DNA from: Planctomycetales bacterium 71-10
GTDB lineage: Bacteria > Planctomycetota > Planctomycetia > Isosphaerales > Isosphaeraceae
Length of the DNA stretch: 64,000 bases
Direction: 5' to 3'
NCBI GenBank assembly: GCA_001898385.1
Contig: MKTT01000081.1
Coordinates: 1 to 64,000 of the forward strand
Below the pieces are notes generated by a model. The model did no database searches, was not told where the DNA came from, and worked only from the letters and a program-made list of their open reading frames with translations. Positions 1 through 64,000 of the stretch are shown here, one piece after another; within the stretch, counting starts at the first letter, position 1; each line of letters starts with the position of its first letter. Position numbers and translations under genes: made by a program.

Positions 1-54
1 CATCTGACCGCTTCGCGGTCTGTCTTCCCCTCGCGAGGGGGGAAGACGATGCTT
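1..54. repeat. REP-like intergenic repeat, partial copy at window edge
   Basis: A unit beginning CATCTGACCGCTTCGCGG and ending in a G/C hairpin of the form TCTTCCCC...GGGGAAGA. The same unit, in variant form and both orientations, recurs at 15.54-15.72 kb and 17.04-17.16 kb. It contains two short hairpins and no coding potential. The copy is cut by the window start. Confidence 0.6.
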
Positions 55-107
55 GTAGCCCCCCCAAAATCCGTGACGATCAGCAAAAAATATCGACGAC
101 GCAAGCC

Positions 108-129
108 GACCTCCTAATTTCAGGAGGTC
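108..129. terminator. Small stem-loop, possible terminator of an upstream gene
   Basis: GACCTCCT and AGGAGGTC form an 8-bp perfect stem around a 6-nt AT-rich loop, in an unusually AT-rich stretch. Only a weak T tract follows (CGATTTC). It lies before the PEP-CTERM gene, so it could end a gene outside the window. The remaining bases between 55 and 240 show nothing else convincing. Confidence 0.3.
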
Positions 130-240
130 CGATTTCAATTCAGATCAATTAACGTAGCCCTCTGCGCTGATCGTTCGTGCTTCACGAACCCGGAGGTCAG
201 CCCCGACATACCTACAGAAAGTTCTTGACAGGAGGCATGG

Positions 241-903
241 ATGATGAGGCTCGGATCAATGGCGATCGTTGCTTCATGGCTGCTGGCTGTCGCGGGAGGT
301 GCCGCGGCGGACTCGATCCCGCTGTTCAGCACGGGCGTCGACGCGGGAGGGAGCCCCCTCTCCGGCGGGTCGGCCGATCCTCACTGGACCATCGCGGCGG
401 GGACCGGGATCGTCTCGCCGACGCCGGCGATCGTCTTGAGCAGCCCGTCTGGTTTTTATGCGGTGAGCGGCGATTCGCGCTGGGTGTGGCGCAACGCCGG
501 CGGCTCGGGGGGCGGAGAGAACACGTTCCGGCTCACCTTCGACCTTACCGGCTATGATCCGACCACCGCCGTCCTTAGTGGCTACTGGGGGACCGACAAC
601 AACGGTCGCATCCAACTCAACGGCGTCGACGCCGTGGGGACGGGAGACCTGGCGCTGACGGGCAGCGTCCTGTCCAACTTCAATATCACCCATGCATTCA
701 CGATCTCGGGCGGTTTCGTGGCCGGGCTGAATACGCTGGACTTCGTCGTGATAGACGTCGACTCCCTGGGCGCCTTCAACGCCAGGGGCCTGACGCTGAC
801 AGCGACGACGTCGGCCGTGCCCGAGCCGCAATCCCTGATCGCCCTGGCCCTGGGCTCGATCGGGATGTTGACCGGCTTCCAGGCGCGTCGGGCCCTCGGC
901 TGA
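241..903 (+). CDS. PEP-CTERM sorting domain protein
   Basis: A 220-residue exported protein of unknown function. The N-terminus (MMRLGSMAIVASWLLAVAGG) is a signal peptide with a likely cut after ADA/AAD around residue 23. The C-terminus from about residue 193 has the PEP-CTERM pattern: VPEP, a hydrophobic helix, then an Arg pair (QARR). In this family the tail is recognised by an exosortase for surface sorting; no exosortase gene is in the window. The middle is a Gly/Ser/Thr-rich, probably beta-sheet domain. The start at 241 is chosen because AGGAGG lies at 230-235; the out-of-frame ATG at 237 is too close. A strong terminator follows at 976, so it is probably a single-gene transcript. Confidence 0.85.
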   Translation: MMRLGSMAIVASWLLAVAGGAAADSIPLFSTGVDAGGSPLSGGSADPHWTIAAGTGIVSPTPAIVLSSPSGFYAVSGDSRWVWRNAGGSGGGENTFRLTFDLTGYDPTTAVLSGYWGTDNNGRIQLNGVDAVGTGDLALTGSVLSNFNITHAFTISGGFVAGLNTLDFVVIDVDSLGAFNARGLTLTATTSAVPEPQSLIALALGSIGMLTGFQARRALG

Positions 904-975
904 AGCCGTGGGGGCCCCTCGGTGATCGATCGAGGGCGATCGGACCCGGATCGTCTCGCTTCGCCCATTTTTTAG

Positions 976-1022
976 GAGCGCGGGGCCGTCGAGTCGCTTC
1001 GACGGCCCCGCGCTCTCTTTTT
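976..1022 (+). terminator. Rho-independent terminator after PEP-CTERM gene
   Basis: A 17-bp perfect inverted repeat (976-992 with 999-1015) has a 6-nt loop and is followed by TCTTTTTT. This is a textbook intrinsic terminator on the plus strand. Confidence 0.9.
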
Positions 1023-1119
1023 TGCGCGGCGATCGGCGAGGCCGCCGGAAAAAACGGGGCGGACCGAAGAATTCCGCCGCCCGATCGTCTGGAAGAGGTG
1101 GACGATGGGTTATCGCGGT

Positions 1120-1149
1120 TTGGCCGCGGCGGAAACCATGTGGCATAAT
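1120..1149 (+). promoter_or_regulatory. Candidate sigma-70-type promoter for the frameshifted gene
   Basis: TTGGCC at 1120-1125 and CATAAT at 1144-1149, with an 18-bp spacer and a TG shortly before the -10. It would leave an untranslated leader of about 260 nt before the start at 1417. The rest of 1023-1416 is G+C-rich and shows no convincing gene. Confidence 0.4.
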
Positions 1150-1416
1150 AGTTGTCGACGAGCCGAACCGAGCCAGCATCGAACCGCCCCATGGGAGTCG
1201 TGGATTCACCGAAGAGCAGCACCCCCGGGAGCACATCCGCGGCGAGGCGTCGCGCCTCGCGCGGCCGGGTCGGGCCGGCCCAGGTTCACCCCCGGACCGC
1301 CCTCGCGCCGGCGTTCGCCGGCCGGCGGGCGCGTCCGCACCAATTGCGACGAGTCAACACCTAGCGCCGAGACCGGTCCAGGCGCCGGTGACCACCTCTG
1401 CTGGAGAGCCTCGAAC

Positions 1417-3051
1417 ATGCCCCGAACCGCGAGACTGTGGAAAGGTGCCGGGCTGCTGACCCTGGGCGGCATTTTGCTGTCCGGGTCCGCGTCGCGCGGC
1501 GACGACGACGCCGCCCCGCCCGTCCACCAACAGCTGACCGAACTCGGCCGGCAGGCGCTCGCCAACGGCGCGGGCGGGATGGCGCGGTCCTTCTTCCAGA
1601 AGGCGCTCGAGCTCGCCCCCGGTGACGCCGACGCGACCAAGGGCCTCGAAGAGGCCAGGGCCTCGCAGCGCCGCCTCGTCGAGCGGATCGCCCTCCAGGA
1701 TCCGGCGACCCCGCCGCCCCCGGCCCCCGAGGCCGGCGCGCAGCCGACGCCCCCCCCCGCCCCCGACGCCGGCCCCAACAACCGCGCCACGCTGGAAGAG
1801 TCGGAACGCGCCGACGCCATCGCCCAGCAGCAGCTGACCAGCGACGTCCGCCAGCGCATGACCGCCGCCCGCGAGCAGGCGAACAAGGGCCAGATCGAGG
1901 CCGCCCTGGACGCCAACCGGCTCGCCCGCAACGTCGTCCAGTCGGCCACCAACGTCCCCGAGTCCGTCCGCAACCAGCTCCTCCGCGAGCTCCAGGCCCA
2001 GTCCCTGGACCTCCTCCGCAACGAGGAGCGCATCGTCAACGAGCGAATCGAGCGGCAGCGGCTCGAGTCGGCCGCCGAGCAGCGCAACCGCGGCCTCTCG
2101 CAGCTCACGCAGAACGAGCAGACCATCAAGGCCATGATGGAGCAGTTCGACGCGCTGATGGGCGAGGGCGTCTACAACACCCTGTACAACGGCGGCATGG
2201 GGAACATCGCCCTGGCCACCGCGCCGTTCTACGAGGCCCGCCTGCTCTCCCAGCACGCCCGGTCGCTCATGCACAAGGGGACCCTCCCCTACAGCGACGA
2301 GGATCCGGCCCCCTACGCCGGCATGTTCGTCTCCACCACCATGGGCTTCCTGTCGCAGGAGAAGCAGTTCGAGGAGCTGAAGGAATACCGCTTCATGCTC
2401 ACGATGCAGGACGTCACCCGCGCGGCCGTCCCCTTCCCCGACGACAAGATCATCGAATACCCCGACGCCAACCTGTTCCGCATCATGTCCGAGCGACGCA
2501 TCGCCCGCTACGGCAAGGCCGTGGACGTCTTCGACCGCGACCCCAAGACCAAGGCCATCCTCGCCAAGCTCGACGAGCCCCTGGCGATGAACTTCCCCAA
2601 CGAGACGCCGCTCGAGGACATCCTCAAGTACGTCAAGCAGGCCACCCAGACGCCCCAGGACAACGGCATCCCCATCTACGTCGACCCCATCGGCCTGAAC
2701 GAGGCCGACAAGACGATGACCTCGCCGGTCTCCATCGACCTCGACGGCGTCCCCCTCAAGACCACCCTGCGCCTCATGCTCAAGCAGCTCGGCCTGACCT
2801 ACACGGTCAAGGACGGGTTCCTCATGATCACGTCGCAGGAGTCCGAGGACCAGCAGACCGACATCCGCGTCTACCCCGTCGCCGACCTCGCCCTCATCCC
2901 CATGTCGCTCATCATGGGCGGCGGCGGCGGCATGGGCGGTATGGGCGGCGGCATGGGCGGCATGGGCGGCGGCATGGGCATGATGTCCATCCCGGTCGTC
3001 CCCACCCAGGACGACCCCGCCGGCGCCCTCATGCAAAAAAAAAGCAACTGA
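1417..3051 (+). CDS. Exported protein with secretin-like domain, N-terminal half of a frameshifted gene
   Basis: This frame gives 544 residues. A signal peptide (MPRTARLWKGAGLL...GSASRGDD) is followed by a helical, Gln/Arg-rich segment with TPR-like character (about 40-300). Residues 391-475 resemble a secretin/TonB short N-terminal (STN) domain: a PLEDILKYV-type helix, then PVSIDLDGVPLKTTLRLML and a TVKDGFLMIT strand. A Gly/Met-rich run (MGGMGGG repeats, about 501-525) comes next. The open frame extends upstream to 1105, but that part has no homology-like character; ATG 1417 has GGAGA at 1403-1407 and a signal peptide. The frame stops just after an A9 run, while the -1 frame stays open to 4349. 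Exact function unknown; likely a cell-envelope protein found in planctomycetes (inference). Confidence 0.75.
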   Translation: MPRTARLWKGAGLLTLGGILLSGSASRGDDDAAPPVHQQLTELGRQALANGAGGMARSFFQKALELAPGDADATKGLEEARASQRRLVERIALQDPATPPPPAPEAGAQPTPPPAPDAGPNNRATLEESERADAIAQQQLTSDVRQRMTAAREQANKGQIEAALDANRLARNVVQSATNVPESVRNQLLRELQAQSLDLLRNEERIVNERIERQRLESAAEQRNRGLSQLTQNEQTIKAMMEQFDALMGEGVYNTLYNGGMGNIALATAPFYEARLLSQHARSLMHKGTLPYSDEDPAPYAGMFVSTTMGFLSQEKQFEELKEYRFMLTMQDVTRAAVPFPDDKIIEYPDANLFRIMSERRIARYGKAVDVFDRDPKTKAILAKLDEPLAMNFPNETPLEDILKYVKQATQTPQDNGIPIYVDPIGLNEADKTMTSPVSIDLDGVPLKTTLRLMLKQLGLTYTVKDGFLMITSQESEDQQTDIRVYPVADLALIPMSLIMGGGGGMGGMGGGMGGMGGGMGMMSIPVVPTQDDPAGALMQKKSN

Positions 3052-3076
3052 GCGGCCTCGGGGCCGATCGGCCCCG
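3035..3076 (+). promoter_or_regulatory. Candidate -1 frameshift / slippage site
   Basis: Nine consecutive A residues (3035-3043) sit in a G+C-rich gene. In the zero frame they place A-AAA-AAA in the phase needed for simultaneous -1 slippage. The zero-frame stop TGA is at 3049-3051. A 7-bp hairpin, CGGGGCC-GATC-GGCCCCG (3059-3076), begins about 15 nt downstream. The -1 frame is open from the slip site to 4349. Either ribosomal frameshifting or transcriptional slippage on A9 would work; a homopolymer sequencing error is the alternative. Confidence 0.6.
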
Positions 3077-4349
3077 CCCCTCGACTGACACCGCGCGGGA
3101 TCCGTCCGGCCGAAAGGCGGCGGATCCCGCCGGCGTTTCGAAGCCGGCCGACGCCGAGCCCAAGGTCCGCCTCGCCCCGTCCGGCCGCGAGGGCCTCATC
3201 CCCATCACCGGCGGCACCTCCGCCCGGCCCGCCGCTGCGGGCGACCCCTACGCCTACTGGTCCAACTACTTCAAGAAGCACGACGAGACCCCCAACCAGC
3301 TCCACGAGACCATCCGCCTGCTCAACCAGAGCGGCAAGACGAAGGACGTCCACGCGGCGCTCCTGGCCTACCTGAAGAACCGCCCGAAGGAGGCCGAGTT
3401 CTGGATGTACGAGGCCCTCGGCCTGGCGATCGAGATGAACGGCGGCAAGCCCGAGGACGTCCACAAGGCGCTGGACAACGCCGCCGACATGGCCCTGCGG
3501 ACGCACAACCCCAACCACCTCGTCAGCGCGGCCGACAAGCTCCTGCTCAAGGGCCACACCGACCGCGTCGGCCCCCTGCTCGACGAGGCGATGCCCAAGG
3601 TGCCGCACCGGGCCGAGCCGATCCTGATGTCGATGATGCTGGCCCAGAAGGTCCGCGACCCCAAGCGGATGGCCGACTCGGTCGAAAGGCTCCTCGCGCT
3701 GGGCTGGCCCGGCCAGGACGACTACTTCCGCGCCGAGGCCCGCAAGCAGGCCGACGCCCTCGGCAAGGCGCTGCGGGAGGAAGGCCGGACCGACGAGGCC
3801 GAGACGCTCGCCGCCGCCCTCCCCGCCTCCGAGTCCCGCGACCTCTTCATCCGGCTCACCTGGGACGGCAACGCCGACTACGACCTGATCGTCGAGGAGC
3901 CCCTGGGCGCGACGGTCTCCCGCGACATGCCCCGCTCGGTCTTCGGCGGGGCCCTGCTGAAGGACGGCAAGGGGAGCCGCCCGGAGGAGGTCTACGCCTG
4001 CCCACGCGGCTTCGACGGCGACTACACGATCCGCATCATGCCCGTCGTCGACGACCCGGCGAAGCCCTCCACCCGCCTCTCCCTGGAGGTCGTCGCGCAC
4101 GACGGCACCGCCCAGGAGCAGAAGAAGTCGTACTCCCTGGTCCCCAACGACCCCAAGGCCAAGCCGGTCGTCGTGACGCTGAAGGGGGGCCGGCGCGCCC
4201 GGGCCCTCCCCTTCGTCAGCAGCACGGCCGTCCGCGACGCCGTCCAGGAGGTCCTCGAAGAGCGCGCCGAGAAGGCCCGATCGAAGAAGTCCGTGGGGGA
4301 GCCCGGGAAACCCGAGGCCGCGCCGAGGAGCGCCGTCCCCATCCGCTGA
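3042..4349 (+). CDS. C-terminal half of the frameshifted exported protein (TPR-like plus DUF2135/YfaP-like domain)
   Basis: This frame is open from inside the A9 run and has no good start codon of its own before the first ATG at 3405, which is well inside conserved-looking sequence (DPYAYWSNYFKKHDETP). It encodes 435 residues after the slip; joined to the upstream frame the product is 977 residues. A linker of about 60 residues is followed by helical repeats of TPR type, then a beta domain starting LTWDGNADYDLIVEEP, which resembles the DUF2135/YfaP family (recognised by eye). The Lys/Arg-rich tail ends at 4349. It is best read as the second part of the gene at 1417 rather than an independent gene. 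Confidence 0.7.
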   Translation, partial: KQLSGLGADRPRPSTDTARDPSGRKAADPAGVSKPADAEPKVRLAPSGREGLIPITGGTSARPAAAGDPYAYWSNYFKKHDETPNQLHETIRLLNQSGKTKDVHAALLAYLKNRPKEAEFWMYEALGLAIEMNGGKPEDVHKALDNAADMALRTHNPNHLVSAADKLLLKGHTDRVGPLLDEAMPKVPHRAEPILMSMMLAQKVRDPKRMADSVERLLALGWPGQDDYFRAEARKQADALGKALREEGRTDEAETLAAALPASESRDLFIRLTWDGNADYDLIVEEPLGATVSRDMPRSVFGGALLKDGKGSRPEEVYACPRGFDGDYTIRIMPVVDDPAKPSTRLSLEVVAHDGTAQEQKKSYSLVPNDPKAKPVVVTLKGGRRARALPFVSSTAVRDAVQEVLEERAEKARSKKSVGEPGKPEAAPRSAVPIR

Positions 4350-4373
4350 CACCGTTCGGCCGGCCGAGCGTCC

Positions 4374-4401
4374 CTGCCGCCCCCGCCCCGGGGGGCGGCA
4401 G
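4374..4401 (+). terminator. G/C hairpin after the frameshifted gene
   Basis: CTGCCGCCCCC (4374-4384) pairs with GGGGGCGGCAG (4391-4401) around a 6-nt loop, 25 nt after the stop codon. No T tract follows, so it may be a weak terminator or an mRNA 3' end structure. Confidence 0.5.
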
Positions 4402-4449
4402 TCGGCCCCGCAGGATGATCGCCCGAATCCTGCACATTATTCCAGTTTT

Positions 4450-4683
4450 CCGTTCCATTGCTACTCACACCCCAATTAGACGAGCTCCGGTTCTGTCTCG
4501 CCTCCAACTCGGCGATCCGAGCGTCCTGGGCCGCGATCGGGCCTCGAACGCGGCGACGATCGCCAGCAGTCCCGGCCGCAATTCGGCCGGCAGGGCGTCC
4601 CAGTACTCGGCAGGTATGCCGTCGGGCGGCGTCCTGCCTCGAAGATGCTCAGGCGGACCGTCGTCAGTCAAGCACCAGCCCAT
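4450..4683 (-). pseudogene. IS66-family transposase (TnpC) N-terminal remnant, frameshifted
   Basis: Reading the minus strand from ATG 4683, the frame gives PAEYWDALPAELRPGLLAIV and then AAFEAR, the helical start typical of planctomycete IS66 transposases. Near 4533 a one-base shift moves the coiled-coil into another frame: IAAQDARIAELEARQNRSSS. After about 4470 the similarity ends and the rest of the transposase is missing. The start overlaps an inverted repeat ending GTAACCGTTCA; IS66 elements are described as having 5'-GTAA ends, which supports the assignment. Identification is by pattern memory only. Confidence 0.6.
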
Positions 4684-5105
4684 GAACGGTTACGCAGAAT
4701 GGAATATGCTAAATCTTTCACATTTTTATTGTAAATCAACGATACCATTATGTCGTCCGCATTGTCGGGGTTCTGCCAAACCCACATGTCTACGACTTCC
4801 TGGGAAATAATTATTGATCGGTGTCCTTGGGATTCATTGCTGTTTGTGTAATGCCATATGGCGTCCTCTTCGAAGAGCGACAGCAAACTGGATCTCTCGT
4901 CGACCGCTGGATCTAAGGGCTTGGAAAGTCGGAAATACTCCTGTCCAGATCTGCAGATGGCATCCCACTCACCTTGGGGGCTCTTGTTTAGAAAAATCTG
5001 CTCTGCTCCAAGGCTTAATGAGTAAACCATGCTAATTGACCAATAAATATCGATGACATAGAACGAGTTGCTGTCTTCAAGGCTGTTCAAGCTTAATGAT
5101 GCCAC
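4668..5105 (-). CDS. Small AT-rich hypothetical protein flanked by inverted repeats
   Basis: A 145-residue acidic, aromatic-rich soluble protein with no signal peptide or membrane segment that I recognise. The start is GTG at 5105, preceded by AAGGAG six bases upstream, so the 5' end looks intact. Base composition is far more AT-rich than any neighbour and codon use differs (many ATA, TTA, AAT), suggesting recent transfer. The gene fills the space between two perfect 14-bp inverted repeats, and its last eight codons (RNRSWAGA) are read from the repeat and its outer flank, so the original C-terminus may have been changed. Size and isolation recall immunity-type proteins, but no family is assigned. 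Confidence 0.6.
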   Translation of the reverse strand: MASLSLNSLEDSNSFYVIDIYWSISMVYSLSLGAEQIFLNKSPQGEWDAICRSGQEYFRLSKPLDPAVDERSSLLSLFEEDAIWHYTNSNESQGHRSIIISQEVVDMWVWQNPDNADDIMVSLIYNKNVKDLAYSILRNRSWAGA

Positions 5106-5130
5106 GTCTAACTCCTTGCGTAACCGTTCA
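4683..5130. mobile_element. Inverted-repeat-bounded segment carrying one gene
   Basis: TGAACGGTTACGCA at 4683-4696 is repeated perfectly inverted at 5117-5130; with one mismatch the match extends outward over GCCC, to about 19 bp. The interior is AT-rich and holds the 145-residue gene and its ribosome site. There is no transposase inside. Either this is a non-autonomous (MITE-like) unit, or the repeats are the outward-facing ends of two IS66 copies, since an IS66-type transposase remnant begins at the left repeat. Confidence 0.55.
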
Positions 5131-5139
5131 CGGGCCTAA

Positions 5140-5207
5140 GAGCCTATCCCAGTAGGCGGGTTGGGAGCCGGAGATCACGCTGAATTCAAGCCTACTGGGA
5201 TAGGCTC
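5140..5207. mobile_element. 68-bp palindromic mini-element with IS5-like ends
   Basis: GAGCCTATCCCAGTAGGC (5140-5157) and its exact inverse (5190-5207) form an 18-bp perfect inverted repeat around a 32-nt core. The sequence resembles terminal repeats of IS5-family elements (from memory). It begins nine bases after the right repeat of the neighbouring element, so the patch looks like nested insertion debris. Confidence 0.5.
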
Positions 5208-5383
5208 CAACCAGGAAGAAGCTGCATCTCAGTGGGCGTTCGGGGCGAGACGTATGCTGTCCGGAGGCAAACCGCTGTAAAGAGCCTTGAACAACTTCTC
5301 GACCAGCACTTATGATCTCCGCGATCCGACGACTTCATCATCGTCGCATGCGCATGGCCAGCGGTTTTCAGGAAGGAACCGTC

Positions 5384-5497
5384 ATGTCGCCTCGATCGCG
5401 GAACGTCCTGGTCCTCGCCTTGATCGGCTCGGTCGCGCCCCCGACGCTCGTCCAGGCGTCGCCCATCGAATGGCGGCGGTCGCGAAGGGGGACCTGA
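5384..5497 (+). pseudogene. Possible truncated exported protein
   Basis: ATG 5384 has GGAAGG seven bases upstream and encodes MSPRSRNVLVLALIGSVAPP, a convincing signal peptide, but the frame stops after only 37 residues. This looks like the 5' end of a PEP-CTERM-type or other exported gene destroyed by deletion. Nothing else gene-like is seen between 5208 and 5615. Confidence 0.35.
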
Positions 5498-5615
5498 ACG
5501 TCGCGCGGCCATGGGAGGAAATCCCCGGTCGATGCTTCCCAAGTCGCGGGCGGTCTGGGCACAATGGACGGTGCCGCCCGCAGGGAATCCGCATCACGGC
5601 ACGAGGATGGAACCC

Positions 5616-7019
<1,404 letters not shown>

Positions 7020-7031
7020 GGGCCCCGCTGG

Positions 7032-8327
7032 TCACGGCAGCGGCACGTCCTTGAACGTGAAGTCGAGGGGGACCGAGACGACCTTGCTGGGGGTCTCGTA
7101 GACGAGCTGGTAATCCTTCGTCTCGCCCGGGACGTCGACGAACATGTATTCGAAGCCCAGCCGGCCGCCGTCGCTGCCGGTGTTGGAGAAGCCGCCGTTC
7201 TGTTCGAACTTCGAGCCGTCGGCCTTCTGGAGCCAGACCTGGTTGTTGAACAGGCCCTGGCGGTAGCTCTCGAACGCGGGGCCCTCGCCGGGGTAGGCGA
7301 GGACGACCGTGACCTTCCAGATCTGCTCGTCGACCTCCACCCCTTCGAGCGTCACCGAGACGTCCCCCTGCTGGATGGTCTTCTTCTCGTCGAGCCTGGG
7401 GAAGCGGAACGTCTTCAGGCCGGCGGGGAGGGTCATCTCGGCCTGGACGCGCAGGGTGGCGAGCTTCGCGGCCGAGCGCTCGGGGGCGGCGAGGTTGACG
7501 TTGATCTCGGCCGAAGGGTTCTCGGGCCGCAGGACCACGTCGCCCGACTCCATGGCGACCTGCGGCTTGACCTCGCGCCCCTGGTCGTCCTTCACCTCGA
7601 TCTTGTCGGACTTGATCGCCAGGAGCATCGGCCGGATCCGGGGCTCCCAGCCGACCTCCAGCGCGACGTTGGCCGCCGACGTCCCGGCCTGGAAATCGCG
7701 CTGCTGAGCGATCTGCTTGAGCGTGACGCGGAACGGCCCGACGTACTCCACCGGCGGCTTCGCGGCGCCCATCTCGCCCGCCGCCATGATCCCGATCGAG
7801 CCGTCGCCGGTGAACGGCGAGGTCGTCACGCCCGCCTTCGCCGCGACCTCGTCGAGCGCCTTGAGGAACGGCACGGCCTCCAGGTCGAGGTCGAACGAGG
7901 GGTTCGTCGCCTCCGCCCCGTATTGCTCGCGGAGGTCGGCGATCGCGTTGCCGGTCTGCTTCTGCAACTGCTGGAGCGCGTCGCTCAGGCGAATCCCCTG
8001 GGCGTGGATCGTCACGGCGGACGGGGTCGAGGGGTCGACGTCGGCGACGGCCGCCTGGATCGCCTCGCGGACCTTCGCCAGCCGCTCGGAACGGGCCTTC
8101 GGCAACCCGGCCGCGTCGGGGAGGAGCGGCAGCGCCTTCGGGCCCAGCTTCTTCAGCGCGGCCTCGGCGGCGTCGCGGGCCTCGGGCTTCTCGGCGTCGA
8201 GCCGCTCCACGAGCTGCAACACCCGGTCCCGCAGCGCCGGGTCGGCCGCCTCCTGGGCCGGGGCCGGGGCCGCCGCCAGCATCAGGGCCGGGATCCAACC
8301 GAACCGCCTCGCCATCGTCGCGCCCAT
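7032..8327 (-). CDS. Exported hypothetical protein
   Basis: A 431-residue protein with a signal peptide (RRFGWIPALMLAAAPAPAQE). Residues 30-110 are Ala/Leu-rich helices that may be HEAT-like. Most of the rest looks beta-rich, with several DUF-like strands. Start ATG 8327 has GGAGG nine bases upstream. It converges with the response regulator gene and diverges from the M28 peptidase gene. No function is recognised; similar exported proteins are typical of planctomycetes. Confidence 0.7.
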   Translation of the reverse strand: MGATMARRFGWIPALMLAAAPAPAQEAADPALRDRVLQLVERLDAEKPEARDAAEAALKKLGPKALPLLPDAAGLPKARSERLAKVREAIQAAVADVDPSTPSAVTIHAQGIRLSDALQQLQKQTGNAIADLREQYGAEATNPSFDLDLEAVPFLKALDEVAAKAGVTTSPFTGDGSIGIMAAGEMGAAKPPVEYVGPFRVTLKQIAQQRDFQAGTSAANVALEVGWEPRIRPMLLAIKSDKIEVKDDQGREVKPQVAMESGDVVLRPENPSAEINVNLAAPERSAAKLATLRVQAEMTLPAGLKTFRFPRLDEKKTIQQGDVSVTLEGVEVDEQIWKVTVVLAYPGEGPAFESYRQGLFNNQVWLQKADGSKFEQNGGFSNTGSDGGRLGFEYMFVDVPGETKDYQLVYETPSKVVSVPLDFTFKDVPLP

Positions 8328-8509
8328 GACGCCGAGCCTCCCCGACCAAAGCGACAGTTGTCCTAGCCACTCCGCCGTTCAGTGTAGCGACGCCCTGCCG
8401 CGGGTGCAACGCGGCGGGGGCGGGCCCGGCGACCGCTTGACCGCGCCGGGGGCGGCGCCGAGAATCGTTCGGACGACGCGGCGAACGCCTGGAGAAAGGA
8501 ACGGCGGAG

Positions 8510-10432
8510 ATGAGGCATCGCGAGGATCGGATGGTTCGGCTCTTGAAGGCGGCGGCCGTCGTCGCGGCCCTGGGGTCGACCGGGGCCGCCGCGAGGGCGC
8601 AGGCGCCGGTCGGCGACGCGGCCCCCGTCGCGCCGGCCGAGGCCCGGCTCAAGGCCGACGTGTCGTTCCTCGCCGACGACGCCCAGGAGGGCCGCGCCCC
8701 GGGGACGAAGGGGATCGAGGCCGCCGCCGACCACATCGCGAAGCAGTTCGAAGCGATGGGCCTCAAGCCCGCGCCGGGGGCCGACGGCTACTTCCAGAAG
8801 TTCGCCATTACCGGCCAGCCCCGCGTCGGCGAGCCGATGGACCTGATCGCCACCGGCCCCGACGGCGCGACGATCGCCGGCGCGGCCCGCACCGACTTCA
8901 ACGCCCTGGCGATCGGCTCCACGGGCTCCGTCGAGGCCGCTCCCATCGTCTTCGCCGGCTACGGCATCACGGCCGACCGCCCCGGCCTCAAGTACGACGA
9001 CTACGAGGGCCTGGACGTCGCCGGCAAGGCCGTGCTGACGATCCGCCGCGAGCCCCAGCAGGACGACGACGCCAGCCCGTTCGACGGCAAGAAGACCAGC
9101 GACTTCGCCACATTCCGCCACAAGGCGACCAACGCCTTCCAGCACGGCGCGGCGATGCTGATCGTCGTCAACGACCTGGCCGGCCTGGGCTCCGACCGCG
9201 ACGCCCTGCTCAACCTGGGCTCCGCCGGCGCCGAATCCATCACCAGGCTCCCCGTCGTCCACGTCACCCGCGACTTCGCCGACAGGCTCCTCAAGGCCGC
9301 CGGCGAGCCGGGCCTCGCGACGCTGGAGGAGGAGATCGACAAGGATCTCAAGCCCCGCTCGCGCGAGCTGAAGGGGGTCGCCCTCACCAGTCACGTCACG
9401 ATCGACCGGCCGTCGATCGAGACCAAGAACGTGATCGGCGTGCTGGAGGGGTCCGGGCCGAAGGCGGACGAGACGATCGTCGTGGGAGGCCACTACGACC
9501 ACCTGGGCCGGGGCGGGATGCTCTCGGGCTCGCTGGCGTTCCTCTCGTCCGACGTCCACAACGGGGCCGACGACAACGCCTCCGGCACGGCGATGGTCCT
9601 GGAGCTGGCCCGACGGCTGTCCTCCCGCACCGACCCGCCCCCGCGCCGGGTCGTCTTCATGGCGTTCTCGGGCGAGGAGCGCGGGCTGCTGGGCTCGCAG
9701 CACTACGCCGACAACCCGCTGTTCCCGCTCGACTCCACCGTGCTGATGTTCAACTTCGACATGGTCGGCCGGCTCGACCCCAAAGGCGAACTGACGATGA
9801 TCGGCACCGGGACCTCGCCGGGCTTCGGCGAGCTGGTCGAGGTGCTGGGGAAGGACTCCGGGCTGAAGATCAAGAAGGTGGCCGGCATGACCGACGGCTT
9901 CGGCGGCAGCGACCACCAGTCGTTCTACGCCAAGGACGTCCCCATCCTCTTCGCGTTCACCGGCATCCACCCCGACTACCACCGCCCCAGCGACGACTGG
10001 CCGAAGATCAACTTCCCCGGCATGGCCCGGATCGCCGACTATTGCGAGCTGATCCTGCTCGACGTCCTCCGCCGCCCCGATCGCCCCGAGTTCGTCCGCG
10101 CCGCCACCCCGCGCCACGGCGGCGGCCAGCAGTCGGCCTCGACCGGCATGAGCGTGACCCTGGGCGTGATGCCCGACTACGCCGACGAGTCCAAGGCCGG
10201 GATGAAGCTCTCCGACGTCCGCGAGGGGGGCCCGGCCCAGAAGGCCGGCGTCAAGGGGGGCGACGTGATCGTCGGCATCGGCGGCAAGCCCATCGCCACG
10301 ATCTACGACTATATGGAGAGCCTCGGCCGCTACAAGCCCGGCGACGTCGTCGACGTGACCGTGAAGCGCGACGGCAAGGACGTCGTGCTCCGCGTCGAGC
10401 TGGGCAAGTCGAACGCCGCGCCGAAGCAATGA
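8510..10432 (+). CDS. Exported M28-family metallopeptidase with C-terminal PDZ domain
   Basis: A 640-residue exported zinc aminopeptidase-type enzyme. A signal peptide is followed by a PA-like region, then the M28 core with its metal ligands visible in order: GGHYDHLG (His), NGADDNASG (Asp), FSGEERGLLGS (Glu pair), FNFDMVG (Asp) and DYHRPSDDW (His). Residues of about 545-635 are a PDZ domain (GGPAQKAGVKGGDVIVGIGG). Translation may begin at 8510 or at ATG 8531, which has GAGG just upstream and leaves a cleaner signal peptide. The stop overlaps the next start as ATGA (10429-10432), coupling it to an ABC transporter gene set. Confidence 0.9.
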   Translation: MRHREDRMVRLLKAAAVVAALGSTGAAARAQAPVGDAAPVAPAEARLKADVSFLADDAQEGRAPGTKGIEAAADHIAKQFEAMGLKPAPGADGYFQKFAITGQPRVGEPMDLIATGPDGATIAGAARTDFNALAIGSTGSVEAAPIVFAGYGITADRPGLKYDDYEGLDVAGKAVLTIRREPQQDDDASPFDGKKTSDFATFRHKATNAFQHGAAMLIVVNDLAGLGSDRDALLNLGSAGAESITRLPVVHVTRDFADRLLKAAGEPGLATLEEEIDKDLKPRSRELKGVALTSHVTIDRPSIETKNVIGVLEGSGPKADETIVVGGHYDHLGRGGMLSGSLAFLSSDVHNGADDNASGTAMVLELARRLSSRTDPPPRRVVFMAFSGEERGLLGSQHYADNPLFPLDSTVLMFNFDMVGRLDPKGELTMIGTGTSPGFGELVEVLGKDSGLKIKKVAGMTDGFGGSDHQSFYAKDVPILFAFTGIHPDYHRPSDDWPKINFPGMARIADYCELILLDVLRRPDRPEFVRAATPRHGGGQQSASTGMSVTLGVMPDYADESKAGMKLSDVREGGPAQKAGVKGGDVIVGIGGKPIATIYDYMESLGRYKPGDVVDVTVKRDGKDVVLRVELGKSNAAPKQ

Positions 10433-11565
10433 GCCCCGCGCGCCGGGCCGCGATCCTGTTCCTGGCGGCCGTCGCCGGCTGCGGAGACGTCGGGGCCCTG
10501 TTCGCGCCGCCGTCCGACGGCCTGCGGATCGCGACGCCCTGGCCGCGCGAGGAGCGGGCGCGGCTGGCGAAGGACTTCGCCGACTGGCTCCGCGCCCGGC
10601 CCGGCGAGGACGTCGACGCCGGCGCGATCGCCTGGGTCGAGGCGGCCGACGACGAGCCCGTCGACCGCGCGTCCCGCCGCATCGCCCCCGCGCCCGACGT
10701 CCTCCTCGGCGGCGACGTCGGCGGCTACGCGCGGCTGGCCGCGGACGGCCGGCTCCAAAGCCTGAGCGACGGCGCGCCCCGGCCCTACTGGATCGTGGCG
10801 CGCACGACGGCAGGCCCCGACGACGCCCCCCCGGCCGACCCTCGTCGCGACCCGGCGAGCCTGGGGCGGTGCCTGGCCCGCGTCGGCACCGACGGCTGGC
10901 GCCCCGGCTACGCGGGGCTGCTCGACGCCTATGGCGAATCCCCCCCCGCCGGCTGGCGGCCCACGTCGTCGCGACCGGCCGAAGAAGGCGCGGCGGTCAT
11001 GGAGGGGACGAGGCGACCACGGGCCGCGCGGGCCTTCCTCAAGTTCCTGGAGGAAACCGGCGGCGGCCGGATGGGGCCGAAATTCGAAGCGGCCTCGCAG
11101 GCGGGGGCGCTCGCGCGGGAACGGGCCCTGACGGCGGACCTGCTAGGGGCGACGCTCGTGGACGCGCACGACGAGCTGGCGATCGCCGTGGCGGCGGTGA
11201 AGGCAGCGGGCTCGCCGACATGGGCCGTCGAGCGGCTGACGCAGCCCCCCCCCTGGCCCCCCGCGTCCATCGAGAAGCTGCTGGCGAAGCCCGGCGAGGA
11301 CGGCCCGGCGCTGGTCGATTCGCTCACGGCGCAGGTCGCCCCCGACCTCGGCGCGCGCGACTGGCTCGCGCGGAGTTGGCTGGGCCCGCGGCGCGACCTG
11401 GATCGATCCGTGCTGGAGGAGATCGCCGCCGCCGAGGGAGGCCGCCTGGCGCGCGAGCCCCGGTTCCGCGCCTGGCTGAGGGCGGAATGGACGCAGTGGG
11501 CCCGCCAGCGTTACCGTTGGGTGGCCCGCCTGGCCGCATCCAAGCCCCCGCCGAGCGCCTCATGA
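10429..11565 (+). CDS. Lipoprotein, ABC transporter substrate-binding-like
   Basis: A 378-residue protein with a lipoprotein signal (MSPARRAAILFLAAVAGCGD; lipobox AVAGC). The fold cannot be proven by eye; the call as a periplasmic binding protein rests on the neighbouring ABC ATPase, the segment FLKFLEETGGGRMGPKF, typical of iron/thiamine-type binding proteins, and the gene order. It overlaps the upstream peptidase stop and the downstream ATPase start, both as ATGA, so the three are translationally coupled. The substrate is unknown. Confidence 0.6.
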   Translation: MSPARRAAILFLAAVAGCGDVGALFAPPSDGLRIATPWPREERARLAKDFADWLRARPGEDVDAGAIAWVEAADDEPVDRASRRIAPAPDVLLGGDVGGYARLAADGRLQSLSDGAPRPYWIVARTTAGPDDAPPADPRRDPASLGRCLARVGTDGWRPGYAGLLDAYGESPPAGWRPTSSRPAEEGAAVMEGTRRPRAARAFLKFLEETGGGRMGPKFEAASQAGALARERALTADLLGATLVDAHDELAIAVAAVKAAGSPTWAVERLTQPPPWPPASIEKLLAKPGEDGPALVDSLTAQVAPDLGARDWLARSWLGPRRDLDRSVLEEIAAAEGGRLAREPRFRAWLRAEWTQWARQRYRWVARLAASKPPPSAS

Positions 11566-12665
11566 TCCGCGTCATCGCCGAAGGACTGGTCAAGCATTAC
11601 GGCCGCGTCGCCGCGGTCGATCACGCCTCGCTGCGCCTGCCGCCCGGGGAGTTGACGTGCCTGCTCGGCCCCCCCGGCGCGGGGAAGACCACGTTCGCGA
11701 GGCTGCTGGCCGGGCTGGAGACGCCCGAGGACGGCGAGATCTACCTGGGCGACCGCATGGTCCAGGCGACCCCCGCCGCCGAGCGCGGCGTCGGCGTGGT
11801 CTTCCGCGACCACGCCCTCTGGCCCGCGCTGACGGTCCGCGAGAACGTCGCCTACCCATTGAAGGCCCGCGGCGTCCCCGCGCGGGAGCGTCGCCGCCGC
11901 GTCGACGAGTCGCTGGCCGCGCTCCGGATCGACACGATCGCCGACCGGCGGCCGGACGCGCTCTCGGCGGGGCAGTCGCTGCGCGTGGCGCTGGCCCGCG
12001 CGCTGATCGTCGGGCCGGGCCTCCTGATCCTCGACGAGCCCCTGGCCGGGATCGAGCCCCGGGGCCGCGAGGAGGCGTGGGACGAGATCCGACGCGCCCG
12101 TGCCGAGGCCGGCGTCACGACGCTCCTGCTGACCTCCGACGTCGCCGAGGCCCTGGCCCGCGCCGACCGGCTGGCGGTGATGGACCTGGGCCGCATCCTC
12201 CAGTCGGGCCGGCCGCAAGAACTCTACAACCAGCCCGTCGACGTCTTCGTCGCGCGGCTGCTGGGCGCGACGAACCTGCTCCAGGGCCAGGTGGACGGCC
12301 TGGGCCACGACGCCACGCGCCGCGAGGTCGTCGTCCGCACGCCCGTCGGCCGGCTGGTGGCGCGGACGAACCTGGCGGGGCTCGCGGCCGGCTCCCCGGT
12401 CACGGTCTGCATCCGCCCCGAGTCGTTCGCCATCGCCCCCGGCGTCCCCGCCGACGCCAACCGCCTGCCGGCGACCGTCGAGCGCATCACGTTCGAAGGC
12501 CCCACCCGCCGCATCCTCCTCCGCGGCCCCGGCGACTGGCCCGTCGTCGCCCTCGCCTTGCAGAGCCAGTCCGCCAACCTCCGCGAAGGCCAGGGCGTGA
12601 CGCTCTCCATCGCCCCGGAGAACGTCACCCTCCTGGCCGGCAAGTTCGCCGTCGGCGGGGCGTGA
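11562..12665 (+). CDS. ABC transporter ATP-binding protein, atypical Q- and H-loops
   Basis: A 367-residue ATPase of the iron/spermidine/sugar import type: Walker A GPPGAGKTT, signature LSAGQ, Walker B LLILDEP, and a C-terminal TOBE-like beta domain (about 240-367). Two residues that are nearly invariant differ. The Q-loop reads VVFRDHALWP, with Arg in place of Gln, and the switch reads LLLTSDVAEAL, with Ser in place of the His. The catalytic Glu after Walker B is kept. It may hydrolyse ATP slowly or be regulatory. The start is inside the upstream stop (ATGA, 11562-11565). The partner permease is probably at 13797, beyond a reverse-strand gene. Confidence 0.85.
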   Translation: MIRVIAEGLVKHYGRVAAVDHASLRLPPGELTCLLGPPGAGKTTFARLLAGLETPEDGEIYLGDRMVQATPAAERGVGVVFRDHALWPALTVRENVAYPLKARGVPARERRRRVDESLAALRIDTIADRRPDALSAGQSLRVALARALIVGPGLLILDEPLAGIEPRGREEAWDEIRRARAEAGVTTLLLTSDVAEALARADRLAVMDLGRILQSGRPQELYNQPVDVFVARLLGATNLLQGQVDGLGHDATRREVVVRTPVGRLVARTNLAGLAAGSPVTVCIRPESFAIAPGVPADANRLPATVERITFEGPTRRILLRGPGDWPVVALALQSQSANLREGQGVTLSIAPENVTLLAGKFAVGGA

Positions 12666-12670
12666 GCCCC

Positions 12671-13681
12671 TCAGATCCCGATCACCACCTTCCCGAAGTG
12701 CGACCCGCTCTCCAGGTGCCGCAGGGCGTCGACGGCCCGGTCGAAGGGGAAGACGCGGTCGACGATCGGCTTGATGGCGTGGAACTCGATCGCGCGGAGC
12801 ATGGACTCGTACATTGCGCGGGAGCCGACGAAGACGCCCTGCAAGCGGATGCCGCGGATCAGCACCTGGACCGGGTCGACGCCCTCGCCGGGGCCGGTCA
12901 GGACGCCGATCATCGCGATCGTCCCGCCGGTCTTGACCGCGCGGAGCGACTTCGGGAGCGTCCCCGCGCCCCCCAACTCGACGACGAGGTCGACGCCCCG
13001 GCCGCCGGTCAGTTCGCGGGCGGCCTTCTCCCAATCGGGCGTCGACTTGTAGTTGATCGTCCCGGCCGCCCCCAGCGTGCGGGCCCGTTCGAGCTTGGCG
13101 TCGCTGCTGGACGTGACGACGACGCGGAGCCCGGCGGCCTTCCCGAACTGCAAGGCGAAGATCGAGACGCCGCCGGTCCCCTGGGTCAGGATCGTCTGAC
13201 CCGCCCGGACGCCGCCGGTCTCGAACAGCCCGTGCCAGGCCGTGACCGCGGCGCAGGGGAGCGTGGCGGCCTCCTCGAAGCTGAGCGAGTCCGGCACGCC
13301 GACCAGGCCGCATTCCGGCAGGACGACCTCCTGCGCCAGCACGCCGGGGACCTCGCCGCCGAGCGCCGATTTGGCCTTGAAGTCGTCGAGGGGGCCGTCG
13401 ACCCAGCGGGCCATGAAGTTGCAGGAGACCCGGTCGCCCGGGCGGAACCGCGAGGCCCCCGGGCCGTTCTCGACCACCTCGCCGGCGCCGTCGGAGAGCG
13501 GGACGAGCGGGAGTTTGAAGTGGGGGTTGTACACCCCCTTGGAGATCATCAGGTCGCGGAAGTTCAGCGACGCGGCGCGCATGCGGACCAAAACCTCGCC
13601 CGGCCCCGGCTTCGGCGTGGGGGCGTCTTCGAGCTTCCAGCCGTCGGGACCGCTGAACTCGTGCAACCGATAGACCTTCAT
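12671..13681 (-). CDS. Zinc-independent medium-chain dehydrogenase/reductase (quinone oxidoreductase type)
   Basis: A 336-residue MDR-superfamily NAD(P)H-dependent oxidoreductase. The GroES-like N-terminal domain (ASLNFRDLMISKGVYN) is followed by a Rossmann domain with a variant nucleotide motif (GTGGVSIFALQFGKAAG), and the VELGGAGTLPKSL and FGKVVIGI segments are characteristic. The structural zinc cysteines of classical alcohol dehydrogenases are missing. Substrate unknown. It is oriented against its neighbours and splits the ABC ATPase from the likely permease, with only 5 bp to the ATPase stop. Confidence 0.88.
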   Translation of the reverse strand: MKVYRLHEFSGPDGWKLEDAPTPKPGPGEVLVRMRAASLNFRDLMISKGVYNPHFKLPLVPLSDGAGEVVENGPGASRFRPGDRVSCNFMARWVDGPLDDFKAKSALGGEVPGVLAQEVVLPECGLVGVPDSLSFEEAATLPCAAVTAWHGLFETGGVRAGQTILTQGTGGVSIFALQFGKAAGLRVVVTSSSDAKLERARTLGAAGTINYKSTPDWEKAARELTGGRGVDLVVELGGAGTLPKSLRAVKTGGTIAMIGVLTGPGEGVDPVQVLIRGIRLQGVFVGSRAMYESMLRAIEFHAIKPIVDRVFPFDRAVDALRHLESGSHFGKVVIGI

Positions 13682-13796
13682 CGGGATTCCTCCGGGGGGA
13701 CCTGGGCGGGCGACGGGCCCGGCCTCCCAACACTATCAGGCGCGTCAAACGGCCTGCTACGATGGGGCGTCTCCAGGTCCGGCGTCGGGGGGTGCG

Positions 13797-15485
13797 TTGA
13801 TCCGTCTCATCTCAGGCTGGTTCGCGTCGCTGACGCTGGGGATGCTCGTCGTCGGGCCGCTGGCGGCGCTGGGGGTCTGCGCGCTGGCGGACCTCGGCCC
13901 GGACGGCGAGGCGAGGGCGTCGCTGTTCCCCGCGGCGGTCACGCTGCTCGACCCGTTCGTCTGGGCGACCCTCCGCCACAGCGTCCTCGTGGCCGGGCTC
14001 GCGTCGCTGGCGACGATCGTCGGCGGGACGCTGGTCGGCCGCGCGGTGGGCGAGCCGGGCGGGATCTCGCGGTCGGCGGCCCTCGTCGCCCTGGGGATCG
14101 CGGCGGCCTCGCCCCCCTACCTGATCTCCCTGGGGGCCTCCGCATGGCTCGACGCCGGCGGCTCGGCCGCCTGGGGCCGGCTGCTGCTCGCGTCGGGGCG
14201 CTGGTCGCGGTTCTTCCCGGTCGACCCCGGCTGGATCGCGTGGGTCGCGGCCTCGACGATCCCGGGCGCGGCGGCCGGCGCGCTGGCCTACCTCCGGGCG
14301 CTCGACGGCCTCGACCCCTCGTGGCGCGAGGCCGCCGCGCTGGCCGGGGGCTCGCGGGCCGGGCGCTGGCGACGGCTGGCGTGGCCCCTGCTCCGGCCGG
14401 CCGTGGCCCGCGCGGGGGCGCTGACGTTCGCCCTCACCCTGGCCGACCCGGGGGCCCCCCTGCTCCTCGGCCTGCGGCGGACGCTCGGGTATCAGATGGT
14501 CCTGGTCGCGACGGGCGACGCGCCGTTCCCCGCTCTGGCGTCGCTGGGGCTGATCGCGATCCTGACCGCCGCCGCCTGGCGCGCGGGCCTGCGGCTCTGG
14601 TCCGGCCGCGATCGCGCGACGGCCGGCGACCGGGGCGACCGCCCCCGGCCCCCGGCCTCGTGGCGTCGGGCCGTCGCGAGGACGATCCTCGCGACGGGGT
14701 TCGGCGCGTCCGTCCTGGCCGGGATGGTCGGGATCGGGATGGGCGCAAGCGGCGGCGCGACGCTGGGCCGGATGGCGGCCGACCCGACGATGGCGCGGGT
14801 CCTCGTCCGCTCGCTGGCCCTGGGCCTGGGCGTGGCCGTCCTGGCGGCCCTCTCGAATCGGATCGTGGCGCGACTGGAAGCCTCGGCGGGCCCGGCGGCG
14901 GCTGGCCGGTTCCGTCGGCTCGCGAAGGCCTCCGCGCCGCCGCCGCTCGCGGCCGGGGTCGTGGTCCTGGCGCTGGGGCGGCTCCTGGTCCTCGCCGCCG
15001 CCGCCGGCTGGGCGGGGCGGTCGCCGGCCGCGACGGTCCTGGCCGGCGACCGCGCGCCGCTGGTCGCGGCGACCCTGGCCGCCTGGCTGGCCGTCGCCTC
15101 GGCCCGCATCGGCCGCCGGCCGCTCGGCCCGGCCGAGCCCGACGCCGCCCCCGGCCCCCGCCTCGACGCCGCCGCCCTGGCCGGGGCCCGCCGCGGGTCG
15201 GCCCGCCGCCTGGCCCGCGGGGCGAGCTTCGGCGGGGGCTGGCGCGACTTCCTCGCGACCCTCGCGACGGCCGCCGTCGCCGTCGCGCCGGCCGTGCTCG
15301 TCCTCTCATCCGCCTCGATCGCGACCGTCGGCCCGGGCGTGCTGCTGTTCCGCGAGCGGCCCGAATCCGACGCGGCCGTCGCCGCGATGCTCGGCCTGAT
15401 CGCCTGGGTCGTCGCCCTCGCGACCGCTCCCATCGGCGCAAGGCGGCGTCGAATCGCCTCGACGTCCGCCTCCCCCCGCGCGTAG
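13797..15485 (+). CDS. ABC transporter permease, fused double-domain type
   Basis: A 562-residue, very Ala/Leu/Gly-rich integral membrane protein of about 12 predicted helices, organised as two halves like ThiP/FbpB permeases. The first half holds a clear EAA coupling loop (EAAALAGGSRAGRWRRLAWP); the second is degenerate. The start is TTG 13797 behind a G-rich ribosome site. It most likely pairs with the lipoprotein and ATPase at 10.4-12.7 kb, although the oxidoreductase gene lies between. Substrate unknown; iron or another oxyanion/cation is typical of this permease type. Confidence 0.75.
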   Translation: MIRLISGWFASLTLGMLVVGPLAALGVCALADLGPDGEARASLFPAAVTLLDPFVWATLRHSVLVAGLASLATIVGGTLVGRAVGEPGGISRSAALVALGIAAASPPYLISLGASAWLDAGGSAAWGRLLLASGRWSRFFPVDPGWIAWVAASTIPGAAAGALAYLRALDGLDPSWREAAALAGGSRAGRWRRLAWPLLRPAVARAGALTFALTLADPGAPLLLGLRRTLGYQMVLVATGDAPFPALASLGLIAILTAAAWRAGLRLWSGRDRATAGDRGDRPRPPASWRRAVARTILATGFGASVLAGMVGIGMGASGGATLGRMAADPTMARVLVRSLALGLGVAVLAALSNRIVARLEASAGPAAAGRFRRLAKASAPPPLAAGVVVLALGRLLVLAAAAGWAGRSPAATVLAGDRAPLVAATLAAWLAVASARIGRRPLGPAEPDAAPGPRLDAAALAGARRGSARRLARGASFGGGWRDFLATLATAAVAVAPAVLVLSSASIATVGPGVLLFRERPESDAAVAAMLGLIAWVVALATAPIGARRRRIASTSASPRA

Positions 15486-15535
15486 AATCGTGGGGATTTG
15501 CCGACCGTCAAGACTTTCGGAGAGGTCTCGATCAA

Positions 15536-15724
15536 CCCGTCTTCCCCCCTCGCGGGGGAAGACAGACCCCGCAAGGGTCAGATGAGGGGGACGCGGAGCA
15601 CGGGTGCCGTCGGGCTCCGACGGCCCGCCCAAGAACGCCGTCGCTGCGACCCGACGGCCGTCTCTCGCGTCGTCCCCCTCATCCGGCCCTTCGGGCCACC
15701 TTCCCCCGCCAGGGGGGAAGGACG
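15536..15724. repeat. Head-to-head pair of REP-like units
   Basis: Two diverged copies of the repeat at 1-54 lie in opposite orientation: 15536-15593 (CTTCCCCCCTCGCGGGGGAA then a CAGATGAGGGGG tail) and 15672-15724 (CCCCCTCATCCGGCCC then CTTCCCCCGCCAGGGGGGAA). Each carries two small hairpins. They fill most of the space between the permease and carA; the rest of 15486-15831 holds only the carA ribosome site. Confidence 0.65.
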
Positions 15725-15831
15725 TTGCGATCGCCTCCCCTAGAACTCGTGACGTTCATCGGCGGATTTGCGAGGCGCGTCCAGGACAGGCAACTCGGAG
15801 AGCGGGCCGCGATCCGGCCCCGGGAGAAGCG

Positions 15832-16989
15832 ATGGGCACGGCGAAACTGGCGCTCGAGGACGGCTCGGTGTTCACGGGCCGGGCGTTCGGGGCGCAGGGC
15901 GAGATCGACGGCGAGGTCGTGTTCAACACGAGCATGACCGGCTACCAGGAGATCCTCACCGACCCGTCGTACAACGGCCAGATCGTGGCCATGACCTACC
16001 CCCAGATCGGCAACTACGGCGTCAACGCCGAGGACGCCGAGAGCCGCCGCCCCTGGGTCCGCGGCTTCATCGTCCGCGAGCTGTCGCCGCTGGTCAGCAA
16101 CTTCCGCGCGGAGAAGTCGCTGGAGGACTACCTGGCCGAGAACGGCGTGATCGGCGTCACCGGGATCGACACCCGCGCCCTGGTCCGCCTCACCCGCGTC
16201 CAGGGGGCCATGAAGGGGATCCTCTCCACGACCGACCTGGACGACGCCAGCCTCGTCGCCAAGGCCCGCAAGAGCCCCGGCCTGGTCGGCCGCGACCTGG
16301 CCAGCGAGGTCATGCCCCCGGGCGCGACCGTCTGGGAGCCGGGCCTCCCCCAGTCCTACCAGTTCGACGCCTCCGGCCGGGGCGAGAACGGCCCCCGCAG
16401 CCCCCGGGGGGCGAAGCGGCCCCATGTGGTGGCGATGGACTTCGGCATGAAGTGGAACATCCCGCGGCACCTGGTAGACGTCGGCTGCCGCGTCACGGTC
16501 GTCCCCGGCTCGGCCCCCGCCGAGGCCGTGATGGAGCACAATCCCGACGGCGTGTTCCTCTCCAACGGCCCCGGCGACCCCTCGGCCCTCGTGGACGCCA
16601 CCGCGACCCTAAAGGCGCTCATCAAGTCCGCCGCCGACTCGCGCGGGATCCCCATCTTCGGCATCTGCCTGGGCCACCAGCTCCTCGGCCAGGCGTTCGG
16701 CGCCAAGACGTTCAAGCTCAAGTTCGGCCACCGCGGCGCCAACCACCCCGTCCGCAACCAGGCCACCGGCAAGGTCGAGATCACCACCCAGAACCACGGC
16801 TTCGCCGTCGACCCCGCCTCCCTCCCGGCCGACGTCGCCCCCAGCCACGTCAACCTCAACGACCAGACCCTGGAAGGGCTCCGCCATAAGCGGCTCCCCG
16901 TCTTCAGCGTCCAGTACCACCCCGAGGCCTCCGCCGGCCCCCACGACAGCCAGTACCTCTTCGACGAGTTCCGCGCCGCCCTCGGCTGA
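15832..16989 (+). CDS. carA: Carbamoyl-phosphate synthase small subunit
   Basis: A 385-residue glutaminase subunit that supplies ammonia to CarB for carbamoyl phosphate, the precursor of arginine and pyrimidines. The N-terminal CPSase domain (GSVFTGRAFGAQGEI, FNTSMTGYQEILTDPSY) is followed by a class I amidotransferase domain with the catalytic Cys in GICLGHQLLGQAFG and the His/Glu pair in VQYHPEAS. Length is normal. ATG 15832 has GGGAGAAG upstream. carB is not in the window and the gene stands between two repeat blocks, so it is probably transcribed alone. Confidence 0.97.
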   Translation: MGTAKLALEDGSVFTGRAFGAQGEIDGEVVFNTSMTGYQEILTDPSYNGQIVAMTYPQIGNYGVNAEDAESRRPWVRGFIVRELSPLVSNFRAEKSLEDYLAENGVIGVTGIDTRALVRLTRVQGAMKGILSTTDLDDASLVAKARKSPGLVGRDLASEVMPPGATVWEPGLPQSYQFDASGRGENGPRSPRGAKRPHVVAMDFGMKWNIPRHLVDVGCRVTVVPGSAPAEAVMEHNPDGVFLSNGPGDPSALVDATATLKALIKSAADSRGIPIFGICLGHQLLGQAFGAKTFKLKFGHRGANHPVRNQATGKVEITTQNHGFAVDPASLPADVAPSHVNLNDQTLEGLRHKRLPVFSVQYHPEASAGPHDSQYLFDEFRAALG

Positions 16990-17040
16990 GCGGGCGTCGG
17001 AACGAGACGGCCGGAGAGCGCGAGGAGGCCGACGCGAATC

Positions 17041-17160
17041 ATCCTTCTCCCCTCGTGGGAGAAGGTGGCCGCAGGCCGGATGAGGGGGAATCCCCTCGGC
17101 CTTCGGTCGCGCCCCCCTCACCCGCCCCTCGGGGGCACCTTCTCCCACGAGGGGAGAAGG
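17041..17160. repeat. Head-to-head pair of REP-like units downstream of carA
   Basis: CCTTCTCCCCTCGTGGGAGA at about 17044 and its inverse near 17135-17160 bound a core with GGCCGCAGGCCGGATGAGGG and the opposed CCCCCTCACCCG. The same family occurs at 1-54 and 15.5-15.7 kb. The block occupies the carA-purA gap (16990-17370); the rest of the gap has no gene. Confidence 0.65.
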
Positions 17161-17370
17161 GGGGATTCCGGCTCCCGCTCCGATGTTCTCGACGGAGCAC
17201 CACGAGGGGAGATGGGATGTCGTCCGCATGCTCGACTTCGCTCCAGGCCGATGCCGTTCGATCGCCCCGGCCCGCGGCCTCATTGACGAGGCCGCGCCGG
17301 TCCTGTAACCTGTGACTTTACGATACCAAGCGACTCGTACCGGGTCGCGAGCCGCTCCGGAGTGTGCGCC

Positions 17371-18666
17371 GTGGGATCGACGTGCGTGGTCGGCCTCCAG
17401 TGGGGGGACGAGGCCAAGGGGAAGATCGTGGACCTGCTGTGCGACGACCACGACGTGGTCGTGCGATACCAGGGCGGGGCCAATGCCGGGCACACGGTCG
17501 TCCACGAGGGGGTGACGTACAAGCTGTCGCTGGTGCCGACGGGGATCCTCCGATCCCATGTGCACGCGGTGATCGCCAACGGCGTGGTAATCCACCCGCC
17601 GGCGCTGCTGAAGGAGGTCGCGGCGCTGGAGGCCCAGGGCGTGAGCTTCCAGGGCCGGCTCCACATCGGCGACCGGGCCCACGTCATCCTGCCGTACCAC
17701 CTGGAGGAGGAGCGGCTGACCGAGGAGTCGTCCTCGGCCGCCGACCACCTGGGGACCACCCGCCGCGGCATCGGCCCGTGCTACAAGGACAAGGTGGGCC
17801 GGGTCCACGGCGTCCGGATCGCCGACCTCTACCGCCCGGCCGAGCTGCGCGAGAAGCTCAAGCGGATCGTCGACTTCAAGAACCGTCTGCTGGCGGCGAT
17901 GCTCCCCGACTTCGAGCCGTTCGACGCCGCCGCGGTCGCGGAGGAGTACCTGGAGCACGCCGAGGCGCTCCGCCCGTACATCTGCGACGCCACCGCCAAG
18001 CTCCACGAGTGCCTCGACGCCGGCAAGAAGCTGATGTTCGAGGGGGCGCAGGGCTCGCTGCTGGACGTCGATCACGGCAGCTATCCGTACGTCACCAGCT
18101 CCAGCTCCAGCGCCGTCGGCACGGCCCCGGGCTCGGGCGTGCCGGCGAGGTACATCGACCGCTGGATCGGCGTCGTGAAGGCGTACACCACCCGCGTCGG
18201 CGGCGGCCCGTTCCCCACCGAGCAGGACAACGAGGTCGGCGAGCGGATCCGCCGCGTCGGCCGCGAGTACGGCACCGTCACCGGCCGCCCCCGGCGCTGC
18301 GGCTGGTTCGACGCCGTCGCCACCGGCTACTCCGCCCGGGTCAGCGGCTCGACCGAGATCGCCGTCATGCTGCTCGACGTCCTCAGCGGGATCGACGAGC
18401 TGAACGTGGCCGTCTCCTACGAGCGCCGCGGCGAGACGGTCCGCACCCTGCCGGCCTCGCTGGCCGACCTGGAGGAGTGCCGGCCCGTCTACGAGACCCT
18501 CCCGGGCTGGAAGGAAGACGTCACCGCCGCCCGGACGTGGGACGACCTCCCGAAGGCCGCGCGCGACTACGTCGAGTTCCTCGGCAAGAAGGTCGGCGTC
18601 CCGGCGTCGATCGTCTCCGTGGGCCCCGACCGCAACCAGACGATCCGCGTGCCGAAGGCCCTCTGA
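17371..18666 (+). CDS. purA: Adenylosuccinate synthetase
   Basis: A 431-residue cytosolic enzyme that joins IMP and aspartate with GTP to make adenylosuccinate, in the first committed step to AMP. The N-terminal P-loop QWGDEAKGK, the RYQGGANAGHT motif, the FEGAQGSLLDVDHG segment and the TTRVGGGPFPTE loop are all present. GTG 17371 is preferred to GTG 17362 because GGAG lies at 17359-17362 and the resulting N-terminus, GSTCVVGLQWGD, matches the family. It is followed at 64 bp by uppS on the same strand. Confidence 0.96.
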   Translation: MGSTCVVGLQWGDEAKGKIVDLLCDDHDVVVRYQGGANAGHTVVHEGVTYKLSLVPTGILRSHVHAVIANGVVIHPPALLKEVAALEAQGVSFQGRLHIGDRAHVILPYHLEEERLTEESSSAADHLGTTRRGIGPCYKDKVGRVHGVRIADLYRPAELREKLKRIVDFKNRLLAAMLPDFEPFDAAAVAEEYLEHAEALRPYICDATAKLHECLDAGKKLMFEGAQGSLLDVDHGSYPYVTSSSSSAVGTAPGSGVPARYIDRWIGVVKAYTTRVGGGPFPTEQDNEVGERIRRVGREYGTVTGRPRRCGWFDAVATGYSARVSGSTEIAVMLLDVLSGIDELNVAVSYERRGETVRTLPASLADLEECRPVYETLPGWKEDVTAARTWDDLPKAARDYVEFLGKKVGVPASIVSVGPDRNQTIRVPKAL

Positions 18667-18729
18667 ACCGACCGGCCGGGCCGGCCGCGGCAGGACCCCC
18701 ACCCTCACGGATTGGGCACGACACGACCC

Positions 18730-19542
18730 ATGGCACCCGACGACCGCCCCCCGCTGAACGTCACCGAGGAAGGGCTCGCCCGCCTGGAGGAATGGAACCT
18801 CCGGCCCGAGCAGCTCCCCCGCCACGTCGCGATCATCATGGACGGCAACGGCCGATGGGCCCAGCAGCGCGGGTTCCCCCGCGTGGTGGGCCATCGCCGC
18901 GGCATCCAGAGCGTGCGGGCGATCGTCGAGGAGGGGGTCCGCCTGGGCCTGGAGCAGGTCACGCTCTACTGCCTGTCGGTCGAGAACTGGAAGCGGCCCG
19001 CGCGCGAGGTCCGCTTCCTGATGCGGCTGCTCCGCCACTTCCTCGTCGCCGAGCGCGCCGAGCTGATGGAGCAGAACGTCCGCCTGACGACCATCGGCCG
19101 CCGCGACGGCCTGCCGCCGGAGGTCCTGGCCGAGATCGACCGGACCGCCACCGAGACCGCCGCCAACCCCGGGATGGTCCTCCGCCTGGCGATCAACTAC
19201 GGCGGCCGGGCCGAGATCCTCGAAGCCGCCCGCAAGATCGCCGAGGAGGCCCGCGCCGGGCGGCTCGACCCGGCGACGCTCGACGAATCCGCCTTCGCCG
19301 CCTACCTGGAGACCGGCGGCGCGGCCGACCCGGACCTGCTGATCCGCACCGCCGGCGAGATGCGCATCAGCAACTTCCTCCTCTGGCAGGTCTCCTACAC
19401 GGAGCTGTGGGTCACCCCCAAGCTCTGGCCCGACTTCCGCGGCGACGACCTGCTCCGCGCCTGCGCCGACTACGCCGGCCGGACGCGGAAGTTCGGCGGC
19501 CTGCCGGCCTCCTCGCTGGCCGCGGGGACCCCGGCGGGTTAG
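18730..19542 (+). CDS. uppS: Undecaprenyl diphosphate synthase (cis-prenyltransferase)
   Basis: A 270-residue enzyme that elongates farnesyl diphosphate with isopentenyl diphosphate to the C55 lipid carrier for cell-wall and surface polymers. Hallmarks are HVAIIMDGNGRWAQQRG (catalytic Asp), VTLYCLSVENWKRP, and the C-terminal DLLIRTAGEMRISNFLLWQ. The start is ATG 18730; a TTG at 18712 is possible but has no better ribosome site. It is followed within 67 bp by cdsA, a pairing that is common across bacteria. Confidence 0.96.
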   Translation: MAPDDRPPLNVTEEGLARLEEWNLRPEQLPRHVAIIMDGNGRWAQQRGFPRVVGHRRGIQSVRAIVEEGVRLGLEQVTLYCLSVENWKRPAREVRFLMRLLRHFLVAERAELMEQNVRLTTIGRRDGLPPEVLAEIDRTATETAANPGMVLRLAINYGGRAEILEAARKIAEEARAGRLDPATLDESAFAAYLETGGAADPDLLIRTAGEMRISNFLLWQVSYTELWVTPKLWPDFRGDDLLRACADYAGRTRKFGGLPASSLAAGTPAG

Positions 19543-19609
19543 AGTGGATTCGAGGGGTGCCCGGCCGGCGGGCCCTCCCCGAAGCCATCCGCTCGCCACG
19601 CCGGGATTC

Positions 19610-20518
19610 ATGCTCCGCACCCGAGTCCTCAGCGCCGTCCTGATCGTCGCGGCCCTGGCCCTGGTCCTGTACGTCGATCAAGGGCTCGCCCCCTGGTTCC
19701 CGCTCTGGTTCCTCCTCTCCGCCTTCGTCATGGCGGCGACGTCCCGGGAGCTGGTCGCGCTGCTGTCGAACACCCCCGCGCGGCCCGACCCGAGGGTCGT
19801 GGCCGGCGGCCTGCTGGCGATCCTCGCGGCCGACTGGCTCCCCCACCTGGCCGCCGCCTGCCCCACCCACGAGCGGGTCTCGGCCATCATGTCCGAGCCG
19901 TTCGCGTCCATCGGCGTCCTCGCCTGGCCGTTCCTCACCTTCACGGCGGTCGTGATGGCCGCGTTCGTGGCCGAGAGCCTGCGGTTCGAAAAGCCAGGGG
20001 GGGCCGTCGCCTCGATCGCCGGGACGGTCCTGGTCGTCGCCTACGTCGGCCTGCTCGGCAGCTTCATGGTCCAGATGCGCTGGCTGGAAGGCTGCAAGCA
20101 CGGCCTGATCCCGCTGGCGATGCTCATCGCCACGGCCAAGGGGGCGGACGTCGGCGCGTACACGATCGGCCGGCTGTTCGGCCGCCGCAAGCTCTGGCCG
20201 GCGCTGAGCCCGAACAAGACGGTGGCCGGGGGCGTCGGCGGCCTGGCGTTCGCGGCGATCGGGGCCGTGGCCGTGGAGTCCTTCGCCCGCCGCCTGGGCC
20301 TGACCGCCCTGGGCTGGCCCGGGGCCGTCGCCTTCGGCCTGGTCGTCGGGGCCGTGGCGCAGCTCGGCGACCTGATGGAGTCGATGGTGAAGCGCGACTG
20401 CGGCCGCAAGGACGCCTCGGCCGCCGTCCCGGGCTTCGGCGGCGTGCTCGACGTGCTCGACTCGCTGCTGTTCGCCGCCCCCGTCGCCTACGGCTTCTGG
20501 GCCTTCCTGGGCCCATGA
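19610..20518 (+). CDS. cdsA: Phosphatidate cytidylyltransferase
   Basis: A 302-residue polytopic membrane enzyme that makes CDP-diacylglycerol from phosphatidic acid and CTP. About eight hydrophobic segments are seen. The family signature near the C-terminus reads SMVKRDCGRKD, then PGFGGVLDVLDS; the His and Arg of the proteobacterial signature (PGHGG, LDRID) are replaced, a form I associate with planctomycetes. ATG 19610 is chosen because the open frame before it is not hydrophobic and has no ribosome site. Confidence 0.93.
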   Translation: MLRTRVLSAVLIVAALALVLYVDQGLAPWFPLWFLLSAFVMAATSRELVALLSNTPARPDPRVVAGGLLAILAADWLPHLAAACPTHERVSAIMSEPFASIGVLAWPFLTFTAVVMAAFVAESLRFEKPGGAVASIAGTVLVVAYVGLLGSFMVQMRWLEGCKHGLIPLAMLIATAKGADVGAYTIGRLFGRRKLWPALSPNKTVAGGVGGLAFAAIGAVAVESFARRLGLTALGWPGAVAFGLVVGAVAQLGDLMESMVKRDCGRKDASAAVPGFGGVLDVLDSLLFAAPVAYGFWAFLGP

Positions 20519-20546
20519 ACCGAAATTCATCTTGCCCCGGGCCATA

Positions 20547-20574
20547 TTGTTTTCATCCCCCGGATTGTTAGCAT
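20547..20574 (+). promoter_or_regulatory. Candidate promoter for the phoH-pgpH-ybeY group
   Basis: TTGTTT (20547-20552) and TAGCAT (20569-20574), 16-bp spacer, in an AT-richer gap between cdsA and phoH. It would give a leader of about 60 nt. Confidence 0.35.
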
Positions 20575-20641
20575 AGAGTTTTGGAGAGGGCCGATCGGGC
20601 CCGAGTCCGTCGCGCCCGCCCGGGTCGGCGAAAGGGGAGGT

Positions 20642-21676
20642 ATGCCGGAAGTCACCATCGCGCTGGAGGGCCAGGACGAAGAACTGGCGGTCTTCGGCAG
20701 TCGCGACCAGCACCTGCGGCAAATCCGCGACGCGCTGGGGGTGAAGGTGCTGGCCCGCCGCGGCGAGGTCCGGATCGAAGGCGACCCCGCCCGCGTCGAC
20801 CAGGCGAAGGGGATCTTCGAGGCCCTCCGCTCCCTCCACCGCTCGCGCCGGCCCGTCACCTCGACCGACGTCGCCGACCTCATCGACCGCGCCTTGGCCC
20901 CCCCCGTCCAGCCGGGCTCCGTCGAGATCCGCGAGGGGAACCGCGTCGTCCGCCCCCGCACCGGCGGCCAGGACCGCTACCTCCGCGCCCTGCGCGACAA
21001 CGCCCTGGTCCTCTGCGTCGGCCCCGCGGGGACCGGCAAGACCTACCTGGCCGTCTCCTACGCGGTCCAGTTGTTGCGGCAGGGGAAGATCAAGAAGATC
21101 ATCCTGGCGCGGCCGGCCGTCGAGGCGGGCGAGCACCTGGGCTTCCTGCCGGGCGACCTGGAGGCGAAGATCAACCCGTATCTCCGCCCCCTGCTCGACG
21201 CCCTGCACGACCTGATGCCGTACGACCAGATCCGGCGCTACATGGATAACGACCTGATCGAGATCGCCCCGCTCGCCTACATGCGCGGGCGGACCCTCAA
21301 CGACGCCGTCATCATCCTGGACGAGGGCCAGAACGCCACCGTCTCCCAGATGAAAATGTTCCTGACCCGCATGGGCCAGGACTCGCGGATCGTCGTCACC
21401 GGCGACGTCACCCAGGTCGACCTCCCCCCCGCGACCCCCAGCGGCCTGGCCGACGCCGTCGAGCGGCTGGCGAAGGTCCCCGGCGTCGCCGCGGTCGTGC
21501 TCGATCGCACCGACATCGTCCGCCACCCCCTGGTCCAGGCGATCGTCGACGCCTACGAACCCGTGGAGGTCGTCCCCCGCGAGCTGGACGAGACGATCGG
21601 CATCCCGGCCCGACCCCACGGCCACCCGCACGTCCACGACCGGCCGGGCCCCGATCCCGTCGGGGCGACGTCATGA
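20642..21676 (+). CDS. phoH: PhoH-family ATPase
   Basis: A 344-residue P-loop protein. A KH-like N-terminal region (1-70) precedes the PhoH domain, with Walker A GPAGTGKT (about 127-134), the ARPAVEAGEHLGFLPG segment, and Walker B VIILDEGQNAT. PhoH proteins are linked to RNA metabolism, often beside ybeY as here, but the reaction is not settled. AGGGGAGG sits immediately before ATG 20642. The His-rich tail (HGHPHVHD) is unusual. Its stop overlaps the next small ORF as ATGA. Confidence 0.93.
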   Translation: MPEVTIALEGQDEELAVFGSRDQHLRQIRDALGVKVLARRGEVRIEGDPARVDQAKGIFEALRSLHRSRRPVTSTDVADLIDRALAPPVQPGSVEIREGNRVVRPRTGGQDRYLRALRDNALVLCVGPAGTGKTYLAVSYAVQLLRQGKIKKIILARPAVEAGEHLGFLPGDLEAKINPYLRPLLDALHDLMPYDQIRRYMDNDLIEIAPLAYMRGRTLNDAVIILDEGQNATVSQMKMFLTRMGQDSRIVVTGDVTQVDLPPATPSGLADAVERLAKVPGVAAVVLDRTDIVRHPLVQAIVDAYEPVEVVPRELDETIGIPARPHGHPHVHDRPGPDPVGATS

Positions 21677-21828
21677 CGCTCCTCTCATCCCTCACGCACC
21701 TGATCGTCGGCAAGGCCGACGACCCGCCATCCGGGTCGAGGCCGGGGCGCACGGGGCCGCGCGGCCCCGGCGCGGAACAGCGCGGCGCGCTTCGCGACGG
21801 CCGCGGCGAGTCGAGTCGCCATCCATGA
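21673..21828 (+). CDS. 51-residue small ORF coupled to phoH and pgpH
   Basis: ATG 21673 overlaps the phoH stop (ATGA, 21673-21676), and the ORF's own TGA (21826-21828) overlaps the pgpH start (ATGA, 21825-21828). The peptide begins MTLLSSLTHLIVGKADD and continues as a basic, Gly/Arg/Pro-rich tail. Overlaps at both ends argue for translation, since a chance frame would rarely do this. The peptide has no recognised family; its role may simply be to carry ribosomes between the two genes. Confidence 0.5.
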   Translation: MTLLSSLTHLIVGKADDPPSGSRPGRTGPRGPGAEQRGALRDGRGESSRHP

Positions 21829-24065
21829 GCATCGGTAGACGGCGCCCGAAACCGAGTCGGGCCCAGTTGCGATCCTTCCCCAGCGTCTCGATCGAGCAGG
21901 GCCGCGCCGCCAGGCAGCGGGCCCGCCTCGTCAGCTTCACGCTGATCGGCCTGACGGTCCTCGTCACCTCGGCCGTCGTCCACGGCTCCGGGCCGCCGTT
22001 CGTCTACCGCCTGGGCCAGCGCCCGGAGCGCGAGATCCGCGTCAAGGTCAAGGAGTTCCGCATCCGGAACCAGACCAAGACCAGCAACCTCCGCCAGGCC
22101 GCCGCCGACCAGGTCCCCCTGGTCATGCTCAACGACCCGGCCCCGATCCAGGACCTGGCCGAACGCCTCGACGACCTGACCGTCACCATCGCCAAGTCCC
22201 AGCGCTTCGAGGACGTCGACCCCACGCTGGTCTCGACCTGGCACCTCAAGCCCGAGGCGTACCTCGACGTCAAGGCCGCCACCGACACCCCCCAGCGCCG
22301 CGACAACCTGCACGTCCAGATCGGCAAGGCGTTCGCGCCCCTCCTGGACGCGGGCGTCCTGGGGCCCGGGGCCCTGCCGCGGAACGAGGAGTCGAGCCGG
22401 ACCCTGTCCATCCGCAACGTCGGCCAGCCCGCCGACGAGGCCCGCATCTTCCCCCGCGAGCGCGTCGTCCCCGAGCGGATCGTCAAGCCCGACGGCCCGG
22501 TCGCCAAGGAGTTCGTCGCCGCGTTCACCCCCAGCCGCGTCGGCGAGACCCTGTTCCAGCTGGTCGCCGACCGCCTCGACGGCCGACCCACCCTGACGTT
22601 CGACCAGGAGGAGACCGCCCGCCTCCGCGAGGTCGCCCGCAGCGCCGTCCCCGAGTGGTTCGACCCGTATCGCGAGGGGGAGGTCCTCGTCGAGCAGGGC
22701 CAGTCCATCGGCGAGGAGCAGTTGATCCTCCTCCGGATGGAGCACGACACGGCCATCGCCGAGCTGACCGTCGCCGAGAAGCTCCAGCGAGCCCTGGGGA
22801 TCCTCGCCCTGGTCTCCGCGCTGTTCATCCTCGCCGGCTCGTACATCGCCCGCCACGAGGGCCGGATCGCCTCCGACCTGGGGCGGATCGCCACCCTCTG
22901 CGCCCTGGTCGTCGTCTGCGTCGGCGTCGTCCGGCTGCTGGCGAACCAGGCGTGGAACGCCGAGCTGATCCCGGTCGCCGCCTCGGCGATGATCCTGGCC
23001 ATCGCCTACAACCCCAGCTTCGGCCTGATGGCCACGTTCTCGCTCTCGATCCTGACCTGCATGGCCCTGGGGACCGGCATCTCCCACTTCCTGATCCTGA
23101 TGGGGGGGACCGCGGCCGGCGTGCTGGGGCTCAACGACGTCCGCACCCGCACCAAGCTCATCAAGGTCGGCGCGACGTCCGCCGCGGTCTACCTGATCCT
23201 CACCTGGGCCGCCGGCCTGTGGGAGCACCAGCCCATCGAGCTGATCCGCAACGACGGCTTCTGGCGCGCCGGCTGGGGCCTGATGGCCGGATTCTTCATG
23301 GGGGGCTCGCTGCCGTTCCTGGAGAACGCCTTCGGGATCGTCACCGGCATCAGCCTGCTGGAGCTGGGCGACAACACCCACCCCCTGCTCCAGGAGCTGG
23401 TCCGACGCGCCCCGGGGACGCACAACCACTCGATCACCGTCGGCGCCATCGCCGAGGCGGCGGCCGAACGGATCGGCGCCAACGGCCTGCTGGTCCGGAT
23501 CGGGGCGTATTTCCACGACATCGGCAAGATGCTGAAGCCCCACTATTTCGTCGAGAACCAGGTGGGGTCGAGCAACCGCCACGCCAACCTCGCGCCGGCG
23601 ATGAGCACCCTCATCATCATCGGCCACGTCAAGGACGGCGTCGACCTGGGCCGCCAGCACCACCTGCCGGAGCGGATCATCGACCTGATCGAGCAGCACC
23701 ACGGCACGACCCTGGTGGAATACTTCTACCACGAGGCCAACCGCCGCAGCGGCAACGACCCCGACGCGGCCGTCGTCCAGGAGAGCGCGTTCCGCTACCC
23801 CGGGCCCAAGCCGCAGACGAAGGAGGCCGGCATCCTGATGATGTCGGACTGCGTGGAGAGCGCCAGCCGCACCCTCTCCGAGCCGACCCCCTCGCGCATC
23901 GAGGGCCTGGTCGCCGAGCTGATCGACAAGCGGCTCCGCGACGGCCAGTTCGACGAGTCCGGCCTGACCCTCCGCGAGATCGCCGAGATCCGCGACAGCC
24001 TCGTCAAGTCGCTGATCGGCATCTACCACGGCCGCGTCAAGTACCCCGAGCAGAGGACCGCCTGA
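21825..24065 (+). CDS. pgpH: 7TM-HD membrane phosphohydrolase, PgpH-type c-di-AMP phosphodiesterase
   Basis: A 746-residue membrane enzyme. One N-terminal helix (about 35-55) is followed by an extracytoplasmic 7TMR-HDED domain (to about 325), seven membrane segments (about 325-510), then a cytosolic HD domain with HNHSITVGAIAEAAAE and the metal motif YFHDIGKM, plus later His residues (IEQHHGTT, EYFYHEAN). In other bacteria this architecture hydrolyses c-di-AMP to pApA; here that is inferred. Its place after phoH and before ybeY is the conserved order. Confidence 0.93.
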   Translation: MSIGRRRPKPSRAQLRSFPSVSIEQGRAARQRARLVSFTLIGLTVLVTSAVVHGSGPPFVYRLGQRPEREIRVKVKEFRIRNQTKTSNLRQAAADQVPLVMLNDPAPIQDLAERLDDLTVTIAKSQRFEDVDPTLVSTWHLKPEAYLDVKAATDTPQRRDNLHVQIGKAFAPLLDAGVLGPGALPRNEESSRTLSIRNVGQPADEARIFPRERVVPERIVKPDGPVAKEFVAAFTPSRVGETLFQLVADRLDGRPTLTFDQEETARLREVARSAVPEWFDPYREGEVLVEQGQSIGEEQLILLRMEHDTAIAELTVAEKLQRALGILALVSALFILAGSYIARHEGRIASDLGRIATLCALVVVCVGVVRLLANQAWNAELIPVAASAMILAIAYNPSFGLMATFSLSILTCMALGTGISHFLILMGGTAAGVLGLNDVRTRTKLIKVGATSAAVYLILTWAAGLWEHQPIELIRNDGFWRAGWGLMAGFFMGGSLPFLENAFGIVTGISLLELGDNTHPLLQELVRRAPGTHNHSITVGAIAEAAAERIGANGLLVRIGAYFHDIGKMLKPHYFVENQVGSSNRHANLAPAMSTLIIIGHVKDGVDLGRQHHLPERIIDLIEQHHGTTLVEYFYHEANRRSGNDPDAAVVQESAFRYPGPKPQTKEAGILMMSDCVESASRTLSEPTPSRIEGLVAELIDKRLRDGQFDESGLTLREIAEIRDSLVKSLIGIYHGRVKYPEQRTA

Positions 24066-24088
24066 GCGTGAACCCGCCGGAAGACGAC

Positions 24089-24595
24089 ATGGACGAGGAC
24101 GACGTCGACCTCGAAGACGACGGCCCCGAGCCCCCCGCCTTCGAGGTCGACGTCAGCGACTCGCAGGCGCACGTCGCCATCGACCGCGACGCGGCGCGGG
24201 CGCTGGTGGAGCGCGTCCTCCGCGGCGAGGGCGTGACCTCGGCGACGATCTCGCTGGCGTTCGTGGACGACCCGACCATCCACCGCATCAACCGCGACCA
24301 CCTCGACCACGACGAGCCCACCGACGTCGTCACCTTCGCCCTCTCCGACGACGGCGACGACCGCCTCTCCGGCGAGCTGGTCGTCTCGGCCGAGACCGCG
24401 AGGCGGGTCGCCGCCGAGGTCGGGGCCGAGCCCTGGAACGAGGTGGCCCTCTACGTCGTCCACGGCCTGCTCCACCTCTGCGGCTGCGACGACCTGGACG
24501 AGGCGTCGGCCGCCGAGATGCGCCGCCGCGAGGACGCCGCAATGGCCCGCGTCGGCCTGGCCAACCCCTTCCGGGCGGCCCGCCGCCCCTCCTGA
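24089..24595 (+). CDS. ybeY: Endoribonuclease YbeY
   Basis: A 168-residue metal-dependent RNase for 16S rRNA maturation and ribosome quality control. The domain is evident from EPTDVVTFALSDD, LSGELVVSAETA and the metal site HGLLHLCGCDD. The usual third ligand, the His in HGxLHLxGYDH, is Asp here. The N-terminal 20 residues are very acidic. ATG 24089 is chosen for GGAAG at 24079-24083; GTG 24068 is the alternative. It follows pgpH by 23 bp and precedes a CNNM protein gene, as in many genomes. Confidence 0.93.
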   Translation: MDEDDVDLEDDGPEPPAFEVDVSDSQAHVAIDRDAARALVERVLRGEGVTSATISLAFVDDPTIHRINRDHLDHDEPTDVVTFALSDDGDDRLSGELVVSAETARRVAAEVGAEPWNEVALYVVHGLLHLCGCDDLDEASAAEMRRREDAAMARVGLANPFRAARRPS

Positions 24596-24621
24596 CCCAC
24601 CCCACCCCGGAGACCCCCGAC

Positions 24622-25908
24622 TTGGACGGGCCCAGCTCGACCTGGCTTCTCGCGTCCTGCACGCCCGTCTTCTTCGTGCATGTGGCGGCGATCGCCCTGA
24701 ACAAGGCCCTCCAGACCTATTCCCGGAGCCGGCTGGAGGAGCTGACCGAGGCGCGCGGGCGCCCCGAGCGGGCCGACCAGATCGCCCACCTGGACGCCCG
24801 CACCGAGCGCGCGGCCGAGGCCGTGGCGGTCGCCGCGGGCCTCTTCCTGGCCGTCGCCGCCGGCCTGATCCTGGACCGCCAGGAGACGCTGGCGGCCGAG
24901 GCCGAATTGATCCTCGTCATCGCCCTGGGGGGCGTCGGCGGCTACCTCGCGGCCGGGGTCGTCGGCCGGCTCTACGCGGAATCGATCCTCGACCGCGCCT
25001 GGCCCGCGACGCCCCTCTTGCGGCTCGCCGGCCTGCCGCTGACGGCCGCGTCCGCCGGCCTGGAACTCCTCGTCGAGTGGCTGGTCGGCGGACCCGACGC
25101 CCGCGCCCGGCCGGCGAGCGTCGAGGTCGAGGTCCCCGCCGACCTGGAGGAGGACGAGGACCAGGAGCCCGACATCCCCGAACAGGCGCGCGACCTGATG
25201 GGGAACGTGGTGGAGCTGACCCGCACGACGGCCTCCGAGATCATGCAGCCCCGGTCGGCCATGGTCATGCTCCCCTCGACGGCCACGGCGGCCGAGGCCG
25301 TCGAGACCTTCCGCACGACGGGCCGCAGCCGCATCCCGCTCTACGGCAAGAACCGCGACGACGTGGTCGGGACCCTGCTGGCCAAGGACCTGCTCGACCG
25401 CATGGTCGCCGCCGCCCCCGGCGAGGCGGTCGTGCCGGCCGCGATCGCCCGCGAGGCGTACTGCGTCCCCGAGACCAAGAACGCCTTCCAGCTCCTCGAA
25501 GACCTGCGGTTCCGTCGCGCCCCGCTGGCCATCATCCTCGACGAGTACGGCGGCGTCGCGGGCCTGGTCACGATGGAGGACCTGGTCGAGCAGCTCATCG
25601 GCCCGATCCACGACGAGCACGACGCCCCGGCCGGCGACGACCCGGTCGTCCCCCTGGGCGACTCCGCCTTCGAGGTCGCCGGCGGCGTGGAGCTGGAGGA
25701 GTTGAACGAGCGGTTCGGCCTCCACCTCCCCACCAACGAGGACTTCAGCACCATCGGCGGCCTCGCCCTCCACGCCCTCGGCCGCCTCCCCGACCCCGGC
25801 GCGAACTTCCGCCGCGACGGCGTCGAGTTCACGATCCTCGCCGTCGATCCCCGCACCATCCGCCGCATCCGGATGGACCTCCACCCCGCCCCCGAACCCA
25901 AAGCCTGA
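24622..25908 (+). CDS. CNNM/CorC-type hemolysin-like protein with CBS pair
   Basis: A 428-residue membrane protein. The N-terminal transmembrane domain (about 1-160) is divergent from standard DUF21/CNNM. Two CBS domains follow (about 200-330; TASEIMQPRSAMVML, RIPLYGKN, IILDEYGGVAGLVTMEDLVE), then a CorC_HlyC domain (about 340-428; STIGGLALHALGRLP). Relatives take part in Mg2+/Co2+ export or resistance. TTG 24622 has GGAG at 24609. It ends the phoH operon; two large hairpins follow. Confidence 0.88.
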   Translation: MDGPSSTWLLASCTPVFFVHVAAIALNKALQTYSRSRLEELTEARGRPERADQIAHLDARTERAAEAVAVAAGLFLAVAAGLILDRQETLAAEAELILVIALGGVGGYLAAGVVGRLYAESILDRAWPATPLLRLAGLPLTAASAGLELLVEWLVGGPDARARPASVEVEVPADLEEDEDQEPDIPEQARDLMGNVVELTRTTASEIMQPRSAMVMLPSTATAAEAVETFRTTGRSRIPLYGKNRDDVVGTLLAKDLLDRMVAAAPGEAVVPAAIAREAYCVPETKNAFQLLEDLRFRRAPLAIILDEYGGVAGLVTMEDLVEQLIGPIHDEHDAPAGDDPVVPLGDSAFEVAGGVELEELNERFGLHLPTNEDFSTIGGLALHALGRLPDPGANFRRDGVEFTILAVDPRTIRRIRMDLHPAPEPKA

Positions 25909-25944
25909 CGACGCGCCGGAGTTCGGAAAGAGCGAAGGAGGGAC

Positions 25945-26029
25945 GGAACGGTGGTCCGGGCGGCCCGCCCGGACGTCCCCAATTTCGAAAGCCTGCGACG
26001 TCCGGGCGGGCCGCCCGGACCACCGTTCC
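25945..26029. repeat. 33-bp perfect inverted repeat (giant hairpin)
   Basis: Arms 25945-25977 and 25997-26029 are exact inverses around a 19-nt loop. The arm core GGTGGTCCGGGCGGCCCGCC is itself nearly palindromic. It lies just after the CNNM gene stop but lacks a T tract. It shares a core with the next hairpin at 26163-26270. Confidence 0.85.
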
Positions 26030-26162
26030 GCCGTCCCAAGCTTCAGCCCGGTGATCGCGCGTCTGGCCCCCCTCCGCGCCCCGGCGACCCTCACCCGCCG
26101 ATTCGCCAAAAATCGCGAGACTCCTCGCCGAACACCACCAAGGATCGACGTAAGTCTTTGAA

Positions 26163-26270
26163 GAGACGGTGGCCCGGCCGGCCCGGCCGGGCATCCCCGA
26201 TTCATCGGTAGACGCTCCCCTCCACGCCTCGGTTCTCGACGCCCGGCCGGGCCGGCCGGGCCACCGTCTC
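26163..26270. repeat. 30-bp perfect inverted repeat (giant hairpin, second copy of family)
   Basis: Arms 26163-26192 and 26241-26270 are exact inverses around a 48-nt loop; the core reads GGTGGCCCGGCCGGCCCGG. It is clearly related to the hairpin at 25945 by the ACGGTGG(T/C)CCGG start. The rest of 25909-26658, between two converging genes, contains no convincing gene; 26480-26610 is AT-richer but featureless. Confidence 0.85.
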
Positions 26271-26658
26271 CGATCGATCCCCATAATGTTTCGCGAGGAC
26301 TGTCAAAATCGCCGCTCCCGCCGGTTTCCTGAAATCCGGCCGCGCCCCCGCGCGATCTTACCGCGATGAGGTGATCGTGATCTTTGACAATTCGATCGTG
26401 GGGAGGACCCGAACCGAACGGGACTTCGATCGGCCCGCGCGCCATCTTGGGACGGGGCGCAAGGCCCACCCGGACGGGCTCGCGACCCGAGACGATCGAG
26501 GAGCGGAAACGCAAAATCGACGATTCGAAAACGACGTTCAAAGCCAAATCGCGGGACGCCAAAACAAGCCATAATCCAACATCAAACCACGACTTGTGTT
26601 AAAACGACCGCGCAGCCTGCTTCCCATCCTTCGTGCGAAGGAACCCAAATCGAACCGG

Positions 26659-28953
26659 TCACGGCTGGGCGGCGACGGCGGCGGCCTGGGCGATGGCGGC
26701 GGCGGCGCAGGCGAGGGCTTGGGCGGTGGCGGGGACGGCCGCCTTGAGCTGGTCGGGCCGGTTCAGCTCGATCGCCTCGCGGACGGCGGGGAGGGGCCAG
26801 CACGCGTAGCCGGTGGTCAGGCCGGGGGCGAAGACGGAGTGCCTGAACCAGGGCCGGCCGGCCAGGCCGTCCGGGAGCAGGAACGCCCGCTCGATCCGGG
26901 TCAGGGCCTCGTTCAGCGCCTCCAGCTTCTCGGGTCGCGCCCCGTCCCGGCGGTCCAGGGCGTTCAGCGCGTCGTCCAGCTTCCGGGCCTCGGCATCGAA
27001 GGCGAGGGCGGCGTCGGCCAGCGTCGTCAGGCCCTCGAAACCTTCGTCGGGCGCGGGGCTCGCGGCCCTGCGGACCTGCCGGGCGCGGAGGAGCCGAAGC
27101 TCGTCGACGTAGCTCCGGAGGGCCTGGGCGTAGGGGGTGAAGCGGAGCGGCAGGACGTCCGCCCCGGCGGCCCGCATCAGGATCGCGACGTACAGCCGCG
27201 CGGCGGTGGCGTGGGTCAGGAACTCGGGGTCGCCGTGCTTCTCCATCCAGTGGAAGTCGTCGTAGATCGAGTGGTACACCCCGTAGCGGCCGGAGAAGTC
27301 GACGTCCATCGACGGCACCCCCAGGTGATCCAGGAACGCCGTGTAGTCCGACCCGGATCCCAGCGGGGCCATCTGCGGGATGAAGCCGACCGGCGCGGCG
27401 GGCCTGCCGTCGCGGGACCAGAATGGGTCGGCCAGCAGCAGCGGGCTCGAAGCCACCCAGCCGGCCCGCTTCGATTCGACCCAGGCGTCGCGGAGGTTGC
27501 GGCCCGTGCGAGGGTCGGTCACCGACGCGGCCGATCCCAGCACCAGGTCCCGCAGCGAGGGGACGCCCCCCATGTCCAGCTCCGGCCCGCTCACGGCGGC
27601 GTCGACGTTGAGCATGAGGGCCGCCTTCCTGTCGACCTCCGCGGCGAACTGCTCGGCCCACTCGGTCGACCCGACCAGGCCGTATTCCTCGGCGTCCCAG
27701 CTCGCGTAGACGATGGTCCGCCGCGGCTTCCATCCCTCCTTCGCCGCCTGCCCGAGCGCCCGACAGACCTCCAAAGTCGCGGCCGTCCCGCTGGAGGGGT
27801 CGACGGCGCCGTAGACCCAGGCGTCGCGGTGGTTCCCCAGCATGATCCAGCGATCGGGCTCGACCGACCCCGGCAGCGTGGCGATCACGTTCCAGATCGT
27901 CCGCAGCTTGTACTCGGTCGCGACGGTCATCGTCGCCTCGGCCGGCCCGGGTCCGACGTGATAGGAGAGGGGCAGCCCGCCTTGCCAGCCGTTGGGGGCG
28001 TTGGGCCCGGCCAGTCGCGTGAGGATCTCGTTCGCGGCCCCGTAGCCGATCGGGATCGACGGGATGGTGGCGAAGTAGTCGTCGCGCCTCAGCTTCGTCT
28101 TCGCCTCCCACTCCTTCACCTGCTCCTCGAACTGGAGCGGGAAGCCGAAGCGGCCGTCGAACGGCAGCCGAGGGGCCCCGGGGATCGAGGGCCCGTCGGG
28201 GGTGGAGGGGTCGCCGGGGCCGAGCGAGAGGAACTGCACGCTCCCGCGCTGGACGGCCGACTCGGGCCGGAACGGGCCGTCGGGATAGACGTCCCCCCGG
28301 GCGAAGCCGTCGTCGGCCGGGTCGGAGTAGATGAGGACGCCGCGGGCCCCGCGCTTCTGGGCGTTGAGGACCTTCAGGCCGCGGAACAACCCGCCGTAGC
28401 GGCAGAGGACCAGCTTGTCGCGGACGTCGAGCCCCAGGTCTTCGAGCTGCTTGAAGTCCTCGGGCCGGCCGTAATTGGCGTAGATCACCTGGCCCGACGC
28501 CGTCCCGGAGACGCCGTAGCCGTGGAAGGCGGGGAAGGCGTCGGAGCTGGCCGAGTCGGCGTCGGCGGCCACCGGCTGCTCGTCGACGTCCAGGTCCATC
28601 GGCTCGGGCCGGTCGAGGCCCAGCGTCGGCGGCGCGGAGGGCTGGTTGAGGAGGACCTCATAGGGGACGATCTCGGCCGTCCATCCCCATTCGCGGAGCC
28701 TGTCGCGGACGAACTTCGCGGTCTTCTCGTCGGCCGGCGAGCCCGCGGGGTGGGGCTCGCCGGTGAGCGTCCGCAGCCAGCGGCGGGCGTCGGCGGGCGT
28801 CGGGACGGCCATGGCCTTGAGCTCGGCCTCGCGATGGGCGGCGGCCGTCGCGGGCGCGAAGCCGATCGGCGGCGGCTCCTGGGCGAAGGTCGCGGGGGCG
28901 AGGACGAGGGCGAGCAGGAAGGCGGGCGGCGCGGGGCGGCGGGCGAGCGGCAT
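26659..28953 (-). CDS. Exported M28B peptidase, glutamate carboxypeptidase II-like
   Basis: A 764-residue exported zinc carboxypeptidase-type protein. Signal peptide (PAPPAFLLALVLAPATFAQE), PA domain (about 150-310; GVSGTASGQVIYANYGRPED), peptidase core with ligands in LGNHRDAWVYGAVDPSSG (His, Asp), YASWDAEEYGLVGSTEW (Glu pair), MLNVDAAVSG (Asp) and GVYHSIYDDF (His), then a helical dimerisation-type C-terminal domain. This matches the PSMA/TfR family order. ATG 28953 has AGGAGAGG seven bases upstream; the ATG 39 nt earlier lacks a signal-like start. It is a second M28 enzyme in the window, unlike the PDZ-bearing one at 8.5 kb. Confidence 0.92.
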   Translation of the reverse strand: MPLARRPAPPAFLLALVLAPATFAQEPPPIGFAPATAAAHREAELKAMAVPTPADARRWLRTLTGEPHPAGSPADEKTAKFVRDRLREWGWTAEIVPYEVLLNQPSAPPTLGLDRPEPMDLDVDEQPVAADADSASSDAFPAFHGYGVSGTASGQVIYANYGRPEDFKQLEDLGLDVRDKLVLCRYGGLFRGLKVLNAQKRGARGVLIYSDPADDGFARGDVYPDGPFRPESAVQRGSVQFLSLGPGDPSTPDGPSIPGAPRLPFDGRFGFPLQFEEQVKEWEAKTKLRRDDYFATIPSIPIGYGAANEILTRLAGPNAPNGWQGGLPLSYHVGPGPAEATMTVATEYKLRTIWNVIATLPGSVEPDRWIMLGNHRDAWVYGAVDPSSGTAATLEVCRALGQAAKEGWKPRRTIVYASWDAEEYGLVGSTEWAEQFAAEVDRKAALMLNVDAAVSGPELDMGGVPSLRDLVLGSAASVTDPRTGRNLRDAWVESKRAGWVASSPLLLADPFWSRDGRPAAPVGFIPQMAPLGSGSDYTAFLDHLGVPSMDVDFSGRYGVYHSIYDDFHWMEKHGDPEFLTHATAARLYVAILMRAAGADVLPLRFTPYAQALRSYVDELRLLRARQVRRAASPAPDEGFEGLTTLADAALAFDAEARKLDDALNALDRRDGARPEKLEALNEALTRIERAFLLPDGLAGRPWFRHSVFAPGLTTGYACWPLPAVREAIELNRPDQLKAAVPATAQALACAAAAIAQAAAVAAQP

Positions 28954-29096
28954 CCGGGGCCTCTCCTGGCGGGCGGCGGCGATCGGTGTCATCCTGGGCG
29001 CGGGGCCGGAGGGCCAGCATACGCGGCCGGTCCGGGGTTTTCGACGCTTTTCCGCGGCCTCGACCTAAGAAACGCCGGCCTGGGTCGTGGTCTGAG

Positions 29097-29669
29097 ATGT
29101 ACGGCAACCCGTCCTCCATATCGAGCACGCCGATGGCAGGTGAACGCGACCCGGACGGCGACGCGTGGGTGCGCGACGCGGTCTCCCGATTCGAGGGGCC
29201 CCTGTCGCTCTACGCGCGACGCCTCCTGAACGACGCCGAGGCGGCCCGCGACGTGGTGCAGGACGTCTTCCTGCGCCTCTGCGCCCAGCCCCGCGGCGAC
29301 GTCGACGGCCACCTGGCCGAATGGCTGTTCACGGTCTGCCGGAATCGGGCGCTGGACGTCCTGCGGAAGGAGCATCGCATGACCCGATTGCACGACGAGC
29401 AAGTCGACCGCTGCCTCAGCCCGGCCCCCGGGCCGCACGACGTCGCCGAGGTCCACGACCTGGGGGCGCGCGTGCTGTCGCTCCTGGACACTTTACCCCC
29501 CAACCAGCGCGAGGTGATCCGCCTGAAGTTCCAGAACGGTTTCTCCTACCAGGAGATCAGCCGGATCAGCGGCCACAGCGTCTCCAACGTCGGCTACCTG
29601 ATCCACGCCGGGATCAAGACCCTCCGGGGCCGCCTGTTCGACAACCGCACCGCCGGCGCGGGCGCCTGA
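29097..29669 (+). CDS. ECF-type RNA polymerase sigma factor
   Basis: A 190-residue sigma-70 family protein with region 2 (YARRLLNDAEAARDVVQDVF, then HLAEWLFTVCRNRALDVLRK) and region 4 (TLPPNQREVIRLKFQNGFSY, then QEISRISGHSVSNVGYLIH). Start 29097 is uncertain; ATG 29133 would give 178 residues and both lack a strong ribosome site. The next gene, 35 bp on, begins with an anti-sigma-like region, so the pair is likely a sigma/anti-sigma unit. Confidence 0.88.
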   Translation: MYGNPSSISSTPMAGERDPDGDAWVRDAVSRFEGPLSLYARRLLNDAEAARDVVQDVFLRLCAQPRGDVDGHLAEWLFTVCRNRALDVLRKEHRMTRLHDEQVDRCLSPAPGPHDVAEVHDLGARVLSLLDTLPPNQREVIRLKFQNGFSYQEISRISGHSVSNVGYLIHAGIKTLRGRLFDNRTAGAGA

Positions 29670-29704
29670 ACATCCAGCCCTACATATAAAGGAGAGACCG
29701 GACC

Positions 29705-32560
29705 ATGAGCCTCGACATCGACGATCCCCGGCTGACCGCCTTCGCCCTCGGCGAGCTGCCCGAGGCCGAGCGCCCCGACATCGAGCAGGCCCTCGCCGAC
29801 CACCCCGAACTGGCCCGCGAGGTCGAGCAGATCCGCCTGACCGCCCGCTGGCTGTCCGAACAGCTCCACGAGGAGCAGGCCCGCGAGGCCGCCGCCGCCG
29901 CTTCCCCGCTCCGGCTCGTCGCCGACGTCCCTCGCAAGCCCTGGTTCCGGCGGCCCGCCTCGTGGCTGTCGGCCGCGGCGGCCGTGCTGGTCCTCGGGGT
30001 TTCGGCGACCCTGCTGATGCCGAGATATCAGGCGGCCCGCGAGGAGCCCGCCGCCCGCTACGCCCGATGGTTCAAGACCGACGTCGCGAGCGACAAGGCC
30101 GTCGCCTCGGCACCGGCCCCCGCGCCGGCGGCGGAGCCCGCCCTCGTCGCCGCCGCGTCGCCCGACGTCCTGCGGGACCAACTCGCCGGCACGAGCCCGG
30201 TGGTGGTCGGGACCCAGGGGGGCGGCCTCTATAACTTCGACGACTCCCCCAGCCAAGCCGCCCCGAAGGCCGGGACCGTCGTCACCCGACAGCGTAGGAT
30301 GCTCGACCCCGCCCAGTCCCAGGCCCCGGCCCCCCCCGCCGCGGTCGCCGCGAACGCCCCCGACGCGAGATTCGCCGCCCCCCAGGTCCGGGCCCTCGGC
30401 CGCGGCGTCGAACAGCTCGCCGCGCGTTCTCCTCAAGGCCGACAAGAGGCTCAGGGACAGGGACAGCAACAGGGGTCGCAGGGGCAGCAACAGGGAGGGC
30501 CGCCAGGACAGGGCCAGGGCTCGTCCGTGGGGATGAACGGCATGGCGCAGATGGGCCAGTCGGGCGGCCGGCCCATGATGAACGGGATGATGGCCGGCAT
30601 GATGGGCGAGGGTCGGAACGCGGGCGGCATGGGAGGGATGCGAGGCAGGCCGGCTCGGGGTGACCTGGCCGCCGGTCCCTCCTCGGCCGATCGGGGAGCG
30701 ATCAATTCCTTCGGCACCCTCGACGACAGGCAACTCGCCGCCGGCGCCTCTCAGAGTCAGGGGCAGGGTCGGGGCCTGGAACTCGGTCAGTCGCTCCCAC
30801 AACTCTCCGAGGCGAAGCCGGGCCAGATGGCCCAGAAGTCAGGCGACCCGGCGCAGCCGACGGACTCGAAGGCGTTCACCCACTATTCGGATCGGAACGT
30901 ATCCGATCTCGCCAAGGCGCCGGAGGCGGCCGGCGCCGTCCCCGCGGCGGACGCCCCGGTGGCACTCGCCCTCAAGGAGAAGGGCGAGTCGAGGCCGGCG
31001 ATCCTCGACGGGGCCGTCTCCGCGATGAAGTCGGTCGACAAGCTCGGCGAGGCCGAAGTGGCCCGGGAGGTCGCGCAGCCCGAGGCCCGGTTCGGCCTCG
31101 AACTGAAGGACGCCGAGGCGGTGAAGCCGGAGCCGGTCTCCGAGCCCGCGCCGGCCCCGGCCGTGGAGGAGAACCCGTTCGTCCTCACCAGCCAGGAGGC
31201 GGCCTCGACGTTCGCGATCGACGTGGACACGGCGTCGTACTCGATCGTCCGGCGCTCACTGATGGAGCAGAACCGGCTACCGTCGCCGGGCGAGGTGCGG
31301 ATTGAAGAGATGCTCAACTACTTCCCCTACCAGGACGCGCTGCCGCCGGCCGGGAGCCCGGACCCGTTCGCCATCCACGTCGAGCCGGCCCGCTGCCCCT
31401 GGAACGCGGCGAACCGCCTGGCGAGGATCGGCATCATGGGCCGTCCGCTCGGCCAGGAGGCCCGCAAGCCCAGCAACCTCGTCTTCCTCGTCGACGTCTC
31501 CGGCTCGATGGACCAGCCCAACAAGCTGCCGCTGGTGCAGTGGGGGCTCCAGAAGCTGGTGGAACAGCTCGGCGAGAACGACCGCGTCGCCATCGCCGTC
31601 TACGCCGGGTCGTCGGGCCTGGTGCTGCCGTCGACCTCGGCCATGAACAAGCCGGCGATCCTGTCGAAGATCGAGGAGCTTCGCGCCGGCGGCTCGACCA
31701 ACGGCGGCGCCGGGATCCAGCTCGCCTACGACCAGGCCGCGGCCGGGTTCATCAACGGCGGGATCAATCGCGTCATCCTGGCCACCGACGGCGACTTCAA
31801 CGTCGGCGTCACGAATCAGGATGAGTTGGTGACCCTGGTCGGATCGAAGGCCAAGGGGGAGAAGCCGATCTTCCTGACGGTGCTCGGCTTCGGCATGGAC
31901 AACCTGAAGGACGGCACGCTGGAGAAGCTGGCCGACAAGGGGAACGGCCACTACGCCTACATCGACCGCCCCGAGGAGGCGTACAAGGTGCTGGTCGAGG
32001 AGATGGGTGCCACGCTCGACGTGATCGCCAAGGACGTCAAGATCCAGGTCGAGTTCAAGCCGGAGCTGGTCCGGGCCTACCGGCTGATCGGCTACGAGAA
32101 CCGCGTGATGCCCAACCAGGACTTCCGCAACGATCAGAAGGACGGCGGCGAGATCGGCGCGGGGCACCACGTCACCGCCCTGTACGAGTACGTCCCCGCC
32201 GAGGCCGCCCCCGCCCCGCCGGCCGACGGCGGCCCGTCGCCCGCCTCGTTCACGGTGCGGCTCCGCTACAAGCAGCCCCAGGGGGACGTCGCCACGGAGA
32301 TCGAGCGGCCGGTCGTCGACCGCGGCGTGGACTACGCCGACGCCTCCGACGACTTGAAGTTCGCCTCCGCCGTGGCCGGCTTCGGCATGATCCTGCGGCG
32401 CTCGCCGTCGGTCGGCTCGCTGACCCTCCCCGGCGTCCTCGAGCTGGCCTCGCCGACCCTCGCCCACGACCCCGGCGGCTACCGCCGCGAGTTCCTGGCC
32501 CTGGTCCAGCGGGCCCGCGACATCCAGGCCCCGCCCATCGCCGCCCCGGCGAATCCTTGA
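29705..32560 (+). CDS. VWA-domain protein with anti-sigma-like N-terminus and DUF3520 (YfbK-like)
   Basis: A 951-residue membrane protein. Residues 1-65 (DDPRLTAFALGELPEAER) resemble the cytosolic part of planctomycete anti-sigma factors. One membrane segment follows at about 86-106, then a long low-complexity linker rich in Ala/Pro, Gln/Gly and Met/Gly (about 130-470). The YfbK-type N-terminal domain (about 490-570; STFAIDVDTASYSIVRRSL) precedes a von Willebrand A domain with MIDAS DVSGSMD near 597 and then DUF3520. The likely role is an ECF-sigma partner sensing envelope events through the VWA domain (inference). AAAGGAGAG precedes ATG 29705. Confidence 0.88.
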   Translation: MSLDIDDPRLTAFALGELPEAERPDIEQALADHPELAREVEQIRLTARWLSEQLHEEQAREAAAAASPLRLVADVPRKPWFRRPASWLSAAAAVLVLGVSATLLMPRYQAAREEPAARYARWFKTDVASDKAVASAPAPAPAAEPALVAAASPDVLRDQLAGTSPVVVGTQGGGLYNFDDSPSQAAPKAGTVVTRQRRMLDPAQSQAPAPPAAVAANAPDARFAAPQVRALGRGVEQLAARSPQGRQEAQGQGQQQGSQGQQQGGPPGQGQGSSVGMNGMAQMGQSGGRPMMNGMMAGMMGEGRNAGGMGGMRGRPARGDLAAGPSSADRGAINSFGTLDDRQLAAGASQSQGQGRGLELGQSLPQLSEAKPGQMAQKSGDPAQPTDSKAFTHYSDRNVSDLAKAPEAAGAVPAADAPVALALKEKGESRPAILDGAVSAMKSVDKLGEAEVAREVAQPEARFGLELKDAEAVKPEPVSEPAPAPAVEENPFVLTSQEAASTFAIDVDTASYSIVRRSLMEQNRLPSPGEVRIEEMLNYFPYQDALPPAGSPDPFAIHVEPARCPWNAANRLARIGIMGRPLGQEARKPSNLVFLVDVSGSMDQPNKLPLVQWGLQKLVEQLGENDRVAIAVYAGSSGLVLPSTSAMNKPAILSKIEELRAGGSTNGGAGIQLAYDQAAAGFINGGINRVILATDGDFNVGVTNQDELVTLVGSKAKGEKPIFLTVLGFGMDNLKDGTLEKLADKGNGHYAYIDRPEEAYKVLVEEMGATLDVIAKDVKIQVEFKPELVRAYRLIGYENRVMPNQDFRNDQKDGGEIGAGHHVTALYEYVPAEAAPAPPADGGPSPASFTVRLRYKQPQGDVATEIERPVVDRGVDYADASDDLKFASAVAGFGMILRRSPSVGSLTLPGVLELASPTLAHDPGGYRREFLALVQRARDIQAPPIAAPANP

Positions 32561-32587
32561 GTTCGGGGCGAACCGTCAACCCTCCGG

Positions 32588-32622
32588 GGGCCGGCCTCCC
32601 CATCGCGGAGGGGTCGGCCTTT
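32588..32622 (+). terminator. Probable terminator of the VWA gene
   Basis: An imperfect stem (GGCCGGCCTCC with GGAGGGGTCGGCC) around a short loop, followed by TTTC, 30 bp after the stop. It lies between converging genes. Confidence 0.45.
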
Positions 32623-32648
32623 CACGCATGGGAGCGGATCGGTGAAGG

Positions 32649-33227
32649 TCACAGCCCGTCAGGATGGGAGGACAGCCAACCGGCATGGGCGGCCTTGATC
32701 CGATCGCGCTCGGCCGACGACTCCAGGATCAGGTCCACCCCTCCGTCATAGGGGTGGAACAACCAGCGACAGTCGGGCGGCAGGATCATAATGTTGACGA
32801 TCTGGTTCATCGCCGCCGACCGAAGGACCGGGTCGAAGACCCCGGCCCGCCAGGTCCATTCCCTCGCGAAGACATGCCAGTATGTCGGCGCGATGAAGTC
32901 CTCTTCGAGTTCGTGCATGGCGAGGCTCCGCCACGGCTTCGCATCCGGGTCGATCTCGCGCAGGAGCCGTTCGTGGTCGCCAGCCTCGACGTCGAAGGGC
33001 CCGATGCAGGAAGTCGTCAGGAGAACGGCCTGCGCCCCCGGGCCGAGCAACTCGCCTAGGATGCGATTCTGTCGGCCCAGGACGACGGCGAACTCGTCCT
33101 CGTCGTCGGGATAACGCTTGGAATCGGGCAGGTTGTGGAACCGGACCCATCGGGCGGGCAACCGGCCCCTCATGCGATACGCCAGGGGCTCGCATCCCGG
33201 GAAGGCCCGGCCCCAGTCTTCGAGCAT
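32649..33227 (-). CDS. DUF3885 domain protein
   Basis: A 192-residue soluble protein. The segments WVRFHNLPDSKRYPDDEDEF and WLFHPYDGGVDLIL are the hallmark of DUF3885, a family of unknown function often found as a stand-alone gene in varied genomes and sometimes next to immunity-type genes. ATG 33225-33227 has a GAGGCGGGG ribosome site. It starts 10 bp after the stop of the 33238 gene, so the two are probably co-transcribed, but nothing links their functions. Confidence 0.7.
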   Translation of the reverse strand: MLEDWGRAFPGCEPLAYRMRGRLPARWVRFHNLPDSKRYPDDEDEFAVVLGRQNRILGELLGPGAQAVLLTTSCIGPFDVEAGDHERLLREIDPDAKPWRSLAMHELEEDFIAPTYWHVFAREWTWRAGVFDPVLRSAAMNQIVNIMILPPDCRWLFHPYDGGVDLILESSAERDRIKAAHAGWLSSHPDGL

Positions 33228-33237
33228 CGCCCCCGCC

Positions 33238-33906
33238 TCAGCTCGCCGGCACGACGTTCAACTGCCCCGCCTGCGAGACGATCTCATAAGGTCTCCCCTG
33301 CGAGACATCCGTCGGGACCCACTTCGACGAGGCGAAGACCGTGTTGACGTCGGCGAGCTGGATGGCGTAGCGCCGCTCCACGGTGTCGAAGCTCACCTGG
33401 AACGACGGGGAGCTGTTGAACGGGCCGCCGTAGGGGGCGTAGTAGACCTGGCTCGCCCCCGGGGCCAGGGTGAAGTCGAAGAACTTCCCGCCCTGGTAGG
33501 TCGAGGCCGAGACGCTGAACGTGACGGCCGCCTGGGTGGCGTTCTTGATCGTGACGAGGCCGTAGTTCTGGTTCGCGGGCGGGGCGGTCGGACGGTTGTT
33601 CAAAGGCCCGCCCTGGTTCCCCAGGAAGCCCGCGCCCACGCCCGAGGTCGTCGGACCGTTGGGGCCGGGGACGGTGACGCCGGGCGTCCTGCGCTGGAGC
33701 GGCTTCAGGGCGTTGTTGTTCGCCCGCAGGGCGTTGTCGGCCGGCGGGGCGGCGTGGGCGTTCGCCCGGCTCGCCGCCCGCTGGGCCCGGAGCGCCGCGG
33801 CGCGCTCGGCCAGCATCGCCCGCATCGAGGGGATGGCGGCGGTCGGCAGCCGCTCCTCCATCGTCTCGCCCCACGGCCGGAATGTCCGGATTCGCCGCGC
33901 CTTCAT
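33238..33906 (-). CDS. Exported-type hypothetical protein with LEDR-like N-terminus
   Basis: A 222-residue protein. The N-terminus (RRIRTFRPWGETMEERLPTA) resembles the Arg-rich LExLEDR start shared by many large planctomycete surface proteins, in place of a standard signal peptide. A low-complexity Ala/Asn/Pro region (about 35-110) leads to a beta-sandwich-like domain (about 115-222) starting YGLVTIKNATQAAVTFSV. No enzyme motif is seen. Probably secreted or surface-attached (inference). Confidence 0.6.
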   Translation of the reverse strand: MKARRIRTFRPWGETMEERLPTAAIPSMRAMLAERAAALRAQRAASRANAHAAPPADNALRANNNALKPLQRRTPGVTVPGPNGPTTSGVGAGFLGNQGGPLNNRPTAPPANQNYGLVTIKNATQAAVTFSVSASTYQGGKFFDFTLAPGASQVYYAPYGGPFNSSPSFQVSFDTVERRYAIQLADVNTVFASSKWVPTDVSQGRPYEIVSQAGQLNVVPAS

Positions 33907-34038
33907 GGATCCGCCCTCGTCGTCTCGGTGTCGCGTCTTCGATCCGCATCCCCCAACTCTTGCCGCGCGTTGCGGGGGATGTCGGGCACGAACCGATTTT
34001 CACACGACGAGGACGAAACATGCAAGCATTGAAGGCGA

Positions 34039-35343
34039 TTATTCGCGGACCTGTCCGTCGCCGTAGACGACCCACTTGGTGGAGGTGAGTTCCCGGAGGC
34101 CGCAGGGGCCGCGGGCGTGATACTTGTCCGTGCTGATGCCGATCTCGGCGCCGAGGCCCAGCTGGCCGCCGTCGTTGAAGCGGGTGGAGGCGTTGACCAT
34201 GACGGCCGAGCTGTCGACGTGGGCGACGAAGCGGCGGGCGGTCGCCAGGTCGCGGGTGACGATGGCCTCGGTGTGGGACGAGCCGTGGCGGGCGATGTGG
34301 TCCATCGCCTCGTCCATCGAGCCGACGACCTTCACGGCCAGGATCTTGTCGAGGAACTCGGTGTCCCAGTCCTCGGGCGAGGCGGGCGTCGCGTCGGGGA
34401 CGATCGCGCGGGCCTTATCGTCGGCGCGGAGGGCGACGCCGGCCGCCTTCAGGGCCTTCGCGGCCTCGGGGAGCCAGGTCGGGGCGATCGCGCGATGGAC
34501 GAGGAGCGTCTCGGCCGCGTTGCAGACCCCCGGGCGCTGGGCCTTGGAGTTGACGATGATCCGGGTGGCGACGTCGGGGTCGGCGGCCTCGTCCACGTAC
34601 ACGGCGCAGATGCCGTCGTAGTGCTTCATGACGGGCATGCGGGCCTCGGCGACGACGCGGCGGATCAGGCCCTCGCCGCCGCGGGGGATGGCCAGGTCGA
34701 CGAACTCCGGCAGCGCCAGCAGCTTGCCGACGGCCGCGCGGTCGGTGGTGGGGACGAGCTGGACGGCGTGCTCGGGGAGCCCGTGCGGGGCCAACTCGTC
34801 GGCCAGGATGCGGTGGAGGGCGCGGTTGGAGTGGATGGCCTCCTTGCCGCCGCGGAGGATGGCCGCGTTGCCGCTCTTGACGCCGATGGCGGCGGCGTCG
34901 ACCGTCACGTTCGGCCGGCTCTCGTAGATCATGAAGATCACGCCCAGCGGCACGCGGACCTGCACGACGTCGATGCCGTTGGGGCGCTTGCTCGACCGGA
35001 CGACCTCGCCGATCGGGTCCGGCAGCGCGGCGACTTCCAGCAGGCTCCTCGCCATCTCGCCTATGCGCTTCGGGTTGAGCGTCAGGCGGTCGACGGCCGC
35101 GGCGTTCAGGCCCAGGCCGGGCGCGGCGGCGACGTCGAGGGCGTTGGCCTCCAGAAGCTCGTCGCCGCGGGCCTCCAGCGCGCGGGCCGCGGCGGCGAGC
35201 CAGGCGTCCTTGGCCCCGGGGCCGAGCGTGGCCAGGGCCCGCGCGGCCCGCTTCGCCTTCTGCGCCATGTCGCGGCAGAGGGCGTCCAGCTCCGCCTCCT
35301 CGCCCGCGATCGTCCCGCCCGTCGCCGTCGCCTCGGTCGCCAT
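34039..35343 (-). CDS. proA: Gamma-glutamyl phosphate reductase
   Basis: A 434-residue cytosolic enzyme that reduces gamma-glutamyl phosphate to glutamate semialdehyde with NADPH in proline synthesis. The catalytic Cys lies in AQRPGVCNAAET; other hallmarks are VPLGVIFMIYESRPNVT, VDLAIPRGGEGLI and GLGAEIGISTDKYHARGP. ATG 35343 is chosen because it follows GGTAGG and gives the normal length. It begins only 4 bp after the folP stop, so it is the last gene of the recO-to-proA run. proB is not in the window. Confidence 0.96.
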   Translation of the reverse strand: MATEATATGGTIAGEEAELDALCRDMAQKAKRAARALATLGPGAKDAWLAAAARALEARGDELLEANALDVAAAPGLGLNAAAVDRLTLNPKRIGEMARSLLEVAALPDPIGEVVRSSKRPNGIDVVQVRVPLGVIFMIYESRPNVTVDAAAIGVKSGNAAILRGGKEAIHSNRALHRILADELAPHGLPEHAVQLVPTTDRAAVGKLLALPEFVDLAIPRGGEGLIRRVVAEARMPVMKHYDGICAVYVDEAADPDVATRIIVNSKAQRPGVCNAAETLLVHRAIAPTWLPEAAKALKAAGVALRADDKARAIVPDATPASPEDWDTEFLDKILAVKVVGSMDEAMDHIARHGSSHTEAIVTRDLATARRFVAHVDSSAVMVNASTRFNDGGQLGLGAEIGISTDKYHARGPCGLRELTSTKWVVYGDGQVRE

Positions 35344-35347
35344 CGTC

Positions 35348-36184
35348 CTACCCCCAACCCCGGATCTCGTCCCAGACCTTGATCGCATCGACCATGGGTC
35401 CGACGTCGTGGACCCGCACGACGTTCGCGCCCAGCGTGCAGCCGGCGAGCGACGCGACGACCGACGACGTCAGCCGCTGGGCCATCCCCTTGCCGGTCAT
35501 CGTCTTCAGCAGCCCCTTCCGCGAGATCCCCAGCAGCAGGGCGCAATCCAGGGTGGCGAATCGATCCAGCCGCCGCAAGAGGTCCCGGTTGTGCTCGTAC
35601 GTCTTGCCGAATCCGATCCCCGGGTCGATCGCGATCCGGGCCTTCGGGATCCCGCGCGACTCGCACCAGCGGATCCGCCCGGCCAGGTATTCGAAGACCT
35701 CGCCGACGACGTCGTCGTAGCGGGGGTCGTCCTGCATCGTCTGCGGCGTCCCCCGCATGTGCATCACGACGACCGCCGCGCCGGCCTCGGCGGCGACCTC
35801 GGCCATGCGCTCGTCGCGGAGGCCGGAGACGTCGTTGAGGATGCAGGCACCGGCCGCGACGGCCGCGCGGGCGACCTCGGGCTTCATCGTGTCGATCGAG
35901 ACCGGCACGCCGGTCGCGGCGAGCCGTTCGATCACCGGGACGACGCGACGGATCTCCTCGGCGATCGGCACGACGTCCGAGCCCGGCCGGGTGGACTCGC
36001 CGCCGACGTCGAGGATGTGCGCCCCCTCCGCGGCCAGGCCTTCGCCGTGCGCGACGGCGGCGTCGTGCTCGGCCCACCGGCCGCCGTCGGAGAAGCTGTC
36101 GGGCGTGACGTTGACGATCCCCATCACCCGGGGGACCGGGCCGTCGACGAGGGTGCGGTCTCGCGTTTCCCACGATGCGGACAA
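35348..36184 (-). CDS. folP: Dihydropteroate synthase
   Basis: A 278-residue TIM-barrel enzyme that joins pterin diphosphate and p-aminobenzoate in folate synthesis; it is the sulfonamide target. Motifs include MGIVNVTPDSFSDGG, DVGGESTRPGS, NDVSGL, DPGIGFGK and LLLGISRKGLL, in normal order. The start is TTG 36184 with GGAG six bases before it. The gene sits 19 bp after the LptE-like gene and 4 bp before proA. Confidence 0.96.
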   Translation of the reverse strand: MSASWETRDRTLVDGPVPRVMGIVNVTPDSFSDGGRWAEHDAAVAHGEGLAAEGAHILDVGGESTRPGSDVVPIAEEIRRVVPVIERLAATGVPVSIDTMKPEVARAAVAAGACILNDVSGLRDERMAEVAAEAGAAVVVMHMRGTPQTMQDDPRYDDVVGEVFEYLAGRIRWCESRGIPKARIAIDPGIGFGKTYEHNRDLLRRLDRFATLDCALLLGISRKGLLKTMTGKGMAQRLTSSVVASLAGCTLGANVVRVHDVGPMVDAIKVWDEIRGWG

Positions 36185-36203
36185 GGGAGGCTCCGGCGCT
36201 CGC

Positions 36204-36758
36204 TTACTTCAGGTCTTCCTCGGTGTACCAGGGCTGCTCCATCATATCCACGATCTGGGCGGCGAGTCGCTGGCAGACGGCGTAGCTGGCCGTGACGGCG
36301 GTCTCGCCGACTTCCGGGACGAAGTTCAGCGTCTCGGAGATGATGGTCGGTTCGCGCTTCTTCTCGGCCTCGGTCGGAGGGTTGTGGACCCAGTTGACGC
36401 TGGCGTTGATCGTGCGCGTGAGCTGGCGAGGGAGGTTGAACGGGTTCTCGACCAGGATGTTCTTGTCGACGAAGTTCACGCTGCCGGAGAGGATCGTGTC
36501 GGCGTTCTCGACGTCGTCGACGAGCCGGTACGGCGTGCGCCGGCCGATCTCCTTCTGGACCAGCTCCGTCAGCATCTTCTCGACGTCGCGCGTGAACGTC
36601 TGCGACTTGAACATCGGGACGTAGACCGTCTGCACGCTCTTGTCGTAGGGGGCGCGGAAGGAGTATCCGCAGCCCGACGTCGCCAGCGCGGCGAGGGCGA
36701 TCAGGGCCCGCCGCCGCGAGGCCGCGGGGACGATCGGTCGGTGGCGATTTCCGGTCAT
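36204..36758 (-). CDS. lptE: LptE-family lipopolysaccharide assembly lipoprotein
   Basis: A 184-residue lipoprotein: signal ending LATSGCGYSF, where the lipobox Cys is followed by the GYSF-type start seen in LptE. VYVPMFKSQTFTRDVEKMLT and LSGSVNFVDKN fit the family's alternating pattern. In Gram-negatives LptE plugs the LptD pore that inserts LPS in the outer membrane; planctomycetes carry homologues. It sits in a minus-strand run with a BamD-like lipoprotein, suggesting an outer-membrane assembly group. Confidence 0.75.
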   Translation of the reverse strand: MTGNRHRPIVPAASRRRALIALAALATSGCGYSFRAPYDKSVQTVYVPMFKSQTFTRDVEKMLTELVQKEIGRRTPYRLVDDVENADTILSGSVNFVDKNILVENPFNLPRQLTRTINASVNWVHNPPTEAEKKREPTIISETLNFVPEVGETAVTASYAVCQRLAAQIVDMMEQPWYTEEDLK

Positions 36759-36798
36759 GGCCGCCTCTTCCCTCCCTGGGACCTTCCGTGACCCGCGA

Positions 36799-38142
36799 TC
36801 ACATCATGCCGCCGGGCGACCCGCCCATCCCCATGCCGCCCATGCCTCCCATGGCCCCCATCGCGCCCATGCCGGCGCTGTAGTAGGGGTCGGTGGCGTT
36901 GGGCTGGACCAGCATCTTGCTGGGGAGGCTGGGGCCCTTGCGCGGGGCCTTGGCGAGCACGGCCAGGTCGGCCTTGGCCTTCACGGCCCACGGGCTGTTG
37001 GGCCAGCGCTGGGGGATCTTGCCGAAGTAATACTCGGCCGAGGCCACCTTGCCGATCTTCCTGTAGTAGGCCCCGGTGTTGTAGGTCCGCTCGGCATCCT
37101 GGTCGTTGATGAGGTCGAGGGTGTGGTAGAGCTGCTCGTAGCTCGCCTGCTCCTCGGGGAACGCGGCCATGGTCTGGCGGACGAGGTCGCGGGCCTTCTC
37201 CAGCCCCTCGCCGTCGTAGTCGGGGCCGAGGTAGCCCTTGATGCGGGCGTCGATCGCCCCCATGTGGGCCTTGTGGGCGAACGGGCTCTTGGGCTGGGAC
37301 TCGATCATCTCGTCGTAGTAGACGGCGGCCGACTCGTAGTCGGCGCTCTTCATGTGGAAGTCGGCGATCTGCATCAGCGCGTCGTCGGCGAGCGGGCCGT
37401 CGGACTTGCGATGGCGGACGTGCTCCAGGGCCTTCAGGCCCATCCCCTGGGCGTCGATGAGGGGCTGCTCGCCGGTGAGGTGCGTGTACCAGGCGAGCTT
37501 CTGCTCGGGCTTGGCGTTCGGGTCGCTCTGCGCGAGCCAGATCTGCGCGATCTGGTATTCGCGGTTCACCATGTCGTCCAGGTGGAGCGTGCCGGGGTGC
37601 TCGGCGAAGAGGCGGTCGTAGGTGTCGTGGGCGGCGACGTACTTCTTGCGCTTGAACTGGGACTCGGCGAGGTAGAAGAGGGCCTTCTCGGCGTAGGGGG
37701 TCCCCTTGCGGGCCTTGGCGATCTTCGCGAACGCGGACTCGGCCTGGGAGAGCCGGCCGGCCTCGTAGTGGGCGAAGGCGGCGTCGAGGTCCTTCTGGGC
37801 GTCCTCGTCGACCGGCTGCTTGAGGAACTTGCCCCAGCCGTTGGAGCCCAGGATCCGGCCGTCCGGGTTGCGCGCCGGGCCGGCGGTCGGATCCGGCTCG
37901 CCGCCGGCGTCGGGGTCGCGAGGCCGGAGCCAGCGCTTCAGCAGCGAGTCGGAGTCGGCGACCTTCTCGGTCTTGGACCGGGCCAGCTCGTCGGGGCTGA
38001 GGGGGCGGGCGAGGCCCGAGTCGTAGGCCGACCGCCACTGGGCGAACGGGCCGCTGAAGCCCTGGCAGCCCGCGGCCGTGGAGATCGCGAGCGCGACGCA
38101 GGCGAGCCGGGCGAGGGTCGTCGTCCGTGACGATGGGGTCAT
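36799..38142 (-). CDS. BamD-like TPR lipoprotein with Gly/Met-rich tail
   Basis: A 447-residue lipoprotein (signal ending ISTAAGCQG) with tetratricopeptide-like helices across about 115-385 (AEKALFYLAESQFKRKKYVA, then YDRLFAEHPGTLHLDD). This resembles BamD/YfiO-type outer membrane assembly proteins but is longer. The last 25 residues are Met/Gly-only repeats (MGAMGGMGGMGMGG), like the tail region in the gene at 1417. It starts 10 bp after the recO stop and precedes lptE by 40 bp. Confidence 0.7.
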   Translation of the reverse strand: MTPSSRTTTLARLACVALAISTAAGCQGFSGPFAQWRSAYDSGLARPLSPDELARSKTEKVADSDSLLKRWLRPRDPDAGGEPDPTAGPARNPDGRILGSNGWGKFLKQPVDEDAQKDLDAAFAHYEAGRLSQAESAFAKIAKARKGTPYAEKALFYLAESQFKRKKYVAAHDTYDRLFAEHPGTLHLDDMVNREYQIAQIWLAQSDPNAKPEQKLAWYTHLTGEQPLIDAQGMGLKALEHVRHRKSDGPLADDALMQIADFHMKSADYESAAVYYDEMIESQPKSPFAHKAHMGAIDARIKGYLGPDYDGEGLEKARDLVRQTMAAFPEEQASYEQLYHTLDLINDQDAERTYNTGAYYRKIGKVASAEYYFGKIPQRWPNSPWAVKAKADLAVLAKAPRKGPSLPSKMLVQPNATDPYYSAGMGAMGAMGGMGGMGMGGSPGGMM

Positions 38143-38152
38143 GGTTCCTCTC

Positions 38153-38896
38153 TCAGGCTCCCAGGTAGGGCCAGACCCGCGGTCGGCGGCCCAGGACGTG
38201 ACTGACGACGGCTCCCACCGCCTGCCGGACGCTCGCGAGGTCCGACCCGGCCATCTCCCGATTCCGCCACTCGTCCCCCGGGCTGGCGAGCGCCCGCACC
38301 GAGTCGACCGTCCGGCGGGCGAGCGTCGCGACGTGGGGCTGGCCGGGGCGGCACGCCGGGCACAGGGTCCCCCCCGTCGCCGGCCCGAACGCCACCGATT
38401 CGCCTCCCGTCGTCGGCTCGCCGCACTGGCTGCACCGGTCGAGCGTCGGCATCAGGCCGATCTCGCGCAGGCACGCCAGCTCGAACCGGAGGACCCTCCG
38501 AGGCCGCAGCCCCGCGTCGCCCAGATGCCGCAAGGTGATCCTCGCCGCGTCGAACAGCCTGGGGTGCGGGTCGTGGTAGTCCGTCAGGTCGGTCAGCAGT
38601 TCGGCGATGTAGTAGCCGGCATACAGGGCCGCGAGATCGCGGCGAAGACATGGGAACCGCTCCACCGGCGCGGCCTCGGTCAGCAGATCGAGGGACTCCG
38701 ACGCCTTGGGAAGCAGCACGATATCGGATACGCCCAGCAGGTCAAGCCCACCCTGGAACGCCGACTTCAGCCGCCTCGCCCCCTTGGCCAGCCCGGCCAC
38801 CTTCCCCATCTCGCGCGTGAACAGCGTCGCCACCGTGCTCGTTTCGAACACGTCCACCGTGCGCACCACCAGCGCCAGCGACCGATTCGCGGGCAA
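38153..38896 (-). CDS. recO: DNA repair protein RecO
   Basis: A 247-residue recombination mediator that helps RecA load in the RecFOR pathway. The OB-fold N-terminus (ALVVRTVDVFETSTVATLFT, then REMGKVAGLAKGARR) is followed by helices and a zinc site (CSQCG and CPACR). An upstream TTG at 38947 would lengthen it, but TTG 38896 has GGGGAGG seven bases before it and places the family's N-terminus correctly. It is the first gene of the minus-strand run and diverges from the blaI gene. Confidence 0.93.
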   Translation of the reverse strand: MPANRSLALVVRTVDVFETSTVATLFTREMGKVAGLAKGARRLKSAFQGGLDLLGVSDIVLLPKASESLDLLTEAAPVERFPCLRRDLAALYAGYYIAELLTDLTDYHDPHPRLFDAARITLRHLGDAGLRPRRVLRFELACLREIGLMPTLDRCSQCGEPTTGGESVAFGPATGGTLCPACRPGQPHVATLARRTVDSVRALASPGDEWRNREMAGSDLASVRQAVGAVVSHVLGRRPRVWPYLGA

Positions 38897-38990
38897 GGCC
38901 CCACCTCCCCTTCCCCGACGACCCACCGAGCCACGACGACTGTTCAATTATACCCATACGGCCCGCGCGAGGCGAGGCGGCCCGGCCGAT

Positions 38991-39033
38991 CTACGGTTTT
39001 CACCGTTGACACCTACGGCGGAAACCGTAGACT
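38991..39033 (+). promoter_or_regulatory. blaI promoter with overlapping operator
   Basis: TTGACA (39006-39011) and TAGACT (39028-39033), 16-bp spacer, form a strong sigma-70-type promoter. A perfect dyad CTACGG-N6-CCGTAG (39013-39030) covers the spacer and part of the -10, and a third half-site CTACGG lies at 38991-38996. BlaI-type repressors bind dyads with TAC/GTA cores, so this fits autoregulation of the following gene pair. Confidence 0.7.
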
Positions 39034-39089
39034 GGCCATCGTCATCGACGGCACGACGGAACACCCCGGGGAAAGGAGCCACGACCGCG

Positions 39090-39548
39090 ATGCCGCGCCC
39101 CCGAGCGGAGCAGCCGACGCCCGGCGAGCTTGAGGTGTTGAAGGTGCTCTGGGACCTGGCCCGGCCGGCGACGGTGCGGGAGGTGCTGGAGGCCCTCAAC
39201 GCCCTGGCCGAGAAGCCGAGGGCCTACACGTCGGCCATGAGCCTGATGAACGTGATGACGGACAAGGGCCTGCTCCGGCGCGAGCCGATGGGGCGGGCGT
39301 TCGTCTACGAGCCGGCGGAGGGCCGCGAGCCGACCCTGCGCTCGATGCTGGGCCAGACGCTGCGGCGGGCCTACGACGGCTCGGCCCGGCTGCTCGTCGC
39401 CCACCTGCTCGACCAGTCGTCCCCGTCGCCCGAGGAGCTGGACGCGATCCGCTCGCTCCTCGACGACTACGCGTCCCGATCGCCGGAGGCCGAGCCGAAA
39501 GGAGGCGGACCGTGCCCGACTTCGCGACCCCGACGCCGCAAGGGCTGA
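39090..39548 (+). CDS. blaI: BlaI/MecI-family transcriptional repressor
   Basis: A 152-residue winged-helix repressor (PTPGELEVLKVLWDLARPAT, then TSAMSLMNVMTDKGLLRRE) with a helical dimerisation tail. In the family the partner M56 protease inactivates it on a signal. ATG 39090 has GAAAGGAG upstream. The next gene overlaps its 3' end by 37 bp. The promoter-operator upstream matches autoregulation. The genuine inducer is unknown; planctomycetes have many such pairs unrelated to beta-lactams. Confidence 0.92.
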   Translation: MPRPRAEQPTPGELEVLKVLWDLARPATVREVLEALNALAEKPRAYTSAMSLMNVMTDKGLLRREPMGRAFVYEPAEGREPTLRSMLGQTLRRAYDGSARLLVAHLLDQSSPSPEELDAIRSLLDDYASRSPEAEPKGGGPCPTSRPRRRKG

Positions 39549-41644
39549 TCGACCTGGCCTGGGCGACGCTGCTGCATTCGGCGTGGATCGGCCTCCTCGT
39601 CGGCTCGCTCGCCTCGTCGATGATCGCGCTCGGCCGCCCCGCGTCGCCGCGAGCCCGGCACGCCGCGATCGCGGCGTCGCTGCTGCACGCCGCGCTCGCC
39701 GCCCCCGCGGCGGCCGTGGTGCAACGATCATGGCGACATCACGACGCGATGTCGTTCTATGTCGGGACGACAGCCCAAGACGTCGACCCGGAGCCCGCGG
39801 ACAGCTCGGGCTCCCGCGCCACCCCGAAATCCGTCGCGTCTCCGGGGCCCGAGCCGGCCGCGGCGTGGAGCGCGCGGCTTCGGAGGGCGATCGCCGCGGC
39901 GGCCTCGCGCCTCGACGTGATGCGGCCGTACCTGCTGGCGGCCTGGGCGGCCGGGGCGTCGGCGTTCGCCGCGGCGCTGGCCGTCGGGGCGATGGCGCTG
40001 CAACGCCTCGGGCGCGGGGCGGCCCCCCGCCCCGCCCTGGAGCGACGGGCCTACGCCCTCGGCCGGAAGCTGCGGCTGCGACGGACGCCCGCCGTGCGCG
40101 AGCATCCCGGGATCGCCGAGCCCTGCCTCGTCGGAATCCTGCGGCCGGTGGTGCTGCTCCCCTCGGGATGGCTGGCGACGGCCCCGGCCTCCCAGATCGA
40201 CGCCGTCCTCGCCCACGAGTTGGCCCACGCCCGACGGCTGGACCACCGCACGAACCTCCTCCTCCGGGCGATCGAGGCCGCGTTCGGCTTCCATCCCGGC
40301 GTCCGGCTCGCGTCCCGGCTCGCCCGCCGCGAGGCCGAGCGCGCCGCCGACGCCCTGGCCGTCCGGCTGACCGACGACCCGCTGGCCCTCGCCCGCGCCC
40401 TCGACTCCGTGGCCCGTTCACTCCCGTCCCGTCCCCGATCCCTCCGGCCCGGCCTCGCCGTCGGCGGCGAGCGCTCGGCCTTACTCCCTCGCATACAGGA
40501 GTTGCTCGGCATGAAGCCCGCCCGCCCCCGTTTCCCGTTCCGGGCCGTCGCGGCCCTTCCCGCCGCCGCGATCCTCGCGGCGCTCGCGACCTCCGCGGCC
40601 ACGGCTCAAAAGCCCCCCGCGACCGATCGCGAGTCCCAGGTCGAACGGCTCTCCGCCACCGCCGACGACTACGAGAAAATCGGGAAGTCGGCCGCGGCCC
40701 GCGACGATCGCGGCCGAACGGCCCGGCTGCTCGCCAGCGTCGACACTCCCGCCGTCTCCAAAGCGGAATTCCTCCGCATCTACCGGGCCGATCCCGAGAC
40801 GCTCGCGGACGAAGACCTCGTCAAGCGACTGGAGGCCGTCCGAGGCCCCGACCCCGGGCTGAAGGGCAAGCCCCGCGAGGAACTGGTCCGGATGGCGAGG
40901 GAGGGCGAAGTCTCGTTCGAGGTCCGGTTCGTCGAGGTCGTGGACGTGGAGCGGGATCCGTTCGAAGACGCCCCGATGGCTCCCGTCCAGCCGGGCGTCG
41001 CCTGGATCGCGAAGCCCGAGGAACTGGACGCGATCCTGAAGGCCGTAAGTGCCGGCGTCGCGAGCCGCGTGACTCAAGCCCCGAAGGTGACGACCTTCGA
41101 GGGGGCGGGCGCGACGATCATCGTCGGCGCCAAGCCCGAGTCGTTCCCGATCCCGAAGTCGTCGGTCGAGATCGAGGGAGTCCCCGCCTCGTCCGCACCT
41201 GCGGTGAGCGATCCGGCGACCGTGCAACTGGACCTCGACGGGCCCCCCACTCGCCCGGGGAGCGGTCGGGTGGGGGGGGCCGGCTGGGCCGAAGCCCAGC
41301 GGATCGACGTCCGGGGGACGAGGTCCGCCGACGGCCATCGCGTCGCCGCGACGCTGGCGACGCGGGTGCGGGACGTCCGTTTCGCGGCCTTCGGCGCGAA
41401 GGCCGACGTGCCCATCGTCGCCGAACCGAAAGCGATGGTCCTGAAGAGGACCTCCGACTGCGACGTCCCGGACGGCTCCAGCCTGGTGATCGCCAGCGGC
41501 TTCCACGGTCGCTGGCCGGGGGCCGCCGGCGCCTTACCGCGACTCGTCCGGAACTACGCCGTCGTGACCCCGAGGCGGATCGACCCCGAAGCGATCGAGG
41601 CCGCAACCCTCGATCGGATCGAGAAGGCCGTTCCGATGCGGTGA
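39512..41644 (+). CDS. M56-family (BlaR1-type) membrane metallopeptidase
   Basis: A 710-residue membrane protease. Several helices in the first 170 residues surround a cytosolic zinc motif, HELAH (within VLAHELAHARRLDH), followed by REAERAADALAV with the third-ligand Glu. A further helix lies near 348-368. The long C-terminal part (370-710) is outside the membrane and is not a penicillin-binding domain. It contains a segment of secretin/STN-like look (AVSAGVASRVTQAPKVTTFE) that might be the sensor. GTG 39512 has AAAGGAGG six bases upstream and overlaps blaI. It would cleave the repressor when signalled. Confidence 0.88.
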   Translation: MPDFATPTPQGLIDLAWATLLHSAWIGLLVGSLASSMIALGRPASPRARHAAIAASLLHAALAAPAAAVVQRSWRHHDAMSFYVGTTAQDVDPEPADSSGSRATPKSVASPGPEPAAAWSARLRRAIAAAASRLDVMRPYLLAAWAAGASAFAAALAVGAMALQRLGRGAAPRPALERRAYALGRKLRLRRTPAVREHPGIAEPCLVGILRPVVLLPSGWLATAPASQIDAVLAHELAHARRLDHRTNLLLRAIEAAFGFHPGVRLASRLARREAERAADALAVRLTDDPLALARALDSVARSLPSRPRSLRPGLAVGGERSALLPRIQELLGMKPARPRFPFRAVAALPAAAILAALATSAATAQKPPATDRESQVERLSATADDYEKIGKSAAARDDRGRTARLLASVDTPAVSKAEFLRIYRADPETLADEDLVKRLEAVRGPDPGLKGKPREELVRMAREGEVSFEVRFVEVVDVERDPFEDAPMAPVQPGVAWIAKPEELDAILKAVSAGVASRVTQAPKVTTFEGAGATIIVGAKPESFPIPKSSVEIEGVPASSAPAVSDPATVQLDLDGPPTRPGSGRVGGAGWAEAQRIDVRGTRSADGHRVAATLATRVRDVRFAAFGAKADVPIVAEPKAMVLKRTSDCDVPDGSSLVIASGFHGRWPGAAGALPRLVRNYAVVTPRRIDPEAIEAATLDRIEKAVPMR

Positions 41645-41695
41645 GCCTGGCGTCGGATCGCCCACGCGCCTCCGGCCCGCGACGGCCGATGAAGA

Positions 41696-42451
41696 TCACC
41701 CCGCGACGGCCTCGCGGGCGACCCTGGGCCGCACCGTCGCCAGCAGCGCGGCCGCGCCCAGGGCCGGCAGCAGGCGGGCGAGGAGGCGGGCTTGCCAGAC
41801 CAGCGGCATGGGCTGGTCGGTCTCGGCGAGTGGGTAGAGGAAGGTCGAGGCGGCCAGGTAGATCACCGTCCCCCCGATCGCGCCGAGGAGTGCGGCCACG
41901 ACGGACTGGAAGGCCGACCGACGACCGCCGACGGCGAAGCCCAGCGAGGCCGCGGCGGCGACGACGGCCCACATCGCCAGCAGCGAGGCCGAGCCCGCGA
42001 TCATCGGGTCGACCCCCATTTCGAATCGCGCCCGATGGGCGATCGGGACGACCAGGGGGGGCAGGATCGCGCCGGCCAGGCCCGCCGCGACCGCGCCGAC
42101 CACCGCGCCGGCCGCCGGTCGCCCCGCCCGCCCCGCCAGCATCCCGCCCGCCAGCCCCAGGGCGATGCCGAGGACGCCCCCCCACGCCCCATAGGCCAGG
42201 CTCGAATTCGAGATCACGGCCCGCCTCATCGTCTCCGGCGTGGGACGATCGACCTCGCCTTGCCCGAGGTGTTGCTTGACCGAACGGGGCTGGAAGGCGT
42301 CGTGGCCGGCCTCCCCGACGCCGAAGCCGATGAGGCCCGCCGCGACCCCCGCCAGGACGCACGCCGCCCACGCCCGGGCCTTCGATGGGTCGGCCTCGGG
42401 CCGGGCCATGGGCGGGGAGATGCCGATATCCTCCGATTGTTCATCCTTCAT
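41696..42451 (-). CDS. Hypothetical membrane protein
   Basis: A 251-residue protein with about six hydrophobic segments rich in Ala and Gly, including glycine-zipper-like stretches (GVLGIALGLAGGMLAG). The first 25 residues are acidic and soluble. No conserved motif is recognised. It converges with the M56 protease gene and stands alone. Confidence 0.6.
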   Translation of the reverse strand: MKDEQSEDIGISPPMARPEADPSKARAWAACVLAGVAAGLIGFGVGEAGHDAFQPRSVKQHLGQGEVDRPTPETMRRAVISNSSLAYGAWGGVLGIALGLAGGMLAGRAGRPAAGAVVGAVAAGLAGAILPPLVVPIAHRARFEMGVDPMIAGSASLLAMWAVVAAAASLGFAVGGRRSAFQSVVAALLGAIGGTVIYLAASTFLYPLAETDQPMPLVWQARLLARLLPALGAAALLATVRPRVAREAVAG

Positions 42452-42965
42452 GGCGCATCTCCATGGGCTCGCGTCGAGGCCCGCCGCTCACGATCCCGCG
42501 GCCTCGCCTCGACGGCCTGGCGGCTCGAGACTTATGAACGAATTCCTTCGGGACGCCGCTCGCGGCCGACGGCCCGCGGCCCATCATTGCGCCCGCCGGG
42601 CCGGAATGCAAACGATCGCCGAGGCGTCGGCCGGGATCGATGGGCGTTCGTCCACGACCCCGGCCCCCGATGGCCTTCGAAAGTTGGGCGTAGGCCCTTG
42701 ATTCCGACAGTCCGTTTCGATAAGTATTCGTAACGTGGCCTATGCATTTTGGGAGATGACTCCTCGCCGCCCCCTTCACAACCTCAATCGTGCGAGCAGG
42801 TACGGCGGCGGCCGTCGGTGAGAGTCGGGATGGATGTCCGGGCGTCTTGCGCACCTCGGCGTTCTCGCGCGAGCCTATCCCGACTGGATGAGACGGCCTG
42901 CGCGATGGGAAGCGTCGCGTCGGCGGCACCTCCCATCATCTCACATTGGGAAAAGGATACCGTTG
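42452..42965. other. Gene-free gap upstream of the lipoprotein gene
   Basis: No convincing gene is seen. An AT-richer patch at 42695-42760 could be a promoter: TTGATT near 42699 with TAAGTA 17 bp later. The element is weak. AAAGGA at about 42953 is the ribosome site for the lipoprotein at 42966. Confidence 0.5.
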
Positions 42966-43160
42966 ATGACGCGGAAATCTGGCGTCGTGTTCGCCCTTGC
43001 GGCCGCGCCGCTGCTTGGCGGCCTGTTGTCCCTGGCCGGCTGCGACTCTTCCTCGGTCGAAGACACCCCTCCGACTCCGGAGGAGCGCAACAAGCGCGTC
43101 GAGGCCTCGACGAACTACATGAGGGAACAGTACGAGGCGAAGGCCAACAAGAAGAAGTGA
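42966..43160 (+). CDS. Small lipoprotein
   Basis: A 64-residue precursor: lipoprotein signal (VFALAAAPLLGGLLSLAGCD, lipobox LAGC) and a short charged mature peptide that is Lys-rich at the end (EAKANKKK). Small lipoproteins of this type commonly precede DUF1559 genes in planctomycetes, and the DUF1559 gene follows after a hairpin. Function unknown. ATG 42966 is chosen for the signal and the upstream AAAGGA. Confidence 0.75.
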   Translation: MTRKSGVVFALAAAPLLGGLLSLAGCDSSSVEDTPPTPEERNKRVEASTNYMREQYEAKANKKK

Positions 43161-43162
43161 CG

Positions 43163-43188
43163 AGGGCCGCGGGCCGAACCGCGGCCCT
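43163..43188 (+). terminator. Hairpin after the small lipoprotein gene
   Basis: AGGGCCGCGG (43163-43172) pairs with CCGCGGCCCT (43179-43188), loop GCCGAA, 2 bp after the stop. The following T is single, so it is a partial terminator or processing structure between two genes. Confidence 0.6.
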
Positions 43189-43356
43189 TGGCAGTCGCTG
43201 GGGATGACACGCCGCGTCGACCGGGCGGATGGCCCGAAGGCCGGCGGTCGAATCGTCCCGCTCCGTCATCCCTGAATCCAGGGGACGCGACCCAGCGTCG
43301 GGGAAGCATTGATTCTTTCGTCCGTCATTTTGCTCCATGTCCCGAAAGGTGGAATC

Positions 43357-44487
43357 ATGACCAAGCGAGGTCGAGATCGGGGCTTCACCCTGATCGAACT
43401 GCTGGTGGTGATCGCGATCATCGCCGTCCTCATCGCCCTCTTGCTCCCGGCCGTGCAGGCGGCGCGCGAAGCCGCCCGCCGCGCCCAGTGCACCAACAAC
43501 CTGAAGCAGATCGGCATCGCCATGCACAACTACCACACGGCGAACAACGTGTTCCCGTTGGGCGTGACGGCGAGCTTCAATGGCATCGACAAGGCCTGCA
43601 TCGCCTGGACCGGCTGGAGCGCCCAGGCGCTGATGCTGGGCTACATGGAGCAGCAGCCGCTCTACAACGCGGCCAACTTCATGATGGACGCCCGCTACGC
43701 CAACGGCATTTGCGCCCCCACCAACAGCACCACCATCAACACGAAGATCAGCTCCTTCCTCTGCCCCTCCGACGGCAACGCCGGGCAGATCTGCTTCAAC
43801 AACTACTACGGCAGCCGGGGCACCACCATGACCGCCGACTGGGGCGTCCGCGGCGACCCGCCGCCGAACTGCGGCGGCGGCCAGCAGACGACCGGCGTCT
43901 TCGCCTACGGCACGGCCTACGGCATCAACTCCATCACCGACGGCAGTTCGAACACCATCGTCTTCAGCGAGAGCCTCACGGGCGACGGCGGCCAGCGGCC
44001 CAGGAAGTACATCACGGGCGTCAACATCGACAGCCTGAACAGCTACGGCACCCCGATCACCCAGCTCCAGGATCCTTACAGCACCCTGCCCATCGGCACG
44101 CCGATCCCGGGCACGGTCGTCGGTGCCATCCTCCAGACCTGCCAGACCCAGTCGGTCTCGGCCACCCAGGCGACCGGCTTGACCACCAACAAGGGCATGG
44201 AGTGGTCCTCGGGCTGCGAAGGTTTCAGCCTCTTCAGCACGATCGTCCCGCCGAACTCCAACCAGTACACCTTCGGCGCCTGCCGGTTCGGCTGCGGCAC
44301 CTGCAACAACGTGTATGCGGCCGACCACTCCCACCTGACCAACGCCTCCAGCAACCACTCCGGCGGCTGCAACGCCCTGTTCGGCGACGGCACCGTCCGG
44401 TTCATCAAGACCTCGGTCGCGATGAGCGTCTACTGGGGCCTGGGCACCCGGAACGGCGGCGAGGTCATCGGCTCCGACGCCTTCTGA
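43357..44487 (+). CDS. DUF1559 prepilin-like protein
   Basis: A 376-residue protein. Residues 8-25 hold the type IV prepilin cleavage site and helix ([20 protein letters not shown]), then the planctomycete signature [20 protein letters not shown] and the DUF1559 body, ending in [12 protein letters not shown]. Such proteins are numerous in planctomycetes and presumed to be pseudopilins or surface fibre parts, processed by a prepilin peptidase. ATG 43357 has AAAGGTGGA upstream. Confidence 0.95.
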
Positions 44488-44540
44488 TCGACCCGCGTCC
44501 CCTCCCCCGCGAGCCGGGGGCGATGCTCGACGTCTTCACC

Positions 44541-44577
44541 ACCGGCCGGCCGCGACGCTCGTTCGCGGCCGGCCGGT
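44541..44577 (+). terminator. Hairpin terminator after DUF1559 gene
   Basis: ACCGGCCGGCCGCGA (44541-44555) pairs perfectly with its inverse (44563-44577), loop of 7 nt, about 55 bp after the stop. A T-poor tail makes it a less canonical terminator. Confidence 0.55.
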
Positions 44578-44715
44578 TCGCTTCTGCGGCGCGATGTATC
44601 CGCATCGGCCGTCCCGGGGGTATCGCGAGGCCGTCGCCTTATGGTGGAATACCTCTTCCCTTGATCCCGGTGAGGACGACGCCCGCCCCCGGGACTCGTG
44701 CCGAGGATACGCCGC

Positions 44716-46239
44716 ATGTCGACGGAAACCGCTGCGCCCCCTTCGTCCCCCCAGCCCGTGGTCCTCCCCCGGGTGCTGGGCCCGCTCGCCGCGCTCTGCG
44801 TGGTGGTCGGGTCGGTGATCGGCTCGGGGATCTTCATCGTGCCGGCGCGGGTCGCGCACGAGTTGCCCTTCCTGGGGGGCATCTTCGCGATCTGGATCGT
44901 CGCCGGGGCGTTCACCACGGCCGGGGCCCTGACGCTCGCGGAACTCGGGGCGATGATCCCCCAGGCGGGCGGCCCCTACGTCTACCTCCGCGAGGCCTAC
45001 GGCAAGCTGCCGGCGTTCCTCTTCGGCTGGTCCGAGCTGACCGTCTCGCGCGCCGGCTCGATGGCCACGCTCGCCGCGGCGTTCGCGCGCTACTTCTCCC
45101 AGGTCTTCCCGGCGCCCGAGGCGATCGGGACGGCGGCGTGGCAGGCGATCGCGGCGAGTTCGGCCATCGCGATCGTCACGGTCATCAACGTGCTGGGGAC
45201 GAAGGGGGGCGGCGGCCTCCAGGTCGTCGGCACCGGCCTGAAGGTCGGCGGCGTGCTGACTCTCATCGCCCTGCCGTTCGCGCTCGGCGGCGGCTCGGCC
45301 GCGAACCTCGCGCCGTGGCTCGTCCCGGCCGATTATCACGGCGACCTCTTCTCCGCCGCGATGGTCGCGATGGTCGGCGTCCTCTGGGCCTACGACGGCT
45401 GGATGAACGTCACGCCGCTGGCCGAGGAGATCCGCGACCCCGGCCGCAACATCCCCCGCGCGATGGTCCTGGGGATGTCGAGCCTGGTGGCCATCTACCT
45501 GGCGATGACGCTGGCCTACCATTACGTCCTGCCGATGGATGTCGTCGCCGCCGCCCACGACGCCAGCGGGGCGAACATCGGCAACGCCGTGGCCGCCGTC
45601 TACTGCAAGGCCCTCCTGGGCGCGAAGGGAGTGCTGGCGATCTCGGCCCTGGTCATGTGCTCGACGTTCATCTCGCTCAACGGCAATGCCCTGACCGGCC
45701 CGCGGTCCTATTTCGCCATGGCCCGCGACGGCCTCCTCCCCGCGTGGTTCGACCGCGTTCATCCCCGATTCCAGACGCCGTCGAACGCCATCATCTCGCA
45801 GGCCGTGTGGGCGATCTCGCTGACGGTGCTGGGGACGGTCCTGATCCTCGTCCCGCCGCCGGCCTCGGCGACGTGGCTGCCGGGCTTCGTCCGGTCGGCC
45901 TGGACGACGCTGAACCAGAAGCACCTGTACGACATCCTGCTGGACTACGTCATGTTCGGCGCGACGACGTTCTACATGCTGGCGATCACCAGCGTCTTCG
46001 TCCTCCGCCGCACCCGGCCCGACGCCGTCCGGCCCTACCGGACCTGGGGATACCCGTTCACCCCCCTGCTCTTCGTCGCCGCGTCGCTCCTCCTCCTGGG
46101 CTCGATGCTCGCCAGCGCCGAGACCCGCATGCAGGCCATCGGCGGCGGCGTCCTCATCCTGCTGGGCGTGCCGGCCTACTACCTGCTGCGTCGCGAGGGG
46201 ACGCCGACGACGACGATCGAGCCCCCGACCGACGCCTGA
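44716..46239 (+). CDS. APC-superfamily amino acid transporter
   Basis: A 507-residue, twelve-helix transporter. The first helix holds the substrate motif VVGSVIGSGIFIVPARV, and the TM6 region GVLWAYDGWMNVTPLAEEIRD is the other hallmark of LAT-type amino acid exchangers/permeases. Substrate cannot be told from sequence. ATG 44716 has GAGG nine bases upstream. It converges with the reductase gene and has no operon partner. Confidence 0.92.
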   Translation: MSTETAAPPSSPQPVVLPRVLGPLAALCVVVGSVIGSGIFIVPARVAHELPFLGGIFAIWIVAGAFTTAGALTLAELGAMIPQAGGPYVYLREAYGKLPAFLFGWSELTVSRAGSMATLAAAFARYFSQVFPAPEAIGTAAWQAIAASSAIAIVTVINVLGTKGGGGLQVVGTGLKVGGVLTLIALPFALGGGSAANLAPWLVPADYHGDLFSAAMVAMVGVLWAYDGWMNVTPLAEEIRDPGRNIPRAMVLGMSSLVAIYLAMTLAYHYVLPMDVVAAAHDASGANIGNAVAAVYCKALLGAKGVLAISALVMCSTFISLNGNALTGPRSYFAMARDGLLPAWFDRVHPRFQTPSNAIISQAVWAISLTVLGTVLILVPPPASATWLPGFVRSAWTTLNQKHLYDILLDYVMFGATTFYMLAITSVFVLRRTRPDAVRPYRTWGYPFTPLLFVAASLLLLGSMLASAETRMQAIGGGVLILLGVPAYYLLRREGTPTTTIEPPTDA

Positions 46240-46249
46240 TCGCCGCCGA

Positions 46250-47125
46250 TCAACTCCCCATCCTCCGGACGGCCTCCTCGACGGGGGGCCGTCCGAGGTC
46301 GGGGAAGAGGGCCGCCAGGCGCGTCGTGTCGAGCGAGACGTCGGCCGGCCGGGGCTCGGCGAAGACGGCGTCGGCGCGGCGGTTGGCGCGGACGAGGGAC
46401 TCGTCGAGGCCGAGCCCGCGCGCCACGCGTGTCATGAGTTCATATCGGCTCATCCTGACCGGACCGCCGACGTGCAACGGTCCGCAGTACGGCGACTCGG
46501 CCAGCCGCGCCAGGATCTCGGCGGCCGTGGCGTAGTCCAGCGGGGTGCGGAACTCGTCGTCGAAGAACGTCCGCGGCTCGCCCGCGCGGAGCTGGGCGAC
46601 GGCCTGGTCGAAGAACGTGCCGCGGCCGTTGCGCGTCGGCCCGTAAAGGAGGCAAATCCGCGCGACGACGGAATCCGGGGCCTCGAGCGCCGCGCGCTCC
46701 GCGGCCCGTTTCGACTCGCCGTAGGCCAGGATCGGCCCCGGCTCGTCGGCCTCGGTCGAGGACGCCTTCGTCCCCGGGAAGACCATGTCCGTCGACGTGA
46801 AGACGAGCCGTCGCTCGTTCCGCGCGCACCATCCGGCGATCGTCGCGACGGCCTCCACATTGACGACCCGCGCGCGGTCGGGGTCGCGGCGGACGGCCTC
46901 GGCGTCGCTGATCGCCGCCAGGTGGACGATCACGTCCGGGCTCGCGCGGTCCAGTTCGCCGACGATTGTACGGGCGTCGGCCAGGTCCACCGCGACGGCC
47001 GGCGTCCCGCCCCACTCCACGCCCGGGGAGCCCGACCACGGGATGACCTTCCATCCCCGCGCATGCAGGGGTTCGCGCAAATACGCGCCGATCCGTCCCG
47101 TCGCGCCCGTGAGTACGATCCGCAT
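46250..47125 (-). CDS. RmlD-like NAD(P)-dependent sugar-nucleotide reductase
   Basis: A 291-residue extended SDR enzyme. The N-terminal GATGRIG is the nucleotide motif (MRIVLTGATGRIGAYL). VIVHLAAISDAE, TSTDMVFPG and the catalytic YGESK follow, in the pattern of dTDP-4-dehydrorhamnose reductases. The other rml genes are absent here, so the sugar substrate is uncertain. No special start signal is visible beyond ATG 47125. Confidence 0.85.
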   Translation of the reverse strand: MRIVLTGATGRIGAYLREPLHARGWKVIPWSGSPGVEWGGTPAVAVDLADARTIVGELDRASPDVIVHLAAISDAEAVRRDPDRARVVNVEAVATIAGWCARNERRLVFTSTDMVFPGTKASSTEADEPGPILAYGESKRAAERAALEAPDSVVARICLLYGPTRNGRGTFFDQAVAQLRAGEPRTFFDDEFRTPLDYATAAEILARLAESPYCGPLHVGGPVRMSRYELMTRVARGLGLDESLVRANRRADAVFAEPRPADVSLDTTRLAALFPDLGRPPVEEAVRRMGS

Positions 47126-47287
47126 GGCCCGCGCATCCTCCTCGGCGGGGCCGGCGGCGGGCGGAAGTCCCGCAAGCCCGGCCCCCCTCGGGCCGATGAT
47201 AGGCGACGGAACCGCCGAGGGAAACGATCAAGCGACGACGCGCGACCCCGCAGCCCGGACCGCCGCGCGACGAGGGAGCGGCCGACG

Positions 47288-48190
47288 ATGGACATCCGCA
47301 ACGTGGCGCTGGACGACCTGGTCCTGGACCCCAACCTCAACCTGCGCGACCGCCTCGACGACTTCACCGTCGAGCGCTACGCCGAGGCCTGGGACCGCCT
47401 CCCCCCCGTCACCGTCTACGAGGTCGACGAGCGCTGGCTGCTCGCCGACGGCTTCCATCGCCACGCCGCGGCCATCATGCTCGGCAAGCGGACGATCCCC
47501 GCCGAGGTCCGCCCCGGCTGCTTCAACGACGCGCTCGACTACGTCGCCAGCGTCAACCTGTTCCACGGCCTCCCTCTCTCGCGCACCGAGCGACGGCGGG
47601 CCGTGGAGGTGAAGCTCAAGCTCCATCACGACTGGTCCGACCGCCGCACGGCCGAGGAGTTGGGCGTCTCGCGCGAGCTGGTGGCGAAGATCCGCAAGCA
47701 GTTGATCGACGGCCACCAGATCCCCAACACCCCCGGCCGCGTCGGGGCCGACGGCAAGCTCTACTCCACCGCCGGGCTCCCCAAGGACCCCAACGAGAAC
47801 CGCCCGCGCACCAACGAATCCGGCGGGGCCTCGCGCGAGGCCGACGAGCCGGCCGAGCGCGGCCGGCGCGGGATGTCCGGGACCGTCACCGCCCCCTGGG
47901 ACGACGAGGCCCCCGCGCGGGCGTCCGGCCCGCCGATCGCCGAGGAGGTCCACTTCGCCGGCGGCGTCGACCCGCGCATCGTCGCGATGGCCCCCCCCGT
48001 CGAGGTCGAGGCCCCCACCGTCGAGGAGCTGCTCGACGTCATGGCCAAGCAGATCGTCGAGGTCGTCTCCTGGACCCAGGCCGACGGCTTCGTCGAGGGC
48101 TACAAGTCCGCCGCCGCCAACGCCCGGGGCGTCTTCCACGCCGCCGTCATCAAGCTCGCCGCCCGCGCGGACCAGCTCCGCCGGGCGTGA
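47288..48190 (+). CDS. ParB/Srx-type nuclease-fold protein, orphan
   Basis: A 300-residue protein. Residues 5-85 are a ParB N-terminal-like fold (VALDDLVLDPNLNLRDRLDD, then LLADGFHRHAAAIMLGK, where the GFHRH motif stands in for the usual GERR). A helix-turn-helix region follows (WSDRRTAEELGVSRELVAKI), then a charged linker and a C-terminal helix. No parA or parS-like array is near. A DNA-modifying or regulatory role is possible; not chromosomal ParB. A GAGGGAG lies ahead of ATG 47288. Confidence 0.75.
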   Translation: MDIRNVALDDLVLDPNLNLRDRLDDFTVERYAEAWDRLPPVTVYEVDERWLLADGFHRHAAAIMLGKRTIPAEVRPGCFNDALDYVASVNLFHGLPLSRTERRRAVEVKLKLHHDWSDRRTAEELGVSRELVAKIRKQLIDGHQIPNTPGRVGADGKLYSTAGLPKDPNENRPRTNESGGASREADEPAERGRRGMSGTVTAPWDDEAPARASGPPIAEEVHFAGGVDPRIVAMAPPVEVEAPTVEELLDVMAKQIVEVVSWTQADGFVEGYKSAAANARGVFHAAVIKLAARADQLRRA

Positions 48191-48217
48191 GCGATCGGCC
48201 GGGCGGAGGGTTGCAAC

Positions 48218-48811
48218 ATGGCGAGACGGCCGGGTTGGAGCACAGAGTACCTGAACGACGGCGGGCCATTGATCGTCCTCCCGCGCGAGTTGCTCGCCGC
48301 GTGGTCGGGCTCCGAGGGCGAACCGACCAGCCAGGAGTTCCCCTTCGGCCCCGATTACGCAAGGGCCTGTCAGGCCGACCATCCGGCCGCCCTACTCCAG
48401 GTCGGCTCCGGCCTCGGGCTCGTCGTCGGCGCGCAAGAACACCTCTATCCCGTCCATTGGATCGATCTCCCTGCGCAGGAGGGCGTGGCGCTGGTCGGCT
48501 GGATGTACGGCGATGACGACGCGAGTTTCGAAGTCGCTGCGCTCCTCGAACAGGATGGGCCGGGGTGGCGATGCCTGGATCCGCGGATCGATCTCTTGGG
48601 CGGAGAACTCCTCCTGCTCCACGCGGCCGACATCGGTTCCGATCTCGATGAACTGGAGACCTTCGGTGAGTTGCAGGCGATGATCGCCGATGCCATACCG
48701 ATCCGACTGAAGCCGGGGGCCTATAAGCTGGAAATCATGGAGGTCGGCGGGGATTTGGACGAGGACTCACTCGGCTGCCTCCTTTGCCGATGGCTTCCGG
48801 CGGATCGCTGA
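48218..48811 (+). CDS. Immunity protein 21 family (Imm21)
   Basis: A 197-residue soluble protein. WSTEYLNDGGPLIVLPRELL, DYARACQADHPAALLQVGSG and EGVALVGWMYGDDD match the Imm21 pattern I know from polymorphic toxin systems, where it neutralises a cognate toxin. No toxin gene is adjacent, so this is an orphan immunity gene. It starts 28 bp after the ParB-like gene stop. Its codon use is somewhat less G+C-rich than its neighbours'. Confidence 0.72.
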   Translation: MARRPGWSTEYLNDGGPLIVLPRELLAAWSGSEGEPTSQEFPFGPDYARACQADHPAALLQVGSGLGLVVGAQEHLYPVHWIDLPAQEGVALVGWMYGDDDASFEVAALLEQDGPGWRCLDPRIDLLGGELLLLHAADIGSDLDELETFGELQAMIADAIPIRLKPGAYKLEIMEVGGDLDEDSLGCLLCRWLPADR

Positions 48812-48850
48812 TCCGTCGATGAGTATGACTTCGCCGGGCACCCGGCCGAT

Positions 48851-50002
48851 TCAGACCACCTCGCACAGGACCCGGTCGGCCAGGAAGCGGCCCTCGCGGG
48901 TCAGGCGGATGCGGCGGCCGTCGTCTTCCAGCAGGCCCTCGGCCGCGAAGCGGACGATGACCGGGCCGATCAGGGCGTCGAGGTCGAAGCCGGTGCGCCA
49001 TCGGAAGTCGTCGCGGTCGATGCCGACCTGGATCCGGCGCAGCATCAGCATGGCCGTCTCGCGGGCGTGCTCCTCGGGGCCGAGGTGTTCCGAGGGGCCG
49101 ACGGCCGACTCGCCGGCCTCGATGCGCTTGAGATACGCCGGCATGTCGCGGGTGTTGACCGTGCGGAGGCCGTCGACGTACTGCGCCGCACCCAGGCCGA
49201 GGCCCCAGTAGGCGTCGTTCGCCCAGTAGACGAGGTTGTGACGCGACTCGTGGCCGGGGCGGGCGTAGTTGGATATCTCGTACATCAACAAGCCGGCGGA
49301 TTCGAGCCGGTCCATCACCAGCTCATACATGCGCCGCTCGGCCTCCTCCTCGACGGGGTCGACCTCGCCGCGCTGGAGTTGCTTCCAGAGGGCGGTCCCC
49401 TTCTCATAGACCAAGCCGTAGCAGGAGAGGTGCGAGGGGCCCAGCGCGAGCGTAGCGTCCAGGTCGGCCTGCCAGTCGTCGACGTCCGAGCCGGGGACGC
49501 CGAAGATCAGGTCGAGCGACCAGCGCGGGAAGCGATCGCGGACGATCGCCACGGCCCGGCCGACCTCCTCCGGGGCGTGGTTCCGCTCCAGGGCCTGCAA
49601 CAGCCGAGGCTGGAACGACTGCGCGCCCAGGCTGACGCGGTCGACGCCCGCCGCGGCGAGGACGTCGGCCTTGGCCTCGTCGAGCGTGCCGGGGTTGGCC
49701 TCGACGGTCCACTCGCCGCCGCTCGTCAGCGGGAGCCAGCGGCGGATCATGCCCGTCAGCCGTTCGAGCTGACGGGCGTCCAGCCGCGTGGGGGTCCCGC
49801 CGCCGACGAAGATGGCGTCGACCTCGCGGGGCTCGCCGAGCTTCGCCGCCGTCTCGCGTTCCAGGGCGTCCAGGTAGCGGTCGGCCAGGTGGTCGGAACC
49901 GGCCAGCGAGGCGAAGTCGCAATAGCCGCACTTGTGGGCGCAGAACGGGACGTGGACGTACGCGGCCCTGGGCAGCAACCAGGGAGGCGCATCGGCCCGC
50001 AA
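48851..50002 (-). CDS. hemW: Radical SAM coproporphyrinogen-type enzyme HemW
   Basis: A 383-residue radical SAM protein. The [4Fe-4S] motif CAHKCGYCDF (Cys at x3, x2 spacing) is followed by GGGTPT, VEANPGTLD, SLGAQSFQ and YGLVYEKGT, and the C-terminal HemW extension is complete. It is described in other bacteria as a haem chaperone rather than a decarboxylase. The 5' end overlaps no good ATG; TTG 50002 is proposed, with a longer open frame before it that runs into the NifU gene. It follows the NifU-type gene by 38 bp. Confidence 0.88.
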   Translation of the reverse strand: MRADAPPWLLPRAAYVHVPFCAHKCGYCDFASLAGSDHLADRYLDALERETAAKLGEPREVDAIFVGGGTPTRLDARQLERLTGMIRRWLPLTSGGEWTVEANPGTLDEAKADVLAAAGVDRVSLGAQSFQPRLLQALERNHAPEEVGRAVAIVRDRFPRWSLDLIFGVPGSDVDDWQADLDATLALGPSHLSCYGLVYEKGTALWKQLQRGEVDPVEEEAERRMYELVMDRLESAGLLMYEISNYARPGHESRHNLVYWANDAYWGLGLGAAQYVDGLRTVNTRDMPAYLKRIEAGESAVGPSEHLGPEEHARETAMLMLRRIQVGIDRDDFRWRTGFDLDALIGPVIVRFAAEGLLEDDGRRIRLTREGRFLADRVLCEVV

Positions 50003-50040
50003 GCCGTCGTCCCGACGATCGAGGGTGGTTGAAGGTCCGC

Positions 50041-50319
50041 TCAGGGGATGGCTTCCAGGAAGCGGACCTCGGGGACCTCGGCCTTGACGGCCTTCTCCAC
50101 GAGCATGGTCGTGGTGTGGACGGAGGAGACGCAGCCCTGGCACGCGCCGAGGAGGCGGATCTGGACAATGTCGTCCTCGTCGATGCCGACGACCTCGACG
50201 TCGCCGCCGTCGGCGTTCAGGTCGGGGCGGACGCGGGCGTCGACGACCTCACGGATGCGTTCGAGCCGTTGCGCGCGGGCGTCGTGGGAGGACGTCCGGG
50301 ACGAGGCGGGTGCGTTCAT
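50041..50319 (-). CDS. NifU-type Fe-S scaffold protein
   Basis: A 92-residue protein matching the C-terminal NifU/NfuA scaffold domain: RIREVVDARVRPDLNADGGD, then the ligand pair CQGC in LLGACQGCVSS. It carries Fe-S clusters for delivery to apoproteins. ATG 50319 is chosen as the first plausible start; a longer open frame exists upstream. It lies ahead of hemW, a radical SAM enzyme that needs such clusters, so co-expression would make sense. Confidence 0.9.
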   Translation of the reverse strand: MNAPASSRTSSHDARAQRLERIREVVDARVRPDLNADGGDVEVVGIDEDDIVQIRLLGACQGCVSSVHTTTMLVEKAVKAEVPEVRFLEAIP

Positions 50320-50487
50320 CGGCGAGACTCGCGCGGGGCGGTGGGTAGGGGGGAGGCGCGTCGGCGCGCTCCCCTTATGACCATCCACGGCAAAGGGACG
50401 ACGCGCCCGGTGGACCGGCCGTCGCCCCCCGCGGGGACCTACAAGAGAAGTGTACGTCCCGGGTCGAGTCGCGGCGAGGCCGCGTCC

Positions 50488-50829
50488 TCAATAATCGTCG
50501 CCGTATCCGCCGCCGCCGCGGTAGCCGCCGCCCCCGCCGCCGCCGCGGTATCCGCCGCCGCCCCCGCCGCCCCCGCCGGGGGTGCGAGGCCGGGCCTCGT
50601 TGACCGTCAGGCGACGGCCGTCGTGGTCCTGGCCGTCGAGGGTCTCGATCGCGGCCTGGGCCTCGTCGTCGTTCGGCATCTCGACGAACCCGAAGCCCCG
50701 GCTCCGACCGGTCTCCCGATCGCTGAGGACCTGGGCCGACGAGACGGCGCCGAATTGCTCGAACAACTCCTGGAGGTGCTCGGACGTGACCGTGTACTTG
50801 AGGTTGCCGACGTATAGCCTCTTCGCCAT
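50488..50829 (-). CDS. RRM-type glycine-rich RNA-binding protein
   Basis: A 113-residue protein with one RNA recognition motif: RNP2 LYVGNL (about 4-9) and RNP1 RGFGFVEM, plus the strand VSSAQVLSD. The tail is Gly-rich with GYRGGG repeats. Such bacterial RRM proteins bind single-stranded RNA and are often cold-induced. A strong promoter about 170 bp upstream gives a long leader. A longer frame extends upstream but ATG 50829 begins the domain. Confidence 0.92.
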   Translation of the reverse strand: MAKRLYVGNLKYTVTSEHLQELFEQFGAVSSAQVLSDRETGRSRGFGFVEMPNDDEAQAAIETLDGQDHDGRRLTVNEARPRTPGGGGGGGGGYRGGGGGGGYRGGGGYGDDY

Positions 50830-50996
50830 CGAAATCGCCCGCTGCCAGGCTCTCCACCGATCGACCGAAACATGCCAGTCAGCGCGACGACCGGGGCCCT
50901 TTTGCGGGGGGATCCGGCGATTCGTCGCCACTCCGGGACCGGTGGCAGGCCTGTCGGCCGACCCCGAACCTCGCCGCCTATCCCGGAGCGTCTGGC

Positions 50997-51025
50997 AATG
51001 TATCCGGTGCGTTCGAAGCGTTCAA
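50997..51025 (-). promoter_or_regulatory. Promoter of the RRM gene, with long leader
   Basis: On the minus strand TTGAAC (51025-51020) and TACATT (51002-50997) have a 17-bp spacer. Transcription would begin near 50990, leaving about 160 nt before ATG 50829, a leader of the type used by cold-shock genes. The rest of the gap 50830-51160 shows no gene. Confidence 0.55.
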
Positions 51026-51160
51026 CAAAAAAAGCGGCCGGAATGACGCGGCCCGCGAAGGCGTCCTCGCGGGGGGGGATCTTCGCGCTTGCAAGTCTCC
51101 CCGTCGTGACGCACATTGAATCGCTCACGCCCGAACCACCACCGACGAGGTCGACGGCCC

Positions 51161-52366
51161 ATGACGCCAACCTGCTCGACGATGCGACGCCTGGGGGCCG
51201 CGGCCCTCCTCCTCCTGACGGCCCCCGCCGCGGACGCCCAGGACCGGCGGCTGACGATCCGCCCCGCCCCGGGCGTCCCCGCGGGGACGCCGATCCTGCT
51301 CCCCGCGCCCGACGACCTCGACCCCGGCCTCTACGCGCTGCGATCCTCGCCCGACTCGCCGCCGATCGACGGCGTCGTGGTCGCCGACGGTCCGATCAAG
51401 ACGTTCGCATTCATCGCCCCCGAGTTGGCCGACCCGACGACCTTCCTGGTCTCGCTCTCAGCCCGGGCCCTCGACGAGGGCGAGGGGGTGACGTTCGCGC
51501 CCGACGGCCCCAACCTCAAGATCCTGGCCGGCGGCCTGCTCGGCGTCCATCGCGTCGACGGCCCTTACAAGCCGTTCCTCTTCCCCCTCATCGGCCCCAC
51601 CGGCAAGCCGATGACCCGCTCCTATCCCATGGAGCAGGTCGCGGGGGAGGACGTCGACCACCCCCACCAATCGTCGTTCTGGTTCACTCACGGCCGGGTC
51701 AACGACGTCGATTTCTGGACCGTCAAGAAGGGGACGATCCGCGAGACCGAGCGCGAGGTCGTCGCCTCCGGCCCGGTCCTCGGCCGGCTGAAGACGGCCG
51801 ACGACTGGCTCGCCCCCGACGGCGCCAAGGTGTGCGAGGATGAGCGCGTGTTGACCGCTTACGACACGAAGGACGTCCGCATCCTCGACTTCGAGGTCAC
51901 GCTCAAGGCCACGGCCGGCCCGGTCGTCCTGGGCGAGACCAAGGAGGGGTCGTTCGGCGTCCGCGTCGCCTCGTCGATGGACGTGGACAGGAAGACCGGC
52001 GGCAAGATCCGCAACGCCGAGGGCCTGGAAGACGCCGACGCCTGGGGCAAGCCCTCGTCGTGGGTCGACTACTCCGGGCCGATCGCCGGGGAGACGCTCG
52101 GGATCGCGATCCTCAACCACCCGACGAGCTTCCGCTACCCGACGACCTGGCACGTCCGGACCTACGGCCTCTTCGCCGCCAATCCGTTCGGCGGCCCCGA
52201 GTTCAAGGTCGACGGCTACGCGGAGCACCGCCTGGCGAAGGATGAATCGATCCGCCTCGCCTACCGCGTCGTCCTCCACAAGGGGGACGCGACGGCGATC
52301 GACCTCCCGCGCCGGTTCGCCCTCTACGCCGCCCCGCCGGAGTCCTCCTGGGAGGAAGGCGAGTGA
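51161..52366 (+). CDS. Exported PmoA-like protein (DUF6807)
   Basis: A 401-residue protein. A signal peptide (GAAALLLLTAPAADAQ) precedes a beta-rich domain with the family's conserved HPHQSSFWFTHG motif. These proteins are called PmoA-like in planctomycetes by resemblance only; no methane monooxygenase role is implied. Alternative start ATG 51182 would give a shorter signal. It stands alone, in converging position to the folate gene. Confidence 0.72.
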   Translation: MTPTCSTMRRLGAAALLLLTAPAADAQDRRLTIRPAPGVPAGTPILLPAPDDLDPGLYALRSSPDSPPIDGVVVADGPIKTFAFIAPELADPTTFLVSLSARALDEGEGVTFAPDGPNLKILAGGLLGVHRVDGPYKPFLFPLIGPTGKPMTRSYPMEQVAGEDVDHPHQSSFWFTHGRVNDVDFWTVKKGTIRETEREVVASGPVLGRLKTADDWLAPDGAKVCEDERVLTAYDTKDVRILDFEVTLKATAGPVVLGETKEGSFGVRVASSMDVDRKTGGKIRNAEGLEDADAWGKPSSWVDYSGPIAGETLGIAILNHPTSFRYPTTWHVRTYGLFAANPFGGPEFKVDGYAEHRLAKDESIRLAYRVVLHKGDATAIDLPRRFALYAAPPESSWEEGE

Positions 52367-52387
52367 GCCGTCGCTGCCCCGGAGGGC

Positions 52388-52969
52388 TCAGGCCCTCCGG
52401 AGGATCCGCGACTCCGTGACGACCCCGGTCAACGGCACGTCGTGGGGCTCTACGGGGAGCATGTCGAGCATCTGGACGTCGAATGCCGCGGCCCAGACCT
52501 CGATGCCGGGCCGCACGCGTGGAAGCAATCGGTCGTAGTGCCCCGCCCCGCGGCCCAGGCGGTTGCAGGCCGGGTCGAACGCCACGCCGGGGGCCAGGAC
52601 CCAGTCCAGGTCCTCCGGCGCGACGATCGGCGCGTCGGGGACGGGCTCGGGGATGCCCAGCGTCCCGGCGCGGAGGTCGCCGAGGTCGCGGACCTCGTGC
52701 AGCACCATCCCGGCCGCCCGGCCCACCACCCGAGGGCAGGCCACGCGCCGGCCGGCCGCCAGCGCGTCGGCCAGCAACGGCCCCGTCTCGATCTCCTCGG
52801 GGAACGCCTTCAAATAGAGGAGGACCGTCCCCGCACCGCGGTAGGACGCCAGCCCCCGGACTTCGTCCAGGATCCGGGCGCCCCGCGCCGCGCGATCGGC
52901 CTCGCTCATGCCGAGGATGGCCGCGATCGACTCCGCGCGAAGGCGTCTCTTCAAAGGCGTCGTGGCCAT
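52388..52969 (-). CDS. 5-formyltetrahydrofolate cyclo-ligase
   Basis: A 193-residue enzyme converting 5-formyl-THF to 5,10-methenyl-THF with ATP. The MTHFS hallmark is GVAFDPACNRLGRGAGHYDR (about 131-150), with VLLYLKAFPEEIET near 48-62. In several bacteria the orthologue lies immediately downstream of the 6S RNA gene; here it follows a structured RNA locus with its own promoter and terminator. ATG 52969 is preceded by GAGG. Confidence 0.93.
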   Translation of the reverse strand: MATTPLKRRLRAESIAAILGMSEADRAARGARILDEVRGLASYRGAGTVLLYLKAFPEEIETGPLLADALAAGRRVACPRVVGRAAGMVLHEVRDLGDLRAGTLGIPEPVPDAPIVAPEDLDWVLAPGVAFDPACNRLGRGAGHYDRLLPRVRPGIEVWAAAFDVQMLDMLPVEPHDVPLTGVVTESRILRRA

Positions 52970-52997
52970 GATGCGCCGACCTCGCCCGATCCTGGAA

Positions 52998-53228
52998 TGA
53001 AAGGAGCCCGTGACTCCCCGCCGAGGCGAGGGGACACGGGCCGAAAGACCTCCACCGCAATGCCGTTGAGGCGCTTTTGAGAACCCGCAGTTCAGGTGGG
53101 ACCCGCAGACCTACGAGAAGCGGAGCTTCGAGAGGTCGGTTTGGGGCCCCTACGGGTTTAAACGTTGGTTCGCCAAAAGGACCGCCCCGTGTCGAACATG
53201 GCAGAGGCTCGTCCGGCCGAGACCGAAC
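52998..53228 (-). ncRNA. Structured RNA upstream of the MTHFS gene; 6S RNA or leader candidate
   Basis: On the minus strand a promoter at 53262-53235 is followed by about 230 nt with pairing potential. A long-range stem joins GGGCC..AAA..ACCUC (within 53150-53132) to GAGGU..UUU..GGCCC (53052-53038); a small stem GAAGC-UCC-GCUUC lies between. The 3' end is a G/C hairpin (53041-53006) followed by TCCTTTCATT, a terminator. Location ahead of the 5-formyl-THF cyclo-ligase gene is the classical position of ssrS (6S RNA). A regulatory leader with an attenuator is the alternative. 6S identity is inferred from position, not from recognised conserved sequence. Confidence 0.45.
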
Positions 53229-53234
53229 AGCCTC

Positions 53235-53262
53235 ATAGTACCTCGGCCCCCCCGGAAATCAA
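53235..53262 (-). promoter_or_regulatory. Promoter of the structured RNA / MTHFS locus
   Basis: TTGATT (53262-53257) and TACTAT (53240-53235) on the minus strand, 16-bp spacer, just after the UVR-domain gene stop at 53307. It would start transcription near 53228. Confidence 0.45.
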
Positions 53263-53306
53263 GCGGATTCCGGCCCAAAACTATACATGCGAACACGCGA
53301 CGCCGG

Positions 53307-54080
53307 TCACCCCGGGGCCTCCTGCTGGGAGCCCTGCTCGGCCCTCAGGAGGCGGATCTGATCTCGAAGCCGCGCGGCCTCTTCGTAACTCTCACGCTCG
53401 ACGGCGAGTTGCAGTTCGTCCTCCAGCCGGGCGGCGGGGTCGGCGGGGGCCTCGCGCCCCAGGTCGCCGCGCCAGCGGAGGAGGAAGTTCAGCTCGGAGC
53501 AGTCCCCCTCGCGGTCGCCCTGCTGATATTCGCGGAGGAAGTCGCGGATGCGGCGGATCCCCTCATCGACCCGGGCGAGGGCCGCCCGGCGGTCGTCGCG
53601 GGCCATCTCCTTCAGCGCGAGGGCCCGCGCGTTCATCATCGTGACGTAGGGGCGATACTGGTCGAACTCGATCTTGTCACGGTTCCGCGCGGCGTGGCGG
53701 GAGACGAAGGCGAAGAGGCGCAGGTTCCGCTCGGTGTCGCGCGCCACCAGGTCGTAGAGCTGGAGGTGGAAGGCCGAGAGGTAGCGGTGGTAGTACTGGA
53801 GCCCCTCCCGCATCAGCGCGGCGCAATCGGCGGCGTCGACGACGAAGTCCTCGCCGGCGGCCAGGGCCTCGTCGCGGAGGGCTTCGTGATGGTCCAGCAG
53901 CGACTCGCGATCGTGGGGCCGGCGGCCGTCGGGACGGCCTTCGCACTCCATCTGGAGCACGCCCAGGTCGACGCGCATCTGGATCTTGTCGCGGCCGTCG
54001 TCGCCCGTGATGAGCCGCACCTGGAGGTCGTCGGGCTGGAAGTCCCAGCCCGCCAGGATGGCGCCGATGTCGAGACTCAA
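53307..54080 (-). CDS. UVR-domain protein
   Basis: A 257-residue soluble protein. The N-terminal half (LSLDIGAILAGWDFQPDDLQ, then RLITGDDGRDKIQMRVDLGV) is a conserved planctomycete module of unknown role. The middle is helical, and the last 40 residues are a UVR motif (LEDELQLAVERESYEEAARL, then RDQIRLLRAE), the helix pair by which UvrB/UvrC and McsA-type proteins bind partners. TTG 54080 is chosen for GGGAG nine bases upstream. Confidence 0.75.
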   Translation of the reverse strand: MSLDIGAILAGWDFQPDDLQVRLITGDDGRDKIQMRVDLGVLQMECEGRPDGRRPHDRESLLDHHEALRDEALAAGEDFVVDAADCAALMREGLQYYHRYLSAFHLQLYDLVARDTERNLRLFAFVSRHAARNRDKIEFDQYRPYVTMMNARALALKEMARDDRRAALARVDEGIRRIRDFLREYQQGDREGDCSELNFLLRWRGDLGREAPADPAARLEDELQLAVERESYEEAARLRDQIRLLRAEQGSQQEAPG

Positions 54081-54131
54081 TGGACCTACTCCCCCGATCC
54101 GCCCGCCGCCCCGCCCGGGCCGGCGCAAACG

Positions 54132-54174
54132 ATCGCCCGCGGGCCTCTCGGGACGCCGAGGGCCCGCGGGCGAT
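54132..54174 (-). terminator. Terminator of the DUF4912 gene
   Basis: ATCGCCCGCGGGCC (54132-54145) pairs with its exact inverse (54161-54174); reading the minus strand the hairpin is followed by GTTTGCG. It lies 30 bp past the DUF4912 stop. Confidence 0.6.
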
Positions 54175-54204
54175 GACATGATAACGAGGCGCCGCGGCCG
54201 ACGA

Positions 54205-55269
54205 TCACAGCTCGTTGCTGTCGTGGATCATCGGCTCCAGCTCCTTCGTGTTCCGCTCCACGGCCAGGACGATCGTCCGCTCCTCGACGCCGTCGGAACT
54301 GGCGGCGACGGCCGGGATGATCTGGCGGGAGTCCGGCAGGCGGAAGCGCACGGTGAAGGTGCCGTCGGGGCGGAGCTGGACCGGCTCCCCCTGGAGCGTC
54401 ACCTGGGCGTTGGGCTCGGTCGCCCCGTAGACGATCAGCTCGGCGTCGATCTCGAAGTGGAACCGACGCCCCAGCCCCGGCAGCGCCCCCAGCGATAGGT
54501 TCTGCATCGACAGGCTCGACAGCGGCCGCCGCAGCCGCTCGTCGAACAGGTCGTTGAGGTCGATCGACGCCGGCCGGGCCGCGTTGATCGTCGAGGGGTT
54601 CTGCACCCGCTCGAACTGCTGCTGCACGTTGCACCAGTTCTCGTCCAGCGCGTCGGTCACCCCGGCCTTGGGCGTCGTCACGATGTTCGACCGCGCCAGG
54701 ACGTAGAACTTCCCCCGACGCGACAAGTAGCCGACGTCCACCCGGTACGATCGCGGCGGCTTCGTCACGTCGATGTACCAGTTGTTCACCCCGCCGTGGA
54801 TCGGCACGTCGCGGACGTGACGCTCGGCGGCGTTGGTGGTGTCCTCGCTGGTGACGTCCATCACCCGCAGGATCGGCTGGGCGCTGTGCCATTCCTGGCC
54901 CAGCGCCGCCTGGGCGCGGGCCAGCGTCGTCCGGCTCAGCTCCCAGTGGGCGTGCAGCCAGTAGGGGTCGCGGGCCAGGACGATGATCCGATCCTTCTGC
55001 GAGGCGTGGTCGAGCGTGTGCGGGACCGCGATCGGCCGGACCGGGGCCTCGGGGGCCGGGGCCGGCGAGGCGGCCGGGCGCTTCACGTTCTTCGGGGCCC
55101 GGGGGGCGGGCCGTTCCTTCTTGGACCGAGGCGGCGTCGCCGATCGGCCGGACGACAGGGCCCGGATCAACTGGTCCTTCCGCATCGCGTGCCATCCCGC
55201 GATGCCCCGCTCCTTGGCCATCTGGGAGAGGTGCTTCTTGTTACAGTCCTTGAGCGCGTCGACGGTCAT
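54205..55269 (-). CDS. Rho N-terminal-like plus DUF4912 domain protein
   Basis: A 354-residue protein. Residues 1-40 (LSQMAKERGIAGWHAMRKDQ) form a Rho-N/SAP-like helical domain that often binds nucleic acid. A Pro/Lys-rich linker (45-80) is followed by DUF4912 (about 90-200; VLARDPYWLHAHWELSRTTL, YIDVTKPPRSYRVDVGY), and a C-terminal beta segment with the ELIVYGATEPNAQVTLQG pattern. Function unknown. ATG 55269 has GGAG nine bases upstream. A promoter and terminator-like hairpin lie between 55.45 and 55.64 kb, upstream. Confidence 0.82.
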   Translation of the reverse strand: MTVDALKDCNKKHLSQMAKERGIAGWHAMRKDQLIRALSSGRSATPPRSKKERPAPRAPKNVKRPAASPAPAPEAPVRPIAVPHTLDHASQKDRIIVLARDPYWLHAHWELSRTTLARAQAALGQEWHSAQPILRVMDVTSEDTTNAAERHVRDVPIHGGVNNWYIDVTKPPRSYRVDVGYLSRRGKFYVLARSNIVTTPKAGVTDALDENWCNVQQQFERVQNPSTINAARPASIDLNDLFDERLRRPLSSLSMQNLSLGALPGLGRRFHFEIDAELIVYGATEPNAQVTLQGEPVQLRPDGTFTVRFRLPDSRQIIPAVAASSDGVEERTIVLAVERNTKELEPMIHDSNEL

Positions 55270-55451
55270 GCGGGGCCACTCCAGCGCCGCGACGGCGGCG
55301 GACTGCCGCGCGGCGGACGACGGGTTGCGGGGTTCTTCCGTGAGTGGACCGATCCGGAAAACTCCCTGTGTCCCGGATGAAGCTGGTCGACGGCGAGCCC
55401 CGGAAGGGCCTGGTTCGACGCCGCGGCCGGATCGAGAAGGCGAGGAGGGCG

Positions 55452-55612
55452 AAAAAAAACGGCCGCCGACCCCAACCGGGTCGCGACCGTTCCGCCATCA
55501 TCCCGGACCGACTCGGCCTTGCCAGTGCGACGTCATCGCTATCCCCCTCAAGGTTGGGGCGGGAGCGCCGGCGTTCTTGCTTTCGCCGGCCATTTCGGGG
55601 CTCGCCGCCATC
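55452..55612 (-). ncRNA. Candidate small RNA or attenuated leader upstream of the DUF4912 gene
   Basis: A promoter at 55643-55615 (TTGACA, 17-bp spacer, GTATCC) is followed by about 160 nt ending in a near-perfect hairpin (ACGGTCGCGACCC, 55490-55478, with GGGTCGGCGGCCGT, 55472-55459) and then eight T residues. An inner stem GCCGGCG...CGCCGGC is also present. The DUF4912 gene lies 180 bp beyond the terminator. Either it is an independent sRNA, or the hairpin attenuates that gene. A 31-codon frame with no ribosome site lies within. Confidence 0.55.
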
Positions 55613-55614
55613 GG

Positions 55615-55643
55615 GGATACCACAATGACACAAAGACTGTCAA
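55615..55643 (-). promoter_or_regulatory. Promoter of the candidate small RNA
   Basis: Consensus TTGACA (55643-55638) and GTATCC (55620-55615) with a 17-bp spacer and TGTG just before the -10 (minus strand). The stretch 55644-55827 shows no gene. Confidence 0.6.
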
Positions 55644-55827
55644 TTCCGATTTAGGCCCGCGGACGCCCGGAATCCCGGCTGCAATGCCCAGGCAAGAGGC
55701 GATGTCCCCCGGCGGCCCCCCCGCCGCCTCCCCCCCTTGCAGGATGGCGATCGGCCCCCCTCATCGGCCCGTCCCCGTCGAGCGGACCGACTTCGTGAAA
55801 ATTTTCCCAAAGAGGGGCTCCAGGTTG

Positions 55828-55856
55828 TTGACAGGGAACGAGGGGGACTGCTTAAT
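55828..55856 (+). promoter_or_regulatory. Promoter of the ATP synthase operon
   Basis: TTGACA (55828-55833) and CTTAAT (55851-55856), 17-bp spacer. A start near 55863 gives a leader of about 125 nt before the atpZ TTG. The ATG at 55855 overlaps the -10, so it cannot be the start codon if this promoter is used. Confidence 0.6.
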
Positions 55857-55986
55857 GGTACGGGCGTGCGACGCACCGTCCCCAGCGACGGCCTCGGGCC
55901 ATCCCCGCGACGGATCCGCCGGCCCGACCGCCCTGGGGCCCCTGGATTCGTCCGGAACCCGAGCCGGCGACGCCGGGAGGTGGGCC

Positions 55987-56256
55987 TTGCCCCGCGACCG
56001 AGACACCCGTTCGGCGGCCTCAGCCGGCTTCGAATGGGGGACGCGAGTCACCAGCATCGGCCTGGAGTTCGCCGTGCCCGCCGCCCTGGGCCACGGCCTC
56101 GACCGATGGCTGGGGACGGGCCCGTGGTTCGCCGTCGCCGGGGCCCTCCTCGGGATGGCGGTCGGCATGCTCCACGTCTTCCGACTCCCCGCCGAGATCG
56201 CCCGCGATGCGGAGCGCCGCCGGGCCCGGGACGGGACGGATCGCGACGAAGGTTGA
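55987..56256 (+). CDS. atpZ: F0F1 ATP synthase accessory protein AtpZ/AtpI-like
   Basis: An 89-residue membrane protein with two helices: [20 protein letters not shown] and WFAVAGALLGMAVGMLHVF. AtpI/AtpZ proteins help assemble the c-ring or import Mg2+/Ca2+. TTG 55987 follows GGGAGG by six bases and gives the family's usual length; the longer frame from ATG 55855 adds a low-complexity, non-homologous 44 residues and overlaps the promoter. It heads the operon, 53 bp before atpB. Confidence 0.8.
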   Translation: MPRDRDTRSAASAGFEWGTRVTSIGLEFAVPAALGHGLDRWLGTGPWFAVAGALLGMAVGMLHVFRLPAEIARDAERRRARDGTDRDEG

Positions 56257-56309
56257 ACGACGCAGGTTCTCCGCCGAGGCGGATCCCCGATCGAGAAAAT
56301 ACCCCGCAC

Positions 56310-57113
56310 ATGGCAGCCCACAGCCCCCTCGACCACGTCGTCGACCACCCCACCCTCGAATTCCCCTGGTGGACCGGCCCGTCCTACCAGAAGGTGATCG
56401 AACTGCCGGCCCCCTTCACCCGTTTCATGGTGATGGAGGCGGTCGCCGCCCTGCTGATGCTCGCGATCCTGGTCCCGGTGGTCAAGCACATCCGGCGCCA
56501 TCCGGTGAGCAAGGGGGGCTTCTTCAACGCCTTCGAGGCGATCCTCCTGTTCATCCGCGACGACATCGCCCGGCCCGCGATCGGCGGCCACGGGGCGGAC
56601 AAGTTCCTGCCCTACCTCTGGACGGTCTTCTTCTTCGTGCTGTTCAACAACCTGCTGGGGATGATCCCCGGGTTCGCGTCGGCGACGGGGAACATCAACG
56701 TCACCGGCGTCCTGGCGGTCTCCACGCTGGCGGTGGTGGTGGGCGCGGGGGTGAAGGAGTACGGCGTCAAGAAGTTCTTCACGAACCTGGTGCCGCACGT
56801 CGACGTCCCCTGGCCGCTGAACTACGCCTTCTGGCCCCTGATGTTCGTGATCGAGCTGGTGGGGCTGCTGATCAAGCACCTGGTCCTGGCCGTCCGGCTC
56901 TTCGCCAACATGTTCGCCGGCCACGTCGTCCTGGCGGTGATCCTGGGGTTCATCCTGGCCGCGCAGGGTTGGCTGTTCTGGGTCGTGATGCCGGCGAGCA
57001 TCGCCGGCGTCGTGGCGCTCAGCCTCCTGGAGCTGTTCGTGGCGTTCCTCCAGGCGTACATCTTCACGTTCCTCTCGGCGCTGTTCATCGGGGCGTCGGT
57101 GCACCCGCACTGA
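56310..57113 (+). CDS. atpB: ATP synthase subunit a
   Basis: A 267-residue membrane subunit that forms the proton path beside the c-ring. The essential Arg lies in VLAVRLFANMFAGHVVL, and FFFVLFNNLLGMIPGF and the C-terminal LELFVAFLQAYIFTFLSALF are intact. The start ATG 56310 has only a weak ribosome site (GAGAAAAT). A strong hairpin separates it from atpE. Confidence 0.96.
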   Translation: MAAHSPLDHVVDHPTLEFPWWTGPSYQKVIELPAPFTRFMVMEAVAALLMLAILVPVVKHIRRHPVSKGGFFNAFEAILLFIRDDIARPAIGGHGADKFLPYLWTVFFFVLFNNLLGMIPGFASATGNINVTGVLAVSTLAVVVGAGVKEYGVKKFFTNLVPHVDVPWPLNYAFWPLMFVIELVGLLIKHLVLAVRLFANMFAGHVVLAVILGFILAAQGWLFWVVMPASIAGVVALSLLELFVAFLQAYIFTFLSALFIGASVHPH

Positions 57114-57205
57114 CCCCGGCCCGCCGAGGGGGCCCGCCCCGGGCGCGTCGCGGACGCCCGGCGGGGCCGAGATCGATCGATCCGCGACGGTCCGCCGAGA
57201 TCCAG

Positions 57206-57238
57206 GCCGGCGCGGGGCCCCGAAGGCCCCGCGCCGGC
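57206..57238 (+). other. Intercistronic hairpin between atpB and atpE
   Basis: A 14-bp perfect stem (57206-57219 with 57225-57238) has a 5-nt loop. No T tract follows, so it is more likely an RNA stability or processing element than a terminator. It precedes the gene whose product is needed in the most copies. Confidence 0.6.
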
Positions 57239-57281
57239 CACGCATCCCGCAGTCGTCAACAACCAGTCTCCCGAGGGTTCG

Positions 57282-57581
57282 ATGAAGCTCATCAAGTCCG
57301 CCGTCTTCGCGTTCGCCCTGCTGTTCGTCACCCAGGGGGCCGCCTCCGCCCAGACCGCCGAGGTCGTGAACCAGGCCGCATCCGTCGACTACCGGCCGAT
57401 CGGCGCCGGCCTCATCATCATCGGCGCCGGCCTGGGCATCGGCCTGCTGGCCAAGAGCGCGGTCGAGAGCATGGCCCGCCAGCCGGAGATCGCCGGCAAC
57501 ATCCAGGGCGCCATGATCATCGCGGCGGCCCTGATCGAAGGCGCCACGTTCTTCGCGCTGCTGCTCCAGCTCATCGCCTGA
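57282..57581 (+). CDS. atpE: ATP synthase subunit c with N-terminal extension
   Basis: A 99-residue proteolipid. The hairpin of two helices is at about 40-98, with the ion-binding Glu in AALIEGATFFALL. Residues around the site (EG, not ES/ET with an upstream Gln) point to protons rather than sodium. The first 24 residues (MKLIKSAVFAFALLFVTQGA, then ASAQ) look like a cleavable signal peptide, which ordinary c subunits lack. GAGGG lies six bases before ATG 57282. Confidence 0.95.
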   Translation: MKLIKSAVFAFALLFVTQGAASAQTAEVVNQAASVDYRPIGAGLIIIGAGLGIGLLAKSAVESMARQPEIAGNIQGAMIIAAALIEGATFFALLLQLIA

Positions 57582-57616
57582 GCCCGGGACCGGCACCGGC
57601 GGAACGAACCGAACCG

Positions 57617-57656
57617 GCCCGGCCGACGCGCCCCCGCCCGGGGGGCGCGGCCGGGC
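57617..57656 (+). other. Intercistronic hairpin between atpE and atpF
   Basis: GCCCGGC and CGCGCCCCC (57617-57635) pair with GGGGGCGCG and GCCGGGC (57641-57656), with a 3-nt bulge. No T tract follows. A second strong structure bordering atpE. Confidence 0.55.
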
Positions 57657-57730
57657 GTCGTCTTCGCGACCCCGACCGTCCCGCGCCCGACCCGATCCCG
57701 CCCGTTCGTCAGCCCGCGAGAACCAATCCC

Positions 57731-58435
57731 ATGCTCCGCTTCCTGAAGTCCGCCCTCGGGTCCGGGCTCGTCGCGACGGCCGCGCTGCTGGCCACGGCCC
57801 GGGCCGTGGCCGAGGAGCCCCCCGCCGCCCACGCGGCGCCCGCGACCCACGCCGCCCCGGCGGCCCCGGCCCCGGCCCACGCCGACGCGGCCCACCCGGC
57901 GGAAGGCGGGGCCCACGGCGAGGCCAAGGCCAACCCGATGGAGCCCCAGGCCGGCCTGGCGATCTGGACGGTCGCCGTCTTCGCCTTCCTGCTGGTCGTC
58001 CTCGGCAAGTACGCCTGGAAGCCCCTGGTCGAGGCGCTCCACCACCGCGAGGAGCACCTGGAGCACACCCTGCTCCAGACCGAGAAGGCCCGCAACGACG
58101 CCGAGGCCCTGCTCGCCGAGCACCGTCGGCTCATGGCCGAGGCCGACGACAGGGCCCGCGACCTGCTCTACCAGGCCCAGCGCAAGGCCGAGGCCCGCTC
58201 GACCGAGCTGATCCGCCAGGCCCAGACCGAGGCCGAGGCCGCCCGCGACCGCGCCCAGCGCGAGATCGCCACGGCCCGCGACCAGGCCCTCGCCGAGATC
58301 TGGACCCGGACCGCCGACGTCGCCGTCTCGGTGGCGGGCAAGGTCCTGGCCAAGGACCTGGGCGACGACGACCGCCGCCGCCTGCTCGACGACGCCATCC
58401 GCTCGCTCCCCGAGTCCGGAGGCGCGAAGGCATGA
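57731..58435 (+). CDS. atpF: ATP synthase subunit b with exported N-terminal extension
   Basis: A 234-residue stator subunit. Residues 78-95 are the membrane anchor (GLAIWTVAVFAFLLVVLGKY), followed by a long charged coiled-coil (HHREEHLEHTLLQTEKARND onward). Before the anchor there is a signal peptide (about 1-27) and an Ala/Pro/His-rich segment of about 45 residues that would lie outside the membrane; ordinary b subunits start directly with the anchor. The stop overlaps the atpH start as ATGA (58432-58435). Confidence 0.93.
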   Translation: MLRFLKSALGSGLVATAALLATARAVAEEPPAAHAAPATHAAPAAPAPAHADAAHPAEGGAHGEAKANPMEPQAGLAIWTVAVFAFLLVVLGKYAWKPLVEALHHREEHLEHTLLQTEKARNDAEALLAEHRRLMAEADDRARDLLYQAQRKAEARSTELIRQAQTEAEAARDRAQREIATARDQALAEIWTRTADVAVSVAGKVLAKDLGDDDRRRLLDDAIRSLPESGGAKA

Positions 58436-59023
58436 CGACCCAGGCCCCCGCCGAGCGGCCCCGCCGGCCCCTCTCCGACGACGAGGCCGAGGCCGCCCGG
58501 TCCTACGCCGCCGCCCTCCTCGACGCCGCCGGGGGGGACGACGCGGTCGCCGCCGCGCTCGACGACCTGGACGCCTTCCGGGACGAGGTCCTGGAGGCCC
58601 ACCCCCGGTTCGCCGCCCTGCTCGACGCCCCCCGCGTCCCGGCCGCCGACAAGGACCGGATGCTGACGTCGCTGCTGGACGGTCGGGTCGCCGACGTCGC
58701 CCTCCGCTTCCTCCGCGTCCTCAACCGCCACGGCCGCCTCGGCCTGGCCGCCGCCGTCGCCGAGGAGGCCCGCCGCCAGTGGGACCGCCGCCGCGGCCTG
58801 GTCGCCGTGAAGGTCCGGTCCGCCGCCCCGCTCGACGAGACCCAGGCGGAGGCCCTCCGGAAGAAGCTCGCCGGGCTGACCCCGGGGACCCCCGTCCTCC
58901 AGGTCACGACCGACCCCGACCTCATCGGCGGCCTCGTCGTCCAGATCGGCGACGAGGTCTTCGACGCCTCGGTGCGCAACCGTCTTGAACAGATACGCCA
59001 GCGGCTGATCCAAGGGAAGACGC

Positions 59024-60727
<1,704 letters not shown>

Positions 60728-60747
60728 CGCCCGAGACGAACGAGCCC

Positions 60748-60785
60748 GCCGACGCCGCCCGGCCCCCCCGCCGGGCGGCGTCGGC
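60748..60785 (+). other. Intercistronic hairpin between atpA and atpG
   Basis: A 16-bp perfect stem (60748-60763 with 60770-60785) has a 6-nt C loop. No T tract follows. The third strong structure within the atp operon. Confidence 0.6.
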
Positions 60786-60819
60786 CCCGTCGACCGACCG
60801 AAATTCGAGAGACCCCACG

Positions 60820-61734
60820 ATGGCCAAGGCCCGCGCGATCATCAAACGCCGCAAGGCGGTCGACAACATCCGCAAGATCACCCGGACGATGGAGCTGATC
60901 GCCACCGCCCGGTTCCGCAAGGCGATGGACCGGGCCGTCGAGGCCGAGGCCTACACCCGCAAGATCGCCGAGATGGCGTCCGACCTCGGCGGGTCGTCCC
61001 CCTCCACCCTCCACCCGCTCTACGAGAAGCGCGAGCCCGCCGCGAACGCCCTGCTGCTGGTCCTGACCAGCAACCGCGGCCTCGCCGGCGGCTACAACGG
61101 CAACGTCCTCCGCGCCGCGATCCGCGACTACCAGGACCTCCAGGCCGAGGGCTCGCAGGTCGCCGTCGAGGTCTCCGGCAAGCGCGGGCAGAACTTCCTG
61201 AAATACCGCAAGATCCCGGTCTCGGCCAACTACGGCCACTTCGAGGACAAGCCGGCCTTCCACGAGGTCGAGGTCCTGGCCGACCGCTACATGCGGCTGT
61301 TCCTGGAAGGGAAGATCGACCGCCTGGACGTCGCCTACACCCGGTTCATCAACACGGCGAAGCAGGAGGCCGTCGTCCGGACCCTGCTGCCGATCCCGAC
61401 CGACGACCCCGACGCGGCCCCGAAGGCGGCCGAGGCCAAGGCCGCCCCCGCCGCGGCCGGCGCCGGCCGGGAGAAGGCCGAGTACGAGTTCCTCCCGGAC
61501 GCCGAGGGGATCCTCCAGGAGCTGGTGCCGGTCTCGTTCAAGGCCCGGCTGTTCAAGTGCTTCCTCGACGCCGCCGTGAGCGAGCAGATCGCCCGCATGG
61601 TGGCCATGAAGGGGGCGTCGCAGAACGCCGACGAGCTGTCCAAGAACCTGACCCGCCAGTACAACCGGGCCCGCCAGTCCCAGATCACGGGCGACCTGGC
61701 CGACATCGTCGGCGCCGCCATCGCCCTCGAATGA
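60820..61734 (+). CDS. atpG: ATP synthase subunit gamma
   Basis: A 304-residue rotor subunit. The N-terminal (KAVDNIRKITRTMELIATAR) and C-terminal (NLTRQYNRARQSQITGDLAD) helices of the shaft are intact, and TSNRGLAGGYNGNV is conserved. An Ala/Pro-rich insertion at about 200-222 (AAPKAAEAKAAPAAAGAG) is unusual. ATG 60820 has GAGAGACC upstream. Confidence 0.95.
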   Translation: MAKARAIIKRRKAVDNIRKITRTMELIATARFRKAMDRAVEAEAYTRKIAEMASDLGGSSPSTLHPLYEKREPAANALLLVLTSNRGLAGGYNGNVLRAAIRDYQDLQAEGSQVAVEVSGKRGQNFLKYRKIPVSANYGHFEDKPAFHEVEVLADRYMRLFLEGKIDRLDVAYTRFINTAKQEAVVRTLLPIPTDDPDAAPKAAEAKAAPAAAGAGREKAEYEFLPDAEGILQELVPVSFKARLFKCFLDAAVSEQIARMVAMKGASQNADELSKNLTRQYNRARQSQITGDLADIVGAAIALE

Positions 61735-61779
61735 CCGCCGAACCGTCCGCCCCGCGAACATCCGAATACATCTGAATGA

Positions 61780-63261
<1,482 letters not shown>

Positions 63262-63295
63262 CCGCAACCGAAGCCCGACAGGGAGCCCCCATCCC

Positions 63296-63742
63296 ATGGC
63301 CGACGCCATCCCCGCCGCCGAGCACGGCGCGACGACCCCCGCCGGGTCGAAGCTCCTCCAGTGCCAGGTGGTCACCCCCGAGAAGACCGCCTTCGCCAAG
63401 ACCGTGGACTTCGTCGCCCTGCCGCTGTTCGACGGCGAGCTGGGCGTCCTCCCCGGCCGCGCCCCCCTGCTCGGCCGGCTCGGCTACGGGGAGCTGCGGA
63501 TCAAGGTCGGCGGCGCCACCGAGTCGTACTTCGTCGACGGCGGCTTCGCCCAGGTCCGCGACGACGTCGTCACCGTCCTGACCTCCCGCGCCATCCCGGC
63601 CGACAAGATCGAGATGAACGGCTCCGCCGCGAAGCTCGACGAGGCCCTCAAGGTCAAGGCCGTCACCGAGTCCGAGGTCGAGGAGAAGGAGAAGGCCGTC
63701 GCCCGCCTCCGCGCCATGACCCACGTCAGCCGCAAGGCCTGA
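63296..63742 (+). CDS. atpC: ATP synthase subunit epsilon
   Basis: A 148-residue subunit. The N-terminal beta sandwich (LQCVVTPEKTAF-like start; VALPLFDGELGVLPGRAPLL) and short C-terminal helices are present, with an Ala-rich N-terminal extension of about 18 residues. The family protein couples catalysis to rotation and can inhibit hydrolysis. It ends the operon; a strong terminator follows. Confidence 0.95.
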   Translation: MADAIPAAEHGATTPAGSKLLQCQVVTPEKTAFAKTVDFVALPLFDGELGVLPGRAPLLGRLGYGELRIKVGGATESYFVDGGFAQVRDDVVTVLTSRAIPADKIEMNGSAAKLDEALKVKAVTESEVEEKEKAVARLRAMTHVSRKA

Positions 63743-63767
63743 CCGCCGCCCCCGCCAGACTCCACCC

Positions 63768-63810
63768 GGGACCGGACGAACGCTCGGCCGTTTCGTCCGG
63801 TCCCGATTTT
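63768..63810 (+). terminator. Terminator of the ATP synthase operon
   Basis: GGGACCGGACGAA (63768-63780) pairs perfectly with its inverse (63792-63804); the stem is followed by GATTTTG and then CTTTA. 25 bp after the atpC stop. Confidence 0.85.
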
Positions 63811-63864
63811 GCTTTACCATCTTATCTCATCAAGTCCCCGCCCCCGCCCCCCCCGAGCCCCGCC

Positions 63865-64000
63865 ATGACCGACCACGACCACGACCACGACCACGACCCG
63901 AACCACGAGCATGACGACGCCTGCGGATGCGGCCACGACCACGGCGACGACGACATGGTCGAGATCGTCTACACCGCCCGCGAGGACGTCCTCGAAGCCG
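63865..64000 (+). CDS. His/Asp-rich protein, partial at window end
   Basis: ATG 63865 opens a frame that runs off the window after 45 residues. It begins MTDHDHDHDHDPNHEHDDAC, then GCGHDHGDDD, a His/Asp/Cys cluster of the sort that binds Ni, Zn or Co, followed by VEIVYTAREDVLEA. No family can be named from this part. A G-poor ribosome site precedes the start. Confidence 0.6.
   Translation, partial: MTDHDHDHDHDPNHEHDDACGCGHDHGDDDMVEIVYTAREDVLEA

Follow-up and report, generated by a model that had tools for sequence, protein, structure and literature searches.

The window analyzed here, a 64,000-nt stretch of contig MKTT01000081.1 from Planctomycetales bacterium 71-10, contains on its forward strand a gene whose coding sequence changes frame by −1 at a run of nine A residues (A9), which forms the junction. 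In the features listed below, family f1 is the Isosphaeraceae and family f2 is probably the Planctomycetaceae.

1417-4349, forward strand: gene split by a −1 frame change, with the A9 run as the junction
1417-3051, forward strand: zero-frame ORF for the short form of 544 aa, ending in QKKSN before the stop; conserved in f1 and f2
3035-3043, forward strand: candidate A9 slippage site; exactly A9 at 96 of 97 readable junctions, with variable flanks
3049-3051, forward strand: zero-frame TGA directly after A9; a zero-frame stop lies ≤21 nt from the run in 43/43 f1 and 50/53 f2 cases
3059-3076, forward strand: hairpin C-GGGGCC-GATC-GGCCCC-G with 7 bp and a GATC loop, 16 nt downstream of A9
3045-4349, forward strand: −1 frame extension of 434 aa comprising a linker, a TPR solenoid and a DUF2135-like beta domain

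Across A9, the zero frame of the window reads ATG CAA AAA AAA AGC AAC TGA with the stop ending at 3051, and the −1 frame is open from well 5' of A9 to 4349. The first ATG, GTG or TTG codon of the −1 frame is at 3405 and lies within conserved sequence. These data confirm the initial annotation, according to which the A run joins two frames, the second of which lacks a start of its own. Adding one A to A9 gives a reading frame of 2,934 nt, i.e., 977 residues plus the stop; the 434-aa extension is reachable only via one such extra A or a −1 ribosomal shift.

The C-terminal part of the gene is present in 44 of 45 Isosphaeraceae genomes and in 384 of the 398 genomes of the class; the locus was found in Aquisphaera insulae, a cultured species that carries the A9 site, and in an Isosphaeraceae MAG. 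We read the junction in 44 f1 and 53 f2 species, giving 97 junctions that are not independent observations because related species share ancestry. In 43/44 f1 and 53/53 f2 species, the C-terminal frame is offset by −1 from the N-terminal frame, and the A's at the junction number exactly nine. A few short contigs lack the N-terminal part but still have A9 ahead of the C-terminal part, and one f2 contig (G305) ends ahead of the site. The lone exception is a locus (L173) in a 64%-complete f1 MAG (G064), in which ten A's at oriented positions 2439-2448 fuse the two frames; genus mates of this MAG carry nine A's at the junction, and its A10 may represent an assembly error or a real change. Another apparent exception (L158) was rejected, as an N gap displaces the frame and A9 is present. 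Because the assemblies of 96 species agree, a sequencing error at A9 is ruled out, and the run is real, as initially assumed. A pseudogene is likewise ruled out because the two parts are conserved and purifying selection acts on each (pN/pS among congeners of 0.30-0.35 for the N-terminal part and 0.49-0.63 for the C-terminal part). The conservation of the A run and both frames across the Isosphaeraceae and f2, with split frames and A9 in 96 species, supports the earlier proposal of one gene with two likely products.

Single-frame homologues that lack the A run, which would have spoken against the initial annotation, were absent from f1 and f2 and occurred only in other families. Among the 11 single-frame relatives read from four families (f3, f4, f5, and f7), each has one open frame and none has an A run of ≥7; these homologues show how the fused protein is built. 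Where the class survey gives lengths, the open frame of the C-terminal part measures ~450-660 aa in f2, whereas families f3, f5, f7, and several others mostly have ~1,320-1,620 aa, with shorter frames for loci at contig ends. In family f6, sampled by one genome (G041), this gene also shows a −1 split but has no A9 (L072, oriented positions 232-420), and the split may represent two genes or another recoding event. In a tree of the C-terminal part, f1 and f2 each form one clade (100% bootstrap) and are placed apart, and the split state requires two changes on this protein tree. A joint f1+f2 clade was not rejected (AU test, P = 0.08). There may have been two gains of the split or one gain and one loss.

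Long A/T runs in GC-rich genomes are improbable without selection (PMC1088944). The 7.73-Mb assembly containing the window (158 contigs) has only three A9 runs, both strands counted together. Apart from the one described here, one belongs to a terminator with T9 on the other strand, and one either marks the extreme 5' end of an unrelated ORF or lies immediately before it; neither of the two joins frames. A9 runs are also rare in other Isosphaeraceae: among 24 genomes counted, 23 have 4 to 41 A9 runs and one has 87; higher counts, up to 78, were found in some f2 genomes. That 96 species have A9 where the two frames of this gene meet is more than expected by chance. The majority of A9 runs in an f3 genome (G047) read GAAAAAAAAAT, suggesting a dispersed repeat. 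The window also contains an A8 run at 55452-55459 beside GC-rich sequence, which is possibly a minus-strand terminator and for which a frame-joining role was not seen.

The length of the run is conserved, but its codon phase is not; there are three phases and one length. Relative to the zero frame, A9 is in phase 1 in 41 and in phase 2 in 2 of the f1 junctions, and in phases 0, 2, and 1 in 44, 6, and 3 of the f2 junctions, respectively. Apart from a T in f1 that the neighboring stop dictates, the columns beside A9 are variable, and the nine A's are invariant. The third frame is closed within 45 nt after A9 in 42/43 f1 and 50/53 f2 cases, compared with values for the same frame elsewhere in the gene of 0.21 in f1 and 0.32 in f2 and for the adjacent linker of 0.20-0.24 in f1 and 0.38-0.42 in f2. 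The positions of the stops after A9 differ between species. A third frame that closes this early would be expected if the run also gave rise to A8 or A11 messages, and a −1 ribosomal shift has no need of it. Among the new arguments for transcriptional slippage, this one carries the most weight.

Based on these sequence comparisons, A9 is very probably a programmed transcriptional slippage (realignment) site from which a short and a long form would be produced. RNA polymerase would slip on the nine-A tract, and the number of A's in the resulting messages would be 8, 9, 10, 11, or higher. Translation of an A10 message would run on into the 977-residue long form. With 8, 9, or 11 A's, translation would meet a stop within a few codons, since both other frames are closed immediately downstream of A9, and would yield the short form (~544 aa). 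Both forms would contain the exported TPR/STN-like part with a Gly-rich tail, and the TPR and DUF2135-like module would be present in the long form only. We infer that slippage takes place at A9 and that the two forms both accumulate; their ratio would be important in an envelope complex, as it is for tssM of Citrobacter rodentium.

Programmed −1 ribosomal frameshifting on A_AAA_AAA, in which the long form would be made from uniform transcripts, is an unlikely explanation, although ribosomal slippage could contribute alongside transcriptional slippage. Such slippage is possible because A_AAA_AAA is in frame within every A9, whatever its phase. However, the ribosomal route would tolerate runs of 7 or 8 A's or one ending in AAG, none of which is ever seen (the AAA AAA AAG variant is absent from every phase-0 case), so the invariant A9 counts against it. 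The hairpin 16 nt downstream of A9 in the window could act as a stimulator, and mean folding downstream of A9 is modestly stronger than in controls (z of −0.99 versus −0.10, based on mononucleotide shuffles and with many z values positive). However, neither the position nor the presence of this hairpin is conserved among relatives, and pairing probabilities across junctions gave no positional signal for a conserved 3' stem in a test that covers structures other than pseudoknots. Similarly, Shine-Dalgarno (SD)-like motifs upstream of A9 are not enriched (6/97 versus 42/451 controls), and the early closure of the third frame is unnecessary for a ribosomal shift. Of the initial suggestion that A-AAA-AAA slippage is combined with a hairpin, the heptamer and the hairpin themselves stand, but the stem is unconserved, the phase varies, and the AAG form is unused. 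Transcriptional slippage, which had been named as the alternative, is favored by the invariant length, the variable phase, and the closed third frame.

Phase variation, in which replication slippage would switch the DNA between A9 (off) and A10 (on), is very improbable. It would fit a homopolymer within a gene for an exported protein as well as the A10 with fused frames in the single MAG mentioned above, but A8 or A10 should be frequent in a tract that switches, and A9 is present in 96/97 assemblies. Two separate genes, the downstream one with its own start, can practically be dismissed: the window has an ATG at 3405 and some relatives have start codons soon after A9, but the −1 frame of the window has no start before 3405 despite conserved residues upstream of it, the distance from A9 to the first start varies from 4 to 406 nt among relatives, and A9 itself would be left unexplained.

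To our knowledge, transcriptional slippage with proven use in bacteria has been described for few genes (dnaX, mxiE, spa32, tssM, and IS elements). Slippage in vivo is efficient on nine A/T (PMC5009743), and slippage on nine A/T has been documented for Thermus dnaX (PMC5009743, PMC3711429), IS elements (PMC1088944), and Shigella genes. The closest analogue is tssM of C. rodentium and Yersinia pseudotuberculosis, in which transcriptional frameshifting occurs at A11 and in which each form, as well as the ratio of the two, proved important (PMC4256274). The A run of tssM lies just ahead of the zero-frame stop, as in the planctomycete gene; by default, tssM gives the short form, and added A's are required for the full-length long form, as would be the case for the planctomycete gene. 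However, tssM has A11 and is a different gene in a different phylum, whereas the planctomycete gene has A9, conserved in 96 species. Thermus thermophilus dnaX shares with the planctomycete gene a run of nine and a GC-rich genome, and it gives two length variants, as predicted for the planctomycete gene; in dnaX, slippage truncates a long zero-frame product, whereas it would extend a short product in the planctomycete gene. In IS-element transposases, two overlapping ORFs are likewise joined at nine A's (PMC1088944), but these are mobile elements, whereas the planctomycete gene is chromosomal, normally present once per genome, and found across whole families.

The GeneTack survey took in two planctomycete genomes (PMC3711429). 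We found no earlier report of the planctomycete A9 case in the open-licence PMC literature, and a description may exist elsewhere. The putative site is of a known kind and unusually widespread. We tentatively suggest that few programmed transcriptional slippage sites of non-mobile cellular genes are as widely conserved as this one, which occurs in two deeply separated families of planctomycetes, may have been gained twice, and has safeguard stops closing both unproductive frames right behind it. An A9 of fixed length in a single gene of at least 96 species provides a natural series for testing how slippage by RNA polymerase is set and selected. Also, for this protein family, databases probably contain many entries from these planctomycetes that are labeled as truncated or divided into two genes.

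The short form consists of TPR-like and coiled-coil helices, a segment similar to STN (secretin N-terminal), and a Gly/Met-rich tail; in our reading, its N-terminus resembles a signal peptide. The STN profile (PF07660) matched the short form with an E value of 6.7e-4 and 19.9 bits, which is below the cut-off of 28.4, and the predicted structure of the N-terminal part is poor (mean pLDDT of 51). A VWA domain is also found at the N-terminus in single-frame relatives and in f2 (e.g., E value of 6e-18). In the extension, the TPR solenoid matched TPR proteins using Foldseek (E value of about 1e-4). For the C-terminal domain, which had initially been called DUF2135-like, the PF09906 profile gave a weak match in 4 of 21 members (best E value of 0.0046) and no match to the protein of the window itself. 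The protein may have a role in an envelope complex. Finally, locus L002 (G000:C148) encodes an ECF sigma factor-like protein with a C-terminal STN-like domain that shares 70% identity with the window protein over residues 372-477 of the latter; based on this similarity, the two proteins may share a signaling partner.
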